This document shows, one piece after another, positions 1-64,000 of a DNA stretch of 64,000 bases. Positions within the stretch are counted from its first letter, which is position 1; every line of letters starts with the position of its first letter. The stretch lies in contig NZ_CP088014.1 of NCBI RefSeq assembly GCF_021044685.1, positions 5,752,001 through 5,816,000 on the forward strand. The letters run 5' to 3'. The stretch comes from Bradyrhizobium daqingense. GTDB lineage: Bacteria; Pseudomonadota; Alphaproteobacteria; Rhizobiales; Xanthobacteraceae. The position numbers were made by a program, and so were the translations under genes. The notes beneath the pieces were generated by a model. That model had not been told where the DNA came from. It searched no databases and was given only the letters and a program-made list of their open reading frames with translations.

Positions 1-916
1 TGGTTGCCCGAAACAGCGGGTGGTCGAAGAAGTGCTTGCCCACCGGCAAATCGCGCGCAACCGCGATCCCCATCGCCTTCAGCTCCTCGGCAGGACCAAT
101 GCCCGAGCGCAACAGGATAGCCGGGCTGTGAATGGCGCCGGCGCAAAGCACGATCTGACGCGCGCTGATCTCGTGGGTGCCCTGCCCCTCGAAATGGACG
201 CGGAGACCGGTCACCCTTCCGTCGCTGATCAATCCGCGATCCACCAGCGCGTGGCCGCGGATCTCGAGATTGGCGCGGCCGCGCGCGGGCTCGAGATAGG
301 CTTCATTGGTGCTGATGCGGCGACTGTCGCGGCTGTTGATGGGATAGCAGGCGACGCCCTCGCCGTCGTGGCCATTGAGGTCGGCACACCAGGGATAGCC
401 GCTCGCCAGTGCAGCATCGCGCAAGCCGCGATCGATCGGGCCCCACTTGTCCGGTGGCGCGCGATAGACCGGCAGCGGTCCGCCGCGGCCGTGGCCCTCG
501 GCATCGCCGAACTCCAAATCATCCTCGATCACGGAGAACAGCGGCATCACCTCCCTGGCTGACCAGCCGCTGCAGCCATTGGCGGCCCATTCGTCGAACG
601 CATCTGCAACGCCGCGGATGGCGATCTGGCCGTTCATCATCGAGGAGCCGCCGAGCCCCTTGCCGCGCCAGTAGAAGCGCGGCACCTGCCCGCCGACGCG
701 GCGCGACAAGAGATCGGGCCACTGCCATTTCTCCTGGTATTCGCGCTTGTGGATGATCGGGATCGGGTTCGGCGTCCGCACTTCCCAGGGCGCCTCGTCG
801 GCACGCCAGTCGCGCCCCGCTTCGAGCAGCAGGACGCGCCGTGCGGGATCCTCCGAGAGCCTTGCCGCCACGGCAGCGCCGGCAGAGCCGCCGCCCACAA
901 CAATGACATCGTACAT
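1..916 (-). CDS. GMC-family FAD oxidoreductase, N-terminal part (cut by window edge)
   Basis: A glucose-methanol-choline type flavoprotein that would oxidise an alcohol or related substrate with FAD. The reading frame is open from the ATG at 916 to the window edge, about 305 codons of a protein that is usually 530-560 residues. Directly after the start comes the dinucleotide-binding motif GGGSAG followed by AARLSEDP, and around residue 85-100 the family signature GLGGSS...N...RG is present. The catalytic C-terminal half with its His-Asn or His-His pair lies outside the window. The start is only 4 bases after the stop of the upstream ABC binding protein gene, so the two are probably co-transcribed and the imported compound may be related to the oxidised substrate; that link is inference. 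The substrate cannot be told from sequence. Confidence 0.9.
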   Translation of the reverse strand, partial: MYDVIVVGGGSAGAAVAARLSEDPARRVLLLEAGRDWRADEAPWEVRTPNPIPIIHKREYQEKWQWPDLLSRRVGGQVPRFYWRGKGLGGSSMMNGQIAIRGVADAFDEWAANGCSGWSAREVMPLFSVIEDDLEFGDAEGHGRGGPLPVYRAPPDKWGPIDRGLRDAALASGYPWCADLNGHDGEGVACYPINSRDSRRISTNEAYLEPARGRANLEIRGHALVDRGLISDGRVTGLRVHFEGQGTHEISARQIVLCAGAIHSPAILLRSGIGPAEELKAMGIAVARDLPVGKHFFDHPLFRAT

Positions 917-920
917 CGCG

Positions 921-2471
921 CTATTTCTCAACGTTCCAGAACACGGGGATGGCAGACGGTATCAGACCGCGCAAGGTGGCGCGATAGGCGGCCGGCTGGG
1001 CGAACTGCCCCCATGGAATGGCCGGCGCCTGATCGTACATCACGGCCTGGATCTCGCCCGCGATCTTCTTGCGATCCTCCTCTGCCGGGGCCTTGGCGAA
1101 GGCTTCCATCAGAGGTGTGATGCGCGCATCGCACTGCCAGCCGGTGAAATCGGCGCAGTTGAAGGCGACCATCACATTGGTCAGCGGCGAGCCGAGGTCG
1201 AAACCACCGGCATGGACGCCATAGACGCTCCAGCCCTCCTTCTTGGCGCGGCGGGCCAACACGCTCGCCCAATCCATCACCTGGAGATCGACGTTGAAGC
1301 CAGCCGCCTTAAGCCGCTCGGCCAGCACCTGCGCCGATACACGCGGCGCTTCGAGGTCGTTGGCCTCCATGACCACAACGGGCTCGCCGGCATATTTAGT
1401 TGCCTTCAGCGCAGCCTTCGCCGCCTCGATCGACGGCTTTGCAGCGGCTTCCGTGCCAGCCTTGCTTTCGTAGGTCGTGCCGCAAGTGAAGTATGTCGCG
1501 CAGGGCGTTGCGTATTTCGCATCGAGCCCGAGGGCGTCCAGCACCTCGCGCTGATCGACCAGCTTCCACAGCACGCGCCGGATCGCGGGATCATCGAACG
1601 GTTTTGATGCGGCGTTGAGGCGATAGGCACCGGCGAACATGTTGCCGCCGGTGAAATTGACCAGCTTGACGCGGGCGTTCTTCTCCAGCTGCGGCAACAG
1701 ATCGAAGGGTGCGTATTGCATGAAGTCGATCTCGCCGGCCTGCAGCGCGGATGCGGCGGTCGAACCATCAGGGATGACGCGGATCTCGAGCGTATCGATG
1801 TTGACGAGCTTGCCGCCGGCGAGGAAATCGGCGGGCTCGGGACGCGGAACATAGTCGGCGAATCTCTTTAGGACCATGCGATCGCCGGTGCGGTGATCGG
1901 CCTTGCTGTAGACAAACGGGCCGGAGCCGATGATCTCGGTGATGCGCTGGTCCCCGGGCGTCTTCGCGATGCGCTCCGGCATCATGAAGGCGACGGGGCT
2001 GACGGGATTGCCGAGCGCATCGATGACGAGGCCGGAGGGCTCCTTCAGCGTCAGCACGAAGGTTTTCGCATTCGTCGGCTCAAGCGAAGCCGTGATCGCA
2101 AAAATGCGGCGGCCGAGCGCGCTGCGGGTGCCCCAGCGGCGCAGCGAGGCCACGCAATCGGCCGCGGTGACCGGCTGGCCGTCATGCCACTTCAGGCCGT
2201 CGCGCAGCGTGAAGCTATAGGTCAATCCGTCCGCGGAGACCTTCCAGTCCTGCACCATCTGCGGCTTGATATCGCCCTTGGAGTCCTTCGCAAACAGCGT
2301 GTCGAACACCATGAAGCCGAACGTGCGCGAGATATAGGCCGTGGAGAAATGCGGATCGAGCGTGACGATCTCCGCCTCGAGCACCGCGACGAGACTGCCC
2401 GCCGCATGCGCCGGCGCTCCGACCATGGCGAGGCCGACGAGCGCCGGAATGAAAGCCTTCAGTTTGAACAT
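921..2471 (-). CDS. ABC transporter substrate-binding protein, peptide/nickel (family 5) type
   Basis: Periplasmic binding protein of an ABC importer of the DppA/OppA class (SBP_bac_5), 516 residues. The chosen ATG gives a typical Sec signal peptide (Met-Phe-Lys-Leu-Lys, a hydrophobic core, cleavage after AHA at about residue 23); an upstream in-frame start would place extra residues before the signal and is unlikely. The body has the usual features: LDPHFSTAY near the mature N terminus, WKVSADGLTYSFTLRDGLKWHDG around residue 70-90, and a C-terminal region ending in FWNVEK. No permease or ATPase genes are visible next to it, so they must lie elsewhere or downstream of the oxidoreductase. Ligand unknown; peptides, opines or other small organics are all possible for this class. 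The ribosome binding site is weak. Confidence 0.88.
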   Translation of the reverse strand: MFKLKAFIPALVGLAMVGAPAHAAGSLVAVLEAEIVTLDPHFSTAYISRTFGFMVFDTLFAKDSKGDIKPQMVQDWKVSADGLTYSFTLRDGLKWHDGQPVTAADCVASLRRWGTRSALGRRIFAITASLEPTNAKTFVLTLKEPSGLVIDALGNPVSPVAFMMPERIAKTPGDQRITEIIGSGPFVYSKADHRTGDRMVLKRFADYVPRPEPADFLAGGKLVNIDTLEIRVIPDGSTAASALQAGEIDFMQYAPFDLLPQLEKNARVKLVNFTGGNMFAGAYRLNAASKPFDDPAIRRVLWKLVDQREVLDALGLDAKYATPCATYFTCGTTYESKAGTEAAAKPSIEAAKAALKATKYAGEPVVVMEANDLEAPRVSAQVLAERLKAAGFNVDLQVMDWASVLARRAKKEGWSVYGVHAGGFDLGSPLTNVMVAFNCADFTGWQCDARITPLMEAFAKAPAEEDRKKIAGEIQAVMYDQAPAIPWGQFAQPAAYRATLRGLIPSAIPVFWNVEK

Positions 2472-2614
2472 TGGTGAATTTTTGCCTTTTTGACTGAAAC
2501 GATCGCAGTCACCAGCAAAAAGCAATGTTCGTGCCCGCACGTATGCGTTCCCGACTATCTGCCACGCGTTTGCGGGCTAAGGATATCAGTTGGAGGAACG
2601 TGACTGCTACCTCT

Positions 2615-2685
2615 CGTCATTGCGAGCGTGGCGAAGCAATCCAGAGTCTTTCCGCGGAAGTCCGGATTGTGCATTCGCAATGACG
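2615..2685. repeat. Dispersed palindromic repeat, family A (copy 1)
   Basis: An imperfect palindrome that opens with CGTCATTGCGAGCG and closes with the reverse CGCAATGACG, with GCAATCCAGAGTC and GTCCGGATTG as inner arms. A longer relative lies at 50,766-50,888. It sits between the ABC binding protein and parC with no reading frame of its own. Confidence 0.75.
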
Positions 2686-2778
2686 CGGTAAGGGTAGCGC
2701 CTCATCCATCAGTATCATCGCGCGGGTAGGCGGGCGATCCGGTACTCCGTGACGCCAACAATTGAACCGAGAAGCCGC

Positions 2779-2815
2779 GGCGTACTGGATGCCCCGCCTT
2801 CGCGGGGCACGACAC
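2779..2815. repeat. GC-rich hairpin, repeat-like, downstream of parC
   Basis: GCCCCGC (2791-2797) pairs with GCGGGGC (2802-2808) around a CTTC loop. It lies about 33 bases beyond the parC stop on the minus strand, where it could aid termination, but no T-run follows it. The flanks GTACTGGAT and CACGAC resemble a dispersed repeat. Together with 2,615-2,685 it accounts for most of the 370-base gap 2,472-2,840; nothing coding is visible there. Confidence 0.5.
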
Positions 2816-2840
2816 CATTGTTGTAGCGGGTGACCGCGCC

Positions 2841-5099
2841 CTACCCGATCCCCCGACCGAACTTGTTCGACTTCGGGAATCCCTTCGGCGGCAGGCGGCC
2901 GGCGTCGGCGCGGGTGCCTTGCCACTCCGCGAGCTCCTTCATGGTCGCCGAGAATTCACGACCTGCGGAGTCCTTCCAGGTCAGGCCCGCCTTGGCGTCG
3001 AACACGGCGACATCAGAGAGGCCGCCGTCCTTGTACTTCTGCAGGCGCACGCCGCGGCCGCGGGCCATCTCCGGCATCTGGTCGAGCGGGAAGACCAGCA
3101 TCTTGCGGTTGTCGCCGATGACCGCGACGGTGTCACCGAGCACTTCGGTGATCGCGCGCGCCTCGTTCGGCATGTCGACGTTGAGGACCTGCTTGCCCTT
3201 CTTGGTGGTGCCGACGCAATCGTCCTCGTTGACGATGAAGCCCTGACCCTCATGGCTCGCGACCAGGAATTTGCGTCCGCCCTTGTGCACGAACAGCGCG
3301 ACGGGCGCGGCCTCCTGCTCGAGGTCGATGAACAGGCGGATCGGCTCGCCATGGCCGCGGCCGCCCGGAAGCTTGGCGACATCGAGCGAGTAGAACTTGC
3401 CGTTGGTGGCGAACAGCAGCAGCTTCGAGGTGGTCTCGGCGAAGAAGGCGAAGCCAAGCTTGTCGTCCTGCTTGAAGGCGAGCCCCGAGAGATCCTCGAC
3501 ATGGCCCTTCAAGGTGCGGATCCAGCCCTTGTCGGAGACGACGACCGTCACCGGTTCGCGCTCGACGAGGGCTTCCTCCATCGCGGCGAGATCGTGCTCG
3601 GGCGCGTCGGCAAAGGTGGTGCGGCGCTTGCCAAGCGGCGTCTTCGGCCCGAACATGTCGCGGACCTTGCCGACCTGCTCGCTGACCTTTTTCCACTGCT
3701 CGGGCTCGGAGGCCAGCAGGGCCCCGATGCCCTTCAGCTCCTTTCGCAGATCCTTGTCCTCGGTGCGGATCTCCATTTCCTCGAGCTTGCGCAGATTGCG
3801 CAGCCGCATATTGAGGATGGAGTCGGCTTGCAACTCCGTGAGCTTGAACGCCTTGATCAAGGCTGGCTTTGGCTCATCCTCGGTACGAATGATCCGGATC
3901 ACCTCGTCGATGTTGAGGTAGGCGATCAGCAGGCCGCCGAGAATTTCGAGCCGGTGTTCGATCTCGCCCTTGCGGTGATTGGTGCGTCGGATCAGCACGT
4001 CGCGCAGATGGTCGAGCCATTCGCGCAAGCACTCCGCGAGCCCCACGACCTTGGGGATGCGGCCCTTGATCAGCACGTTGAGATTCAGCGGAATCTTGTT
4101 TTCGAGTTCGGTCAGCCGAAACAGCGATTCCATCATCAGTGCGGGATCGACGTTCTTCGACTTCGGCTCGATGACGATGCGGACGTCTTCGGCCGATTCG
4201 TCCCTGATGTCGCCGACCAGCGGCAGCTTTTTCTGGTCAAGCAGTTCGGCAACCCGCTCGATCAGGCGCGACTTCTGCACAAGGAACGGGATCTCAGTGA
4301 CGACGACGACCCAGGTGCCGCGTGCGCCCTCCTCCTGCTCCCACCGCGCACGAACGCGGAACGAGCCGCGGCCGGTGGTGTAGGCTTCAGCGATGGCCTG
4401 CTTGGAATCGACGCAGATGCCGCCGGTCGGGAAGTCCGGGCCCTTGACCCACTTCATCAGCGCCTTCGACTTCGCGTCGGGCTTCTCGATCAGGTGCAGC
4501 GCGGCATCGCACAGCTCGGCGGCGTTGTGCGGCGGGATCGAGGTGGCCATGCCGACCGCGATGCCTTGCGCACCATTGGCGAGCAGGTTCGGGAAGCCGC
4601 CGGGCAGGACAACCGGCTCCTTGCCGCTGGCGTCGTAGGTCGGCTTCAACTCGACGCCGTCCTCATCGATCCCGTCCAGAAGCAGCCGAGCCACATCGGT
4701 CAGGCGCGCTTCCGTGTAGCGCATGGCTGCCGGGTTATCGCCATCGATGTTGCCGAAATTGCCCTGGCCGTCGACGAGTGGATAACGTGAGCTGAAATCC
4801 TGCGCGAGGCGCACCATGGCGTCATAGATCGCCTGGTCGCCATGGGGATGGTAGGAGCCCATCACCTCGCCGACGATCTTCGCGGACTTCTTGGGAATGA
4901 CGCCGGGGTCAAGCCTGAGCAGGCGCATGCCGTAAAGGATGCGGCGGTGGACCGGCTTCAGGCCGTCGCGCGCGTCCGGCAGCGCGCGGTGCATGATGGT
5001 GGAGAGCGCATAGGCGAGATAGCGCTCTTCCAGCGCTTCACGCAGCGGCACCTCGTGAATTTCGGCCGGTTCTTCCGGCGGAACGATTCGTTTTCCCAT
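2841..5099 (-). CDS. parC: DNA topoisomerase IV subunit A
   Basis: ParC, the DNA-cutting subunit of topoisomerase IV, which with ParE decatenates daughter chromosomes. 752 residues, normal for the alphaproteobacterial protein. The 5Y-CAP region holds [13 protein letters not shown] (41-53), [13 protein letters not shown] (83-95) and the catalytic tyrosine Y128 in [11 protein letters not shown]. The C-terminal beta-propeller region contains several blade-like repeats but is shorter than GyrA's. It is assigned ParC rather than GyrA because the start is [11 protein letters not shown], no clean GyrA box is visible, and the protein is short. At the quinolone contact position equivalent to E. coli ParC Ser80 there is a glutamine (Q89), and Asp93 replaces Glu84. 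It is the last gene of the rpoZ-to-parC minus-strand block. Confidence 0.95.
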
Positions 5100-5159
5100 G
5101 CCGCCCGGTTAAACCGTGGAAGCGAATCGGGCAAGGATCGAATGTTCCCTGTGGGCGGC

Positions 5160-5447
5160 CTAGTGGCCCGCCCAGCCAGCCGTCACAGGCGGGGTCTTGG
5201 CCTGCCCAGGCGCCTGAGCCGGCGCCGGCGCGTTGGTCACGCAGCGGCGCGCGGTCTCGATCTCGGCCTCGGTCGCGCCATGGGAACGCGCCCATGCCTC
5301 TGCGGCTGCAGCGGAATATTTGGCCACATAGTACCGGACCACCGTGCAGGATGCCCGGCGAAACACGCCGGGTTGCGGCTCGCCGGCCATTGCATCAGGC
5401 GCGAAAGAGAGCAGCGCCGCGGACAAGGCGAATCCCCTGATCAACAT
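5160..5447 (-). CDS. Small secreted protein of unknown function
   Basis: A 95-residue protein with a clear signal peptide (MLIRGFALSAALLSFAPDAMA, cleavage after residue 21). The mature part of about 74 residues has two cysteines (C34 and C69) that could form a disulfide, a short helical segment rich in Ala around YYVAKYSAAAAEAWARSHGATEAEIE, and a Pro/Ala-rich tail. It lies between recO and parC on the same strand, 60 bases from parC. I do not recognise a family. The combination of signal peptide, paired cysteines and coding-strand position supports a real gene; function is unknown. Confidence 0.7.
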   Translation of the reverse strand: MLIRGFALSAALLSFAPDAMAGEPQPGVFRRASCTVVRYYVAKYSAAAAEAWARSHGATEAEIETARRCVTNAPAPAQAPGQAKTPPVTAGWAGH

Positions 5448-5547
5448 TTAGGCTGTCCCCGTTGTGGAACCTGATGGCCAAGTCCGCTTGGACGGATTTC
5501 GTTCCGGGGAACTACATGTCCGTCGGCAAGGCAGAGACGCGCTCACG

Positions 5548-6300
5548 TCATGGCGCCGTTATCGCGGCTTTCGCCTGCTGCCGCATCAAGGCGTTGATGA
5601 AGCCTGCCCTTGCGTCGGAATGGCCCTGCCCGCGCGGCTCCAGCACATGGCGCAGCAGGAACAGGCCGGTGAGCCGAAAGCCGTCCTGGAGATCCTGCTC
5701 CGTGAGGTCGGTGTGTACCTCGCCTTGGCGCAGGAACGGCGGCAGACGCAACAGCCGGTCGTGCCACGGCTCGCCCGCACCGCGCGACACCGCGCCGCCG
5801 GATTTCGGCGAGACATAGATCAGGTCGGTGGTCTCGCCGGTGACGGCGCAATTCTCCAGCGCCAGGCCGAAGCCGAGCTCGGCGAGCATCGCCAGCTCGA
5901 AATGGATGACGTGCACGGCGGCGCCGCCAATATCGTCGAAATCGTCGAGCGCATGTTCAAGCTGCGCGAAGATCTCCTCATGCGGATCGCGTTCGGGCAA
6001 CAGCCGCGCAATCGAGGCGAGATGGGTGACGCCGTAGACGCCGTGCGAGGACGCCAGCAGCGTCGCCGCGCGCAGCTTCAACCCTTCGATCGCGTAGGTG
6101 CCGAGATGTTCGTCGAGCCGCGCCCGCCACACCGCACTGACGCTGTTGCCGGGCTGGAGCAGCGGCCGCATTCGCGAGCCGGCGCCACCGCGGACGAGGC
6201 CGAGATGCCGGCCGTGCGCGCGCGTCAGGAGCTCGACGATGGCGCTGGATTCGCCATGTCGCCGCACGCCCAGCACGATGCCTTCGTCGGTCCATTCCAT
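5548..6300 (-). CDS. recO: DNA repair protein RecO
   Basis: RecO, which with RecF/RecR helps load RecA on SSB-coated single-stranded DNA. 250 residues, typical length. The N-terminal OB-fold begins [18 protein letters not shown], the usual form in alphaproteobacteria, and the helical C-terminal domain ends near residue 245. The C-terminal zinc cysteines found in some RecO proteins are not present; the only cysteine is in ENCAVTG. It sits in the era-recO order common to proteobacteria, but here a membrane protein gene and a palindromic repeat (6,328-6,423) lie between era and recO. Confidence 0.95.
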
Positions 6301-6327
6301 GGGTGAAGCTTAGCGCATTTCGAGCTG

Positions 6328-6423
6328 CCGTAGGGTGGGCAAAGCGAAGCGTGCCCACCAATTTAATCGGCGGCGCGAGATGGTGGGCACGGCGCGCAAG
6401 GCGCGCCTTTGCCCGCCCTACGG
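6328..6423. repeat. Dispersed palindromic repeat, family D
   Basis: Left arm CCGTAGGGTGGGCAAAGCG, right arm beginning CGCGCCTTTGCCCGCCCTACGG, with inner arms GTGCCCACCA and TGGTGGGCAC. It lies inside the presumed era-recO operon, just upstream of recO, and could form a strong hairpin in the transcript. Confidence 0.75.
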
Positions 6424-6437
6424 CACCGCGCAAGATC

Positions 6438-6818
6438 TCACGCGTCGAACCAACCCTGCGCATCGCCGGTGAAGGAGAAATACAGCCCCATCGTGGTCAG
6501 CGCGCAGGAGACAATTTCGATCGCACTGTCGAGCTCCAAGCCCTTGGCACCGATGATCTGGCCGAGCGAGATCACCGACAGCACGAGCGCGGCCGCCAGC
6601 ACCCAGCGCGGCCAGTTCTTGCGCTGATGCGCAGCCAGCCAGACGAAATAGACCAGCAGCAGGATCATGCCGGCGGCGAGCAGGGTCGCGGTCATGATCA
6701 TCTGATCGGTCACCTCGGCGTTGGGCGTGCGGTCCTGCACCGCGACCGAGAGGGCGTCCAGCATCAACGATGCATAGAGCAGCGCTTCGAAGCGCCGGAC
6801 GTTGCTGGGCACGTTCAT
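6438..6818 (-). CDS. Four-helix inner-membrane protein of unknown function
   Basis: 126 residues with four hydrophobic segments, roughly residues 13-28, 41-61, 70-90 and 96-116, joined by short polar loops; AAHQRKNWPRW between helices 2 and 3 is the most basic loop and should face the cytoplasm. No catalytic or metal motif is visible. The start is 21 bases after the era stop, with AGGTCACCG before the ATG, so it is probably co-transcribed with era. A family name cannot be given; small integral membrane proteins of this kind occur next to era in related genomes. Confidence 0.75.
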   Translation of the reverse strand: MNVPSNVRRFEALLYASLMLDALSVAVQDRTPNAEVTDQMIMTATLLAAGMILLLVYFVWLAAHQRKNWPRWVLAAALVLSVISLGQIIGAKGLELDSAIEIVSCALTTMGLYFSFTGDAQGWFDA

Positions 6819-6839
6819 CGGTGACCTGTCTTTTCTTGG

Positions 6840-7766
6840 TTATTCCTTGGGGAAGTCCAGGCCCATCTCGCGATAGCGGTCGGGATCGTCGCCCCAGTTC
6901 TCGCGCACCTTGACGAACAGGAACAGATGCACCGGCACATCGAGGATCTGGGTCAGCTCCTTGCGCGAATCCGCGCCGATGGACTTGATGGTGGCGCCGC
7001 CCTTGCCGAGCACGATCTTGCGCTGGCTTTCGCGCTCGACAAAGATCGTCTGCTCGATGCGCACCGACTTGTCCTTGCGCTCCTCCCACTTGTCGGTTTC
7101 GACCGTGGACTGGTAGGGCAATTCCTGGTGCAGTTTCTGATAGATCTTCTCGCGCGTGATCTCGGCCGCCAGCTGCCGCATCGGCGCGTCCGACATCTGG
7201 TCCTCGGGATAGAGGAAGGGGCCCGGCGGCACCATCTCCGAAAGCGTCGTACGGATGTCGTCGACGCCGTCGCCCGAGATCGCCGCGATCATGAAGGTCC
7301 GAACGAACTTCATGCGCTCGTTGGCGGCCTGGGCCAGCGCCAGCAGTTTCTCGCGCTGGACCAGGTCGACCTTGTTGATGACGAGGATCTTGTCGTGGTT
7401 GACGCTGGCCGCCTTGGCCAGGATCGCCTCGGCCTCCTCGTCGATGCCGGTCTTGGCATCGAGCAGCACGCAGACGAGGTCGGCGTCATGCGCCCCGCTC
7501 CAGGCGGTCGAGACCATGGCGCGATCGAGCCGGCGGTTGGGCAGGAAGATGCCGGGCGTGTCGACCAGGATGATCTGCGCGTTGTTCTCGATCACGATGC
7601 CGCGGATCAGCGCGCGCGTGGTCTGCACCTTGCGCGAGACGATCGTGACCTTGGCGCCGACCAGCGCATTGACCAGTGTGGACTTGCCGACATTGGGCGC
7701 GCCGATCAGCGCAACGAAACCGCAGCGCGTTGCGGTGGGCGCCTCGCCGCTTGCTTCAGCTGTCAT
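6840..7766 (-). CDS. era: GTPase Era
   Basis: Era is an essential GTPase that binds 16S rRNA near its 3' end during 30S maturation. 308 residues from the ATG at 7766; an in-frame TTG at 7778 is possible but has poor spacing to its upstream purines. Motifs: G1 GAPNVGKST (22-30), G2 region with KVQTTR, G3 DTPG, G4 NKVD, and a C-terminal KH domain with the GxxG element in IVLGKGGATIKSIG. The gene overlaps the end of rnc by 11 bases, the conserved lepB-rnc-era order of proteobacteria, so the RNase III that cuts pre-rRNA and the GTPase that assembles the 30S are made together. Confidence 0.97.
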   Translation of the reverse strand: MTAEASGEAPTATRCGFVALIGAPNVGKSTLVNALVGAKVTIVSRKVQTTRALIRGIVIENNAQIILVDTPGIFLPNRRLDRAMVSTAWSGAHDADLVCVLLDAKTGIDEEAEAILAKAASVNHDKILVINKVDLVQREKLLALAQAANERMKFVRTFMIAAISGDGVDDIRTTLSEMVPPGPFLYPEDQMSDAPMRQLAAEITREKIYQKLHQELPYQSTVETDKWEERKDKSVRIEQTIFVERESQRKIVLGKGGATIKSIGADSRKELTQILDVPVHLFLFVKVRENWGDDPDRYREMGLDFPKE

Positions 7767-8577
7767 TGCTGCCGCCAACGCCTTCGCGTTCGATCATCAC
7801 TGATGCCGCCACCTTCTCTGCCGCGCGCTTGCTGCCGCCGATACCTTCGGCCGGGGCCAGTCCCGGCAGGTCCACGGCGACGCGGAACTGCGGATCGTGG
7901 TGCGGGCCGGTGCGCTCGACCTCGCGATAAACCGGCGTCGGCAGTCCTTTGCCTTGTGCCCATTCCTGCAGCACGGTCTTGGGATCGCGCAAGGGACGGC
8001 GCGGCTTGTGCATGCGCTCGGTCCAGTTGCGCTTGACGAATTCGGCTGCCGCCGCGTGGCCGCCGTCCAGGAAGATCGCGCCGATCACGGCCTCGCAGAT
8101 GTCGCCGAGGATGGATTTGCGCAGGCGGGCATCGGCGCTGGACCCGACCGAACCGAGCTTGATGTCGTCGAGCAGTCCGAGCGATTTGGCGACGTCGGCG
8201 CAGCTCTCCTTGCGCACGAGCTCGGCAAGGCGCTTGGACAGCTCGCCCTCATCGGCGCTTGGATAGGCGTGATAGAGCATGTCGGAGACGACGAGGCCCA
8301 GCACGTGGTCGCCGAGGAATTCCAGCCGCTGATAGCTGTCGCCGCGCTTGCGTCCCGACTTCAGCGCCGAGACATGGGTGATCGCCTGCATCAGGAGGTT
8401 CGGATCGGCGAACTTGTGGCCGATGCGCGCCTCGAGCGCGGCATTCGCATCGGTACCCTTGGCCTTGCTGCTCCGCGCCCGCTTCTTCTTCGCAGGCGCC
8501 TTCGGTGCAGCTTCGCTCTCGGGAGCGGCTTGCGCCTCGGTCGGTTGAATCGCGATGTCCTTGGCTTCGTCTTTCAT
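7756..8577 (-). CDS. rnc: Ribonuclease III
   Basis: RNase III cleaves double-stranded RNA in rRNA precursors and some mRNAs. The chosen ATG overlaps the lepB stop as ATGA (8574-8577); an upstream in-frame start would begin inside lepB. 273 residues. The catalytic signature QRLEFLGDHVLGLVV is present, followed by GDICEAVIGAIFLDGG with the second acidic pair, and a C-terminal double-stranded RNA binding domain (DPKTVLQEWAQGKG ... GGSKRAAEKVAA). An N-terminal extension of about 45 residues rich in Ala, Lys and Glu is not seen in E. coli Rnc but is usual in bradyrhizobial forms. Confidence 0.97.
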   Translation of the reverse strand: MKDEAKDIAIQPTEAQAAPESEAAPKAPAKKKRARSSKAKGTDANAALEARIGHKFADPNLLMQAITHVSALKSGRKRGDSYQRLEFLGDHVLGLVVSDMLYHAYPSADEGELSKRLAELVRKESCADVAKSLGLLDDIKLGSVGSSADARLRKSILGDICEAVIGAIFLDGGHAAAAEFVKRNWTERMHKPRRPLRDPKTVLQEWAQGKGLPTPVYREVERTGPHHDPQFRVAVDLPGLAPAEGIGGSKRAAEKVAASVMIEREGVGGSNDS

Positions 8578-9338
8578 CGGACGATATTGAAGAAACGATT
8601 CCAGCGCACCGACCACGGCCAGCGCCAAAACATCCAGGCGTGCTCGCCTTCGGCGATGGAGAAGAAGATCATCTGGGCGCGGCCGATCAGATTCTCCTGC
8701 GGCACATAGCCGACCTGGCCGAGAAAGCGGCTATCCGTCGAATTGTCCCGGTTGTCGCCCATCATGAAGAAGTGACCGGGCGGCACGTTGTAGACGTTGG
8801 TGTTGTCCATGTAGCCGTTGTCGGCGCAGTCGAGCGTCTCGTAGGATACGCCGTTCGGCAGCGTCTCCTTCCAGCGCTTCACCCGGGAGATGCCGCCGCC
8901 CTCGGAGCCGCACGGATCCTCGCCGACGAACTCGCTCATGCGCTGCCGCTCGACCGGGGCATCGTTGATGTAGAGCAGACCGTCGCGCATCTGGATGCGG
9001 TCGCCGGGAAGGCCGATCACGCGCTTGATGTAGTCGGTGGAATCGTCCTTGGGCAGGCGAAACACCACGATGTCGCCGCGGTTGGGGTCCGAGCCCCAGA
9101 TCCGCCCGGAGAACAGGTTCGGCGAAAGCGGGATCGAGTAGTGGCTATAGCCGTAGGAGTATTTCGAGACGAACAGATAGTCGCCGACCAGCAGCGTCGC
9201 CTTCATCGACCCCGAGGGGATGTTGAAGGGCTGGAACAGGAACGTGCGGATCACTAGCGCGATCAACAGAGCATGGATCACGACCCGGATCGTTTCGCCG
9301 ACGCCGCTCTCAGTTTTCGTTCCCGAAGTCACGCTCAT
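8574..9338 (-). CDS. lepB: Signal peptidase I
   Basis: Membrane serine protease that removes Sec signal peptides. 254 residues. A single N-terminal transmembrane helix (about 17-36) is followed by the catalytic serine S44 in PSGSMKATLLVGD and the general-base lysine K105 in DYIKRVIGLPGD; box E GDNRDNSTDSRFLG is near residue 190-205. It is first in the lepB-rnc-era set. The 246 bases upstream (9,339-9,584), after acpS, contain no gene and could hold a promoter for this sub-operon; an imperfect hairpin AATTCCGGC/GCCGAATT lies near 9,450-9,472. Confidence 0.97.
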   Translation of the reverse strand: MSVTSGTKTESGVGETIRVVIHALLIALVIRTFLFQPFNIPSGSMKATLLVGDYLFVSKYSYGYSHYSIPLSPNLFSGRIWGSDPNRGDIVVFRLPKDDSTDYIKRVIGLPGDRIQMRDGLLYINDAPVERQRMSEFVGEDPCGSEGGGISRVKRWKETLPNGVSYETLDCADNGYMDNTNVYNVPPGHFFMMGDNRDNSTDSRFLGQVGYVPQENLIGRAQMIFFSIAEGEHAWMFWRWPWSVRWNRFFNIVR

Positions 9339-9584
9339 TGCTCTCTCAATTCCGGCCGGCGGTCACAGAGCGCCCTCCTCCCGCGAACAGCCATCGGTTC
9401 GCGGCCCAAGGAGATTGTCCTGATTCTGATAGTGAGGGCCAATTCCGGCGTAAAGCCGAATTCACCCAGCCTGATTTGCGTCCGCGGACTTTTAGACGGT
9501 TGTCGGACACCACGCAATCAATGATCGCATGAAAACCGCTTAAGATACTGGTATTTCAAACGAATTATGATCTTCCTGACGCCG

Positions 9585-10004
9585 TCAGGGCTTGGCGAGC
9601 GGGACGGCCGAAATGATGACGAGGGCCTGCGCGAGCGGCCAGTCGTCGGTGATCGAAACGTCGATCCGGGCCTCGAACCCCTCCGGCGTCAGGGCCTGAA
9701 GCCGGGCCAAGGCGCCGCCGGTAAGCTGCATGGTCGGCCGCCCGCCCGGCAGGTTGACCACCCCCATGTCGCGCCACCAGACGCCGCGCCGGATCCCGGT
9801 GCCGAGCGCCTTGGAGCAGGCCTCCTTGGCCGCGAAGCGCTTGGCGTAGGTCGCCACCACCATCTTCTCGTTCTTGGCGCGCCGCTCCGCCTTGGCTCGC
9901 TCGGCCGGGGTGAAGATGCGGTCGAGGAAGCGCTCACCGTGGCGCTCCATCACCTTGGCGACGCGCGTGATGTCGATCAGGTCGGAGCCGATGCCGATGA
10001 TCAT
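9585..10004 (-). CDS. acpS: Holo-[acyl-carrier-protein] synthase
   Basis: Transfers 4'-phosphopantetheine from CoA to a serine of acyl carrier protein, activating it for fatty acid synthesis. 139 residues, slightly longer than the usual 125 because of a longer C terminus. The Mg/CoA ligands are visible: D8 in GIGSDLIDI and E61 in [14 protein letters not shown]. The ATG overlaps the pdxJ stop as ATGA, so pdxJ and acpS are translationally coupled, a gene order widely kept in proteobacteria. Confidence 0.96.
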
Positions 10005-10753
10005 GCCCGGCTCCGCCCGCGGTCCATCGCCGCCCGCATGCTGCGCACGGTCTCGGCCAGCCCCACGAACAGCGCCTCGCCGATCATGTAGTAGCCGATG
10101 TTGAGCTCCATGATCTCTGGCAGGGCCGCGATGGTCTCCGCCGTCGCATAGTCGAGCCCGTGCCCGGCGTGGACCTCCAGCCCGGCAGCCTTGGCGAGCT
10201 TCGCCCCCGCCGCGATCCGCTGCCATTCGGCCTCCGCCTTGTCGGCGTGGCCGTCGACGACGGCATCGCACCAGGCGCCGGTGTGGATCTCGATCACAGG
10301 CGCGCGCAGCCGCGCCGCCATCTCGATCTGAGCAGGATCGGCGGCGATGAACAGCGAGACGCGAATGCCGGCGTCGTTCAGCCGCGCGATATAGGGCGCC
10401 AGCGCGTTGTGCTGGCCGACCACGTCGAGCCCGCCCTCGGTGGTCACCTCCTGCCGGCGCTCCGGCACCAGGCACACCGCGTGCGGCTTGGTCGCGAGCG
10501 AGATGCGCATCATGTCGTCGGTCGCCGCCATCTCGAAATTCAGCGGCTTGGAGATCTCGGCCTTCAGCCGCGCCATGTCCTCGTCGCGGATGTGGCGGCG
10601 ATCCTCGCGCAGATGCGCGGTGATGCCGTCGGCACCGGCGTCGATCGCGAGCAGCGCGGCCCGCACCGGATCCGGATTGCGGCCGCCGCGCGCGTTGCGC
10701 AGGGTCGCGACATGGTCGACATTGACGCCGAGGCGGAGCGGAGGTGCGGGCAT
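10001..10753 (-). CDS. pdxJ: Pyridoxine 5'-phosphate synthase
   Basis: Condenses 3-amino-1-hydroxyacetone phosphate with deoxyxylulose 5-phosphate to pyridoxine 5'-phosphate in the DXP-dependent vitamin B6 pathway. A TIM-barrel of 250 residues from the ATG at 10753; an in-frame GTG four codons upstream would add MSLE. The N terminus [19 protein letters not shown] is diagnostic, followed by [14 protein letters not shown] and FEMAATDDM, which supply substrate-binding residues. Coupled to acpS by an ATGA overlap. Confidence 0.97.
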
Positions 10754-10798
10754 TTCAAGACTCACGAGATCAAGGGGACAGTCACCTGCGAGCGGCGT

Positions 10799-13084
10799 CT
10801 ATCCATTAACACGTTCGACTTTGGCGACGACCGCTTTCGCACGCAACTGGGCCAGGATCGCACTCAGATGCTTCAGATCGTAGACTTCGAGATCGATCGT
10901 CGTTTCCGTGAAATCAGGCGAGCGGCGCTGCATGCTGATATTGTCGATGTTGCCGTCGTGCTCGGCGATCACGGTGGCGATCTGCGCCAGTGCGCCGGGC
11001 TCGTTGACGTTCTCGACCTTGATGCGGGCCGGGAAGCGCTGCGGCGCGGAGTCCTCGATATCCCAACGCACATCCAGCCAGCGCTCCGGCTCCTCCTCGA
11101 AATCCTTCAGGGCCGGCGCCTGGATCGGGTAGATCGTGATGCCCTCGCCCGGCGTGACGATGCCGACGATGCGGTCGCCGGGCACGGCGCCGCCATTCGG
11201 CGCGAACTTCACCGGCAGATCGGAATTGATGCCGCGGATCGGGATCGCGACCGGGCTGCGCGGCGGCTCCGACGATTTCTCCTTGAGCTTGGCGGCGAGA
11301 CCCTTCTTGACGCCATAGCGCGCGATGCGCTCCTCCTTGTAGTCGGGATACATCGCGCGCGCGACGTTGGAGGCCTTGATCTCGCCTCGGCCGACCGCCG
11401 CCATCACGTCGTCGATCGAAGTGCGTGCAAGCCGCGGCAGCGCGCCCTTGAGCTTGTCGTCGGCATATTCGATCTTCGCGCGCTCGAACAGACGCTCGAC
11501 GATGCGCCGGCCGAGCCCGGCATATTGATCGCGCACTGCGGTGCGAGTGGCGCGGCGGATCGCGGCGCGCGCCTTGCCGGTGACTGCCAGCGTCTCCCAA
11601 GCCGACGGCGGCGCCGATTGCGCTTCAGAGGTCAGCACCTCGACCTCGTCGCCGTTCTGGAGCTCCGAGGACAGCGGCGCGAACTTGCCGTTGATCTTGC
11701 AGCCGACCGCGCTGTTGCCGACGTCGGTATGCACGGCATAGGCGAAGTCGATCACGTTGGCATGGCGCGGCAACGCGATCAGCTTGCCCTTCGGGGTGAA
11801 GCAGAACACCTGGTCGTGGAACAGCTCGAGCTTGGTGTGCTCGAGAAATTCCTCGGGATTGGCGCTCTCGGAGAGAATGCCGATGGTGTGGCGCAGCCAG
11901 GCGAACGCGTTGGATTCGCGCTTGAGGAATTCGGTCGGCGAGCCGACCCCTTCTTTGTAAAACACGTGCGCGGCGATGCCGCGCTCGGCGATCTGGTCCA
12001 TCGCCTCGGTGCGGATCTGGAGCTCGACGCGCTGGTTGCCGGGACCGATCACCGTGGTGTGGATCGAGCGATAGTCGTTCTGCTTCGGCGTCGAGATGTA
12101 GTCCTTGAAGCGCCCGGGCACGACCGGCCAGGTGGTGTGGACGATGCCGAGCGCGCGATAGCAGGCCTCAATGTCGTTGACGACGAGGCGAAAGCCGAAG
12201 ATGTCGGACAATTGCTCGAAGCCGACCGATTTGCGCTCCATCTTGGTCCAGATCGAGAATGGCTTCTTGCGGCGGCCATAGACCCGCGCGCCCAGACCGC
12301 GGTGCCGCAGATTGTTGGAGAGCTGGTCCTCGATCTCGCCGATCAGATTACGGTTGCGCTCGGCCAGCGCGTCGAGCCGCTGCATCACCACCGAATAGGC
12401 TTCGGGATCGAGGGTGCGGAAGGACAGATCCTCCAGCTCCTCCCGCATCTCCTGCATGCCCATGCGCCCCGCGAGCGGCGCGTAGATATCGAGCGTCTCC
12501 TCGGCGATGCGCCTGCGCGATTCCGTCGGCACGAAGTCCAGCGTGCGCATGTTGTGCAGGCGATCGGCGAGCTTGACCAGAAGCACACGGACATCGTCGG
12601 CAATGGCCAGCAACAATTTGCGCAGGTTCTCGGCCTGCTTGGCCTCCCGAGATACCAGCTCCAGACGCTTCAGCTTGGTCAGCCCCTCGACCAGCGCGCC
12701 GATCTCGGGCCCGAAGATCTGGTCGATCTCGGCCCGCGTCGCCTCGGTGTCCTCGATCGTGTCGTGGAGCAGCGCGGCCACGATGGTGGCGTCGTCGAGC
12801 TTGAGGTCGGTGAGAATCGCCGCCACTTCGAGCGGGTGCGAGAAATACGGATCACCCGAGGCGCGGGTTTGCGAGCCATGCGCCTTCATGGCGTACACAT
12901 AGGCGCGGTTCAGCAGGTCCTCGTTGGTATTGGGGTTGTAGGACCTGACGCGCTCGACGAGGTCATATTGACGCATCATCCGCGCGCGGGGCTTGGCCGG
13001 GCGCGCCACCGGCGCAGTCGGGGCCACGGCAACCGATTCGGTTGCGGCCTGCATCTGCGTGGATCTGCGGCGCCGATAAACCAT
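10799..13084 (-). CDS. rsh: Bifunctional (p)ppGpp synthetase/hydrolase (Rel/Spo homologue)
   Basis: Makes and degrades the alarmone (p)ppGpp, the stringent-response signal. 761 residues. Domain order: an N-terminal extension of about 36 residues rich in Arg/Ala/Pro; HD hydrolase (about 60-210) with HPLEVA, LLHDTIEDT and KLADRLHNMRTL; synthetase domain (about 250-370) with YGRRKKPFSIWTKM and KDYISTPKQNDYRSIHTTV; TGS (about 405-470); and a C-terminal ACT domain. Intact HD and synthetase motifs indicate a bifunctional enzyme, as expected for the single long Rsh of alphaproteobacteria. An AGGACGGC site precedes the ATG. It lies downstream of rpoZ, as in many proteobacteria, but the terminator at 13,205-13,250 separates the two transcripts. 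Confidence 0.97.
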   Translation of the reverse strand: MVYRRRRSTQMQAATESVAVAPTAPVARPAKPRARMMRQYDLVERVRSYNPNTNEDLLNRAYVYAMKAHGSQTRASGDPYFSHPLEVAAILTDLKLDDATIVAALLHDTIEDTEATRAEIDQIFGPEIGALVEGLTKLKRLELVSREAKQAENLRKLLLAIADDVRVLLVKLADRLHNMRTLDFVPTESRRRIAEETLDIYAPLAGRMGMQEMREELEDLSFRTLDPEAYSVVMQRLDALAERNRNLIGEIEDQLSNNLRHRGLGARVYGRRKKPFSIWTKMERKSVGFEQLSDIFGFRLVVNDIEACYRALGIVHTTWPVVPGRFKDYISTPKQNDYRSIHTTVIGPGNQRVELQIRTEAMDQIAERGIAAHVFYKEGVGSPTEFLKRESNAFAWLRHTIGILSESANPEEFLEHTKLELFHDQVFCFTPKGKLIALPRHANVIDFAYAVHTDVGNSAVGCKINGKFAPLSSELQNGDEVEVLTSEAQSAPPSAWETLAVTGKARAAIRRATRTAVRDQYAGLGRRIVERLFERAKIEYADDKLKGALPRLARTSIDDVMAAVGRGEIKASNVARAMYPDYKEERIARYGVKKGLAAKLKEKSSEPPRSPVAIPIRGINSDLPVKFAPNGGAVPGDRIVGIVTPGEGITIYPIQAPALKDFEEEPERWLDVRWDIEDSAPQRFPARIKVENVNEPGALAQIATVIAEHDGNIDNISMQRRSPDFTETTIDLEVYDLKHLSAILAQLRAKAVVAKVERVNG

Positions 13085-13204
13085 GCCGTCCTGCCTCTAA
13101 ACGGGCCAGGAGACGGCCCGTTGCACACATCTTAGCGTCGATCCTGCGCGTGTCCGATCAATTCGGTGACAGGCCAGCGCGAACCGACGACACTATGGTA
13201 ACCA

Positions 13205-13250
13205 CGAAAACGCCGACAAAAGCAAAGGCCCGAACAACGGTTCGGGCCTT
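13205..13250 (-). terminator. Rho-independent terminator of rpoZ
   Basis: A perfect 11-bp stem (13,225-13,235 with 13,240-13,250, AAGGCCCGAAC) around a 4-base loop. Read on the minus strand it is followed by TTGCTTTTG. It lies about 40 bases past the rpoZ stop and before rsh. Confidence 0.85.
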
Positions 13251-13288
13251 GATAAGATCACAAGCGGTCGATGATTGCGACGGGACGA

Positions 13289-13681
13289 TTACTCGTCCTC
13301 CTCCGGCTGCTCCTCGGGCGGCGCGAGCCCTTCGAGACCCTTCAGGAGCTCCTCTTCGGTCATGCGCTCAACGGCGACCTCGGTGTCATCTGCATCGACG
13401 CTCGCGCCGGCGGAACCGATCAGCGGCACCGTATCGGGCTCGGGCTCGTCGACCTCGACGAACTTCTGGAGCGAGTGCACCAGCTCCTCGCGGAGGTCCT
13501 CCGGCGAAATGGTCGTTTCCGCAATTTCGCGCAGAGACACAACAGGGTTCTTGTCGTTATCTCGGTCAACCGTTAGTTGTGAACCGGACGAAATCATGCG
13601 GGCACGGTGGGCAGCCAGCAGGACCAGGTCAAACCGGTTGTCGACCTTGTCGATACAATCTTCTACGGTGACGCGAGCCAT
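13289..13681 (-). CDS. rpoZ: RNA polymerase omega subunit
   Basis: Omega binds the beta' subunit, helps assemble RNA polymerase and, in proteobacteria, forms part of a ppGpp site. 130 residues. The N-terminal [20 protein letters not shown] is the conserved omega core, followed by [11 protein letters not shown]. After about residue 70 comes an acidic tail ending in [10 protein letters not shown], longer than E. coli omega and common in alphaproteobacteria. It is next to rsh on the same strand, linking the two stringent-control genes in place even though a terminator separates them. Confidence 0.96.
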
Positions 13682-14009
13682 GGACTGTCGCTCCGTTGTG
13701 GGTGGGACGAAATATGTGGATGATCGGGGCTAGTTATAGGGACCGCGCCGATTTCGCAAGGCCAATTTGTGATTTGGCCTCGCCAAACGCCTCTGCTACC
13801 CCCACATTGGGGCTGGGATGGGCGGTTTCCTGGGCTGCCATCGAAGGTAGCACCGGGTCTATGCAAGTTCGCCATAACTATACCTTGATTGCCCCGACTT
13901 CTCCGGATTTGCGGTTTCGACGGGTTTCGGCAGCACTCTGAAGTGCGTGGCTTGCCGCCGCGCGCCAACAATAAACGATCAATCACGACACACTACGCGA
14001 GCAAACTGA
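13682..14009. promoter_or_regulatory. Divergent intergenic region between rpoZ and the NYN gene
   Basis: 328 bases without a convincing gene. Reading toward rpoZ there is a TATAAC element (complement of 13,733-13,738) with TTGCGA 15 bases upstream, a weak sigma-70-like pair. Short frames on both strands lack ribosome binding sites and family features. The region must carry the start signals for both flanking genes. Confidence 0.4.
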
Positions 14010-14654
14010 ATGTCACTTTCCCCTACCAACAAGATCGCGCTCTTCATCGATGGGGCCAATCTCTACGCGACGGCGAAAACTCTTGGCTTCGATATCGATT
14101 ACAAGCGCCTGCTGAAGGAATTTCAGAGCCGCGGGACGTTGTTGCGGGCGTTCTACTACACCGCGATCATCGAGGATCAGGAGTATTCCTCGATTCGTCC
14201 GTTGATCGATTGGCTGGACTACAACGGCTACACCGTCGTCACCAAGGCGACCAAGGAATTCATCGACGCCTCCGGACGCCGCAAGGTCAAGGGCAACATG
14301 GACATCGAGCTCGCCGTGGATGCCATGGAGCTCGCCGAGCATATCGATCAGATGGTGCTGTTCTCGGGTGACGGCGACTTCCGGTCTCTGGTCGAGGCCG
14401 TCCAGCGTCGCGGCGTGCGGGTCACCGTGGTCTCCACCATCGCCAGCCAGCCGCCGATGATCGCCGACGAGCTGCGCCGCCAGGCCGACGTCTTCACCGA
14501 CCTCGTCGAGCTGCAATCCAAGCTCGGCCGCGACCCGTCCGAACGCCCCGCCCCGCGCGACCGCGGCGAGCGTGGTGAACGCCACCACGCCCCGCAATTC
14601 CTCCAGCGCGCAACGACCGTGGCGCCGAGGGGCGATGACGACTTCGAGGAGTGA
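14010..14654 (+). CDS. NYN (LabA/DUF88) domain putative RNase
   Basis: A PIN-like NYN domain protein, 214 residues; members of the family that have been studied are metal-dependent RNases. The conserved acidic residues are visible in FIDGANL (Asp14), KGNMDIELAVDAM (about 95-105) and LFSGDGDF (about 117-124). The last 45 residues are a low-complexity tail rich in Arg, Glu and Gly. The 3' end overlaps the UdgB gene by 20 bases in another frame, so the two are likely co-expressed. A regulatory or RNA-turnover role is inference; the target is unknown. Confidence 0.88.
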   Translation: MSLSPTNKIALFIDGANLYATAKTLGFDIDYKRLLKEFQSRGTLLRAFYYTAIIEDQEYSSIRPLIDWLDYNGYTVVTKATKEFIDASGRRKVKGNMDIELAVDAMELAEHIDQMVLFSGDGDFRSLVEAVQRRGVRVTVVSTIASQPPMIADELRRQADVFTDLVELQSKLGRDPSERPAPRDRGERGERHHAPQFLQRATTVAPRGDDDFEE

Positions 14655-15309
14655 GGCGGCCCGGCCAAGTCGCCAGACCCCCACCCTCATCCCCGACCGT
14701 GACTGTCCGCTCTGTCCGCGCCTGGTCGCCTTTCGCGAGGCGAACCGCGCGCGCGAGCCGTTGTGGCACAATGCGCCGGTTGCGCCGTTCGGCGACATCC
14801 GTGCGCGCCTGCTGATCGTCGGCCTCGCGCCGGGCATGCAGGGAGCCAACCGCACAGGCCGCCCCTTTACCGGCGACTATGCCGGCGACCTGCTCTACGC
14901 CACGCTGCTCGAATACGGGTTTGCCAAGGGCACCTATCAGGCGCGCCCCGACGACGGCCTGACGCTGGTCGATTGCCGCATCGCCAATGCCGTGCATTGC
15001 GTTCCGCCGCAGAACAAGCCGCTGCCGGTCGAGATCACCACGTGCCGCCAGTTTCTCATCGCGAATCTGGAGACGATGCCGAAGTTGCGCGCGATCGTCG
15101 CGCTCGGGCGGATTGCGCACGACAGCGTGCTCAAGCCGCTGAAGCTGAAGGCCTCCCAGGCTCCCTTCGGCCACGGCGCGGTGCACCAGGCCGGCGCCTT
15201 CAGGCTCTACGACAGCTATCACTGCTCCCGCTACAACACGAACACCGGCGTGCTGACGCCGGACATGTTCCGGTCCGTGTTCGCGAAGGTGAAGGCCGAC
15301 CTCGATTAG
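14635..15309 (+). CDS. Uracil-DNA glycosylase, family 5 (UdgB type)
   Basis: Removes uracil, and in studied family-5 enzymes also other deaminated bases, from DNA. 224 residues from the ATG at 14635. Motif I is GLAPGMQGANRTGRPFTGDYAG; the GLAPG form, lacking the GEAPG acid of family 4, marks family 5. The second motif is YHCSRYNTNTGVLTP, where the family usually has HPS. Cysteines in CPLC near the start, at VHCV and at ITTC are suited to a 4Fe-4S cluster. It overlaps the NYN gene and ends 3 bases before the convergent peroxiredoxin. Confidence 0.92.
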   Translation: MTTSRSEAARPSRQTPTLIPDRDCPLCPRLVAFREANRAREPLWHNAPVAPFGDIRARLLIVGLAPGMQGANRTGRPFTGDYAGDLLYATLLEYGFAKGTYQARPDDGLTLVDCRIANAVHCVPPQNKPLPVEITTCRQFLIANLETMPKLRAIVALGRIAHDSVLKPLKLKASQAPFGHGAVHQAGAFRLYDSYHCSRYNTNTGVLTPDMFRSVFAKVKADLD

Positions 15310-15312
15310 GTC

Positions 15313-15891
15313 CTACCTGACTGGATTGGTCTTCAGCCATTCCAGCACATCGCCGGCGTTCCGGTCGGGCGGAAACACCGGATAGAACACATGGGTGATC
15401 TCGGCATCGTCGATGACCAGCGCGAGGCGCTTGATCAGCGTCAGACCTGCGACCTCCATCGTCGGCAGCTTCAGCGCGTTCGTCAGCGCCAGCTTCTCGT
15501 CCGACAGCACCGGAAACGGCAGGTGCAGCCGCGAGGCCATCTCGATCTGATAGTCGTTGCTCTGGGTCGAGAGACCGAACACGTGTGCAGCGCCTGCCGT
15601 CTTCAACTCTGCAAACAGGTCGCGGAACGCGCAGGTCTGCGGCGTGCAGCCGCGTGCGCCCGGGATCATGTCCCAATCATCGACCAGGGCAATCTTGCCG
15701 GGCTCGCCGGTGCGGGGATAGGCGAACACGACAGTGCGGCCGCGCAGCGTCGACAGCGTCACGGACGTGTCGTCGGTCGCGCGCAGGCCGATCGGCGGCA
15801 ACGTCATGCCCTTCAGATGCGCGGCACCGCCGTCATCGGTCGGCGCGGGAATCTTGCTCCAATCGACCTCGAGCAGGTTCCTCTGGGTCAT
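15313..15891 (-). CDS. Peroxiredoxin (AhpC/TSA, PrxQ-like)
   Basis: A thiol peroxidase that would reduce hydrogen peroxide or organic peroxides. 192 residues with a thioredoxin fold. The active site is read as GARGCTPQTCAFRD, with the peroxidatic Cys in GCTP and a second Cys five residues later, the spacing of atypical 2-Cys PrxQ enzymes. The loop before it, YPRTGEPGKIALVDDWDMIPGA, is longer than in PrxQ and resembles redoxin-family variants. It starts 4 bases after the smpB stop with GGGGATAGC upstream, so it is probably translated from the smpB transcript. Confidence 0.85.
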   Translation of the reverse strand: MTQRNLLEVDWSKIPAPTDDGGAAHLKGMTLPPIGLRATDDTSVTLSTLRGRTVVFAYPRTGEPGKIALVDDWDMIPGARGCTPQTCAFRDLFAELKTAGAAHVFGLSTQSNDYQIEMASRLHLPFPVLSDEKLALTNALKLPTMEVAGLTLIKRLALVIDDAEITHVFYPVFPPDRNAGDVLEWLKTNPVR

Positions 15892-15895
15892 CCCG

Positions 15896-16369
15896 CTATC
15901 CCCTCGCCCGCATCAAGCGGCCCTTCTCCCGGCTCCAGTCGCGCTTCTTCTCGGACTCGCGCTTGTCGTGCAGCTTCTTGCCCTTTGCAATCGCGAGCTG
16001 CAATTTGGCCCGACCACGCTCGTTGAAGTACAGCTTGAGCGGGATCAGCGTCATGCCCTCGCGGTCGACCGCGCCCATCAGCTTGTTGATCTGTCGGCGG
16101 TGCAGCAGCAGCTTCCTCGGCCGTTTGGGCTCGTGGTTGAAGCGGTTGCCCTGGAGATATTCGGGGATGGTGGCGTTGATCAGCCAGATCTCGCCGTTCT
16201 TGGAGTCGGCGTAGGACTCCGCGATCGTGCTCTTGCCATTGCGGATCGACTTGACCTCGGTGCCGGTCAGCGCGATGCCCGCCTCGATCGTGTCCTCGAT
16301 GGCGTAGTTGAAGCGGGCCTTGCGATTCTCCGCCATGACCTTGATGGGACGTTCGTTTTTATCGGCCAT
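15896..16369 (-). CDS. smpB: SsrA-binding protein SmpB
   Basis: SmpB delivers tmRNA to stalled ribosomes for trans-translation. 157 residues. Conserved blocks include [41 protein letters not shown], and [17 protein letters not shown]; the basic C-terminal tail [17 protein letters not shown] is the segment that enters the mRNA channel. No ssrA gene was recognised near it. Confidence 0.97.
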
Positions 16370-16429
16370 GACGAGGCAAACCTGATCGAGATGCGCAGCA
16401 AAGCTAACAGTTCGGATGAAGCGCGCGCG

Positions 16430-16870
16430 TCACTTCTTGAGGAGGTCGCGGATCTCGGTCAGCAGCTCGACCTCGGCCGACGGCTTGGCCGGAGCGGCTG
16501 GAGCCGCCTCCTCCTTGCGTTTCAGGGTGTTCATGGCGCGGATCACCAGGAACAGCACGAAGGCAATGATGATGAAGTTGATCGTCAGCGTCAGGAAGCT
16601 GCCATAAGCAAGTACGGCGCCTTGTTTTTTAGCATCCGCTAAGTTGGTGGCGGTGACCGCCTTCGACAAGGGGATGAAGTAGTTCGAGAAGTCGAGGCCA
16701 CCGGACACGGCGCCGATGATCGGCATGATGACGTCGCCGACCAGCGACGTGACGATGGCACCGAAGGCCGCACCGATGATGACGCCGACCGCGAGATCGA
16801 CGACGTTTCCCTTCATGGCGAACTCGCGGAACTCCTTGAGCATACGCGCGCCCTTGTCCTCGACGCTCAT
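16430..16870 (-). CDS. mscL: Large-conductance mechanosensitive channel
   Basis: A membrane-tension safety valve that opens under hypo-osmotic shock. 146 residues. The N-terminal amphipathic helix [21 protein letters not shown] is followed by TM1 ([23 protein letters not shown]), a periplasmic loop, TM2 (about 90-112) and a cytoplasmic helix after an Ala/Pro linker. GGGGGAGCC lies 8 bases before the ATG. The gene is about 9 residues longer at the N terminus than E. coli MscL. Confidence 0.96.
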
Positions 16871-16897
16871 GAAAGGCTCCCCCGAAAGGCCAATGCG

Positions 16898-17788
16898 TCA
16901 GTTGATCAGGCCAGCGTGAACCATCGCGCTGCGCACGGCAACCCGCGTCGGCTCGGAGACCGGGACCATCGGCAGCCGCAGCGTCTCGTCAAGCTTGCCG
17001 AGCAGCGACATCGCGTACTTGATCGGCGCCGGATTGCTTTCGATGAAGAGGTTGTTGTGCAGCGGCATCAGCTTGTCGTGGATCGCAAGCGCCGCCTTGG
17101 TGTCGCCCTTCTGCCAGGCGGCGTGGAACTCGGAGCACAGGCGCGGCGCGACGTTCGAGCTCACCGAGATGCAGCCGTGCCCGCCATGGGCCATGTAGCC
17201 GAGGATGGTCGCGTCCTCGCCCGAGAGCTGGTTGAAGTCTTCGCCCATTGCCGCGCGCTGCTGCGACACGCGCACCATGCTGGCGGTGGCGTCCTTGACG
17301 CCGGCGATGTTCTTCAGCTCCCACAGCCGCTTCATGGTGTCGACCGACATGTCGATCACCGAGCGCGGCGGAATGTTGTAGATGATGATCGGAATCCCGA
17401 TCGCATCGTTGATCGCCTTGAAGTGCTGGTACATGCCTTCTTGCGTCGGCTTGTTGTAGTAGGGCGTCACGACCAGCACGGCGTCCGCACCCGCCTTCTC
17501 GGCGTGCTGGGAGAGCTCGATCGCCTCCTTGGTGGAGTTGGAGCCGGCGCCGGCGACGACGGGGACGCGGCCCTTGGCTTCAGCGATGCACCATTCGACG
17601 ACCTTCTTGTGCTCGTCATGGCTGAGCGTCGGGCTTTCGCCGGTGGTGCCGACCGGGACAAGGCCGTTGGTGCCTTCCGAGATCTGCCAGTTCACCAGCG
17701 AGCGGAACGCGGCCTCGTCCAGCGCGCCGTTTTTGAACGGCGTGACCAAGGCGGTGAATGACCCCCGGAATTTCGTCTTGGCTGCCAT
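16898..17788 (-). CDS. dapA: 4-hydroxy-tetrahydrodipicolinate synthase
   Basis: Condenses pyruvate with aspartate semialdehyde in the lysine and meso-diaminopimelate pathway. 296 residues. The ATG at 17788 has GGAGGA seven bases upstream, so the longer frame starting at 17818 is rejected. Motifs: [14 protein letters not shown] near residue 45, [11 protein letters not shown] with the catalytic tyrosine around 135, and the Schiff-base lysine in GVKDATAS near 163. Other lysine-pathway genes are not in the window. Confidence 0.97.
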
Positions 17789-18014
17789 GGACTTCCTCCG
17801 TACGCGGCGATCTCTCAAGCAAGCTCCTTCATATCGGGTCTATCCCGCCGGTAAAAGGGCCGCTGCCGTGTGACGCACCGTTTAGGCCGCGATTTTGCCG
17901 CGGTGATGGTGCAAATCCGCCCGAGGTAAGCGGCTGTTGGTATTTTGTCCGTATATTCAATCAAATACAGCTAGATCTTGGACCCACTCGACTGATTCGG
18001 GGCGACGAAACGCC

Positions 18015-20459
18015 GTGACCTCCTTCCCGCGCGCCGTATGGCGATCCCTAGGTCTGGTCGTATCCCTGATGGCAGGGCTGTCGATCGGCTGTGCGGCCTT
18101 GGCCAAGCCCAACGAGACGAGCGCGGACGAGGCCAAGAAGTCCGCAAAGCCGGCGGCGGCCAAGGACCAATCCAAAGGAACGGACAAGGGAACCGGCACG
18201 CCCAAGGATTCCGCCAAGGGCGCCAGCAAGGGTGCGACCAGCGCCCCGGCCAAGGATGCCGCCAAGAAACCTGCCAATGACTCCGCCAAGGACAAGCCGG
18301 CGGCGAAACCGGCGGCCGCGTCCAAGCCCGCGGCAGCGTCCAAGCCCGCAGCAGCTGCCCCCGCGCCGAAGCCGCACCCGCCCGCCAGCGGTTCGGCCCC
18401 CAAAGCCGCGCCTGCCCCGGCTTCGACGGCCACGATCAGACCGGCCGCTCCGGCCCCCGCCAGACCCGTCGCAGCTCCGGTGCTAGCTCCTGCGACCCGC
18501 CAGCATGCAGCACCGCGCAAGCCGGTCATCCCGGCCGCGGTCGCAGCGACATCGTCGACGTCGCAGGCCGACAAGGACACGCTGGAGAACGTCATCGAGC
18601 TCGTGCGCAAGCGCAAGGCGGCCGACGCCACCAATTACGCGGCTTCGATCTCCGATCCCGTGGCGCGGAAGCTCGCGGAATGGATCATCCTGCGCAGCGA
18701 GGACAATGGCGCGACGGTGGAGCGCTATCGCGCCTTCATCTCCGCCAATCCAAGCTGGCCCTCGCAGACCTTCCTGCGCCGGCGCCTCGAGGCTGCGATG
18801 TGGGACGATCGGCGCGATGAGTCCGTTGCCTGGTCGTGGTTCGAGAACGAATCTCCGATCTCCGCCAAGGGGCGCTTTACGCTCGCCAGGGCGATGCTGG
18901 CACGCGGCGACCGCGCCAACGCGGAGCGACTGGTGCGCGATGCCTGGCGCAGCGATCCGATGTCGGAGGACACCGAGAACAACGCGCTCGATCAGTTCGG
19001 CGCCCTGCTGACGCCGGGCGATCAGAAGGCGCGGATGGATACCCTGCTCTACGGCAGCGAGAACGAAGCCGCGCTGCGCGCCGCAAAGCGCCTCGGCGCC
19101 GGCTATGTCGCGCTGGCCAAGGCCCGCATCGCCGCCGTCAAGAAGGCGCCGAACGCACGCGCGCTGCTCGACGCGGTGCCGCGCGAGCTGCACAACGATC
19201 CCGGCTTCATTTTCAGCAGGATCCAGCTGCTGCGCCGCGAGGAGAAGTTCACTGAGGCCGCCCAGCTCATGCTGTCGGCGCCGAAGGATCCGGGCCGGCT
19301 GCACAATCTCGACGAATGGTGGATCGAGCGCCGCCTGCTGGCGCGCAAGATGATCGACACCGAGGAATTCCGCAGCGCCTATCTGATCGCACGCGACGCC
19401 GCGCTGCCCTCGCGCGACATCTACAAGACCGAGCAGGAGTTCACCGCGGGCTGGATCGCGCTCCGCTTCCTCAACGATCCCGCGACCGCCGCCCAGCATT
19501 TCGCGCGTATTGGGGTCGGCAGCGTCAATCCGACCGCGCTGGCGCGTGCCGGCTACTGGCAGGGCCGCGCCGCGGAAGCGATGGGCCGCCAACAGGAGGC
19601 CCGCAACGCCTATGCGCGAGCTGCCGAGCAGTCGACCAGCTATTATGGTCAGCTTGCGCGCGCAAAGCTCGGCCTGCCCCAGATCGAGCTCAACCACCAG
19701 CCGCGCGGCCGCGGCGCCGAGCGGCTCGAGATCGTGCGCGCTGCGCAGCTGCTCTACGAGCTCGACGAGCGCGAGATGGCGATACCGCTGCTCGCCGACA
19801 TGGGCGAGAACGGTGATCCCGAGGCGCTTGCCGGTCTCGGCGAGCTGACCCAACGCTACAGCGATGCGCGCGGCATGCTGCTGCTCGGCAAGGCTGCGCT
19901 CAACCGTGGCCTGCCGTTCGACTTCTATGCCTACCCCGTCAACGGCATTCCGCAGTTCACGCCGATCGGCCCCGAGGTCGAGCGCAGCATCATCTACGCC
20001 ATTGCGCGACAGGAGAGCGCGTTCAATCCGTCGGTGGTCTCGCCCGCCCAAGCCTACGGGCTGATGCAGGTGACGCCGGATGCCGCGCGCTATGTCTGCA
20101 AGCGGCATGGGGCGACCTACGATCTAAGCCGGCTGAAGAACGATTCGGTCTACAACGCCACGCTCGGATCGGCCGAGCTCGGCGGACTGCTCGAGGACTA
20201 TCGCGGCTCCTACATCATGACCTTTGCCGCGTACAACGCCGGCCGCGGCAGCGTGAAGAAGTGGGTCGATCGCTACGGCGATCCGCGCGATCCCAAGGTC
20301 GATGCGGTCGACTGGGTCGAGCTGATCCCGTTCTCCGAGACGCGCAACTACGTGCAGCGGATCATGGAGAACCTTCAGGTCTACCGCGCCCGCTTCGGCG
20401 GCGGCACGCGCCTCCAGATCGAGGCCGATCTGCGCCGCGGCGCCGGCAGCGTGGAATAG
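18015..20459 (+). CDS. Soluble lytic murein transglycosylase, Slt70 type
   Basis: Cleaves the MurNAc-GlcNAc bond of peptidoglycan with anhydro-sugar formation. 814 residues from the GTG at 18015, which begins directly with a signal peptide (TSFPRAVWRSLGLVVSLMAGL, cleavage near ALA). Residues about 35-180 are a low-complexity Lys/Ala/Pro/Ser linker, then a helical superhelix (U/L domains) to about 640, and a C-terminal SLT domain with the catalytic glutamate in ARQESAFNPSV, AYGLMQVTPDA and FAAYNAGRGSVKKW. The long disordered linker is not present in E. coli Slt70 and may let the enzyme span the periplasm; that role is inference. Confidence 0.93.
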   Translation: MTSFPRAVWRSLGLVVSLMAGLSIGCAALAKPNETSADEAKKSAKPAAAKDQSKGTDKGTGTPKDSAKGASKGATSAPAKDAAKKPANDSAKDKPAAKPAAASKPAAASKPAAAAPAPKPHPPASGSAPKAAPAPASTATIRPAAPAPARPVAAPVLAPATRQHAAPRKPVIPAAVAATSSTSQADKDTLENVIELVRKRKAADATNYAASISDPVARKLAEWIILRSEDNGATVERYRAFISANPSWPSQTFLRRRLEAAMWDDRRDESVAWSWFENESPISAKGRFTLARAMLARGDRANAERLVRDAWRSDPMSEDTENNALDQFGALLTPGDQKARMDTLLYGSENEAALRAAKRLGAGYVALAKARIAAVKKAPNARALLDAVPRELHNDPGFIFSRIQLLRREEKFTEAAQLMLSAPKDPGRLHNLDEWWIERRLLARKMIDTEEFRSAYLIARDAALPSRDIYKTEQEFTAGWIALRFLNDPATAAQHFARIGVGSVNPTALARAGYWQGRAAEAMGRQQEARNAYARAAEQSTSYYGQLARAKLGLPQIELNHQPRGRGAERLEIVRAAQLLYELDEREMAIPLLADMGENGDPEALAGLGELTQRYSDARGMLLLGKAALNRGLPFDFYAYPVNGIPQFTPIGPEVERSIIYAIARQESAFNPSVVSPAQAYGLMQVTPDAARYVCKRHGATYDLSRLKNDSVYNATLGSAELGGLLEDYRGSYIMTFAAYNAGRGSVKKWVDRYGDPRDPKVDAVDWVELIPFSETRNYVQRIMENLQVYRARFGGGTRLQIEADLRRGAGSVE

Positions 20460-20877
20460 CGACATTCTCCTCTGATCTGCTGTCGGAGCATCGGCCGCGA
20501 GCGATGCCGCCGGGCCCTTGAGTCTTTCGAACGACGTACGAAGCTGTCGCGCACGAAGCTCAGGCGCTTCTTTGCGACGCGTATCTCGAGCGAGAGCCAT
20601 CGAGCTCGCGGGGCACGTCGACAAGCTCACGAGGGTGCGGACGTTCGCTGGTACGAGCCGCCTGCTGCTGCAGAATCGGATCAGCCAGGTGTTCTGCTGG
20701 GCGACGGCCGTCCGCAAGTCGCAGAGGTCCTGTGTCGCGGATGGCCGCAGGCGCCAAGATCCCCTCCAATATCGGGGCCACCGGATCGTCACGATATCCG
20801 ATCGACGTAGGGGCAGGCCGAGTTGCGCGCGGCGGCAGGAAGCGAGAGCTCAGCATTCGCGGCGATAAGAGCGTCCC
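20460..20877. other. Gene-poor gap between slt and the porin terminator
   Basis: About 420 bases between convergent genes. Frames of 98-220 codons exist on both strands but have no plausible ribosome binding site and no recognisable domain, and they overlap one another. Composition is near that of the neighbours. A decayed gene is possible; I can identify nothing specific. Confidence 0.4.
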
Positions 20878-20915
20878 ATAAAAGAAGAGCCCCGGCGGTT
20901 TCCCGCCGGGGCTCT
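20878..20915 (-). terminator. Rho-independent terminator of the porin gene
   Basis: AGAGCCCCGGCGG (20,886-20,898) pairs with its complement ending at 20,915 around a short loop; on the minus strand it is followed by TCTTTTATG. It starts about 21 bases after the porin stop. Confidence 0.9.
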
Positions 20916-20936
20916 CTGTCAGTCGTTAGACCGAAC

Positions 20937-22508
20937 TTACCAGTTGCGCTGAGCGCGGAGGAGCAGGGTGATGGTGTCCTGATCCTTCAGCTCGTACACG
21001 GCAGGCGGCTTGGCCGTCGCGCCGGCACCAGCGTAAGCAACAGTGCCCGAGTACTTCTGATCCAGATGGGTCCAGTTCAGGTCAGCCGAGAACGTCAGGT
21101 TCTTGACCGGAGTCCAGCGGGTGATGATGCCGATCTGGCCGATGGCGAAGTCAGGGTTACAACCCGTGACACCGGCGAGACCGCCGAACACGCCGCCTGC
21201 ACCGCCAGCGCCGCAGAGAGCGGTCTTGGCGAGCGTGCCGAACTGCGCCTGAGCGTAGGCACCGTAGAGCGCGGTGTTCCAGTAGGGATCCCAGTTGTGG
21301 GTGTAGGCGCCACGGAAGCCCCAGGTCTTGACCGTCTCCTGCTGGCTGCCGGTGATGAACACCGTATCCGGAGCGGTGGCAAAGCCGACGCTCTGGTACG
21401 CGATGCCCGAGTTGCCGAACATCGAGTAGCTGCCGCCCGACAGGTTCTGGAAGTTGTAGCGGGTCGCACCGTCGGTGTAGACGCCCGAAATGTTGATCAC
21501 GTCACCCGCACCGGTCGGGATGTTCTTGATCGACAGAGCGAGCTGAACCGCCCAGCCCCACTTGTCGTCGGGGTGGCCAGTCGGCTCGGTCGCGCCGTAG
21601 TAAGCGACGTGGTTGTCATGCGCAGCGACCGACGCCTGGAAGAGACCCCAAGCCTGATCGACACGAACCATACCGACGAGGTTCGGCGAGCGCGAACCGC
21701 CGATGGCGTTCGAGCCATACGAACCGCCGATCATGCCAGCCGCAGTCGCGCCGGTCATGTTCAGGTTGCCGGCCTGGTAGTAGGCCGTCGCGTCTTCCGC
21801 CGAGAACGACGCCGTGATGCCCTGACCGAAGTCAGCGGTGTAGGTGAACTGGTTGACACCAGTGACCGTGCCGCTGCCGCCGACGAGGCTGTCGAAGTTG
21901 TTGCCGGGATAGTTGGTCCAGGGCGCGTCGAACTGCGACACGGCCTTACCCATCGTGAAGCCGGCGAACTGGATGAACGCGTAGTACACGCCGAGCGAAC
22001 CGGCCGAGGTGTTGCCATCGGTGCCGTTGACCGACGTGCCAACGAGAGCAGGCGTCGCACCCGAGGTGTTGAGGCCGATCGCACCGCTGTAGACCGTCGC
22101 GCCGGTCGCGCTGCCCGTGCCGGAGTAGTTGCCGGTCGTCCAGGAGAACACGCCGTCGAAGAAGGTACGGACGACGCCGTACTCGGTCGCAGTGCGGGTG
22201 TCGATGTTGAGGTCTTCACGAGCACGCATCGTGTAGTAGTTCGTCAGGCGGTTGCGCGCACCGTTGTTGCCGGTGAGCTGGCCGCTGAAGACCGAGTTGG
22301 TGTTCAGCGCGACTTCAGCGCGCAGATAACCACCCAGCTTGATGCAGGTATCGGTGCCAGGGATGTAGTAGAAACCCGCGCCGTACAGGGAGCAGATCTT
22401 CACGTATTCGACCGCCTTGGCCTTCACGGGCAGATCGGCTGCCTGTGCTCCGCCCACGGCGATCAGACCCGCCGCTGAGCCGAGCAAAAGGCTCTTAACC
22501 AACTTCAT
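20937..22508 (-). CDS. Outer-membrane porin, Porin_2 family
   Basis: A rhizobial/brucella-type general porin (Porin_2, related to Omp2b), 523 residues. The ATG at 22508 has GGAGG six bases upstream and starts a signal peptide (MKLVKSLLLGSAAGLIAVGGAQA). The mature protein begins ADLPVKAKAVEYVKIC, which with the second cysteine in PGTDTCIKLGGYLRAE is the family hallmark. The rest alternates short beta-strands with Gly/Asn/Thr-rich loops, ending in a terminal aromatic (RAQRNW) as outer-membrane barrels require. It is probably highly expressed: strong Shine-Dalgarno site, strong terminator, and biased codons. An upstream leader of some 300 bases separates the start from an A/T-rich block. Confidence 0.94.
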   Translation of the reverse strand: MKLVKSLLLGSAAGLIAVGGAQAADLPVKAKAVEYVKICSLYGAGFYYIPGTDTCIKLGGYLRAEVALNTNSVFSGQLTGNNGARNRLTNYYTMRAREDLNIDTRTATEYGVVRTFFDGVFSWTTGNYSGTGSATGATVYSGAIGLNTSGATPALVGTSVNGTDGNTSAGSLGVYYAFIQFAGFTMGKAVSQFDAPWTNYPGNNFDSLVGGSGTVTGVNQFTYTADFGQGITASFSAEDATAYYQAGNLNMTGATAAGMIGGSYGSNAIGGSRSPNLVGMVRVDQAWGLFQASVAAHDNHVAYYGATEPTGHPDDKWGWAVQLALSIKNIPTGAGDVINISGVYTDGATRYNFQNLSGGSYSMFGNSGIAYQSVGFATAPDTVFITGSQQETVKTWGFRGAYTHNWDPYWNTALYGAYAQAQFGTLAKTALCGAGGAGGVFGGLAGVTGCNPDFAIGQIGIITRWTPVKNLTFSADLNWTHLDQKYSGTVAYAGAGATAKPPAVYELKDQDTITLLLRAQRNW

Positions 22509-23306
22509 GTTAAACCTCCAAGTTGCTCTCCAGGGAAGGTCACTGACCCGGACGGCCAATTCCCCAACCCCCTCTAAATCACCGCCTTCGGCTCCTTCGC
22601 GTCTTCGGACACACCCGCATGAACGCGAGGGACTTAAGCGAATGACCTAAACGGGACGACCTTGGGATGCCCCCCTCCGTCGCTCAGTCACAATTACCGA
22701 ACGCCCTTGCACACACAACAACAGAACGCTTCGAAACGGGCCGATAGAGCGTGTTTTCCGACGGGTGTTGCACAAACAACACGCAGATGTGATCTCGCCG
22801 TCCTCACAACATATTGTTTTTGTTTAACTTTTAAAAACGGTTCCGCTCGCCACCAAAGTTCCGCATATGTGGCACCTGCGGCGTCAACCGCCCCTGACGA
22901 GCTCTGACGCAGCTCGAATCGCGGAATCAAAGGAGACTCAAGGGGAAGGAGAAGCACCTTCAGCGACTCTATATTTGACCCAGGCGTGATCAGCTTGGGC
23001 GCACGGCGCGAACAGTCTTTATATGGATGGTGGAATAGCCAGATCGGCACCGGGAGCTCAGCCGGCACAGACGGATTCGGACCCGCGGATCAGGCCACCC
23101 TCGATCGCCATGAAATTCGTCAATAGATCCAGCTTGTTATGAGAGGGTGACCCCTTTCATAAGGGAAACCGTCATTGCCAGGCCTGTCGAACGTTCCCGC
23201 CTTCGAGGCAAACCGCTTCATCTCGAAAATCACTGGGAATATTCGAGCAAAAACACGCTCTTCCAAATTGACCGGCCCAAGCAATTAGATGCATAAGGCT
23301 CGCACC
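22509..23306. promoter_or_regulatory. Long upstream region of the porin gene
   Basis: About 800 bases with no convincing gene. A run rich in A/T at 22,809-22,838 is the best place for a porin promoter. A 6-bp inverted repeat GTGTTG/CAACAC with a 6-base loop lies at 22,765-22,782 between it and the gene. Composition is clearly more AT-rich than the neighbours in 22,690-22,860. The translated frames here have many Cys and Ser and look non-coding. Confidence 0.45.
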
Positions 23307-23396
23307 GGAGAGGTGGCCGAGTGGCTGAAGGCAACGCTTTGCTAAAGCGTCATACGGTCTCAAGCTGTATCGAGGGTTCGAATCCCTCCCTCTCCG
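23307..23396 (+). tRNA. tRNA-Ser (anticodon GCU)
   Basis: A class II tRNA. Acceptor GGAGAGG (23,307-23,313) pairs with CCTCTCC (23,389-23,395), discriminator G at 23,396, and CCA is encoded at 23,397-23,399. The anticodon stem ACGCT/AGCGT encloses loop TTGCTAA with anticodon GCT at 23,341-23,343, reading AGC and AGU codons. A long variable arm and the T loop TTCGAAT are present. Confidence 0.97.
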
Positions 23397-23529
23397 CCAC
23401 CCAACTCCAGAATCAATCCAGATTTGTCCGCTCGCCCGAATGCGGTCGTGTGCCGGGGAAAGCCCCGCCAAGGATCGGCGCCACGAGCCCGGCCCGATTC
23501 GCGCTCACCTTATGATATAGGTCGCAGCT

Positions 23530-23751
23530 CTAACGGCCCGACCGCCAGATCCGCCAATGCGAGGGTGAGATCAGCACCGCTTCGCCGGCCCAGACGTTGA
23601 ACCAGACGCCGGATTGACGCCGGCATGGGAACATCCAGGGCACGACACCCGTCTTGTGCAGACGTCCGAGTTCCAGATCGCAATCGTCGGGCGCGATCTG
23701 AATCGGCAGCCATCGACCCATGTCTGGGCCGTTCTTGTGAGAGTCGCTCAT
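23530..23751 (-). CDS. Small hypothetical protein, Trp-rich
   Basis: 73 residues. The sequence has six tryptophans and a pattern of W-x-PI-x-x-AP near residue 14-21, then FPCRRQSG, W-x-N-V-W and SHWRIW. The WLPI..AP opening and the spaced tryptophans recall short conserved proteins of the kind labelled DUF551-like, but the match is too weak to name. It lies between tRNA-Ser and the Sel1-like gene, on the same strand as the latter. Coding is supported by its conserved-looking pattern and reasonable composition; function unknown. Confidence 0.55.
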   Translation of the reverse strand: MSDSHKNGPDMGRWLPIQIAPDDCDLELGRLHKTGVVPWMFPCRRQSGVWFNVWAGEAVLISPSHWRIWRSGR

Positions 23752-23846
23752 GCGACACCGGTGTAGACACCGGCAGAACGCAGGAACTTGATTCTCCGCA
23801 ACCCGATCGCCCCGTGAGAACACGGGGCCGGATGCGATTCTCAAGC

Positions 23847-24113
23847 TCAGTGGGCTGAGACCCACGCCCTCGCCTCGCGCTGCGCGGCCGAGATCTCGGC
23901 CTCCGACATCTGCCCGGCGACTTCCTGGCGGAGCGCGACGGCGTCCTTGCGGCCCTTGAGCGCGGCGAGGTTGAACCATTTGTGTGCGGCGATCAGATCG
24001 ACGAGGCCGGCGCGGCCGCTCGCCCAGTAGATCCCGCGCTCGAACAGCACGTCCGAGAGCGCGCTTGCGTCGATCGGCGTCGCCGTCTCCAGATCGAAAG
24101 TACCCTGAAACAT
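23847..24113 (-). CDS. Sel1-like repeat small protein
   Basis: 88 residues containing a single Sel1/TPR-like helical repeat: ALSDVLFERGIYWASG pairs with DLIAAHKWFNLAALKGRKDA, where AHKWFNLAA and the spaced Gly/Ala are the Sel1 pattern. The C-terminal helix MSEAEISAAQREARAWV is also typical. AAAGGGGATG precedes the ATG. Proteins with one or two such repeats usually act as protein-binding adaptors. No signal peptide. Partner unknown. Confidence 0.8.
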   Translation of the reverse strand: MFQGTFDLETATPIDASALSDVLFERGIYWASGRAGLVDLIAAHKWFNLAALKGRKDAVALRQEVAGQMSEAEISAAQREARAWVSAH

Positions 24114-24235
24114 GTCGCATCCCCTTTATTCTTATGCCGCCTCGTTCCCCCGAGCGCGGCTCCCGTCCAAATCGTTGTTCAACTCATCCCCGGGCCTTCT
24201 TGCCCATGCCGTTTGCCGGCTCGTTGGAGGCGATG

Positions 24236-24394
24236 ATGGCGGGCAAATTTGAATGGCAGTTTAAGTATCGCGATGAAGCAGACGTAAACGCGGACGCGCG
24301 GCGCCGACGCGCTGAATCCACGAAGTCCCTGATTTGCAGGCACTTCTGCGATTCGTCAGATTCCGTTTACCGCAGGATTTCAGGACATCGATAA
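24236..24394 (+). CDS. Doubtful short open frame
   Basis: 52 residues starting MAGKFEWQFKYRDEADV with GGAGG five bases before the ATG. It is charged (ARRRRAE) and ends in ISGHR. The Shine-Dalgarno site is the only real support; there is no family match I can name, and it may be chance. Confidence 0.2.
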   Translation: MAGKFEWQFKYRDEADVNADARRRRAESTKSLICRHFCDSSDSVYRRISGHR

Positions 24395-24496
24395 CCATCG
24401 CGCGCGGTCGGATGCATCATGGCGTATCGCGCGCCACTCATCGTCGTCACCCACGCAGGCGGGGCAATCGCATATGGGCGCGATTTCGCCTGTGGC

Positions 24497-24539
24497 CATC
24501 CTTCGAGACGCCCGCCGTTGGCGGGCCCTCAGGATGAGG
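24497..24539. repeat. Dispersed palindromic repeat, family E
   Basis: CATCCTTCGAGACGCCCGCC is followed after TTG by GCGGGCCCTCAGGATGAGG. The arms pair imperfectly: CGCCCGCC with GGCGGGC at the core and CATCCT with AGGATG outside. This resembles a palindrome seen repeatedly in bradyrhizobial chromosomes. Confidence 0.6.
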
Positions 24540-24924
24540 ATCAAGTGCGCGGCTGTCGTTTCAACGCGCACCGAGGCTGCTTCGCCCTCCTGGCAAAGCA
24601 AAGACGTCAGCGCGGCAACGCCACCGTCAGATCAGCAATGTGGGGAAAAGGAATGCCGGCAATACCCCGGCCTCAGGAGAACGAGGGCGTCGGCGAACAC
24701 GTCAGGACCAGATTCCACATTGGCCCGAAGGCCGCTCGTGAAATTGCGGAGCCCCTTGCGGAGAACCACACCGAACGAAGAAAACTCGTTTCTTCTGCCG
24801 GACCGCGCAAGAGCGATCCGACCGTTGACCTGATGTCTCGCCGACACCCTCTATCGTCGACCAGGACCTTTAGAAGGCGCTGATGACGTGCCGGCTCATG
24901 GAGCCGGCAACTTCAGAAGCGAAG

Positions 24925-25017
24925 TTACTTCTTCTTCTTCGCGACCTTGCGGGTCTTCTTCGCAGTCTTCTTCACTGCGCTCTTCGCCTTCTTCGCCTTC
25001 TTCGCTTTCTTGGCCAT
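24925..25017 (-). CDS. 30-residue lysine/alanine-rich basic peptide
   Basis: A complete gene of 31 codons with GGAGG six bases before the ATG. The product starts MAKKAKKAKKAKSAVKK and ends KVAKKKK: 16 of 30 residues are Lys, 7 are Ala, with one Arg and no acidic residue. This is the composition of histone H1-like C-terminal tails (AAKK/AKKA repeats), which bind DNA or RNA without specificity. It has no globular domain. Codons alternate AAG with GCC/GCG, which fits expressed genes of this genome. Role as a nucleoid-associated or ribosome-associated peptide is inference; it is too short for most gene callers. Confidence 0.7.
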   Translation of the reverse strand: MAKKAKKAKKAKSAVKKTAKKTRKVAKKKK

Positions 25018-25537
25018 GTTGCCCTCCGATGTGTGAGATGGCTTTAATCGCTGCGTGCACTCGGGGATCGAATGCACTTCATCCCGAATACACCAACACG
25101 AAGAAAAAAACAGCGTCTCGCTTAAAGAAGTGTTGACGACGCAACGCGCGTGCGCTTGGCCAGCGCGACGCAAGCGCACCGCATGAGGTGTTCGTGCGAT
25201 CGCAGTGAACGCCTACACTGTCGCCGTTTGCGAGCGATGCGATTGCAGAAAAACACTACGCAGCAAGTATTTTTCTGCACGCGCGCATCGCGCATGATCG
25301 ACGTGCACACGTGCATCGTAGATCGTGCGATCGCCTCGCAAAGGCGTTTCGCGGACTCTGAGTCGCGATTTTTGGCAACGAAAATATTTTCATGCTTAAC
25401 GGCGCGAACGCTCGTCGGAGCGTGCGCAAGCCGCCGTTTTGCGCGAATCGCGTGACGGCGATTCGGTCGCCGCATCACCGTCGATGGGGATGAAGTTCGC
25501 CGATCGAGGATGCGCGCGAGCGTCGCACCGGGGCGAC
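25018..25537. other. Palindrome-rich non-coding segment
   Basis: About 520 bases between the lysine-rich gene and the gatB terminator. It contains perfect palindromes TGCGATCGCA (25,195-25,204), GCGATCGC (25,327-25,334) and GAAAATATTTTC (25,380-25,391), the inverted repeat at 25,244-25,279, and many ATCG/GTGCAC elements. Overlapping frames of 100-118 codons on both strands are rich in Arg and Cys and look like chance. It must carry the promoter of the lysine-rich gene; a structured RNA is possible but not shown. Confidence 0.4.
25244..25279. repeat. Perfect 10-bp inverted repeat
   Basis: TGCAGAAAAA (25,244-25,253) and TTTTTCTGCA (25,270-25,279) with a 16-base loop. Each arm has a run of five A or T, so it can act as a hairpin in either transcript direction. 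Confidence 0.65.
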
Positions 25538-25573
25538 AAAAGCGAGGTGACGATGCGCGTCTGTCACCTCGCT
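25538..25573 (-). terminator. Rho-independent terminator of the gat operon
   Basis: AGCGAGGTGAC (25,541-25,551) pairs perfectly with GTCACCTCGCT (25,563-25,573) around an 11-base loop, and the minus-strand transcript continues TTTTGTCG. It begins 17 bases past the gatB stop. Confidence 0.88.
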
Positions 25574-25589
25574 CGAACGTGTGAGGCTA

Positions 25590-27068
25590 CTAGACGCCGA
25601 GCTTGGACTTGAGCAGCTCGTTAACGCTCTGCGGGTTGGCCTTGCCGCCGGACGCCTTCATCACCTGGCCGACGAACCAGCCGAGCGACTGCGGCTTGTC
25701 CTTCACCTGCGCGGCCTTGTCGGGATTGGCCGCGATGATGTCGTCGACAACCTTTTCGATCGCCGAAAGATCCGTGACCTGCTTCATGCCGCGGCTTTCC
25801 ACCAGCGCGCGGGGATCGCCGCCCTCCTGCCAGACGATCTCGAACAGATCCTTGGCGATCTTGCCGGAGATCGTGCCTTCGCCGATCAGGTCGATGATCG
25901 CTGCGAGCTGCTCGGCGTTGACCGGAGAGGCCGTAATATCCCTGCCTTCCTTGTTGAGACGGCCGAACAGCTCGTTGATCACCCAATTCGCCGCCATCTT
26001 GCCGTCACGCGCGCGGTTGCCGAGCCTGTCGAGCACCGTCTCGTAGAATACCGCACTCTCGCGCTCGGCGACCAGCACGCTCGCATCATACGCCGACAGG
26101 CCGAAATCGGCGACGAAGCGCGTCTTCTTCTGGTCCGGCAGCTCCGGCAGCTTCGCCTTCAGCTCGTCGACGAAGTCCTGGCTGAACTCCAGCGGCAGCA
26201 GGTCGGGATCGGGGAAGTAACGGTAGTCGTGCGCCTCTTCCTTCGAGCGCATCGAGCGCGTCTCGCCCTTGTTGGGATCGTAGAGCCGCGTCTCCTGGTC
26301 GATCGCCCCACCCTCCTCGATGATCTCGATCTGGCGCCGCGCTTCGTACTCGATCGCCTGGCCAATGAAGTTGATCGAGTTCATGTTCTTGATCTCGCAG
26401 CGCGTGCCGAGCGGCCCGCCGGGCTTCCGCACCGAGACGTTGACGTCGGCGCGCAGGCTTCCCTTCTCCATGTCGCCGTCGCAGGTGCCGAGATAGCGCA
26501 GGATGGAGCGCAGCTTGGTCACATAGGCCTTGGCCTGCTCGGCGTCGCGGATGTCGGGCTTGGAGACGATCTCCATCAGCGCCACGCCGGAGCGATTGAG
26601 ATCGACATTGGACATGGTCGGCGATCGGTCGTGCAGCAACTTGCCGGCGTCCTGCTCCAGATGCAGCCGCTCGATGCCGATGCTGACGCTGCGGCCGCCA
26701 TCGAGCTCGACCAGCACCTCGCCCTCGCCGACGATCGGAGACTTGTACTGGCTGATCTGGTAACCCTGCGGCAGGTCCGGATAGAAATAATTCTTGCGGT
26801 CGAATACCGAACGCAGATTGATCTTCGCATTGAGCCCGAGCCCGGTCCGGACAGCCTGTCTGACGCATTCCTCGTTAATGACGGGCAGCATGCCGGGCAT
26901 CGCGGCGTCCACCAGCGACACATGGCTGTTCGGCTCGCCTCCGAACGCGGTCGAGGCGCCCGAGAAAAGCTTCGAGTTAGACGTCACCTGGGCATGGATC
27001 TCCATGCCGATTACCATCTCCCAGTCACCGGTGGCGCCCTTGAGAAGCTTGTGCGTGGCCGTGCTCAT
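25590..27068 (-). CDS. gatB: Asp/Glu-tRNA(Asn/Gln) amidotransferase subunit B
   Basis: GatB binds misacylated Glu-tRNA(Gln) or Asp-tRNA(Asn), activates the side chain with ATP and accepts ammonia from GatA. 492 residues. The ATG at 27068 overlaps the upstream stop as ATGA and has GGGAGC before it, so a longer in-frame extension is rejected. Motifs: [20 protein letters not shown] at the start, the PET112 block [33 protein letters not shown], and the C-terminal GatB/YqeY domain with [16 protein letters not shown] at the end. The final gene of gatC-gatA-gatB and followed by a terminator. Confidence 0.97.
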
Positions 27069-27367
27069 GTCTTGCTCCCGAGCAGCGTGGCAGCAATCCG
27101 CTCCCACTCTGCTTCCAATGAATCCTTTGCCGCGGGCTGGCCGGCCTGGCGATACCAGTAGCCGGCATTGCCGAGATCGCCTTCGACGCGGTGCAGGTAG
27201 GCATGCACCCAGGCCGCCTCGCGGCTGCTCTCGTCCTGGACAATCCCGTGCGCGCGGTCCCAGTCGCCCTTCGCCGCCCACCAGAGGCCGGCGAGCGGCG
27301 CGTTCAGTTCCGGCGCAGGCGCCGCGCCGTCGAGGCTTGCGATGAAATCATCGACATTCACCACCAC
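27065..27367 (-). CDS. Conserved small protein interposed between gatA and gatB
   Basis: About 100 residues; the start is one of three successive GTG codons (27367, 27364 or 27361) that overlap the end of gatA, and the stop overlaps the gatB ATG as ATGA. It is acidic and Trp-rich: [54 protein letters not shown], which reads like a pair of TPR-type helices ([22 protein letters not shown]). No catalytic motif. Tight coupling on both sides suggests a protein made in step with the amidotransferase; function unknown. Confidence 0.82.
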
Positions 27368-28833
27368 CTCGCGGGCGTGAAGCGGCCGGCCGCCTGCTCG
27401 ATGACTTCGCCGAGCGAGAACAGCGTCTCCTCGTCGAAGGGCCGTCCGATCAGTTGCAAGCCGAGCGGCAGGCCCTGCGCGTCCTTGCCGGCGGGCACGG
27501 CAATGCCCGGCAGGCCCGCCATGTTCACGGTCACCGTGAAGATGTCGTTGAGATACATCTCGACCGGATCCGCACCGCCCTTCTCTCCGATGCCGAAGGC
27601 CGCCGACGGGGTTGCCGGCGTGAGGATGGCATCGACGCCCTTGGCGAAGCAGTCCTCGAAATCCTTCTTGATCAGCGTGCGCACCTTCTGGGCCCGCAGA
27701 TAATACGCATCATAATAGCCCGCCGAGAGCACATAGGTGCCGATCATGACACGGCGGCGCACCTCGGCGCCAAAACCTTCCGCGCGGGTGTTCTCGTACT
27801 GCTCGATGATGTTCTTTCCGGACTCGCGCAGGCCGTAGCGCACGCCGTCATAGCGCGCGAGGTTGGACGAGGCCTCGGCCGGCGCCACGATGTAATAGGC
27901 CGGCAGCGCGTATTTGGTATGCGGCAGCGACACCTCGACGGTCTCGGCACCGGCGGCCTCCAGCCATGCACGTCCCTCGCTCCACAGCTTCTCGATCTCG
28001 GCCGGCATGCCGTCGAGACGATACTCCCTGGGGATGCCGATCTTCATACCCTTTACGGACTTGCCGATCGCGGCCTCGTAGTCAGGCACGGGGACGTCGA
28101 CGGAGGTCGTGTCCTTCGGATCGTGGCCGGCCATCGAACGCAGCAGCATCGCGGCATCGCGCACGCCGCGTGCGATCGGACCGGCCTGATCGAGCGATGA
28201 GGCAAACGCGACGATGCCCCAGCGCGAGCAGCGGCCATAGGTCGGCTTGATGCCGACGGTTGCGGTGAACGCCGCCGGCTGGCGGATCGAGCCGCCGGTG
28301 TCGGTCGCGGTCGCGCCCATGCAGAGCAGCGCCGCCACGGCCGAGGCCGAGCCGCCGGACGAGCCGCCCGGCACCAGCGTCGTGTTGCTGCCCTCGCGCC
28401 GCCAGGGATTGCCGACCGGGCCGAAGCACGAGGTCTCGTTCGCCGAGCCCATCGCGAACTCGTCATTGTTGAGCTTGCCCAGCATCACAGCGCCGTCGCG
28501 CCAGAGCTGCGAGGTGACGGTGGACTCGTAGGTCGGCACAAAATTGCCGAGGATCTTCGAGCACGCCGTGGTGCGCACGCCCTTGGTCGCGAACAGATCC
28601 TTGATGCCGAGCGGAATGCCGGCGAGCGGCCCGCCCTCCCCCCTGGCGATCTTCTCGTCCACCGCCTTCGCCATCGCCCGCGCCTGCTCCGGCGTCTCCA
28701 TCACGAAGGCGTTGAGCACGCGGGCCGCCTCGATCGCGGAAAGATGCGCGTCGGTCAGTTCGAGCGACGTGAAAGTCTTGTCGGCGAGACCCTTGCGGGC
28801 CTCGGCGAGCGTCAGCGATGTCAAATCGGTCAT
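27358..28833 (-). CDS. gatA: Asp/Glu-tRNA(Asn/Gln) amidotransferase subunit A
   Basis: GatA is the glutaminase of the complex, releasing ammonia for GatB. 491 residues of the amidase-signature family. The Ser-cisSer-Lys triad can be placed at K78 in GIKDLF, S158 in PGGSSGGSA and S182 in [11 protein letters not shown]. The specific tail region CFGPVGNPW and [12 protein letters not shown] marks GatA rather than a general amidase; compare the separate amidase at 45,719-46,963. Its ATG overlaps the stop of the small CxxC gene as ATGA, and its 3' end overlaps the next small gene. Confidence 0.97.
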
Positions 28834-29042
28834 TTATTGATCGGGCTGCAGAAGAACGGAGACAGGGTCTTGTCGTTGGCCGGGTCGTCTTTTTTGGCGG
28901 CCGCATTCGCGGCGGCCTCGAGCTCGTCGAGCACGGCATTGACGGCGACATTGGGATCGGCAGTCTTGCCCTGCCGCTCCATCTTGTCGAGATAGTTCAT
29001 GTAGGCCTGATAGGCCTTCTCATCGTCGCAAAGCAGACACAT
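28830..29042 (-). CDS. Small CxxC protein interposed between gatC and gatA
   Basis: 70 residues. It begins [21 protein letters not shown], a CxxC pair at the extreme N terminus followed by an amphipathic helix, and ends FFCSPINK with a third cysteine. The middle is Ala-rich ([12 protein letters not shown]). Three cysteines suggest metal or disulfide binding, but the ligand number is incomplete for a standard zinc site. It starts 21 bases after gatC and its stop overlaps the gatA start, so it is part of the gat transcript. Function unknown. Confidence 0.8.
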
Positions 29043-29063
29043 CGGACAGCGTCCTGAATTGAA

Positions 29064-30505
<1,442 letters not shown>

Positions 30506-30522
30506 GGTTTGTCTCTCTCAGT

Positions 30523-31503
30523 TCAGGCGACGGACGCGATCGAATTGCGCCGTCCGGCAAGGAGCTGCTCGGCCTCGATCGCGATCCGCTCCACGATTTC
30601 GGCCGCGGGCGGAATATCATGGATCAGTCCGACCGCCTCGCCCGCGATCACGGCGGCAACATCGAAATTGCCGGCCGCCTTCGCGGCGGCATAGTCCGCG
30701 GCGACTGCGGCGACATTCTGCATCAATTCGACCTCGCGTCCGATCCAGCGCCGCGCATGTTCGTTGACCAGGCACCGCCCGGTGAACGGTGCCGGCCAGA
30801 CATTGTTGCGAGAGAGATCGAAGATGATGCCGCGCACGGTCGAGCCGCTGCTTGCCGCGCAGATGCGCCGCTTGGCTTCCTCCGCGCCATCGGCCTCCTG
30901 GCTCGCATAGAAGCGCGTGCCCAGCAGCACGCCGCTCGCGCCCAGCATCATCATGGCGGCAAGCCCACGCCCGTCGGCGATGCCTCCGGTCGCAACGACG
31001 GGCACGCGTCCAGCGGCGAGATCAACGATCGCAGGCACGAGATCGACGGTGCTGCGCGAGGCACCGTGCCCACCCGCCTCCGTTCCCTGCGCGATCAGGA
31101 TGTCGGCGCCGGCGTCGAGCGCCTGCCTGGCCATCGCTTCGTCCTGCACCTGGCAGATGAGGTGTGCGCCGGCCGCCTTGATCTTCGCTGCGAACGGCGC
31201 GGGATCGCCGAACGACAGCATGATCGCGGATGGTTTTGCGGCGAGCGCGATGTCGAGCAGCTCGGGCCGCTTGGCGAGGCTCCAGGTGATGAAACCGATC
31301 CCGAACGGTGCCGACAACCCGGCGAGCTTCGCAGTCTCCTGCTCCAGCCACACCCTCTCGCCATAGCCACCGCCCAGAATGCCGAAGCCGCCGGCGCGGC
31401 TGACGGCCGTCACCAGACCGCTGCCGGCGATGACATCCATGGGCGCGAGCAAAATCGGATGCCTGATCCCCAGCAGCTCCGTCAGCGACGTCACAATGGA
31501 CAT
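30523..31503 (-). CDS. Nitronate monooxygenase family protein, copy 2
   Basis: 326 residues, same fold as its neighbour: RHPILLAPMDVIAGSGLV at the start, AQGTEAGGHGASR with the histidine, and ATGGIADGRGLAAMMMLGASGVLLGTRF for the flavin phosphate. It lacks about 30 residues of the region after the barrel found in copy 1, and identity between the two looks moderate only, so they are ancient rather than recent duplicates. Divergent from the LysR gene with 99 bases between starts, the usual arrangement for a LysR target. Confidence 0.86.
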   Translation of the reverse strand: MSIVTSLTELLGIRHPILLAPMDVIAGSGLVTAVSRAGGFGILGGGYGERVWLEQETAKLAGLSAPFGIGFITWSLAKRPELLDIALAAKPSAIMLSFGDPAPFAAKIKAAGAHLICQVQDEAMARQALDAGADILIAQGTEAGGHGASRSTVDLVPAIVDLAAGRVPVVATGGIADGRGLAAMMMLGASGVLLGTRFYASQEADGAEEAKRRICAASSGSTVRGIIFDLSRNNVWPAPFTGRCLVNEHARRWIGREVELMQNVAAVAADYAAAKAAGNFDVAAVIAGEAVGLIHDIPPAAEIVERIAIEAEQLLAGRRNSIASVA

Positions 31504-31602
31504 GGTCCCTCTCTCCCGATCTGGACAGCGAGCGTAAGCGCGACTAACATTCGCGAAAAATGAATTCTTGCGAATGCTGCCATCTCAAAAGAGAAACGCC
31601 TC

Positions 31603-32493
31603 ATGGAACTCAGCGATCTCCAGACCTTCGCGACTGTTGCCCGCGCCGGCGGCATCACCCGCGCCGCGGAGGAGCTCAACACGGTGCAGTCGAACGTCAC
31701 CCAACGCGTCAAGGCGCTGGAGGCGGAGATCGGCACGGCGCTGTTCGAGCGGCACGCGCGCGGCATGACGCTGACCGGTGCCGGCAAGCGGCTCCTCCCC
31801 TACGCGCAAAAGATAGCGGCGCTGTCGCGCGAAGCCCTGCTGGCCGCACGCGACGATGGCGAGCCGAAAGGGCCGCTCGCGATCGGCTCGATGGAGACGA
31901 CGGCGGCCGTGCGGCTGCCGCCGCTACTGGCGGATTTCCATCGCCATTGTCCGGCCGTGCGACTGTCCCTGCGCACAGCGCCGACGGCCGACCTCGTCGC
32001 CGCCGTGCTCGATGGCACGCTCGATGGTGCGTTCGTCGCGGGACCGATCACGCATGACGACCTCACCGCGACCAGCGCCTTCCGCGAGGAGCTGGTGCTC
32101 GTCAGCGCGCGGCGCTGGGCTTCGCTGGCCGAGCTGCGCGCCGGCACGCCGGAGTCCGGTCCGACCGCGCTGGTGTTTCGCACCGGCTGCACGTATCGCC
32201 AGCGCCTCGAGCAGGTGTTCGTCGAATTCGGCTGGCCGTCGGCGGCCCGCTTCGAGCTCGGCACGCTGGACGGCATGATCGGCTGCGTCGCCGCCGACAT
32301 GGGCGTGACGCTGCTGCCGCGCGCGGTCGTCGAAGGCAGCGCGATGAGCGGCAACGTGTCGATCCACACGTTGAGCGCCTCGCATGCGCGCGTCGAGACG
32401 CTCTTCATCCAGCGCCGCGCCGGACATCGAACCAGCGCGCTCGGCGGCTTTGCCGCATGCCTGAAGCAGGACGCGGACGTCATCGCGGCCTGA
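31603..32493 (+). CDS. LysR-family transcriptional regulator
   Basis: 296 residues. The N-terminal winged helix is standard: LQTFATVARAGGITRAAEEL, NTVQSNVTQRVKALE and LFERHARGMTLTGAG, covering residues about 1-60. The periplasmic-binding-like effector domain follows (about 90-290). It is divergent from the nitronate monooxygenase pair and probably controls them and itself from the 99-base gap; LysR boxes (T-N11-A) would lie there. Effector unknown. Confidence 0.93.
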   Translation: MELSDLQTFATVARAGGITRAAEELNTVQSNVTQRVKALEAEIGTALFERHARGMTLTGAGKRLLPYAQKIAALSREALLAARDDGEPKGPLAIGSMETTAAVRLPPLLADFHRHCPAVRLSLRTAPTADLVAAVLDGTLDGAFVAGPITHDDLTATSAFREELVLVSARRWASLAELRAGTPESGPTALVFRTGCTYRQRLEQVFVEFGWPSAARFELGTLDGMIGCVAADMGVTLLPRAVVEGSAMSGNVSIHTLSASHARVETLFIQRRAGHRTSALGGFAACLKQDADVIAA

Positions 32494-32692
32494 GGCAGCC
32501 GTTCCGCGCGACGAAATTCACCGACACAAAACTGTCGATTTAGAATCGCTCGACGCTGTGCGCAGCGAACGTGCTTCCAGCCGCCGCAGCGCAGCACATC
32601 GAAAAGCTTTGAAGCTCGCGCTCCTTCTACGTTAGGATGAGCCACTGGCCGGCGCGAACCATAACGAAGCCAAAACATCGGGAGGACTATCG

Positions 32693-33628
32693 ATGCGCAA
32701 TACGCTCGTGTTGTGCTGCGTCGCTGCATTGTCGGCGATGACAGCCACAGCGAATGCCCAGGACTGGACTAAATCGAAATGGGGGCCGACCGACGAGATC
32801 GGCGCTGCCAATTACATGACGCCTGAGCTCGTCGTGAAGGCGGCATCGCTGGTGAAGACCGGCAAGACCTACGCGCTCGGCATGGCCGTCGATTCCAAGA
32901 CTCCGGCCTATCCGCCGCGCGACTACAAGATCACCGTGGTGCAGCCGGGACAGGCGGGCAGCAGCGGCCTTGGTCCGAACAAGGCAACTTATAACGATGA
33001 CATCCTCAACACCTGGGTGGGCGTCGGCAGCCAGCTCGACGGGCTTGGTCATCTCGGCATCGAGCACGTCTATTACAACGGCAACAAGCTGGCCGATTTC
33101 GCCGATCCGACCGGGCTGAAGAAGCTCGGCATCGAGAAGGTGCCGCCGATGGTCACCCGCGGCGTGCTGCTCGACATGGCCGCCTATTTCAAGACCGACG
33201 TAGTCAAGGAAGGCACCGCCTTCAACGTCAAGGAGATCGAGGAAGCCGCCAAGCAGCAGAACGTCGAGATCCGTCAGGGCGACGTCGTCATCTTCCACAC
33301 CGGCTGGCTCAGCCTGGTCGGCAAGGACGACAAGCGCTATTCGGCCGGCGAGCCCGGCCTCGGCGTGGAGGGTGCGAAATATCTCACCGGCAAGGGCGTC
33401 GTCGCGGTCGGCGCCGACACCTGGGGGCTCGAAGTGCTGCCCTTCGAATCCAAGAACGTCTTCGAGGTGCACCAGATCCTGCTGGCGATGAACGGGACCT
33501 ATATCCTTGAGAACATGGACACGGCCGCGCTCGCCCGGGACAAGGGCTACGAATTCCTGTTCGTGCTGGGACAGCCCCGCTGGACCGGCGGCGTGCAGGC
33601 GATGATCAACCCGATCGCGATCCGCTGA
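32693..33628 (+). CDS. Secreted cyclase-family protein (COG1878, kynurenine formamidase-like)
   Basis: 311 residues with a signal peptide (cleavage near ANA at about residue 22) and GGGAGGA seven bases before the ATG. The metal-site region reads GVGSQLDGLGHLGIEH, the branch of the family in which the HxGTHxD histidines are replaced by Gly and Gln while the Asp and last His remain. Later blocks VTRGVLLDMAAYF, GDVVIFHTGW and GADTWGLEVLPFE are typical of the family. The substrate, an amide, lactone or lactam, cannot be named. Not clearly part of an operon. Confidence 0.85.
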   Translation: MRNTLVLCCVAALSAMTATANAQDWTKSKWGPTDEIGAANYMTPELVVKAASLVKTGKTYALGMAVDSKTPAYPPRDYKITVVQPGQAGSSGLGPNKATYNDDILNTWVGVGSQLDGLGHLGIEHVYYNGNKLADFADPTGLKKLGIEKVPPMVTRGVLLDMAAYFKTDVVKEGTAFNVKEIEEAAKQQNVEIRQGDVVIFHTGWLSLVGKDDKRYSAGEPGLGVEGAKYLTGKGVVAVGADTWGLEVLPFESKNVFEVHQILLAMNGTYILENMDTAALARDKGYEFLFVLGQPRWTGGVQAMINPIAIR

Positions 33629-33649
33629 CGCCCGAGACGGCATGAAATA

Positions 33650-33704
33650 CGGCCGGGTGAGGTCTTGCAGTGTCTCCTTGGAGCACACCGTTACCTCACC
33701 CGGC
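33650..33704. terminator. Long inverted repeat between convergent genes
   Basis: GGCCGGGTGAGGT (33,650-33,662) is repeated inverted at 33,692-33,704, a perfect 13-bp stem with a 29-base loop. It lies between the ends of the cyclase and the protease-nuclease genes and may end both transcripts; no T-run follows on either strand. Confidence 0.5.
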
Positions 33705-33711
33705 CCGAACT

Positions 33712-35913
33712 TCAGGTACGAATGTCCTCATAGGACTCGATCCGACGCGGGCCGATCGAGGTCGCCTCGAGCGAGTCCGCGTCTGCGAGATTGCCGAAGT
33801 CGAGCCTGGTCAATTTCGCCAAGTCCGCGACCGAGACCTGGAAGACGCTGACGTCCTCTTCGGACATCCGCTCCAGTAGATCCGTCTCCTGGACACGGTC
33901 GATCTCCATGACCTGTTTGCGCTGGCTCATCAGGAACGCCATCGCCTTGAGAACGTCGTCGTCGCGCCGAACCAGGATCTTCCAGAAATATTTCGGAATT
34001 TGAACGCCGCCGAAGCTCGGATCCTTCCGCGGCCTGCCGGCCGGATTGGGCAAATCGGATCCGTCGGCGTCCGGCCCATCGAAGACCGGGCCGTTCATCA
34101 CGATGCCCTTCTCCTCGCCCTTGAGCAGGATATCGCGCGTGTAATCCTCCAGTCCCGCCCAGAGCTGCTTGCCCTGGTTGAACGAGAAGAATTGCGGCGA
34201 GCAGTTGGTGAAATGGAAGGAATCGTCGCCGTGCTGCTTGGCCGCGGCGACGGTGTCGCCCCAGGTCGCATCGAGGCGGCGGACGAGATGACCGCGATCG
34301 AACGGATTCTTGCTGCGGTCCGCTTCGAAGGTGGCCTGCTTGCGGTAGAACTCGTCGCCGATCTGGGCATCGTCGTCGATGCGTGGATCGCGCAGCCAGG
34401 AATCGCCTTCGCGCTTGCCGACGTCCTGCTGCTGGCCGCCGTCGATATTGACGCAGCTGAAGAAGGCGAGCCCGCGCTCCTTGTTCATGACGACGCTATA
34501 GTTGAAATATTTCAGCTCGGACTGCCTGGAGCTTCCCTTCAGCATCGCGACTCGAGATTTGAGGGCGGCCGGTATCTTCGGCAGCGGGACGGAGAATTTG
34601 CCGGTGCCTAAGAAATTCGCCTTGTAGCCCGGCCGCGATTTCAGCGTGCTCTGATCGATATGCACGGCCTCCATGGGCAGGCCGTTCTTGGCACTGATGT
34701 GAGGCAGCAGGCCGACCGGCGGAACGATCAAGGGCTTGCCGCCATTTGGCATGCCGCCGTTCGCCGCTCCGCCATTTCCCCTAAGTCCCGGACTGGGCGG
34801 CATCGGGATTTCCTTCCGGAGCATCGGCAATGGCACGCGGACCGGGACCACCAGCGAGGTCCCATCGACGGATTGCTCGAACCAGAGATTGGCTCCGAAG
34901 GACATCGGGGCGACTGGCTGCGGCATCTTCTGGATCTCGTGCCGGGCCGGTTCTTCCTCGTCGAGCACCGGCTTGATCAGGGGATGCGAGCCGACCGAAA
35001 TCTTGAGATCGGCGACGATCGCGCTGATCCGGATGCCCTCGTTGGCGATCCAGTCGATCGAGGTCTCGTCCATCGAGGCATCCCACACCCTGCCGTCCTT
35101 GGTCAGGGTGCGGCCCCTTGCGTCCTTCCTCGGCACGCCGCTGTGGTGCAGCGCGACCACCTGCCAGAAGCGGTTGAAGGCCGGCGAGCCTGACGAACCT
35201 GCCGTGGTATCGGTGTTGTACCAGACGAAGTCGCCGACATATTTGAGCAGCTTGTTCTCGCGGACGCAGACCTGCTTCATCTGCCCGCTGGGATGCTGGA
35301 CGATGGTGAGGTACTCGCCCGGGTCCGCCTTGCCGGGAGCGCCACTGAGCGGCAACCAGCCCCAGTCCTCCAGATGTTCGTCGCCGGATAACGAGGCCGG
35401 TGCCACCGCGACGATGGAGAAATCCAGCCTGTCGTTGGTGTAGAAGAACCTGCCCGGCTCGAATCTGAATCTGGCCGGCGCACGCTCCTGCCCCGAGATG
35501 TCCAGCTCGTAGTTGAAATCGGCGACCGAGTTCGCTGCATCGGACGGCTTGCCGAAGACATGATGGTTCGTGAGAAGCAGGCCCGGCCCGATCAGAAAGC
35601 CCGAGCCGTAGCCGAGCAAATTCGACCTGACATCCCTGAGCTGGATGCGGCAGACCGAGCGCGCGGCAGCCGTGCCCTTGGCGAGATAGTTGATGCTGTC
35701 GAGATCATTGCCCTGGATGATCCGCTCGAGGCCGGCCTCGGCCTTCTGCACGTTCCCTGTCTCGGCGAAGAGCTGGCGCTGACGCAAGCGCTTCTTCTCG
35801 ACCGACATCTCGATCGGGCCGTCGCCCAGCTTTTTGTTCAGGGCTTCCGGTGAAAACTCCGCTTGCTTGAATCGCCGTTCTGAGCCCGCGATCAGGCTTG
35901 GCTTGATAAACAT
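33712..35913 (-). CDS. Trypsin-like serine protease fused to DNA/RNA non-specific endonuclease
   Basis: 733 residues, no signal peptide or membrane segment. Residues about 85-260 are a V8/trypsin-like protease with the triad H118 (LLLTNHHVF), D164 (RLDFSIVAV) and S241 (TAGSSGSPAF). Residues about 460-690 are a beta-beta-alpha-Me nuclease of the NucA/Serratia type: DRGH at 539-542 with catalytic H542, metal ligand N579 in FSFNQG, and E589. Between them lies a linker of about 150 residues with Pro/Gly/Asn repeats (GNGGAANGGMPNGG). Before the protease is a helical stretch QKAEAGLERIIQGNDLDS. AGAGG precedes the ATG. Both active sites look intact. The gene stands alone, flanked by unrelated genes. 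A protease-activated nuclease for defence or an effector is inference. Confidence 0.9.
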   Translation of the reverse strand: MFIKPSLIAGSERRFKQAEFSPEALNKKLGDGPIEMSVEKKRLRQRQLFAETGNVQKAEAGLERIIQGNDLDSINYLAKGTAAARSVCRIQLRDVRSNLLGYGSGFLIGPGLLLTNHHVFGKPSDAANSVADFNYELDISGQERAPARFRFEPGRFFYTNDRLDFSIVAVAPASLSGDEHLEDWGWLPLSGAPGKADPGEYLTIVQHPSGQMKQVCVRENKLLKYVGDFVWYNTDTTAGSSGSPAFNRFWQVVALHHSGVPRKDARGRTLTKDGRVWDASMDETSIDWIANEGIRISAIVADLKISVGSHPLIKPVLDEEEPARHEIQKMPQPVAPMSFGANLWFEQSVDGTSLVVPVRVPLPMLRKEIPMPPSPGLRGNGGAANGGMPNGGKPLIVPPVGLLPHISAKNGLPMEAVHIDQSTLKSRPGYKANFLGTGKFSVPLPKIPAALKSRVAMLKGSSRQSELKYFNYSVVMNKERGLAFFSCVNIDGGQQQDVGKREGDSWLRDPRIDDDAQIGDEFYRKQATFEADRSKNPFDRGHLVRRLDATWGDTVAAAKQHGDDSFHFTNCSPQFFSFNQGKQLWAGLEDYTRDILLKGEEKGIVMNGPVFDGPDADGSDLPNPAGRPRKDPSFGGVQIPKYFWKILVRRDDDVLKAMAFLMSQRKQVMEIDRVQETDLLERMSEEDVSVFQVSVADLAKLTRLDFGNLADADSLEATSIGPRRIESYEDIRT

Positions 35914-36242
35914 GATGACCTCTCGAAAATTCGGATGAATATCGACGTGCGGAGGCTGAAAAGTGCGCCGAAGAAAATCGCGCCAAGGCTGCAGTGCGGT
36001 CGGATCGGCCGTTCACTGCCAATGTTCAAAAATCGGGGTCGCTTACCCCCACTACTTTAGCCAGATAAACCTATCTCGCCACAACTAAAGCGTCAATCGA
36101 TGCCGATGACCGCTCGCGGCGACATCATGTCATAGGAGAAGGCTTTGCTTGTGTGAACTACGCAACAAATGATCGATGATCCGGCATGGAGGAATCAGGA
36201 TCTGCAAAGCTTGGCGAGGGGTTGGAAGACGCGCTTCCGTCG
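35914..36242. other. Intergenic region upstream of the protease-nuclease gene
   Basis: About 330 bases with no credible gene. A lower-GC stretch at 36,040-36,180 lies upstream of the start at 35,913 and may hold its promoter. I saw no strong inverted repeat. Confidence 0.4.
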
Positions 36243-36455
36243 CTAGGCCTTTCGATGCCACCGCTGCAGCGCCACCAGAGCCCAGATCGCTTCGACCAGG
36301 CCGAACGGCCAAGCGCCTTGCAGGAATCCATAGGCGGAGCCGAGTGCGCAGGACGCCGCGAACAGCAGCACGAACCAGTGGCTGCGGTCTTCCAGCGCAT
36401 AGCAGACCAGCATCGCCGTCACGGCAAACAGGCCGAATAATGTCAGTGCATCCAT
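36243..36455 (-). CDS. Small membrane protein
   Basis: 70 residues with three hydrophobic segments: [16 protein letters not shown] (about 5-20), [19 protein letters not shown] (27-45) and [13 protein letters not shown] (51-63), ending in a basic RWHRKA. No catalytic motif. Divergent from ruvX with 46 bases between starts. Proteins with this pattern recur in related genomes; function unknown. Confidence 0.72.
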
Positions 36456-36501
36456 GTCCAGGGTTCACTCCGCAGCACGACGCGTGATATGCGCTAAAGC
36501 C

Positions 36502-36993
36502 ATGCCGGCTCTTATCCTGCCTCTCGTCGAAGCTGCAACCCACTGGCCCGCGCGCGGCGCGCTGGTCGGGCTCGACCTCGGCACAAAGACCATCGGCGTC
36601 GCCGTATCCGATCCCGACCGCAGGCTGGCGACCGGCGTCGAGACGATTCAGCGCAAGGCTTTCAAGCAGGATGCCGCGCGCCTGCTCGCAATCGCGGCCG
36701 AGCGCAAGGCGGCCGGCTTCGTGCTCGGCCTGCCCATCAACATGGACGGCAGCGAGGGCCCGCGCGCGCAATCCACGCGCGCCTTCGCACGCAATCTGGC
36801 CGGCCTGACTACGCTGCCGATCGGCCTGTGGGACGAGCGCCTCTCGACCGCGGCGGTCGAGCGCGAGTTGATCGGCATGGATGTCAGCCGTGCCAAGCGT
36901 GCCGAGGTGATCGACGAGCACGCCGCGATCTTCATCCTGCAAGGCGCGCTCGACCGGCTCGCCAATCTGCGCGCCGGCCCTGGGACGGACTGA
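36502..36993 (+). CDS. ruvX: Holliday-junction resolvase-like RuvX (YqgF)
   Basis: An RNase H-fold nuclease of the YqgF family, implicated in pre-16S rRNA 5' end maturation and named as a putative Holliday junction resolvase. 163 residues from the ATG at 36502. Motifs: [17 protein letters not shown] with the first catalytic Asp, [26 protein letters not shown] with the second acid, and [14 protein letters not shown] with the third. Three bases separate its stop from the next gene, so they are likely co-transcribed. Confidence 0.95.
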
Positions 36994-36996
36994 TCC

Positions 36997-37920
36997 ATGG
37001 CCGTCGTCATCGCGGCTCTGCTGCCGGTCTTCATCCTCATCGTGCTCGGCATCGTACTGAAGCGCAGCCTGATGCAGCTCGACACGCAATGGCACGGGCT
37101 GGAGCGGCTGACCTATTTCGTGCTGTTTCCGATGCTGCTGATCCAGACGCTGGTGAGGGCCGATCTTTCCAAGGTGCCGGTCGCCGGCGTCGGCGGCGCG
37201 CTGCTGCTGTCGGCGCTGGCGATGTCGCTGCTGTGCCTCGCGCTGCGCCCGGCCCTGTCGCGGCTCGGCATCGACGGCCCCGCCTTCACCTCGATCTTCC
37301 AGGGGGCGACGCGCTGGCAGACCTTCGTCGGGCTGTCGGTCGCCGCCAACCTGTTCGGCGACGTCGGGCTGGCGCTCGCCTCCGTGGCGATGGTCGCGAT
37401 CATTCCCCTGGTCAACGTGCTGAGCGTCGTGGTGCTCGCCCGTTACGCGGCGCCCGAGAAGCAGTCGGCAGGCACGATCGTCATGACGGTGATCCGCAAT
37501 CCCCTGATCTGGGCCTGCGCGATTGGGCTCGCCGTCAACCTAATGCACCTGCCGCTGCCGAAGATCTGGCACGACGTCGCGGACGCGCTGAGCCGCTCCT
37601 CGCTCGCGATCGGCCTGCTCGTCACCGGCGCCGGCCTTCATCTCCAAGGCCTGTTGCGCCCGAGCCCGGGCGCGGCCATCGGCGTAGTGTTCAAGCTCGT
37701 GCTGATGCCCGCGCTCGCGATGGGACTCGGCGTCTGGTTCGGGCTCTCCGGCAACAGCCTTGCGATCGTGGCGATCTGCTCGGCGGTGCCGACCTCGTCC
37801 AGCGCCTATGTGCTGGCCCGCCAGATGGGCGGCGATGCGCCGCTGCTGGCGCAGATCATCACGCTGCAGACGATCTTTGCGGCCGTCACCATGCCGGTCG
37901 CGATCGCGCTGGCGGCGTGA
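36997..37920 (+). CDS. AEC-family transporter (auxin efflux carrier/malonate type)
   Basis: 307 residues with about ten membrane segments in two groups of five around a polar middle. Starts MAVVIAALLPVFILIVLGIVL and has TYFVLFPMLLIQTLV, the usual opening of the family, then FQGATRWQTFVGL and, near the C terminus, AVPTSSSAYVLARQMGGD, a conserved family element. Likely exports a carboxylate; substrate unknown. The stop codon abuts the stop of the convergent CPBP gene with no gap. Confidence 0.9.
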   Translation: MAVVIAALLPVFILIVLGIVLKRSLMQLDTQWHGLERLTYFVLFPMLLIQTLVRADLSKVPVAGVGGALLLSALAMSLLCLALRPALSRLGIDGPAFTSIFQGATRWQTFVGLSVAANLFGDVGLALASVAMVAIIPLVNVLSVVVLARYAAPEKQSAGTIVMTVIRNPLIWACAIGLAVNLMHLPLPKIWHDVADALSRSSLAIGLLVTGAGLHLQGLLRPSPGAAIGVVFKLVLMPALAMGLGVWFGLSGNSLAIVAICSAVPTSSSAYVLARQMGGDAPLLAQIITLQTIFAAVTMPVAIALAA

Positions 37921-38685
37921 TCAACTTCCCAGCCACATCGTCAGCACCACCGCGGTCAGATTGTTGAGCGCGTGCAGCAGCGTCGTGAGCCAGAGCGAGT
38001 TGGCGCGATAGCGCATGTAGCCGAACCAGAGTCCGATGCAGAAGACCTCGGCCAGGAAGTACAGGTCGTATTGCAGGTGCACGATCGTCCACACCAGCGA
38101 CGACAGCAGGATCGCGCCTGATACCCGCAGGAAGCTCTCCGACCAGCCGCGATAGAGGAAGCCGCGCGCCAGCACTTCTTCCGACATCGGCGCCGCCACG
38201 CTGAAGGCGAACAGCAACAGCAGGGCCGCCCCCTTGTCGCGGCCCGATTTCAACAGATCGGTCATGAAGCCCGGCGTCGCCTCGCGGCCCAGTGCGCGCG
38301 ACATCGTCTCCCAGACAAGCACGATCAGGATCAGGCCGACGACACCAAGCAGCAGCTGCTTCCAGGACGGCCAATGCAGCGCGAGATAATCGACGAAGGA
38401 CGCCTTCTTGATGCGAATGGCGAGCCAGACCACGGCCAACGTCGTCGGCAGACCCATGGCCACCGACAGCGCCAGCGCCTGGGGCTCGCGGCCGACGAGT
38501 TGCAGCGAAGCGAGGTCCATGGGCAGGCCGCGCTGCGCCACCAGCAGGACGATGGCGCCGATCTGCCCGACGAACATCGCGGAGAAGATCAGGAGGCCCC
38601 ACAGCGCCGTGCCCCAGAACATCCAGACGCGCGGCGTCGCAGGCGTCACGGCCGGCGGCGGATAATCGGGATTGAGGGAGTCCAT
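37921..38685 (-). CDS. CPBP-family intramembrane metalloprotease
   Basis: 254 residues with about seven to eight membrane helices. The CPBP (Abi/CaaX protease-like) motifs are present: EEVLARG (motif 1), WTIVHLQYD (motif 2, with the metal His) and LLHALNN (motif 3). The ATG at 38685 is preferred; in-frame sequence further upstream is the family B repeat and not coding. In related bacteria such proteases act on small membrane substrates or prenylated peptides; the target here is unknown. Confidence 0.9.
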   Translation of the reverse strand: MDSLNPDYPPPAVTPATPRVWMFWGTALWGLLIFSAMFVGQIGAIVLLVAQRGLPMDLASLQLVGREPQALALSVAMGLPTTLAVVWLAIRIKKASFVDYLALHWPSWKQLLLGVVGLILIVLVWETMSRALGREATPGFMTDLLKSGRDKGAALLLLFAFSVAAPMSEEVLARGFLYRGWSESFLRVSGAILLSSLVWTIVHLQYDLYFLAEVFCIGLWFGYMRYRANSLWLTTLLHALNNLTAVVLTMWLGS

Positions 38686-38724
38686 CACAAGGCTTTCGCT
38701 AGGCCGGCGCGCGGTCGAAAGAAC

Positions 38725-38810
38725 CGTCATGCCCGGGCTTGTCCCGGGCATCCACGTTCTTCGCGCTGCGACTCAAGACGTGGATGGCCGGGTCAAGCCC
38801 GGCCATGACG
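38725..38810. repeat. Dispersed palindromic repeat, family B (copy 1)
   Basis: CGTCATGCCCGGGCTTGTCC opens the element and it closes with GGCCGGGTCAAGCCCGGCCATGACG; inner arms ATCCACG and CGTGGAT. Copy 2 is at 41,265-41,356 in the same size class. It lies between the CPBP gene and the acyl-CoA dehydrogenase gene. Confidence 0.85.
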
Positions 38811-38832
38811 ATGGGGGTAGAAAGTGCCATGC

Positions 38833-40476
38833 TCACGGCAGCGCCCGCTCCAGCAGCGCGCGGACGTCGCCGCTGTCCAGCTCAACCGCACCGTACATGC
38901 TGGCGTGATTGGCGGCGAGGCGCGTGCTCGCGAACAGTTCGGCGCTGTGCGCAGACACGCCGTTCAGCGCCGCGGTCGCCGCGAGCAGCGCCAGCTTCTC
39001 GACCGCAAGCCGTGCAACGCGCTCGCCGTCGGCGCGTCGGAAGGCCTTGCCGATGAACGCGGCCGCCTCGCCTGCCCCCGGCAAGCCCCTGGTCTCGCCA
39101 GCCAGCGCTTGCAGCACCGCCGTGGCTGCGTCCGGCTCGCGCGCGAGCGCGCGGAGCACGTCGAGGCACATGACGTTGCCGGAGCCTTCCCAGATCGCGT
39201 TGACCGGCGCCTCCCGATAGTGCCGCGCGAGAATGCCGTCCTCGACATAGCCGTTGCCGCCGAGGCACTCCATCGCCTCGTAGAGAAACGGCGGCGCACT
39301 CTTGCAGGTCCAGTATTTGATCGCCGGCGTCAGCAGCCGCATATAGGCAGCTTCCGCCGCATCATGCGCCGTGCGGTCGAAGGCACGGCAGAGCCGCATC
39401 ACCAGCGCCGTGCTCGCCTCGACATGCAGCGCCATGTCGGACAGCACCGCCTGCATCAGGGGCTGATCGGCGAGATGCTTCTGGAACACGCTGCGGTGAC
39501 GGGCGTGATGCAGCGCATGGGCGAGCCCCGAACGCATCAGGCCGACCGAGGCGATCGCGCAATCCTGCCGCGTCAGCTGCACCATCTGGATGATGGTGCG
39601 GATGCCCTTGCCCTCCTCGCCGACCGCTTCGGCATAGGCGCCGACGAACTCGACCTCGGACGACGCATTGGAGCGGTTGCCGAGCTTGTCCTTCAGCCGC
39701 TGGAACTGCATCGCGTTCACCGAGCCGTCAGGCGCGAAGCGCGGCATGAAGAAACAGGTCAGGCCGTTCTCCGCCTGCGCCAGCACCAGGAATGCATCGC
39801 ACATCGGCGCCGACATGAACCATTTGTGGCCGGTGATGCGATAGGCATGTCCGTCGCGCACGGCCCGGGTCATGTTGGCGCGCACGTCCGTGCCGCCCTG
39901 CTTCTCGGTCATGCCCATGCCGAGCGTCATGCCGCGCTTGTCCCACCACGGCGCGAAGCTCGGGTCGTAGCTCCTGGTCGACAGCACCGGCATCACTTTG
40001 CCCAGTAGGTCCGGTTGCATCGCCAGCGCCGCGACGGAGGCGCGCGTCATCGTGATCGGGCAGAGATGGCCGGTCTCGACCTGCGCCGCCATGTAGAACT
40101 TTGCCGCGCGAATGACCTCGGCGGCATCGCCCGCAGGTTTTCCATCGGCCGTCCAGGTCGAGTTGTGCAAGCCGGCATGCGCGCTGTGCGCCATCAGCTC
40201 GTGATAGGCGGGATGAAACTCGACCTGATCGCGGCGATTGCCCTTGGCATCGAAGCTGCGCAGCTTCGGCGTGTTCTCGTTCGCAACGCGCCCGCGATCG
40301 GCCATCGCCGCCGAGCCCCATTGCTTGCCGAATTCCGACAGCTCGCGTTCCGCCGACGCGCCGCCATTGGCCTTGACCGCCTCGATCAGCGGCCGATCGA
40401 CGGCGAAGAGGTCGACGTCCTCGAACGGCGGCGACTGGTTGAAGACCTCGTGGGTCGCAAAGCTCGGCTGGGTCAT
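38833..40476 (-). CDS. AidB-like acyl-CoA dehydrogenase
   Basis: 547 residues, close to the 541 of E. coli AidB, whose role is protection from alkylating agents; the dehydrogenase activity of such proteins is weak. Motifs: TMTRASVAAL, MTEKQGGTDVRANMT in the flavin domain, GHKWFMSAPMCDAF, ECLGGNGYVEDG, and REAPVNAIWEGSGNVMCLD, which contains the AidB-type glutamate region. The C-terminal 100 residues correspond to the DNA-binding domain of AidB but are not obviously rich in Arg, so DNA binding is uncertain. GAGGAAG precedes the ATG. It follows the dipeptidase gene by 24 bases and may share its transcript. No Ada/AlkB gene is nearby. Confidence 0.87.
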   Translation of the reverse strand: MTQPSFATHEVFNQSPPFEDVDLFAVDRPLIEAVKANGGASAERELSEFGKQWGSAAMADRGRVANENTPKLRSFDAKGNRRDQVEFHPAYHELMAHSAHAGLHNSTWTADGKPAGDAAEVIRAAKFYMAAQVETGHLCPITMTRASVAALAMQPDLLGKVMPVLSTRSYDPSFAPWWDKRGMTLGMGMTEKQGGTDVRANMTRAVRDGHAYRITGHKWFMSAPMCDAFLVLAQAENGLTCFFMPRFAPDGSVNAMQFQRLKDKLGNRSNASSEVEFVGAYAEAVGEEGKGIRTIIQMVQLTRQDCAIASVGLMRSGLAHALHHARHRSVFQKHLADQPLMQAVLSDMALHVEASTALVMRLCRAFDRTAHDAAEAAYMRLLTPAIKYWTCKSAPPFLYEAMECLGGNGYVEDGILARHYREAPVNAIWEGSGNVMCLDVLRALAREPDAATAVLQALAGETRGLPGAGEAAAFIGKAFRRADGERVARLAVEKLALLAATAALNGVSAHSAELFASTRLAANHASMYGAVELDSGDVRALLERALP

Positions 40477-40500
40477 GGGGTACTTCCTCGGAGCGGACTT

Positions 40501-41250
40501 TTAGTTCCGCCGCGGCTGGATCGGGAAATCATAGGCCGCCCCGCCTGCCCCCGGCAGGGAAAAATGCCACCACTCCTTCGAATAGTTCACAAAGCCTTGC
40601 CTGGCCATCGCCGCCACCAGCCGCTTGCGCCAGGCGCGCTGTTCCGGACTGATCGATGGCGCCGCCGTGTGCCCCTTGGTATCGGTACAGTCGTAGCCGG
40701 TGCCCATGTCGACACTGCCCTCCGGCGCGCGCGCATCGACTGGCGCCGTGCAATCGGCATAGGTCTTCGAGGGATCGTATTTGGCGGAATTGTCGGCCTT
40801 GAGATCGACCAGCGTGAGATCGAGCGCCGCCCCGGCCGAATGCTGCGAACGGCTCGCGATGTAGCCGAGGCGGAACAACTCGGTCTTTGGAATTCGCGGA
40901 TTGTAGCGCCGCTCGGCCGCCGTCTCGTGGCCGTTCTGCGACCACTTCACCATGTCGAGCGAGGCCCGCGCCGGCCGGTAGCAGTCGAACATCTTGAGCG
41001 AGAGATTTTGCGCCGCCAGCTCCTGCTGGATCGCCTTCAGCCGCAGCCCCACCTCCCGCTTCACCACGCATTCGCCGGCGTTGTAGCCGGCGAGCGGACG
41101 GCCGACGAAGTTGTTCGACGTGGCGTAGCGAATGTCCTGGATGATGCTGGGATCGATGTCGCGCAGGTAGGCGAAGCCGCCAGGGAGCGATTGGGCGTGG
41201 GCTGCACTGATCGTCACTGCGGCGAGGAACGCTGTCAGAATTCTTTTCAC
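40501..41250 (-). CDS. D-alanyl-D-alanine dipeptidase-like (M15, VanX/DdpX) secreted protein
   Basis: 249 residues from the GTG at 41250 with a signal peptide (VKRILTAFLAAVTISAAHA). A zinc dipeptidase of family M15D: the metal motif SQHSAGAALDLTLVD, and KEWWHFSLPG with the catalytic Glu and third ligand, are both intact; FDCYRPARA carries the conserved Arg. Such enzymes hydrolyse D-Ala-D-Ala released from cell-wall turnover. An alternative GTG start four codons upstream exists. The repeat at 41,265-41,356 lies immediately upstream. Confidence 0.88.
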   Translation of the reverse strand: MKRILTAFLAAVTISAAHAQSLPGGFAYLRDIDPSIIQDIRYATSNNFVGRPLAGYNAGECVVKREVGLRLKAIQQELAAQNLSLKMFDCYRPARASLDMVKWSQNGHETAAERRYNPRIPKTELFRLGYIASRSQHSAGAALDLTLVDLKADNSAKYDPSKTYADCTAPVDARAPEGSVDMGTGYDCTDTKGHTAAPSISPEQRAWRKRLVAAMARQGFVNYSKEWWHFSLPGAGGAAYDFPIQPRRN

Positions 41251-41264
41251 GGAATGCCCCACAT

Positions 41265-41356
41265 CGTCATGGCCGGGCTAGTCCCGGCCGTCCACGTTCT
41301 TTTGCGTCAAATGCGATAGAAGATCGTGGATGCCCGGGACAAGCCCGGGCATGACG
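41265..41356. repeat. Dispersed palindromic repeat, family B (copy 2)
   Basis: Opens CGTCATGGCCGGGCTAGTCC and closes GGGACAAGCCCGGGCATGACG, with inner CGTCCACG and GTGGATG. It separates the divergent dipeptidase and pyrB genes, so any promoters lie around it. Confidence 0.85.
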
Positions 41357-41472
41357 GAAAAGGTAGGGACAGGCCACGCCGCAGCGACCAAACCGACAGA
41401 TCGGGGGATAACTCACTTCCTCCCCTTTGCCCCTTGCTCCCCCCGCCATCCGCCCCTATAGCTCTGCTTTTA

Positions 41473-42420
41473 ATGACATCGAAATCGACCTTCGTCCTCG
41501 GCCACCGGCATTTGCTGGGCATCGAGGGCCTTTCCGCGGCCGACATCAGCGGCCTCCTCGACCTGTCCGAAGAATATGTCGAGGTCAACCGCCAGGTTGA
41601 CAAGAAGCGCACCGTCCTGCGTGGACGGACGCAAGTGAACCTCTTTTTCGAGGCCTCCACCCGGACCCAATCCTCGTTCGAGCTCGCGGGAAAACGGCTC
41701 GGCGCCGACGTCATGAACATGTCGGTCGCCTCCTCGTCCATCAAGAAGGGCGAGACGCTGATCGACACCGCCATGACGCTGAACGCGATGCATCCCGACA
41801 TCCTCGTGATGCGCCATCACGCCTCCGGCGCGGTGGAACTGCTGGCCCGCAAGGTTGACGGTTCCGTGATCAATGCCGGCGACGGCGCGCATGAGCATCC
41901 GACCCAGGCGCTGCTGGATGCACTCACCATCCGCCGCAACAAGGGCCGGATCGAAGGGCTCGTGGTCGCGATCTGCGGCGACGTGCTGCATTCGCGCGTC
42001 GCCCGCTCCAACATCATCCTGCTCAACACCATGGGGGCCCGCGTGCGCGTGGTCGGCCCCTCCACGCTGTTGCCCCCCGGCATCGAACGGATGGGGGTCG
42101 AGGTGGCGCGCGACATGCGCGAGGGGCTGAACGGTGCCGATATCGTCATGATGCTGCGGCTGCAGCGCGAGCGCATGAACGGCTCTTTCGTGCCGTCATC
42201 CAGCGAGTATTTCCACTATTTCGGACTGGACCAGAAGAAGCTCGCCTATGCCAAGCCGGACGCGCTCGTGATGCATCCCGGTCCGATGAACCGTGGCGTG
42301 GAGATCGACACGGCGGTCGCGGACGGCGCGCAGTCCCTGATCCGCGAGCAGGTGGAGATGGGAGTCGCCGTGCGCATGGCGGTGCTGGAAGCCCTCGCAC
42401 GTAACCTGCCGAACGCGTGA
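41473..42420 (+). CDS. pyrB: Aspartate carbamoyltransferase, catalytic chain
   Basis: Joins carbamoyl phosphate and aspartate, the committed step of pyrimidine synthesis. 315 residues from the ATG at 41473. The carbamoyl phosphate site is STRTQSSFE (S62-T63-R64-T65), the mobile-loop lysine K91 is in [10 protein letters not shown], and HPTQALLD and [10 protein letters not shown] are intact. No regulatory PyrI gene follows; instead a dihydroorotase-like gene overlaps it (TGATG), the arrangement of complexes in which a non-catalytic PyrC' is needed for ATCase assembly. Confidence 0.97.
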
Positions 42421-43727
42421 TGCCGATGTTGACCGATCGCCGCCCCGTCCTGCTCGCCAACGCCCGCGTCGTCGATCCCTCCAGGGATTTCGACGGTGTC
42501 GGCGACGTCCTCATCGCCGACGGCATGATCCGCGAGACCCGCCGTGGCATCGGCGCGGCCGGCGTCCCCGAGGGCACCGACATCGTCAACTGCTCCGGCA
42601 AGATCGTCGCGCCCGGGCTGATCGACATGCGCGCCTTCGTCGGCGAGCCCGGCTTCAGCCATCGCGAGACCTTCGCCACCGCGAGCCAGGCGGCGGCGAC
42701 CGGTGGCATCACCACCATCATCTGCCAGCCCGACACCCTGCCGGTGATCGATAATTCGGCGACCGTCGACTTCGTGATGCGCCGCGCCCGCGACACCGCC
42801 ATCGTCAACATCCAGCCGATGGCCGCCCTCACCAAGGGCATGCACGGCCAGGAGATGACCGAGTTCGGGCTGCTCAAGGCTGCGGGGGCGGTCGCCTTCA
42901 GTGACGGCGCCAGAAGCGTGACCAACGCGCAGGTGATGCGCCGTGCGCTGACCTATGCGCGCGATTTCGATGCGCTGATCGTGCACTTCACCGAGGATCC
43001 CGATCTCGTCGGCGAAGGCGTCATGAACGAGGGCGAATTCGCTTCGCGCCTGGGCTTGATGGGCATCCCGCGCGCCGCCGAGGCCGTCATTCTCGAGCGC
43101 GACATGCGCCTCGTCGCATTGACCGGCGGCCGCTATCACGCGGCCTCGCTGACCTGCATCGAGTCCCTCGACATCCTCCAGCGCGCCCGCGACGCCGGCC
43201 TCGCCGTCAGCGCCTCGGTCTCGATCAATCATCTGGCGCTGAACGAGAACGACATCGGTCCTTACCGATCGTTCCTGAAACTGTCGCCGCCCCTGCGCAC
43301 CGAGGACGACCGCCGCGCGCTGGTGGCAGCGATCGGCTCCGGGCTGCTCGACATCATCATGTCCGACCACAATCCGCAGGACGTCGAAGTCAAGCGCCTG
43401 CCGTTCGCGGAAGCCGCACCCGGCGCCGTCGGTCTCGAGACCATGCTGCCCGCCGGCCTGCGCCTCGTCCACAATGGCGAAATGGAACTGAAGACACTGA
43501 TCCGTGCGATGTCGACCCGTCCGGCCGAGCTGCTGGGATTGCCAGGCGGAACCCTGCGCACCGGCAGCCCGGCTGATGTCATCGTGATCGATCCCGACAC
43601 GCCCTGGGTCGTCGATCCCGCCGACCTCAAATCGCCCTGCAAGAATACCCCGTTCGACGAGGCCCGCTTTACAGGCCGCGTGGTGCGCACCATTGTCGGC
43701 GGCCGGACGGTCTATGAGCATGTCTGA
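42420..43727 (+). CDS. pyrC': Dihydroorotase-like protein, first metal site lost (PyrC')
   Basis: 435 residues of the type I dihydroorotase/amidohydrolase fold, overlapping pyrB by one base (TGATG). The first zinc motif, normally DMHVHLREPG, is [10 protein letters not shown] at 69-78, so both histidines of HxH (positions 71 and 73) are gone. MPNTxP is replaced by QPDTLP. The later histidine (IVHFTED) and the aspartate in SDHNPQ remain. Sequence is otherwise well kept through [21 protein letters not shown]. In Pseudomonas a similar inactive protein forms a complex with ATCase; by analogy this is a structural partner, and a true pyrC should lie elsewhere. Confidence 0.9.
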
Positions 43728-43774
43728 GGTGCCCGCTCGTTCGACATGGGAATCCTGCCTTTGGAGCTGCCGCC

Positions 43775-44371
43775 ATGGCGCTTGAAGCATTTCTGCCGGT
43801 GGCCTTCATCATCGGCTACCTCCTCGGCTCGATCCCGTTCGGGCTGATCCTGACCAGGCTTGCGGGTACGCAGGATATCCGCTCGATCGGCTCCGGCAGC
43901 ATCGGCGCCACCAACGTGCTGCGCACCGGACGCAAGAGCCTTGCCGCCGGCACCCTGTTGTTCGACGCGCTCAAGGGCACCGTGGCCGTGGTGATCGCCG
44001 GCTACCTCGCAGGACCCAATGCCGCCATGGTGGCCGGGCTCGGCGCGTTCCTCGGCCATCTCTTTCCGGTCTGGCTGAAGTTCAAAGGCGGCAAGGGCGT
44101 GGCCACCTATATCGGCGTCCTGCTCGGCCTGTTCTGGCCCGGCGCCATCGTGTTCTGCCTGCTCTGGCTCGCCACCGCCTTTACCACCCGCTATTCCTCG
44201 CTCTCCGCGCTCGTGGCGGCGTTTATCACGCCGATTTTCCTGTGGTGGTTCGGGCACCTCGCCCTGTCGGCCCTGACGGCAGTGTTGACGCTGCTGTTGT
44301 TCTACGCGCATCGCGAGAACATCAAGCGCCTGCAAGGTGGCAGGGAAAGCCGGATTGGCGAGAAGGCATAG
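43775..44371 (+). CDS. plsY: Acyl-phosphate glycerol-3-phosphate acyltransferase
   Basis: Membrane enzyme that acylates glycerol-3-phosphate from acyl-phosphate, the first step of phospholipid synthesis. 198 residues with about five helices. The three family motifs are visible: [11 protein letters not shown] near the start, [16 protein letters not shown], and [21 protein letters not shown] with [11 protein letters not shown]. It follows pyrC' by 47 bases on the same strand, an order kept in many alphaproteobacteria. Confidence 0.96.
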
Positions 44372-44527
44372 CGTTTCGCGCGAAGCCGGGCATCTACGGA
44401 TACCGAAGCTCTCCTTCCGCATTATATGCCGAATCCTGTTCGCAACTTGCGACCGAATCACGGTTGTATTGGCGAGCGGGTTTCGGGTCTGTCATCGTGA
44501 CAGCGGATATGGCGGCGGCTGCTCAGA

Positions 44528-45727
44528 ATGAGCGAGAAGATTGTCGGCACGCATGACGGGGGTGGTTCGGTGGGTGTTTCCGGCACTGCAGCAAGCCGGC
44601 TGCTCTCGGCGACCAATATCTGGTCCGATGCGCCCTCGCCGCCCGCCCCAAAAGTTCTTCCCGTTCTGCCGCCAGTGTCGCCGCCCGAGCCAATCGCGAA
44701 AGCGCCCGTGACGGTCGAGGTCGTGACCACGGTCGCGCCTGTCGCTCCCGTGCAGCCGCATTCCCGCCAATGGCCGCCGCGAAAACTCTCGCTGGCGCTC
44801 CAGGGCGGCGGCACCTTTGCAGCCTTCAGCTGGGGCGTGCTGGAGCGGCTGCTGGAAGAGCCAGATATCGCGATCGACACGATCAGCGGCGCCAGCGCCG
44901 GCGCCATCAATGCGCTGCTGCTCGCCTGCGGCCTGGCCGAAGGCGGCCGCGAAGGCGCGCGCTCCCGGCTGAACCGGTTCTGGGTCCGGCTGATGCACGA
45001 GGCCTCATTCCGCTCGCTGATGCTGATCGGCGGCTTTTCGCCGGCGGGAAGTTCTGTCGCATTCGGCCCGACGCTGCGCTCCGGCCAGTTCGATCCGTTC
45101 GATCTCGATCCGCTGCGGCAGGCGCTGTCGCGCGACATCGATTTTGCTGCCCTGCGCGACGCAAGCTGCCCAAAACTCATGATCGCGGCGACGCGGATCC
45201 GCGACGGGCAGCAGCAAATCTTCCGCAATGACGCCATCACCGCCGACGTCGCGCTGGCCTCGACCTGCCCGCCGCTCGTTCACTGCGCCGTGGAGATCGA
45301 CGGCGAGGCCTATTGGGACGGCGGCTTCGGTGGCAACCCGCCGCTGCTGCGGCTGGCGCAGGAAACGACGACGCCCGATGTCCTGCTGATCCAGGTCACG
45401 CCGGCGCGCGACAGCTACGTGCCGATCACGCTCGCCGCGATCGACCGCCGGCTCGACCAGATCGCGGCCAATGCCGCGCTCAATGCCGAGATCGCTGCGA
45501 TCGAATGGGCGCAGGCCCATGCCGCGCCTTCACTGCGGCTATCGAGGATCGCGGCCGAAGACTCTGTCGAGGGCCTCGCGCAGCGCTCCTCCACGGATCT
45601 CGGCCGCGGCTTCATTCGCGCGCTGCACCGGAGCGGTCGCGAGGCGGCCGAGCGCTGGCTCCGGCAAGGTGCGAATGGCAAGGCGCCCGCACGCGATGCC
45701 GTTCGCCGCGAACCCGCCCTAGCCTGA
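44528..45727 (+). CDS. Patatin-like phospholipase
   Basis: 399 residues. After a Pro/Val/Ala-rich N-terminal stretch of about 80 residues with no signal peptide, the patatin domain (about 88-320) carries the oxyanion motif LQGGGTFAAFSWG, the nucleophile elbow SGASAG (GxSxG, with the Ser near residue 122), and the aspartate in YWDGGFGGNPP (DGG). The fold predicts a lipid acyl hydrolase. The last bases overlap the convergent amidase. The disordered N terminus is unusual in length; membrane or substrate unknown. Confidence 0.9.
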   Translation: MSEKIVGTHDGGGSVGVSGTAASRLLSATNIWSDAPSPPAPKVLPVLPPVSPPEPIAKAPVTVEVVTTVAPVAPVQPHSRQWPPRKLSLALQGGGTFAAFSWGVLERLLEEPDIAIDTISGASAGAINALLLACGLAEGGREGARSRLNRFWVRLMHEASFRSLMLIGGFSPAGSSVAFGPTLRSGQFDPFDLDPLRQALSRDIDFAALRDASCPKLMIAATRIRDGQQQIFRNDAITADVALASTCPPLVHCAVEIDGEAYWDGGFGGNPPLLRLAQETTTPDVLLIQVTPARDSYVPITLAAIDRRLDQIAANAALNAEIAAIEWAQAHAAPSLRLSRIAAEDSVEGLAQRSSTDLGRGFIRALHRSGREAAERWLRQGANGKAPARDAVRREPALA

Positions 45728-46963
45728 TTTCGCCAGCGCATCTTCCAGGAACCAGGCCGCCGCAAGCGCGAGCGGATCATTGCCGAAGCGCGCGATCACC
45801 TGCACGCCGATCGGCAGGCCATTCACCTTCAGCACCGGCACGTTGACGCAAGGATTGCCCATCAGCGTCCACAGCCGGTTGTAGCGGGGATCACCCGTGG
45901 TCGCGAGCTCCTTGGCCGGCGCGGTGCCCGGCGCCGAATAGGTCAGGAGCACGTCGATGCCCTCGAAAAGCTCGCCGAGCTCACGGCGTCCGCGCCGGCT
46001 GATTCGGCGGGCCTCGTCATACTCTTTCGGCGTCAGTCCGGCCGTCGCATCGAGGCTTGCGCGCAGCATCGGCGCGATATCGTCGTGGCGCTCCGAAAAC
46101 TCCCAGGCCAGCGCGCGATGCGCCTCGAAATCCTGGATGATCGGATGGATGCGCCAGGCGTCCTGCAGTGAGGCGGGCAGTTCGATCGTGCGCACATTGG
46201 CGCCCGCTCGCGTCGCCGCCTGAATCGCAGCCTCCAACCCCTGCTCCGCCGCCGGCTCCACGCTGCCTGCAAATTCCTGCCTGACTACGCCGATGCGCGG
46301 CGCCTTGGCCGGGGTGATGCCGGAGAACTCGGTGCGCCCCGTGATTGCCAGCAGCCCGCGCGCGAGATCCTCGGCGTGCGCCCCGAACAGACCGACCGTA
46401 TCGAGCGCCCACGAATAGCATTTGACCCCGACCGTCGGCAGCATCCGGAACGACGGCTTGATCGCAGCCGTGCCGCAATAGGCGGCGGGGCGGATCACCG
46501 AGCCGCCGGTCTGCGTGCCCAGCGCCAGCGGAATCATGCCGGCGCCGACGGCCGCGGCCGAGCCCGAGGACGAGCCACCGGGCGTGTGGCCCAGATTGTG
46601 CGGATTGAGCGTCGGCGTCGGATCGCGCGAAGCGAACGCCGTGGTCGTGGTCTTGCCGATGATGGTGGCGCCCGCCCGCTTCAGCATCATCACCACAGGC
46701 GCATCCGAGCGCGGCTGCCAGTCCCGATAGATTTCCGAGCCCATCTCGGTCGGCATGTTGGCGGTGTCGATGATGTCCTTGATGCCGACCGCGATACCGC
46801 GCAGCGGGCCGGAGCCTTGCGCCTTGGCGGTTTTGTCATGACGGACGAAGGCGCGGACGTCCTTCTCCTTGGCCTCGATCGCCGCGTGCGACTGCGCGAT
46901 GGCGGCATCGGGCGAAAGTTCGCCCGCTTCGATACGGCGCTGGAGGTCGGCAAGTGAGATCAT
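45719..46963 (-). CDS. Amidase-signature family hydrolase
   Basis: 414 residues from the ATG at 46963, which has AAGAAGGA upstream. Catalytic lysine in VGIKDIID, Ser pair in [14 protein letters not shown] and TGGSVIRPA. It is shorter than GatA and lacks the GatA blocks, so it is a general amidase. [17 protein letters not shown] and a C-terminal [11 protein letters not shown] resemble the amidases that act on small amides; substrate unknown. Its 3' end overlaps the patatin gene and it is divergent from dprA. Confidence 0.9.
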
Positions 46964-47078
46964 GGCAACATCCTTCTTATTGGGATCGCTTTTAGCATCG
47001 GGGCAAGGCCACGCAAGCGCACGCCACTGTTGCGCAACGCCCCAAGGTTGTTCCATGCTGTCCCCACAAGGAGACACC

Positions 47079-48197
47079 GTGGACGCCATCAATCCGAGCG
47101 TGGAGCTGACCGAGCTTGAGCGGATCGACCACCTGCGTCTGATCCGCTCCGACAATGTCGGGCCGCGCACCTTCCGCTCGCTGGTCGATCATTTCGGCAC
47201 CGCGCGGGCTGCGCTGGAGCGGCTGCCTGATCTGGCGCGCCGCGGCGGTGCGCAGCGATCGGGTCGCATCTGTAGCGCGGATGAAGCGAAGGCCGAGCTT
47301 GCCGCAAGCCGCAAGTTCGGCATCGCTTGGCGCGCGCCCGGCGAGGACGGCTATCCGGCGCGGCTCGCAATGATCGACGACGCGCCGCCGCTGCTCGCCG
47401 TGCGCGGCGACACCAAAACCCTGATGCGGCCGATGATCGCGATCGTCGGCTCGCGCAATGCGTCCGGCGCCGGGTTGAAGTTTGCCGGCCAGCTCGCGCG
47501 CGAGCTCGGCGAAGCCGGCTTTATCGTCATCTCCGGCCTCGCCCGAGGCGTCGATCAGGCCGCGCATCGCGCGAGCGTCGAGAGCGGCACCATCGCGGTG
47601 CTCGCCGGCGGACATGACTGCATCTATCCGCCTGAGCATGGTGATCTCCTCACATCGATCCTCGATCACGAGGGCGCTGCGATCTCCGAGATGCCGCTCG
47701 GCCATGAGCCGCGCGCCCGCGACTTCCCTCGCCGCAACCGATTGATCTCCGGCGCCTCGCTCGGCGTGGTCGTGGTGGAAGCCGCTCACCGCTCGGGCTC
47801 GCTGATCACTGCACGCATGGCGGCCGAACAGGGCCGCGAGGTGTTCGCCGTCCCCGGCTCGCCGCTCGACCCGCGCGCGGCCGGCGCCAACGATCTGATC
47901 AAGCAGGGCGCGACTCTCGTCACGGAAGCCGCCGACATCGTCAATGCGGTGCAGCCGATCATGGAGCGCCCGCTGATGCATCCGGCTGAAGAGCCCGACA
48001 GCGAGCCATTCGAAAGCGATCCGCAAGGCCACGATCGTGATCAGATCACCGGCCTGCTCGGCCCCGCCCCCATTTCAATCGACGACCTCGTGCGGATGTC
48101 CGGCGCCTCGCCTGCGATCGTGCGCACCGTGCTGCTGGAGCTGGAGCTCGCCGGTAAGCTCGAACGCCACGGCGGCGGGCTGGTGTCCCTGCTCTAA
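47079..48197 (+). CDS. dprA: DNA-processing protein DprA (Smf)
   Basis: Loads RecA on incoming single-stranded DNA in natural transformation and is also kept in species not known to be competent. 372 residues from the GTG at 47079, which has AAGGAG five bases upstream; an ATG eight codons earlier is possible. A helical N-terminal region is followed by the Rossmann domain with [50 protein letters not shown] and [10 protein letters not shown], then a C-terminal winged helix ([15 protein letters not shown]). The stop overlaps that of the convergent HxlR gene. Confidence 0.95.
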
Positions 48198-48616
48198 GTT
48201 TCGTTCCGCGCGTCGAACCGCGTGCGAGCTGCTGCGATCTGCTGCTGGTGTTTGATCGCCCACTCGCCGAGCGCTTTTACCGGCTCCTGGAGACCACGGC
48301 CGAGATCGGTCAGCTCATAGTCGACGCGCGGCGGAATAGTTGGAAAGATCGTGCGCGTGACGAGGCCGTCGCGCTCGAGGCCGCGCAGCGTCAATGTCAG
48401 CATGCGCTGCGAGATGCCGTTGATCATGCGCTTGAGCTCATTGAAGCGCTTGGGCCCGTCGCTCAGCATCATGATGACGAACACGCTCCATTTGTCGCCG
48501 ACGCGGGACAGCACTGAGGCGACCCCGCGGCAGTCCGCGTGGTTGGGGTCCGGTATGGGATCCGGCCTCGGCGTGGCGGGAAAATCGGTGTTCGCAGGTT
48601 TCAAAGATGTGCCCAT
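48194..48616 (-). CDS. HxlR-family regulator, divergent from azoR
   Basis: 140 residues, a winged helix with [21 protein letters not shown] and [21 protein letters not shown] single conserved cysteine, C29 in NHADCRGV, precedes the helix; in the YodB and CatR regulators of Bacillus the cysteine in this position reacts with quinones and diamide. The gene is divergent from the azoreductase with 83 bases between starts, the same gene pair regulated by YodB, so repression of azoR lifted by electrophiles is a fair inference. An extra N-terminal Pro/Asp-rich stretch of about 25 residues is present. Confidence 0.9.
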
Positions 48617-48668
48617 GGCTCAAAAAAGTGCGTTCTTGCGGGGATTCTAGCAGTCACTCATGTAGCGC

Positions 48669-48687
48669 TGGTTACAATCTTATACCA
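48669..48687. promoter_or_regulatory. Possible HxlR operator upstream of azoR
   Basis: TGGTTACAATCTTATACCA is an imperfect dyad (outer TGGT/ACCA, two more pairs near the centre) in the azoR-hxlR gap, 12 bases before the azoR start. Position suits repressor control of azoR; the symmetry is partial. Confidence 0.35.
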
Positions 48688-48699
48688 GGGTGACCCCAC

Positions 48700-49308
48700 A
48701 TGAAACTCCTCCATCTCGACTCCAGCGTCCTCGGCCCCCACTCCGTCAGCCGGCAGGTCTCCGCCGCCATCGTCGACAGGCTCCGGCAGGCGACGCCCAG
48801 CCTCGACATCACCTATCGGGATCTGACTGAGACCCCGCTCGCCCATCTCTCCGGTTCGCATCTCGCGGCCGCGCAAGGCGCACCCGCGCCCGCGGAACTT
48901 GCGCCCGACCTCGCCGCGAGCGCGGCTGCGCTGGATGAGTTCCTCGCCGCCGACATCGTCGTGATCGGCGCGCCCATGTACAATTTCACCATTCCCAGCC
49001 AGCTCAAGGCCTGGATCGATCGCATTCTCGTTGCGGGCAAGACGTTCAGCTATGGGGCGAATGGGCCGCAGGGCCTTGCCGGCGGCAAGCGCGTGATCGT
49101 GGCGATCTCGCGCGGCGGCTATTACGGCGCGGAGACGCCATACGTGGCCGGCGAACATCTCGAAACCTATCTGCGCTGGGTGTTCGGCTTCATGGGGATC
49201 ACCAACGTCGAATTCATCCCGGCCGACGGCATCCAGGTCGGGCCGGAGCACCGCGAAAAGGCGATCGCCGGCGCGCTGCAGTCGGCAACGAGTCTGCGCG
49301 CGGCCTAG
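48700..49308 (+). CDS. azoR: FMN-dependent NADH-azoreductase
   Basis: Reduces azo bonds and quinones by two-electron transfer, which avoids semiquinone radicals. 202 residues, flavodoxin-like fold. [21 protein letters not shown] binds the FMN phosphate, followed by [18 protein letters not shown] and SRGGYYG, the isoalloxazine loops. GGGTGA precedes the ATG. Divergent from the HxlR regulator and probably controlled by it. Confidence 0.94.
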
Positions 49309-49329
49309 GACGCGCAACAGCCAAGCCGA

Positions 49330-49355
49330 CCGGCGCAACTCGTGTGTTGCGCCGG
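49330..49355. terminator. Hairpin between convergent azoR and SDR genes
   Basis: CCGGCGCAAC (49,330-49,339) pairs with GTTGCGCCGG (49,346-49,355) around a 6-base loop. It lies midway between the two stops and can end both transcripts, though no T-run is evident. Confidence 0.55.
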
Positions 49356-49380
49356 CCGGATTCAAGTTAGACGGGTTAAC

Positions 49381-50154
49381 TCAGCCCCGATAGATCGGCG
49401 CGCCGCTCGGAGAGGCGACCGCGCCGCCGTCCACGAAGATCTCCTGGCCCTGCACATGGGCGGAATCATCGGAGGCAAGGAACAGCACCGTCTTGGCGAC
49501 GTGATCGGTTTCACCGATGCGGCCGAGCGGCGTCGACAGCGCAATCCGTTTCTCGAACGCCTTCTCGGCCTCCGGCGTCGCGGTCGCGGGACCCCAGATC
49601 GGCGTGCGGATCGCGCCCGGCGCGACCACGTTGACGCGGATGCCGCGCGGCGACAGCTCCGAGGCCATGATCCGCGCCATCGCCCGCACGCCCGCCTTGG
49701 CAGCGCCGTAAGCGGAATAGCCGGGAATGCCGAGCACCGAGATCACCGAACCGTTGAGGATGATCGATGCATTGTCGTTGAGATGAGGCAGCGCGGCCTG
49801 AACAGTGAAGAACACGCCGGTGAGGTTGGTGCTGATGACCTTCTCGAAGACTTCCAGCGTCGCTGATCCCAGCGGCGTGCCGCCGGCGATGCCGGCATTG
49901 GCGAACACGATGTCGAACTTGCCGAACTTTTCCGCGCCCTGCTTGATCGCAGCTTCCGTCGCGGCGATGTCGGTCGCGTCGGCAGCCAGCGCGAGCGCGT
50001 TCGGCCCGAGCTCTTTTGCGGCCGCTTCCAGCGTCTCCTTGTTACGGCCGGTAATCACCACCTTGGCGCCCTCGGCGACGAACAGTTTGGCCGTCGCAAG
50101 CCCAATGCCGCTGTTGCCGCCGGTGATCAGGGCCGTCTTGTTCTTCAATCTCAC
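49381..50154 (-). CDS. Short-chain dehydrogenase/reductase
   Basis: 257 residues from a GTG at 50154 with GGAGG five bases upstream. NAD(P)-binding TGGNSGIGLATA, the NAG motif, the catalytic Ser in LNGSVIS, and Y-x-x-x-K in YSAYGAAK are present, with DGG near the C terminus: a classical SDR. TGRNK after the second strand suggests NADP preference. Divergent from an HxlR regulator with a striking inverted repeat between them. Such pairs often respond to quinones or aldehydes; substrate unknown. Confidence 0.93.
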   Translation of the reverse strand: MRLKNKTALITGGNSGIGLATAKLFVAEGAKVVITGRNKETLEAAAKELGPNALALAADATDIAATEAAIKQGAEKFGKFDIVFANAGIAGGTPLGSATLEVFEKVISTNLTGVFFTVQAALPHLNDNASIILNGSVISVLGIPGYSAYGAAKAGVRAMARIMASELSPRGIRVNVVAPGAIRTPIWGPATATPEAEKAFEKRIALSTPLGRIGETDHVAKTVLFLASDDSAHVQGQEIFVDGGAVASPSGAPIYRG

Positions 50155-50169
50155 GTTCGCCTCCAGTAG

Positions 50170-50220
50170 TTGCATGATAAAACTAGATTGCCATCTAGGG
50201 CATACGGTTTTATGATGCAA
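50170..50220. promoter_or_regulatory. Nested inverted repeats between SDR and HxlR genes
   Basis: Outer arms TTGCATGATAAAAC (50,170-50,183) and GTTTTATGATGCAA (50,207-50,220) match at 13 of 14 positions when inverted, enclosing a perfect CTAGAT/ATCTAG palindrome (50,183-50,198). It lies 15-66 bases before the SDR start and 55-106 before the HxlR start and is the likely operator of the regulator. Confidence 0.7.
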
Positions 50221-50275
50221 CCACACAAGCGCGTGATCGGCGGTCGCGCCGTGCGAGTGCGACAGGACGACATTG

Positions 50276-50743
50276 ATGGTGAAAAGAACGAGCTTTGAGG
50301 ACGACGCCTGCCCGATCGCGCGCTCACTGGACGCGCTCGGCGACTGGTGGTCGCTGCTGATCATTCGGGAGGCGCTGTTCGGCCTCCGCCGCTTCGGCGA
50401 GTTTCAGAGCAAACTCGGCATGGCCAAGAACATCCTGTCAGCGCGCCTGCGCGCGCTGGTCGACCACGGCATCCTGGCAACCGCCCCCGCTTCCGACGGC
50501 AGCGCCTATTCCGAATATGTGCTGACGCCAAAGGGCCGCGGCACCTTCCCGATCCTGGTGGCGCTGCGGCAATGGAGCGAGGAGTTCGACGACCACCCCG
50601 AGGAAATCGCAACCATTCTGGTCGATCGCGAGAAGGGTCGCCCGGTGAAAAAGCTGGAGATGCGCGCGGAGGATGGGCGGCTGCTCTCGCCGGCGGATAC
50701 GACATTGAAGCCGCGGCCCGCGCCTCGGCGACGGACGGCGTAA
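50276..50743 (+). CDS. HxlR-family regulator, divergent from the SDR gene
   Basis: 155 residues. A cysteine at C12 in DDACPIARSLDALGDWWSLLI occupies the redox-sensing position of HxlR proteins. The winged helix includes REALFGLRRFGEF and GMAKNILSARLRALVDHGIL, with the wing in YSEYVLTPKG. A C-terminal extension of about 40 residues is rich in Arg and Pro. It shares a promoter region with the SDR gene and is probably its repressor. The start could also be a GTG one codon downstream. Confidence 0.9.
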   Translation: MVKRTSFEDDACPIARSLDALGDWWSLLIIREALFGLRRFGEFQSKLGMAKNILSARLRALVDHGILATAPASDGSAYSEYVLTPKGRGTFPILVALRQWSEEFDDHPEEIATILVDREKGRPVKKLEMRAEDGRLLSPADTTLKPRPAPRRRTA

Positions 50744-50765
50744 CGAGACGCGACTGCCACCGCAC

Positions 50766-50888
50766 CGTCATTGCGAGGAGCCCTTGCGACGAAGCAGTCC
50801 AGAATCCCTCCGCGGACAGATTCTGGATTGCTTCGCAGAGCCTGTCATCGGGCCGCGCGTAGCGCGGACCCGTTGGCTCGCAATGACG
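50766..50888. repeat. Dispersed palindromic repeat, family A (copy 2)
   Basis: Opens CGTCATTGCGAGGAGCCC and ends TTGGCTCGCAATGACG, with CCAGAATC and GATTCTGGATTG-type inner arms; longer than copy 1 at 2,615-2,685 because a middle GC-rich palindrome is present. It lies between HxlR and the flavoprotein gene. Confidence 0.85.
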
Positions 50889-50953
50889 GCGTGGGGGCTT
50901 GTGCAATAAATAGGCGGCGTCAAAATGGCGAGATCCTCCAAAGCGTCACCACC

Positions 50954-51508
50954 ATGCCCCTGCTCGCTATCGTCTATTTTTCGATTACCGGCACCACCGA
51001 AACGCTCGCGCATGCGGTGGCGCGCGGCGCGGCAGGGGCAACAGAGATCGCACTCTGCCGGATCGCTGGCGACGCCATCGTATCAGGTCGTTTCCACAAC
51101 GAGGCCTTGCTGGAGACGATCGACCGCGCCAGTGCAGTCGCATTTGGCAGCCCGACCTACATGGGCGGACCAGCGGCGCAATTCAAAGCATTTGCAGACT
51201 CTTCAAGCGACCGATGGACCAGGCAGCGATGGGCGGGCAAGATCGCAGCCGGATTCACGACCGGCGCCTGCGCAGGCGGCGATCAACTGCACACGTTGAG
51301 CTATTTTTCGATTCTGGCTGCCCAGCACGGCATGCTCTGGTGCGGACTGGATATTCCGGGAGGAGAGGATTCGAGCGGCCGGAATCGCTTGGGCAGCCAG
51401 CTTGGCTTGGCGACGCATCTGGTCGACCGCACCTTGCCACAGAGCGATTTGAGCACGGCCGAATATCTCGGCGAGCGCTTGGCGAAAATGGCAAGCCGCA
51501 ACGGCTAG
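50954..51508 (+). CDS. Flavodoxin-fold NAD(P)H oxidoreductase, WrbA-like
   Basis: 184 residues. FMN phosphate loop YFSITGTTETLA, isoalloxazine site GSPTYMGGPAAQFKAF, and GACAGGDQLHTLSYFSILAAQHGMLWCG, which matches WrbA's GGQE...HHGM region. WrbA enzymes reduce quinones with NADH. It lies next to the HxlR/SDR pair and could belong to the same quinone response, though it has its own start region and is separated by the family A repeat. Confidence 0.85.
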   Translation: MPLLAIVYFSITGTTETLAHAVARGAAGATEIALCRIAGDAIVSGRFHNEALLETIDRASAVAFGSPTYMGGPAAQFKAFADSSSDRWTRQRWAGKIAAGFTTGACAGGDQLHTLSYFSILAAQHGMLWCGLDIPGGEDSSGRNRLGSQLGLATHLVDRTLPQSDLSTAEYLGERLAKMASRNG

Positions 51509-51557
51509 CCGCGCCGTCAATGCGATTGCAATGACGGTCCGTGCAGCACGCCTTCGC

Positions 51558-51833
51558 CTACGACAGCTTGCGTTTCGTCCGCAGCCGCAGATGCTCGTCG
51601 GCCTCGAGCTGGGTCATGCCCAATAAATAATGCAACACGGGCAGCTTGTGGCGCTCGGCGAGCTGACGCAGGGCAGCCGACTGCTCGGCGATGAAGGCCA
51701 CCGCCTCATCTGCCCCGCCGTCTCCCGGTTCCTCGTTGCGCGAGCGCCCCGGCGCTCTTGCCGCGGTGCGCGCTCGCCTTTTTGCCGGCTTCCTCACCAG
51801 GCCCCACCCCGAATCCATGCCCCGGAGCGACAT
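51558..51833 (-). CDS. Small conserved-looking protein, coil/helix-rich
   Basis: 91 residues. The first 40 are Arg/Ala-rich and probably disordered; the rest, from about DEAVAFIAEQSAALRQLAERHKLPVLHYLLGMTQLEADEHLR onward in pieces, forms two amphipathic helices with a regular Leu pattern, ending RTKRKLS. A start five codons downstream (51818) is as likely. It is divergent from topA by about 190 bases. Function unknown; its well-spaced hydrophobics argue for a real gene. Confidence 0.6.
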   Translation of the reverse strand: MSLRGMDSGWGLVRKPAKRRARTAARAPGRSRNEEPGDGGADEAVAFIAEQSAALRQLAERHKLPVLHYLLGMTQLEADEHLRLRTKRKLS

Positions 51834-52025
51834 TACGCCGACATCGGCCGCAACTCCAAGGTGGTGTTCTGCAACTTTTTCGATATGAAACTTTTCCCAT
51901 CGCGCCGGCTTTCAACACCCCTCGATTTGACAGGAACGGCCTCACCACCCATGTTCGGGTCGAAACGGCCGACCCGAGTCCTTTCGATTCCGGCCCAAGA
52001 TTTTCCCGTAAGTTACTGGAACTAC

Positions 52026-54764
52026 ATGAATATCGTCATTGTGGAGTCGCCGGCGAAAGCCAAGACGATCAACAAATATCTGGGCTCGTCCTACGAGGTC
52101 CTGGCGTCGTTTGGCCATGTCCGCGACCTCCCCGCCAAGAACGGCTCCGTCGATCCCGACGCCAATTTCAAGATGATCTGGGAGGTCGATCCCAAGGCCG
52201 CCGGCCGGCTCAACGATATCGCGAAGTCGCTGAAAGGTGCCGACCGCCTGATTCTCGCCACCGACCCCGATCGCGAGGGCGAGGCGATCTCCTGGCACGT
52301 GCTGGAGGTGATGAAGGAAAAGCGCGCGCTGAAGGATCAGAAGATCGAGCGCGTGGTGTTCAACGCGATCACCAAGCAGGCCGTCACGGACGCGATGAAG
52401 CATCCGCGCCAGATCGACGGCGCGCTGGTCGACGCCTACATGGCGCGCCGGGCGCTGGACTATCTGGTCGGCTTCACCCTCTCCCCCGTGCTGTGGCGCA
52501 AGCTGCCCGGTGCGCGCTCGGCCGGCCGCGTGCAGTCGGTCGCGCTGCGCCTCGTCTGCGACCGCGAGCTGGAGATCGAGAAGTTCGTGCCGCGCGAATA
52601 TTGGTCGCTGGTCGCGACCCTGCTGACGCCGCGAGGCGATGCCTTCGAGGCCCGCCTCGTCGGCGCCGACGGCAAGAAGATCCAGCGCCTCGATATCGGC
52701 ACCGGCGCGGAAGCCGAAGACTTCAAGAAGGCGCTCGAAGCCGCCGCCTATGCCGTGACTGCGGTGGACGCCAAGCCGGCGCGGCGCAATCCGCAGGCGC
52801 CGTTCACCACCTCGACCCTCCAGCAGGAAGCCAGCCGCAAATACGGCTTTGCGCCCGCGCACACGATGCGCATCGCCCAGCGCCTATATGAAGGCATCGA
52901 CATCGGCGGCGAGACCACCGGACTCATTACTTATATGCGGACCGACGGCGTGCAGATCGCCCCCGAAGCGATCACCCAGGCGCGCAAGGTGATCGGCGAG
53001 GATTACGGCAACGCCTATGTGCCGGACGCACCGCGCCAGTACCAGGCCAAGGCCAAGAACGCGCAGGAAGCGCACGAGGCGATCCGCCCGACCGACATGT
53101 CGCGCCGTCCCGACAGCATGAGCCGCAAGCTCGATGCCGATCAGGCGAAGCTCTATGAGCTGATCTGGAAGCGCACCATCGCGAGCCAAATGGAAGCGGC
53201 CGAGCTCGAGCGCACCACTGTCGACATCACCGCTAAAGCCGGCGGCCGCACGCTGGAGCTGCGCGCGACCGGCCAGGTCATCAAGTTCGACGGCTTCCTC
53301 GCGCTGTATCAGGAAGGCCGCGACGACGAGGAGGACGAGGATTCCCGCCGCCTGCCCGGCATGAGCGCCGGCGAGGCCTTGAAGCGGCAGTCGCTCGCCG
53401 TCACCCAGCATTTCACCGAGCCGCCGCCGCGATTCTCCGAGGCCTCGCTGGTCAAGCGCATGGAAGAGCTCGGCATCGGCCGGCCCTCGACTTACGCCTC
53501 GATCCTCCAGGTGTTGAAGGACCGCGGCTACGTCAAGCTGGAGAAGAAACGCCTGCATGGCGAGGACAAGGGCCGCGTCGTGATCGCGTTCCTGGAGAGC
53601 TTCTTCAGCCGCTACGTCGAATACGACTTCACGGCGGGGCTCGAAGAGCAGCTCGACCGCATCTCCAACAACGAGATCTCCTGGCAGCAGGTGCTGAAGG
53701 ATTTCTGGCGCGACTTCATCGGCGCGGTCGACGACATCAAGGATTTGCGCGTTGCGCAGGTGCTCGACGTCCTCGACGATATGCTCGGGCCGCACATCTA
53801 TCCGCCGCGTGCCGATGGCGGCGACGTCAGGCAGTGCCCGAATTGCGGCACCGGCCGGCTCAATCTCAAGGCCGGCAAGTTCGGCGCCTTCGTCGGCTGC
53901 TCGAACTATCCGGAATGCCGCTACACCCGCCAGCTCGCGGCCGACGGCGAGACGACCGCGGACCGTTCGCTCGGCCAGGATCCTGAGACGGGGCGCGATG
54001 TCTGGGTCAAGGCCGGCCGCTTCGGTCCCTATATCCAGCTCGGCGAGCCCAAGGATTACGAGGAAGGCGAGAAGCCCAAGCGCGCCGGCATCCCGAAGGG
54101 CACCTCGCCCAGCGATGTCGATCTCGAACTCGCGCTGAAGCTCTTGTCGCTGCCGCGTGAGATCGGCAAACATCCGGAAACCGGTCAGCCGATCACCGCA
54201 GGTCTTGGCCGCTTCGGACCGTTCGTGAAGCACGAGAAGACCTATGCCAGCCTGGAGGCCGGCGACGAAGTCTTCGACATCGGCCTCAACCGTGCCGTGA
54301 CGCTGATCGCAGAGAAGGTTGCGAAGGGCCCGAGCCGCCGCTTCGGCGCCGATCCCGGCAAGGCGATCGGCGATCACCCGAGCCTCGGCACCGTCACCGT
54401 GAAGAGCGGCCGCTACGGCGCTTATGTCACGGCCGGCGGTGTCAACGCGACGATTCCGGCCGAGTTCGAGAAGGACGCCATCACGCTGCCGCAGGCGATC
54501 GCGCTGATCGACGAGCGCGCGGCGAAAGGCGGCGGCAAGAGCAAGGCCAAGAAGGCCGCCAAGCCCGCCAAGGCCAAGAAAGCCGCCGACGGCGAGGACG
54601 CAGCGCCGAAGCCGAAGAAACCGGCCGCGAAGAAAGCCGCGGCCAAATCCAAAACCGAATCCACCAGCAAGGCGCGCGCCGCCGTGCCGTCGACCGCGAA
54701 GACGTCGCCGACCAAGAGCGCTGCCACCAAGGCTCCGGCCAAGAAGAGTGCCGGCAAGACTTGA
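52026..54764 (+). CDS. topA: DNA topoisomerase I
   Basis: Relaxes negative supercoils by a type IA mechanism. 912 residues from the ATG at 52026; upstream in-frame codons have no family match. Toprim domain with E8 and D80-x-D82-x-E84 (ATDPDREGEAISWH), and the active-site tyrosine Y303 in TGLITYMRTDGVQ. One four-cysteine zinc ribbon (CPNCG ... CSNYPEC, about 605-630), then several repeats with G-R/K-FGP/GAY (RFGPYIQLG, RFGPFVKH, RYGAYVTAG), and a Lys/Ala-rich tail of about 70 residues. It starts a plus-strand run to the Nudix gene. Confidence 0.97.
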   Translation: MNIVIVESPAKAKTINKYLGSSYEVLASFGHVRDLPAKNGSVDPDANFKMIWEVDPKAAGRLNDIAKSLKGADRLILATDPDREGEAISWHVLEVMKEKRALKDQKIERVVFNAITKQAVTDAMKHPRQIDGALVDAYMARRALDYLVGFTLSPVLWRKLPGARSAGRVQSVALRLVCDRELEIEKFVPREYWSLVATLLTPRGDAFEARLVGADGKKIQRLDIGTGAEAEDFKKALEAAAYAVTAVDAKPARRNPQAPFTTSTLQQEASRKYGFAPAHTMRIAQRLYEGIDIGGETTGLITYMRTDGVQIAPEAITQARKVIGEDYGNAYVPDAPRQYQAKAKNAQEAHEAIRPTDMSRRPDSMSRKLDADQAKLYELIWKRTIASQMEAAELERTTVDITAKAGGRTLELRATGQVIKFDGFLALYQEGRDDEEDEDSRRLPGMSAGEALKRQSLAVTQHFTEPPPRFSEASLVKRMEELGIGRPSTYASILQVLKDRGYVKLEKKRLHGEDKGRVVIAFLESFFSRYVEYDFTAGLEEQLDRISNNEISWQQVLKDFWRDFIGAVDDIKDLRVAQVLDVLDDMLGPHIYPPRADGGDVRQCPNCGTGRLNLKAGKFGAFVGCSNYPECRYTRQLAADGETTADRSLGQDPETGRDVWVKAGRFGPYIQLGEPKDYEEGEKPKRAGIPKGTSPSDVDLELALKLLSLPREIGKHPETGQPITAGLGRFGPFVKHEKTYASLEAGDEVFDIGLNRAVTLIAEKVAKGPSRRFGADPGKAIGDHPSLGTVTVKSGRYGAYVTAGGVNATIPAEFEKDAITLPQAIALIDERAAKGGGKSKAKKAAKPAKAKKAADGEDAAPKPKKPAAKKAAAKSKTESTSKARAAVPSTAKTSPTKSAATKAPAKKSAGKT

Positions 54765-54783
54765 GCTCAGAATTAGAGGTTAA

Positions 54784-57144
54784 GTGAAACCAAAGAAAGA
54801 CCGTGGCTTTCCCGACAGGCAAGCCATCGTCGCCTTCATCAAGGCAAATCAAGGAAAGGCGGGAACGCGCGAAATTGCGCGCGAGTTCGGCCTGAAGAAC
54901 GCCGATCGCGCCGAGCTCAGGCGCATGCTGCGCGAGCTCGCCGACGATGGCGTCATCAAGAAAAAGCGCCACAAGGTCTCGGAGCCGGACACGCTCCCGC
55001 CGACGCTGCTCGCCGATATCACCGGGCGCGACAGCGACGGCGAATTGATCGCCTCCCCCGCCGAATGGGACGAGGTCGAGAGCGGCGAGCCGCCAAGAAT
55101 CCTGATCGAGATGCCGCGCAAGCCGAAGCCGGGCACCGCCGCCGGTGTCGGCGACCGCGCGCTGCTGCGCGTCGAGCGCTCGGACGAGGACGAGGGTCCG
55201 GCCTGGCGCGGCCGCATCATCAAGGTCATCGACAAGGCCAAGAGCCGCATCCTCGGCGTATTCCGCAGCCTGCCCGAAGGCGGTGGGCGGCTCGTCCCCG
55301 TCGACAAGAAGTTCGCCGACCGCGAACTGAACATCGCGAAGACCGACACGGGCGGCGCGCAGGACGGCGATCTCGTCAGCGTCGACATCGTCCGCTCGCG
55401 CGGCTTTGGCCTTGCCTCCGGACGCGTGAAAGAGAAGCTCGGTTCGGTCAAGTCGGAGAAGGCGATCAGCCTGATCGCGATCTACGCGCACGAGATTCCC
55501 TTGCAATTCTCCACCGCCGCCGAGCGCGAGGCGGAGGCGGCAGAGCCTGCAAACTTGAAAGGCCGCGAGGACTGGCGCGACGTGCCGCTCGTCACCATTG
55601 ATCCGCCGGATGCGAAGGATCACGACGACGCGGTGCACGCCGAGCCCGATCCTGATCCCAACAACAAGGGCGGCTTCATCGTTAACGTCGCCATCGCGGA
55701 TGTCAGCTTCTATGTGCGCCCAGGCAGCGCGCTCGACCGCGACGCGCTCGATCGCGGCAACTCGGTCTATTTCCCCGACCGCGTCGTGCCGATGCTGCCC
55801 GAGCGCATCTCCAACAATCTCTGCTCGCTGGTGCCAGGCGAGCCGCGCGGCGCGCTGGCGGTGCGCATGGTGCTCGGCTCCGACGGCCGCAAGCGCTCGC
55901 ATACGTTCCACCGCATCCTGATGCGTTCGGCGGCGAAGCTCGCTTACGCGCAGGCCCAGGCCGCGATCGACGGACGGCCTGACGACACCACCGGCCCCCT
56001 GCTCGACCCGATCTTGAGGCCGCTCTACGCCGCCTATGCCTGCGCCAAGCGCGCCCGCGACGAGCGCGATCCGCTCAATCTCGATCTGCCGGAGCGCAAG
56101 ATCCTCCTGAAGAGCGACGGCACAGTCGACCGCGTCGTGGTGCCTGAAAGGCTCGACGCGCACAAGCTGATCGAGGAGTTCATGATCCTCGCCAACGTCG
56201 CGGCTGCCGAGACGCTGGAGAAGAAGTCGCTGCCGCTGATCTACCGCGTGCATGACGAGCCGACGCTGGAGAAGGTCCACGCGCTCTCCGAGTTCCTGGA
56301 AACGCTCGACATCCCCTTCACGAAATCGGGCGCGCTGCGTCCGACGCTGTTCAACCGCGTGCTGGCGCAGCTCGAAGGCCACGACTATTACCCGCTGGTG
56401 AGCGAGGTGGTGCTGCGCGCCCAGGCGCAGGCGGAGTATTCGGCAGAAAACTACGGACATTTCGGCCTGAACTTGCGCCGCTATGCGCATTTCACTTCGC
56501 CGATCCGCCGCTATGCCGACCTCGTCGTGCACCGCGCGCTGATCCGCGCGCTCGGGCTCGGCGAAGGTGCCCTGCCCGACAGCGAGACGCCGGAATCGCT
56601 CGGCGAGGTCGCCGCGCATATCTCGCTGACCGAGCGGCGCGCGATGAAGGCCGAGCGCGAGACCGTCGATCGCCTGATCGCGCATCATCTCGCCGACCGC
56701 ATCGGCGCCAGCTTCCAGGGCCGCGTCTCCGGCGTTACCCGGGCCGGCCTGTTCGTCAAGCTGAGCGAGACCGGCGCCGACGGATTGATCCCGATCCGAT
56801 CCCTCGGCACGGAATATTTCAACTATGACGAGAGCCGACATGCACTGGTCGGCACACGCAGCGGCACCATGTATCAGCTCGGTGACGTCGTCGATGTCCG
56901 TCTGATCGAAGCCGCCCCCATCGCAGGCGCATTGCGCTTCGAGCTGCTGTCGTCGGAGAGCGACAGCTCACCGCGCGAACGCCGCCAGTTCCGCCCGCAG
57001 CGCAAATCATCGAAGCCGCATCCCGGTCGCAGCCCAGAGAGAAAACGCAAGCCGGAGAAGCAAAAATCCGGCAAGGCAAAGAAAAGCCGAGACAAGGGCA
57101 AAGGGAAAAAAAAGGGAAAAAGCAAGAAGGGCAAGGCATGGTGA
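54784..57144 (+). CDS. rnr: Ribonuclease R
   Basis: A 3'-5' exoribonuclease that degrades structured RNA, rRNA fragments and tmRNA-tagged mRNAs. 786 residues from a GTG with AGAGG upstream. Domain order: winged helix at the N terminus (FPDRQAIVAFIKAN), cold-shock/OB regions, the RNB catalytic domain with DPPDAKDHDDAV (catalytic Asp cluster), and S1 (GRVSGVTRAGLFVKL). The C-terminal 70 residues are Lys/Arg/Ser-rich (KGKKKGKSKKGK), a tail important for RNA binding in E. coli. It begins 19 bases after topA. Confidence 0.97.
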   Translation: MKPKKDRGFPDRQAIVAFIKANQGKAGTREIAREFGLKNADRAELRRMLRELADDGVIKKKRHKVSEPDTLPPTLLADITGRDSDGELIASPAEWDEVESGEPPRILIEMPRKPKPGTAAGVGDRALLRVERSDEDEGPAWRGRIIKVIDKAKSRILGVFRSLPEGGGRLVPVDKKFADRELNIAKTDTGGAQDGDLVSVDIVRSRGFGLASGRVKEKLGSVKSEKAISLIAIYAHEIPLQFSTAAEREAEAAEPANLKGREDWRDVPLVTIDPPDAKDHDDAVHAEPDPDPNNKGGFIVNVAIADVSFYVRPGSALDRDALDRGNSVYFPDRVVPMLPERISNNLCSLVPGEPRGALAVRMVLGSDGRKRSHTFHRILMRSAAKLAYAQAQAAIDGRPDDTTGPLLDPILRPLYAAYACAKRARDERDPLNLDLPERKILLKSDGTVDRVVVPERLDAHKLIEEFMILANVAAAETLEKKSLPLIYRVHDEPTLEKVHALSEFLETLDIPFTKSGALRPTLFNRVLAQLEGHDYYPLVSEVVLRAQAQAEYSAENYGHFGLNLRRYAHFTSPIRRYADLVVHRALIRALGLGEGALPDSETPESLGEVAAHISLTERRAMKAERETVDRLIAHHLADRIGASFQGRVSGVTRAGLFVKLSETGADGLIPIRSLGTEYFNYDESRHALVGTRSGTMYQLGDVVDVRLIEAAPIAGALRFELLSSESDSSPRERRQFRPQRKSSKPHPGRSPERKRKPEKQKSGKAKKSRDKGKGKKKGKSKKGKAW

Positions 57145-57578
57145 TGACGAGCACCGCCTCGAAGATCTGGACGCGCGAGACCGGCCTCGTCGAGAAGCGC
57201 GACGTCTGGACCGCGATGAAGCGCGGCTTCCGCGGCCGCTGCCCGCGCTGCGGCGAGGGAAAACTGTTCCGCGCCTTCCTGAAGACGGCGGACAATTGCG
57301 CCGAATGCGGCCTCGACTTCACCCCGCATCGCGCCGATGACCTGCCGGCCTATCTCGTCATCGTCATCGTCGGCCACGTCGTGGTGCCGGCGATCCTCTG
57401 GATCGAGACCAACTACACGACGCCGGTCTGGCTCAGCTTCGTGGCCTATCTGCCCTTCACCTTCGTCGCCTCGCTCGCGTTGTTGCAGCCGGTGAAGGGA
57501 GCTGTGGTCGGCTTGCAATGGGCTCTGCGCATGCATGGGTTTGACGAGAACCCTCCCGATGGTATTCCGCCGGTGTAG
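57138..57578 (+). CDS. DUF983 family protein
   Basis: 146 residues, overlapping the rnr stop by 7 bases. The N-terminal zinc-ribbon is GRCPRCGEG paired with NCAECGLDF, followed by two membrane helices (about 70-90 and 95-115) and a basic C terminus. This layout (CxxC-CxxC then helices) is the DUF983 family. Function unknown; the rnr-DUF983-Nudix order is common in Rhizobiales. Confidence 0.9.
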   Translation: MVMTSTASKIWTRETGLVEKRDVWTAMKRGFRGRCPRCGEGKLFRAFLKTADNCAECGLDFTPHRADDLPAYLVIVIVGHVVVPAILWIETNYTTPVWLSFVAYLPFTFVASLALLQPVKGAVVGLQWALRMHGFDENPPDGIPPV

Positions 57579-57610
57579 GCAAAATAAGCAAGAACAGTTC
57601 GGGTGAGGAC

Positions 57611-58363
57611 ATGACGGATATTTCGCAGGCCGAGGAGAAGACAAAAGTTCACGAGGAGAAGGAAGCGGACCACCATCCCTATTTTCGCCCGAGGGATGCG
57701 GCGACGCTGATCCTTGTCGATCGCAGCGGCGCCGTTCCGAAAGTGCTGGTCGGCAAGCGCCACGACAAGGTGGTGTTCATGCCCGGGAAATTCGTCTTTC
57801 CCGGCGGTCGCGTCGACAAGGCCGATTATCGCGTGCCCTGCGCAGCCCCTATCACCGCGGAGTTGGAAGCCAATCTCGCCAAAGGCAGCCCGAAGACGCC
57901 GGCCTCGCGCGCGAAGTCGCTCGCGATTGCCGCGATCCGCGAGGCCTGCGAGGAGACGGGCCTGTGCCTGGGCCGCCAGGCGGAAGGCAAGGTGCCGAAG
58001 CTGGATGGTCCCTGGAAGCCGTTCGCCGATGCCGGCCTGCTGCCCGATCCCTCCGGCCTGTTCCTGATCGCGCGCGCGATCACCCCGCCCGGCCGCGTCA
58101 AGCGCTTCGACACGCGCTTCTTCACCGCGGATGCCTCCGCGATCACCCACCGCGTCGACGGCGTGATCCACGCCGATGCCGAACTGGTCGAGCTGGTCTG
58201 GGTCGAGCTCGGCTCGAAGCCGCTCGCCGATCTGCATCCGATGACGCGCAACGTGCTCAACGAGCTCGATAGCCGCCTTGCCACGGGCCCGCTTCGTCAC
58301 GATGCCCCGGTGCCGTTCTTCCATTTCTACGGCGGCAAGATGCAGAAGGATATTTTGAGCTGA
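57611..58363 (+). CDS. Nudix hydrolase
   Basis: 250 residues. The Nudix box is in GGRVDK ... AIREACEETGL, with the REACEETG core intact although the insert between the Gly pair and Arg is long. The family hydrolyses nucleoside-diphosphate-linked compounds; this longer form resembles the CoA-diphosphatase or NDP-sugar types but cannot be assigned. It starts 32 bases after DUF983. A charged N-terminal tail (EEKTKVHEEKEADHH) precedes the domain. Confidence 0.9.
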   Translation: MTDISQAEEKTKVHEEKEADHHPYFRPRDAATLILVDRSGAVPKVLVGKRHDKVVFMPGKFVFPGGRVDKADYRVPCAAPITAELEANLAKGSPKTPASRAKSLAIAAIREACEETGLCLGRQAEGKVPKLDGPWKPFADAGLLPDPSGLFLIARAITPPGRVKRFDTRFFTADASAITHRVDGVIHADAELVELVWVELGSKPLADLHPMTRNVLNELDSRLATGPLRHDAPVPFFHFYGGKMQKDILS

Positions 58364-58381
58364 GCCCACGGCGAACTCAGT

Positions 58382-58535
58382 GTCGTCCCGGACAAGCGCG
58401 CCTCAAGCGCGCGCCGATCCGGGACCCATAGCCACAGGTAGACGTGTGGCGCGGGCCGGTAACCACGAGTCTTCGCAAAACCAAGGCCGGTGGTTATGGG
58501 GTCCCGGATCGGCGCTTACGCTTGTCCGGGACGAC
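58382..58535. repeat. Large dispersed palindrome, family C
   Basis: Perfect 17-bp outer arms: GTCGTCCCGGACAAGCG (58,382-58,398) and CGCTTGTCCGGGACGAC (58,519-58,535); inner arms GCCGATCCGGGACCC and GGGTCCCGGATCGGC also pair. Lies between the Nudix and monooxygenase genes and accounts for half of that 300-base gap. Confidence 0.85.
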
Positions 58536-58665
58536 AGCGGAGCGTGTGGCGCGAACATGCTTAGATCACGCTCAAAAACAAAATAATCTTCCCGCCGCCC
58601 CTGATGGCGGAGTTCCCCTTCATGCCTATGTCTTTCCGAGCGTCACCAAGAATGGACACCGGGCG

Positions 58666-59991
58666 ATGGCACAACGGCAACTCAAGCTTGGCGCGTTCAT
58701 GCGCCCGATCAGCATCCACACCGGCGCCTGGCGCTATCCCGGGGCCTGGCCCGACGCCAATTTCAACTTCTCGCACATCAAGACGCTGATCCGAAAGCTC
58801 GAGGCCGGCAAATTCGACGCCTTCTTCATGGCCGATCACCTCGCCGTCCTGAACATGCCGATCAACGCGCTCAAGCGCAGCCACACCGTGACCTCGTTCG
58901 AGCCGTTCACGCTGTTGTCGGCGCTCTCGGCCGTCACCGAGCGCATCGGCCTGATCGCAACGGGATCGACCACGTTCGACGAGCCCTATCACGTCGCGCG
59001 CCGCTTCGCCTCGCTAGACCATCTCAGCGGCGGCCGCGCGGGCTGGAACATCGTCACCACGTCGAATCCGGACGCCGCACTTAACTTCGGTCTCGACGAT
59101 CACATGGAGCATGCCGAGCGCTACAAGCGCGCGCGTGAGTTCTACGACGTCGTCACGGGCTTGTGGGACTCCTTCGCCGACGACGCCTTCGTGCGCGATG
59201 TCGAGAGCGGGCTGTTCTTCGATCCCGCCAAGATGCACACGCTCGACCACAACGGCAAATATCTGAAGGTGCGCGGCCCTCTCAACATCGCCCGCCCGGT
59301 GCAGGGCTGGCCGGTGATCGTGCAGGCCGGCGCGTCGGAAGACGGCAAGCAGCTCGCGGCAGAGACGGCGGAGGCCGTGTTCACCGGCGGCGGCAGCCTC
59401 GCGGACGGACAAAAGCTCTATGCCGACATCAAGGGACGCATGGAAAAGGTCGGCCGCGATCCCGAGCACCTCAAGATTCTGCCCGGCGCTTTCGTCGTGG
59501 TCGGCGACAGCGTCGATGAAGCCAAGGAGAAGCGCGCGCTGCTCGACAGCCGCGTGCACTACGACAGCGCCATCGCCTCGCTCTCCGTCATCCTCGGCAC
59601 CGATGCCTCCGGCTTCGATCCCGACGGCCCTCTCCCCGACATCCCCGAGACCAATGCCAGCAAGAGCGGCCGCCAGCGCTTGGTCGATCTCGCCGCGCGC
59701 GAGAAGCTTACCGTGCGCCAGCTCGCCCAGCGCGTCGGCGGCTATGGCGGCCTGTCCTTCGTCGGCACCGCCAAAACCATCGCCGACCAGATGGAGGAAT
59801 GGCTGGTCGGGCGCGGCTCCGACGGCTTCAACATCATGTTCCCGTTCCTGCCCGCCGGCCTCGACGATTTCGTCGACAAGGTCGTCCCGGAACTGCAGCG
59901 CCGGGGGATCTTCCGGAAAGAGTATGAAGGGGCCACTTTGAGGGAGAATCTGGCTCTGCCGCGGCCGAAAAACCGGTTCTTCGAGGCCTGA
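58666..59991 (+). CDS. LLM-class flavin-dependent monooxygenase (NtaA/DszA/SnaA type)
   Basis: A luciferase-like monooxygenase that uses reduced flavin from a separate reductase. 441 residues. Motifs: LKLGAFMRPISIHTGAWR near the start, ATGSTTFDEPYHVARRFASLDH, GRAGWNIVTTSNP (the NtaA-type flavin site), and PVIVQAGASEDGK. Such enzymes oxidise chelators such as NTA/EDTA, sulfonates, dibenzothiophene sulfone or long-chain compounds; no partner reductase or transporter is adjacent, so the substrate is open. Start chosen to match family length; the ribosome binding site is weak. Confidence 0.9.
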   Translation: MAQRQLKLGAFMRPISIHTGAWRYPGAWPDANFNFSHIKTLIRKLEAGKFDAFFMADHLAVLNMPINALKRSHTVTSFEPFTLLSALSAVTERIGLIATGSTTFDEPYHVARRFASLDHLSGGRAGWNIVTTSNPDAALNFGLDDHMEHAERYKRAREFYDVVTGLWDSFADDAFVRDVESGLFFDPAKMHTLDHNGKYLKVRGPLNIARPVQGWPVIVQAGASEDGKQLAAETAEAVFTGGGSLADGQKLYADIKGRMEKVGRDPEHLKILPGAFVVVGDSVDEAKEKRALLDSRVHYDSAIASLSVILGTDASGFDPDGPLPDIPETNASKSGRQRLVDLAAREKLTVRQLAQRVGGYGGLSFVGTAKTIADQMEEWLVGRGSDGFNIMFPFLPAGLDDFVDKVVPELQRRGIFRKEYEGATLRENLALPRPKNRFFEA

Positions 59992-60115
59992 TGGGCCCGA
60001 TCTGGGTGGTTTTCCGTCCCTAAAACCTTGACATCAGGCGGTTTCTGACTAGGTTGCCGGCCAACGCGGGCCGTTTGGCCGGCTCCAGATTCCCTTCATT
60101 CCTGAGGTTCAGAAC

Positions 60116-60283
60116 ATGGCCAAAGCGGTCACCATCAAGGTCAAGCTCGTGTCCTCGGCCGACACCGGCTTCTACTACGTCGCCAAGAAGAATTCGCGCA
60201 CCATGACCGACAAGCTGGTCAAGAAGAAGTATGACCCGGTCGCGCGCAAGCACGTCGAATTCCGCGAAGCCAAGATCAAGTAA
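60116..60283 (+). CDS. rpmG: 50S ribosomal protein L33
   Basis: 55 residues, [21 protein letters not shown]... [11 protein letters not shown]... ending EFREAKIK. This is the C-minus L33 without zinc cysteines. A GAGG lies 10 bases upstream. Encoded singly, with a terminator immediately downstream. Confidence 0.96.
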
Positions 60284-60309
60284 GATCGACTCAGCGTCGA
60301 AGAGTTTTG

Positions 60310-60334
60310 CGGGGCCCTTTCGGGCCCCGTTTTC
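60310..60334 (+). terminator. Rho-independent terminator of rpmG
   Basis: CGGGGCCC (60,310-60,317) pairs with GGGCCCCG (60,322-60,329) around TTTC, followed by TTTTCG. It starts 27 bases after the L33 stop. Confidence 0.92.
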
Positions 60335-60541
60335 GTTTCGCTCCTCTACGGGCTTCGGGCGCGCTGCAGCGCCCATAAGCACGTTCGCCTTGCTGGCAGA
60401 GCCGCGAAGGGCAGCATCGCAGCTTGGCTCGGCAGCGCTTGAGACCCTCGCCTAAGTCCATCGTCGGATCACGTTTACCCGCTCGGAACTCCGGGGAACA
60501 TAGGTCGTTTTCCCACTTGTTTCGGACCGGGAGACGCAAGC

Positions 60542-62053
60542 GTGAACCGCCGGCAAGTTCTTCGCGCATCGGCTGCATTTTCAGCTACCGCTATGCTGTT
60601 GCGCGCAGCGCAGGCTCAGACCGGCCCCGCCCAGACATTCAGCCCGTCATACGTGCGCGAGCTTGCTCGGGCGCTCGCCGCGAAATCATTCGCCCCTCCC
60701 GACGAGAAGCTACCGGATGCACTGAAGGATCTCAACTACGACCAATACCGATCAATTCGTTTCGCGCCTGAGAAGGCGTTGTGGCGTGATGAAAAGCTAC
60801 CGTTCGAAGTGCAATTTTTCCACCGCGGCTTCTTTTACAAGAACCGGGTCGATATCTTTCAGGTGGCGAACAGAAGCGTCATACCCATCCCGTATCGGCG
60901 CGATGACTTCTCATTCGGCGAGGGCCTTGGACAATGGCCCAAGGCCGATATCGGGTTCGCCGGATTCCGCATTCACGCGCCGATGAACAGGCCGGATTAC
61001 CACGATGAAGTGTGTGTGTTCCTCGGCGCCAGTTACTTCCGAGCCATCGCGAAAGGACAGACGTATGGGCTGTCCGCGCGCGGACTGGCGATCGATACCG
61101 GCGAGGGCAAAGGCGAAGAATTCCCGGTGTTCAAGGCCTTCTGGTTGGAGAAGCCGGTGCCAAATGCCTCGTCCATCGTTGTGCACGCGCTGTTGGACAG
61201 CAAGAGCGCGGCCGCCAGCTACCGCTTCACGATCCGGCCGGGCCAGAGCACGGTTTTCGACGTCGAGATGGCCCTCTATCCGCGGGTCGATATCGAGCAT
61301 GCCGGCCTCGCGCCCATGACCAGCATGTTCTTCTTCGGGCCGAACGACCGCAAGGATTTTGACGATTTCCGCCCTGCGGTTCATGACTCGGATGGACTTG
61401 CGATCTTCAACGGCAGAAGTGAGCAACTCTGGCGCCCGCTGAACAATCCGCACGATCTGCAGGTCAGCAGCTTCGCCGATGTCAATCCAGGCGGCTTCGG
61501 CCTGATGCAGCGGGAGAGAAACTTCCTCGCCTATCAGGATCTCGAATCCAACTTCGAAAAGCGTCCCAGCCTATGGTGCGAGCCGATCGGCAATTGGGGC
61601 GAAGGAGCGGTGAAATTATTCGAGATACCCACCAAGGAGGAGGTCCACGACAACATCGTAGCGTTCTGGCAGCCGAAGCAGCCGCTGATTGCGAAGAGCG
61701 AACACATCTTCACTTATCGGCTGCACTGGGGGCCGGACGCTCCCAAGCCTGGGGCGCTTGCTCGGTTCACGCGAACGGGGATCGGTAGCCGCGGAGACGA
61801 CAGCAAATTGTTTGTGCTGGAACTGATGGGGGACGAGCTCAAGGCAATCGACGCTAAGACCGTCAAAGGCGTGGTGACTGCTGAAAAGGCCGAAATCAAA
61901 AATATCGTCACGCAACCTAATCCCATGACCGGCGGATGGCGGTTGAGCTTCCAATGCTCGGTCAAGGGGCAAGCCGCAATCGAACTGCGAGCTTTCCTGG
62001 CGCAGAACGAAGCGCCGGTCTCCGAAGTGTGGACCTATCGATGGACGCCCTGA
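60542..62053 (+). CDS. opgG: Periplasmic glucan biosynthesis protein OpgG (MdoG)
   Basis: Works in the periplasm with OpgH on osmoregulated periplasmic glucans, shaping or branching the linear beta-1,2 chain. 503 residues from a GTG with GGGAG upstream. The signal NRRQVLRASAAFSATAMLL has a twin arginine before a hydrophobic stretch, closer to a Tat than a Sec signal. The MdoG domain begins near SPSYVRELARALAAKSF, with FRIHAPMNRPDYHDEVCVFLGASYFRA and EPIGNWGEGAV further on. It overlaps opgH by 13 bases. Confidence 0.94.
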   Translation: MNRRQVLRASAAFSATAMLLRAAQAQTGPAQTFSPSYVRELARALAAKSFAPPDEKLPDALKDLNYDQYRSIRFAPEKALWRDEKLPFEVQFFHRGFFYKNRVDIFQVANRSVIPIPYRRDDFSFGEGLGQWPKADIGFAGFRIHAPMNRPDYHDEVCVFLGASYFRAIAKGQTYGLSARGLAIDTGEGKGEEFPVFKAFWLEKPVPNASSIVVHALLDSKSAAASYRFTIRPGQSTVFDVEMALYPRVDIEHAGLAPMTSMFFFGPNDRKDFDDFRPAVHDSDGLAIFNGRSEQLWRPLNNPHDLQVSSFADVNPGGFGLMQRERNFLAYQDLESNFEKRPSLWCEPIGNWGEGAVKLFEIPTKEEVHDNIVAFWQPKQPLIAKSEHIFTYRLHWGPDAPKPGALARFTRTGIGSRGDDSKLFVLELMGDELKAIDAKTVKGVVTAEKAEIKNIVTQPNPMTGGWRLSFQCSVKGQAAIELRAFLAQNEAPVSEVWTYRWTP

Positions 62054-64000
62054 GGCCGTCACTTACGCCGTCACCAAACGCCCCTGGCAGCCCATTTCTG
62101 CCGCCGGAAAGTCCCCTTCCGATGCTGCCGTGCCGGCTCGATCGTGCGACTGAAGCTAACCGGTCGCCGGTGCATTCGGGTGCCACCTTGATGGGTCGTC
62201 GTCTTTTCATGCTTGTCGGGACGGGAGTGCTGACGCTCGCAGGGGGCTACGGCATGTACGACGTGGTGAAAGTTGGCGGTGTAACCTTCCTCGAGGCGGT
62301 GCTGCTCGGCCTGTTCCTCGTGCTGCTCGCATGGGTCGCGTTCTCCTTCATGTCTGCGCTGGCCGGATTTTTCGTGCTGCTCACGCGCAGCCGGTCTTTC
62401 CTGTCGATCGATACGACGAGCTCACTGCCTGGTGTACCCTCGCGCACAGCCATGCTGCTACCGACATATAACGAGAATCCGCACCATCTCATGGCGCGGC
62501 TGCGCGCAATGTACGAGTCGGTTCAGGCTACCGGACATGGAGACCAGTTCGACTGGTTTTTATTGAGCGATACGAGCGACCCCGACATCTGGATTTATGA
62601 AGAGACGACGTTCATTCGGCTGCGCCGCGCCTGCGGCTCTGCTCGGCTCTATTACCGGCATCGCTCCGACAACACCGCGCGGAAGTCCGGCAACATCGCC
62701 GACTGGGTCACGAGGTTTGGATCTGCCTACGACCACATGATCGTTCTCGACGCGGACAGCCTCATGGAGGGCGAGACAATAGTTCGCCTTGTCCACGCGA
62801 TGGAGTCCCACCCCGATGCTGCGCTGATCCAGACCCAGCCGGTCATCGTCAATGCCTGCACGATCTTCAGTAGGCTGCAGCAATTCGCGGGGCGCGTTTA
62901 CGGTCCCATCATTGCAGCCGGCAATGCCTGGTGGCACGGTGGCGACAGCAATTACTGGGGCCACAACGCCATCATCAGGGTCCGGGCGTTCGCTGCGGAG
63001 GCCGGGCTGCCGGAGCTGACCGGGCGTAAGCCTTTCGGGGGCCACATCCTGAGCCATGATTTTGTCGAGGCCGCATTGATGCGCCGCGCGGGCTGGGCAA
63101 TCTATCTGGCGCCCGCCCTTGGCGGCAGCTTCGAAGAAGTCCCACCGTCGATTTTGGACTTTGCGGCGAGAGATCGTCGCTGGTGCCAGGGTAACCTTCA
63201 GCATCTCGCGGTCTTGCCCGCGCGCGGGCTACACTGGGTCTCGCGGCTGCATTTGCTTACGGGGATCGCCTCCTATGTCACAGCGCCGCTGTGGTTTCTC
63301 TTCCTGGTACTCGGTCTGCTCATATCACTGCAGGCGCACTTCATCCGACCGGAATACTTTCCCAAAGGCTTCAGTTTGTTTCCGACCTGGCCGCAACAGG
63401 ACCCAGTGCTTGCCGCGCGGGTCTTTGCAGCGACAATGGGGCTTCTGATCCTGCCGAAGCTGCTGGCCTATCTGGTGCTGATCGGCACTCGAAGAGAGCG
63501 GAACGGATTCGGTGGGAGTCCTCGCGTCCTGGCCGGAGTCATTTGCGAGACGTTTCTTGCGGCATTGATCGCCCCCTGCATGATGATCTTCCAGACCAAG
63601 GCCGTGTTTGAAATTCTAGCTGGCCGGGACGCGGGCTGGCAGGTGCAGCGCCGAAGCGACGGCCAACTTGCTCGCGGCGAAATCCATCGCAAGCTCGCCG
63701 GCCCCACCCTCTGCGGCTTGGGCCTATCGCTCAGCGCCTGGGCGGTCTCCCTGCCGCTGCTGCTTTGGATGTCGCCGGTCGTGCTGGGTCTTCTGCTTTC
63801 AATTCCATTGGGGCTCATGACCTCTGCACGACTGAAGACGCCCGGGCTTTTTGCCACACCGGAAACCAACGACCCGCCTGCCGTGGTGCTTCGTGCAAAC
63901 GAACTCGCTGCATCTGAGCCCATCGTCACGGCGGGGGCGCTGCACCAGCTCAGCCGGGATCCGGAACTTCTAGGCCAGCATTTGGGATCGCTATCGCTTG
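62041..64000 (+). CDS. opgH: Glucan biosynthesis glucosyltransferase OpgH (MdoH), N-terminal part
   Basis: A membrane GT2-family glucosyltransferase that extends the periplasmic glucan backbone from UDP-glucose. 653 codons are visible to the window edge; no stop occurs. After an N-terminal region with SPLPMLP come two membrane helices (about 51-72 and 83-112), then the GT2 domain with LPTYNENP, the D-x-D-like VLDADS, the GGxxLSHD-type element GGHILSHDFVEAALMRRAG, and DRRWCQGNLQH (R/QxxRW). A further cluster of membrane helices follows. The start overlaps opgG, so both are translated together. Confidence 0.94.
   Translation, partial: MDALRPSLTPSPNAPGSPFLPPESPLPMLPCRLDRATEANRSPVHSGATLMGRRLFMLVGTGVLTLAGGYGMYDVVKVGGVTFLEAVLLGLFLVLLAWVAFSFMSALAGFFVLLTRSRSFLSIDTTSSLPGVPSRTAMLLPTYNENPHHLMARLRAMYESVQATGHGDQFDWFLLSDTSDPDIWIYEETTFIRLRRACGSARLYYRHRSDNTARKSGNIADWVTRFGSAYDHMIVLDADSLMEGETIVRLVHAMESHPDAALIQTQPVIVNACTIFSRLQQFAGRVYGPIIAAGNAWWHGGDSNYWGHNAIIRVRAFAAEAGLPELTGRKPFGGHILSHDFVEAALMRRAGWAIYLAPALGGSFEEVPPSILDFAARDRRWCQGNLQHLAVLPARGLHWVSRLHLLTGIASYVTAPLWFLFLVLGLLISLQAHFIRPEYFPKGFSLFPTWPQQDPVLAARVFAATMGLLILPKLLAYLVLIGTRRERNGFGGSPRVLAGVICETFLAALIAPCMMIFQTKAVFEILAGRDAGWQVQRRSDGQLARGEIHRKLAGPTLCGLGLSLSAWAVSLPLLLWMSPVVLGLLLSIPLGLMTSARLKTPGLFATPETNDPPAVVLRANELAASEPIVTAGALHQLSRDPELLGQHLGSLSL

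Follow-up and report, generated by a model that had tools for sequence, protein, structure and literature searches.

A predicted two-operator switch in the divergent gap between an SDR gene and an HxlR-family regulator gene of Bradyrhizobium daqingense

YodB of Bacillus subtilis (MarR/DUF24) prefers TACT-N7-AGTA, the azoR1 site, according to the portions of PMC8063818 available. It resembles the present system as an HxlR-family regulator of an oxidoreductase gene, with a short palindrome and an N-terminal sensing Cys at a helix start. The half-site differs, and the YodB core is 15 bp compared with 17 bp here. The present locus also has two sites in a divergent gap, and its protein carries a single Cys and extends about 50 residues past the Pfam match. 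HxlR of B. subtilis, the family founder, is described in the accessible parts of PMC7835342 as a dimer and has been solved with DNA. It differs as a formaldehyde-activated activator using Cys11 and Lys13, the Lys being missing from the protein studied here. Among the systems found, the layout has its nearest precedent in SydR of Sinorhizobium meliloti, a MarR-type redox-sensing repressor. According to the available portions of PMC11633110, SydR binds two inverted repeats of identical sequence that lie between divergent genes, each start site having one of them upstream. The SydR operator (TATCGCGATA) is unlike the sites described below, and SydR is aligned with OhrR in that source. The closest solved relative was PA1607/BosR of Pseudomonas aeruginosa (structure 2f2e), with 165.7 bits over residues 1-144 and shared AKNIL helix letters. 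For this protein, the portions of PMC9611778 examined report a biofilm phenotype and mention no operator. No published operator for the PA1607-like HxlR subfamily was seen among the papers listed from the literature searched, which mostly lacks subscription papers. PMC11623301 uses PA1607 as the name of a fungal strain, and PMC7567609 refers to a different yodB.

The window was the whole 64,000-nucleotide stretch of B. daqingense DNA analyzed, and positions are given within it. A gap of 121 bp (50155-50275) separates a minus-strand SDR gene from a plus-strand HxlR gene. The divergent layout given in a preliminary description was borne out, with the SDR read from GTG 50154 and HxlR from ATG 50276. 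The SDR product matched Pfam PF13561/PF00106, and its start column was GTG or ATG in the relatives compared. The regulator matched PF01638 at 62 bits (curated cut-off 20.8), as an HxlR-type winged helix-turn-helix protein, and about 50 residues extended beyond the Pfam match. Its score of 45.6 bits against the RrpB redox regulator model NF047364 lay below the NCBIfam cut-off of 175, and it was not assigned to that group. Ten HxlR-family genes were found in the genome. Features are collected in Table 1.

Table 1. Positions in the window of the genes, putative operators and promoter elements at the SDR/HxlR gap
Feature	Position	Strand	Remarks
SDR oxidoreductase	49381..50154	-	257 aa read from GTG; GGAGG at 50160-50164
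O1, 17-bp pseudo-palindromic putative operator AGTTGCATGATAAAACT	50168..50184	.	SDR side, overlaps candidate SDR -10
Candidate SDR -10, TATCAT	50174..50179	-	inside O1; putative, placed as in relatives
Inner CTAGAT/ATCTAG palindrome	50183..50198	.	present, chance level, not conserved as palindrome
Predicted hxlR -35, TTGCCA	50188..50193	+	promoter scan; same hexamer with 17-bp spacer commonest in relatives
Candidate SDR -35, ATGCCC (weak)	50198..50203	-	inside hxlR promoter spacer; putative, read from sequence
O2, 17-bp pseudo-palindromic putative operator GGTTTTATGATGCAACC	50206..50222	.	HxlR side, overlaps hxlR -10
Predicted hxlR -10, TATGAT	50211..50216	+	promoter scan; centre of O2
HxlR-family regulator	50276..50743	+	155 aa, single Cys12, Asn52 in proposed recognition helix

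The gap is very probably a back-to-back switch with two operators, in which HxlR dimers on O1 and O2 repress both genes and are released via Cys12. O1 and O2 would each bind one dimer of the adjacent HxlR protein. Occupation of O2 would cover the hxlR -10 and give autorepression, and occupation of O1 would cover the likely SDR -10. Derepression of the two genes would follow when the dimers are loosened by an electrophile or oxidant that acts at the conserved Cys12. We infer that HxlR binds the sites, that it represses instead of activating, that a single dimer occupies each site and that Cys12 is the sensor; the SDR promoter is likewise an inference. What was computed, as set out below, comprises the two sites with their symmetry, the arrangement of the genes, the match to an hxlR promoter, the conservation with several partners and the small number of close genomic matches.

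The 14-bp outer inverted repeat was located where the preliminary description had placed it, with TTGCATGATAAAAC (50170-50183) matching GTTTTATGATGCAA (50207-50220) at 13 of 14 positions. Extended to 18 nt, the arms (50166-50183 and 50207-50224) were 89% complementary with 23 bases between them. When the 121-bp gap was shuffled 3000 times with dinucleotides preserved, no shuffle gave a 13-of-14 repeat with a spacer of up to 60. Repeats of this kind are not confined to the gap: 23 overlapping 13-of-14 matches were counted across the 64-kb window, two of them being the outer repeat of the gap. The inner palindrome was also present as a perfect match (CTAGAT at 50183-50188, ATCTAG at 50193-50198). 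A perfect 6-bp repeat with a spacer of 0-8 occurred in 638 of 3000 gap shuffles, so the symmetry described earlier as exceeding chance does so for the outer repeat and not for the inner one. In relatives, the CTAGAT half varied and TTGCC and the following CTAG were mostly retained, as expected if this stretch holds a -35 element. The conserved letters fit a -35 region better than a palindrome. As a second operator, the inner palindrome was rejected, since shuffles place it at chance level and relatives do not preserve its palindromic form.

Each outer arm is a 17-bp pseudo-palindrome alone, and the starts of O1 and O2 are 38 bp apart. The nested anatomy of the preliminary description is accordingly replaced by two separate dimer-sized sites. 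Allowing up to one mismatch, RGTTNNANNATNNAACY matched only O1 and O2 in the window (4 matches over both strands), and 0 of 100 shuffles reached 4. An exact search of the 8-Mb genome located it at 9 places (12 rows when both strands are counted), compared with 2 rows for the reversed-pattern control. Two of the 9 places were O1 and O2 and two more lay upstream of other HxlR-family genes, leaving five others. A search with GGTTTYATNATGCAACC at up to two mismatches returned only O2 (0), O1 (2) and a place at genome position 7081625 (2). A wide regulon was rejected on the basis of these three places, and a local switch is the better reading, there being few close matches genome-wide. Further sites elsewhere in the genome are possible, given 28 matches to GGTTTYATNATGCAACC at up to three mismatches compared with 14 for the reversed control.

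The two other HxlR paralogs concerned carry AGTT-N9-AACT upstream, at genome positions 3324224 (L053) and 4251812 (L054), and these sites are perhaps their own operators.

A sigma-70-like match for hxlR (TTGCCA-17-TATGAT, 50188-50216) scored 10 of 12, where shuffles would yield 0.1 promoter-like sites. The same scan, at the threshold that gave this match, returned no minus-strand promoter. The weak minus-strand candidate in the window was ATGCCC-18-TATCAT (50203-50174), which would leave a very short SDR leader before the GGAGG at 50160-50164. Best candidates were also taken from 134 SDR-type upstreams (L079 and L092 omitted from 136), these best-of scores carrying no computed chance level. 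In 103 of the 134, the best plus-strand candidate placed its -10 in O2 and reached a score of 10 or 11; the best minus-strand candidate in O1 scored 7-8 of 12 in 119, 9 in five and less in ten. The two candidate promoters in the window interlock, each -35 lying within the spacer of the other, so polymerase could probably use only one of them at a time.

From 381 relatives, 80 named loci (L070-L149) were kept, all with Bradyrhizobium titles save one Bradyrhizobiaceae assembly. Both sites were visible in all 34 orthologous pairs from this and same-genus genomes, with a deviation at the last letter of O1 in L027. The preliminary description had staked its reading on conservation of the repeats upstream of homologous pairs; in this comparison, the outer repeat was conserved and the inner palindrome was not. 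A strict two-site pattern was present in 98 of 103 distinct ortholog upstreams, at spacings of 38 (82), 39 (14) or 37 bp (2). The five without two strict sites were L079, L092, L093 and L027, all four deviating in O1 alone, and the identical pair L149/L020. The upstream of this last pair was clipped by the 130-base limit, and both sites of L020 were visible in the pair comparison.

The search was then widened to family, order, class and phylum with a looser pattern (RGTY-N9-RACB) and a pair window of 30-45 bp. Among HxlR homologs of at least 48% identity, a pair was found in 120 of 131 distinct fetched upstreams, at 37-39 bp in 109 and at 32, 33, 36, 41 or 42 bp in 11. Below 48% identity, it was found in 3 of 25 fetched distinct upstreams. 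These 131 and 25 upstreams are the fetched loci, a subset of the homolog matches listed, many of which carried no locus, and omit L195, duplicate upstreams (same last 120 bases) and L070-L149. As controls, pairs occurred in 7 of 2048 other 200-bp segments taken from these loci and in 3 of 6600 mononucleotide-shuffled upstreams. The 11 homologs of at least 48% identity without a pair were L039, L193, L223, L226, L240, L242-L245, L250 and L251. L242-L245 had a single site each, and the divergent neighbor in L242 was a histidine-phosphatase-family gene. Letters at positions 1, 2, 14 and 15 (100%) and the limited letters at 0, 3, 13 and 16 were forced by the search pattern and were excluded from the evidence. 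The unforced letters were also symmetric, being mostly T at -1 and A at +17, and A at 6 and T at 10. Spacing varies between 32 and 42 bp, which weakens the case for a strict dimer-dimer geometry.

Just past O2, a GTGATC stretch (about 50223-50240) in the presumed hxlR leader was conserved in close orthologs. GTGAT was present in 46 of 47 pair-bearing loci of at least 70% identity, compared with 5 of 73 at 48-70%.

Outside the SDR group, the pair also stood between HxlR homologs and divergent genes for an alpha/beta hydrolase, an MFS transporter or an FMN oxidoreductase of the old yellow enzyme kind, and it was seen again next to HxlR homologs from further families and classes within the phylum. 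Partners were identified from ORFs, with Pfam run on 10 representatives and the others assigned by inspection. In seven loci (L036, L038, L042, L043, L201, L203 and L205), the ORF finder picked a wrong frame, and the partner was assigned only through kinship of the HxlR. Since the same pair stands beside HxlR homologs with different divergent partners, it goes with the regulator. The cognate HxlR is taken as the probable natural binder of O1 and O2 because the sites accompany its homologs. The earlier proposal of an HxlR operator serving both genes draws strong support from comparison across homologs; its nested anatomy found no support, and the SDR promoter remained a weak match.

Cys12 is the sole cysteine of the window HxlR. 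It was present in 103 of 104 aligned rows, the remaining row being empty, and is thus a conserved N-terminal cysteine. A second sensing cysteine near the C terminus, as in the two-cysteine switch of YodB, is absent from the window protein. Also absent is the Cys-x-Lys pair on helix 1 that serves as the formaldehyde sensor of B. subtilis HxlR, the window sequence being C-P-I. A quinone or aldehyde is a plausible candidate inducer.

Of the 104 rows, one was empty at residue 52, 89 had Asn there and 14 had Gly. Rows with Gly52 form one clade in the tree and carry GGTC or mixed half-sites. There were exceptions among Asn52 proteins (L165 and L190 with one GTC half-site each; L225 and L232 with GTC-type half-sites) and among Gly52 proteins (L202, L221 and L240, with mostly or only GTT half-sites). 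Residue 52 was consequently rejected as a proven specificity code, given the single clade and these exceptions in both directions. The correlation between residue 52 and half-site weakly favors the cognate HxlR as the binder. In HypR/YybR, its aligned counterpart is the Arg of TQRML, and we take the helix bearing residue 52 to be the recognition helix. For YodB, helix 4 and Lys48 are named in the accessible parts of PMC8063818.

Several other readings of the gap were weighed. A single long nested operator, with the 14-bp arms acting as two half-sites around the inner pair, would account for the inversion of the arms and their 89% complementarity across 18 nt. Taken singly, however, each arm is already a palindrome, and the inner palindrome is neither above chance nor conserved as such. 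In L047 and L196, moreover, one sequence is simply repeated in direct orientation, so the two sites need not be inverted. The probability of this reading is considered very small. The same direct-orientation copies also argue against an RNA hairpin, terminator or attenuator in place of a protein site. Any inverted repeat may fold, but by the proposed start sites neither transcript would hold both arms, and the promoter scan returned no terminator-like site; an RNA element is close to negligible as an explanation.

Activation of one promoter and repression of the other by HxlR would have a parallel in B. subtilis HxlR, whose positive response to formaldehyde proceeds via a Cys11-Lys13 crosslink in the portions of PMC7835342 available. 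Where that protein has Lys13, two residues after the cysteine, the window protein has Ile, and the 103 non-gap rows have I, V or S. Both sites also lie over proposed -10 elements, so protein bound there would obstruct polymerase, and mixed activation and repression is judged unlikely. O1 and O2 might instead be bound mainly by another regulator, for example one of the other HxlR-family proteins among the 10 of this genome, two of which have AGTT-N9-AACT sites upstream of their genes. Against this, the pair accompanies homologs of the window HxlR with several partners and in other families and classes, and a different main binder seems very unlikely. The preferred reading, repression of both genes by HxlR dimers at two separate sites, most likely describes an ordinary divergent HxlR-type switch with a predicted double operator.

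What is surprising is that the two-site layout stays so constant within a phylum even as the regulated gene is exchanged. At 37-39 bp, the spacing amounts to about 3.5-3.7 turns, and two dimers would therefore sit on nearly opposite faces. The spacing may reflect cooperation between dimers or only promoter geometry; either is compatible with the layout. Tentatively, the PA1607-like HxlR subfamily might carry an old cassette, consisting of the regulator, two operators of 17-19 bp (about TGGTT-N9-AACCA) mostly 37-39 bp apart, and interlocked divergent promoters. This cassette would have been kept across families, orders and classes with its output gene exchanged (SDR, old yellow enzyme, alpha/beta hydrolase or MFS transporter). 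The spacing may then place two dimers on opposite faces as one unit, and residue 52 (Asn/Gly) may help to set the fourth base of the half-site. With the consensus and the near-fixed layout, a direct target would become predictable for many members of the subfamily, possibly including the structurally solved PA1607. Residue 52 is singled out as a candidate for DNA specificity, and the window SDR is linked to a likely thiol-based sensor.

Three further observations were made near the locus. A second HxlR-family gene lies about 1.6 kb away, divergent from an FMN azoreductase-like gene (48194-48616, minus strand; 48700-49308, plus strand). The gap of this pair contains TGGTTACAATCTTATACCA (48669-48687), a TGGT-N11-ACCA pseudo-palindrome with ends resembling those of O1 and O2. 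An inverted repeat 3' of hxlR (50790-50850) resembles a dispersed repeat, with similar letters near other HxlR genes of the same genome. A flavodoxin-like/FMN reductase ORF (50771-51508, plus strand) was listed from TTG; its true start is probably an ATG near 50955, since the domain match begins only at residue 67-74.
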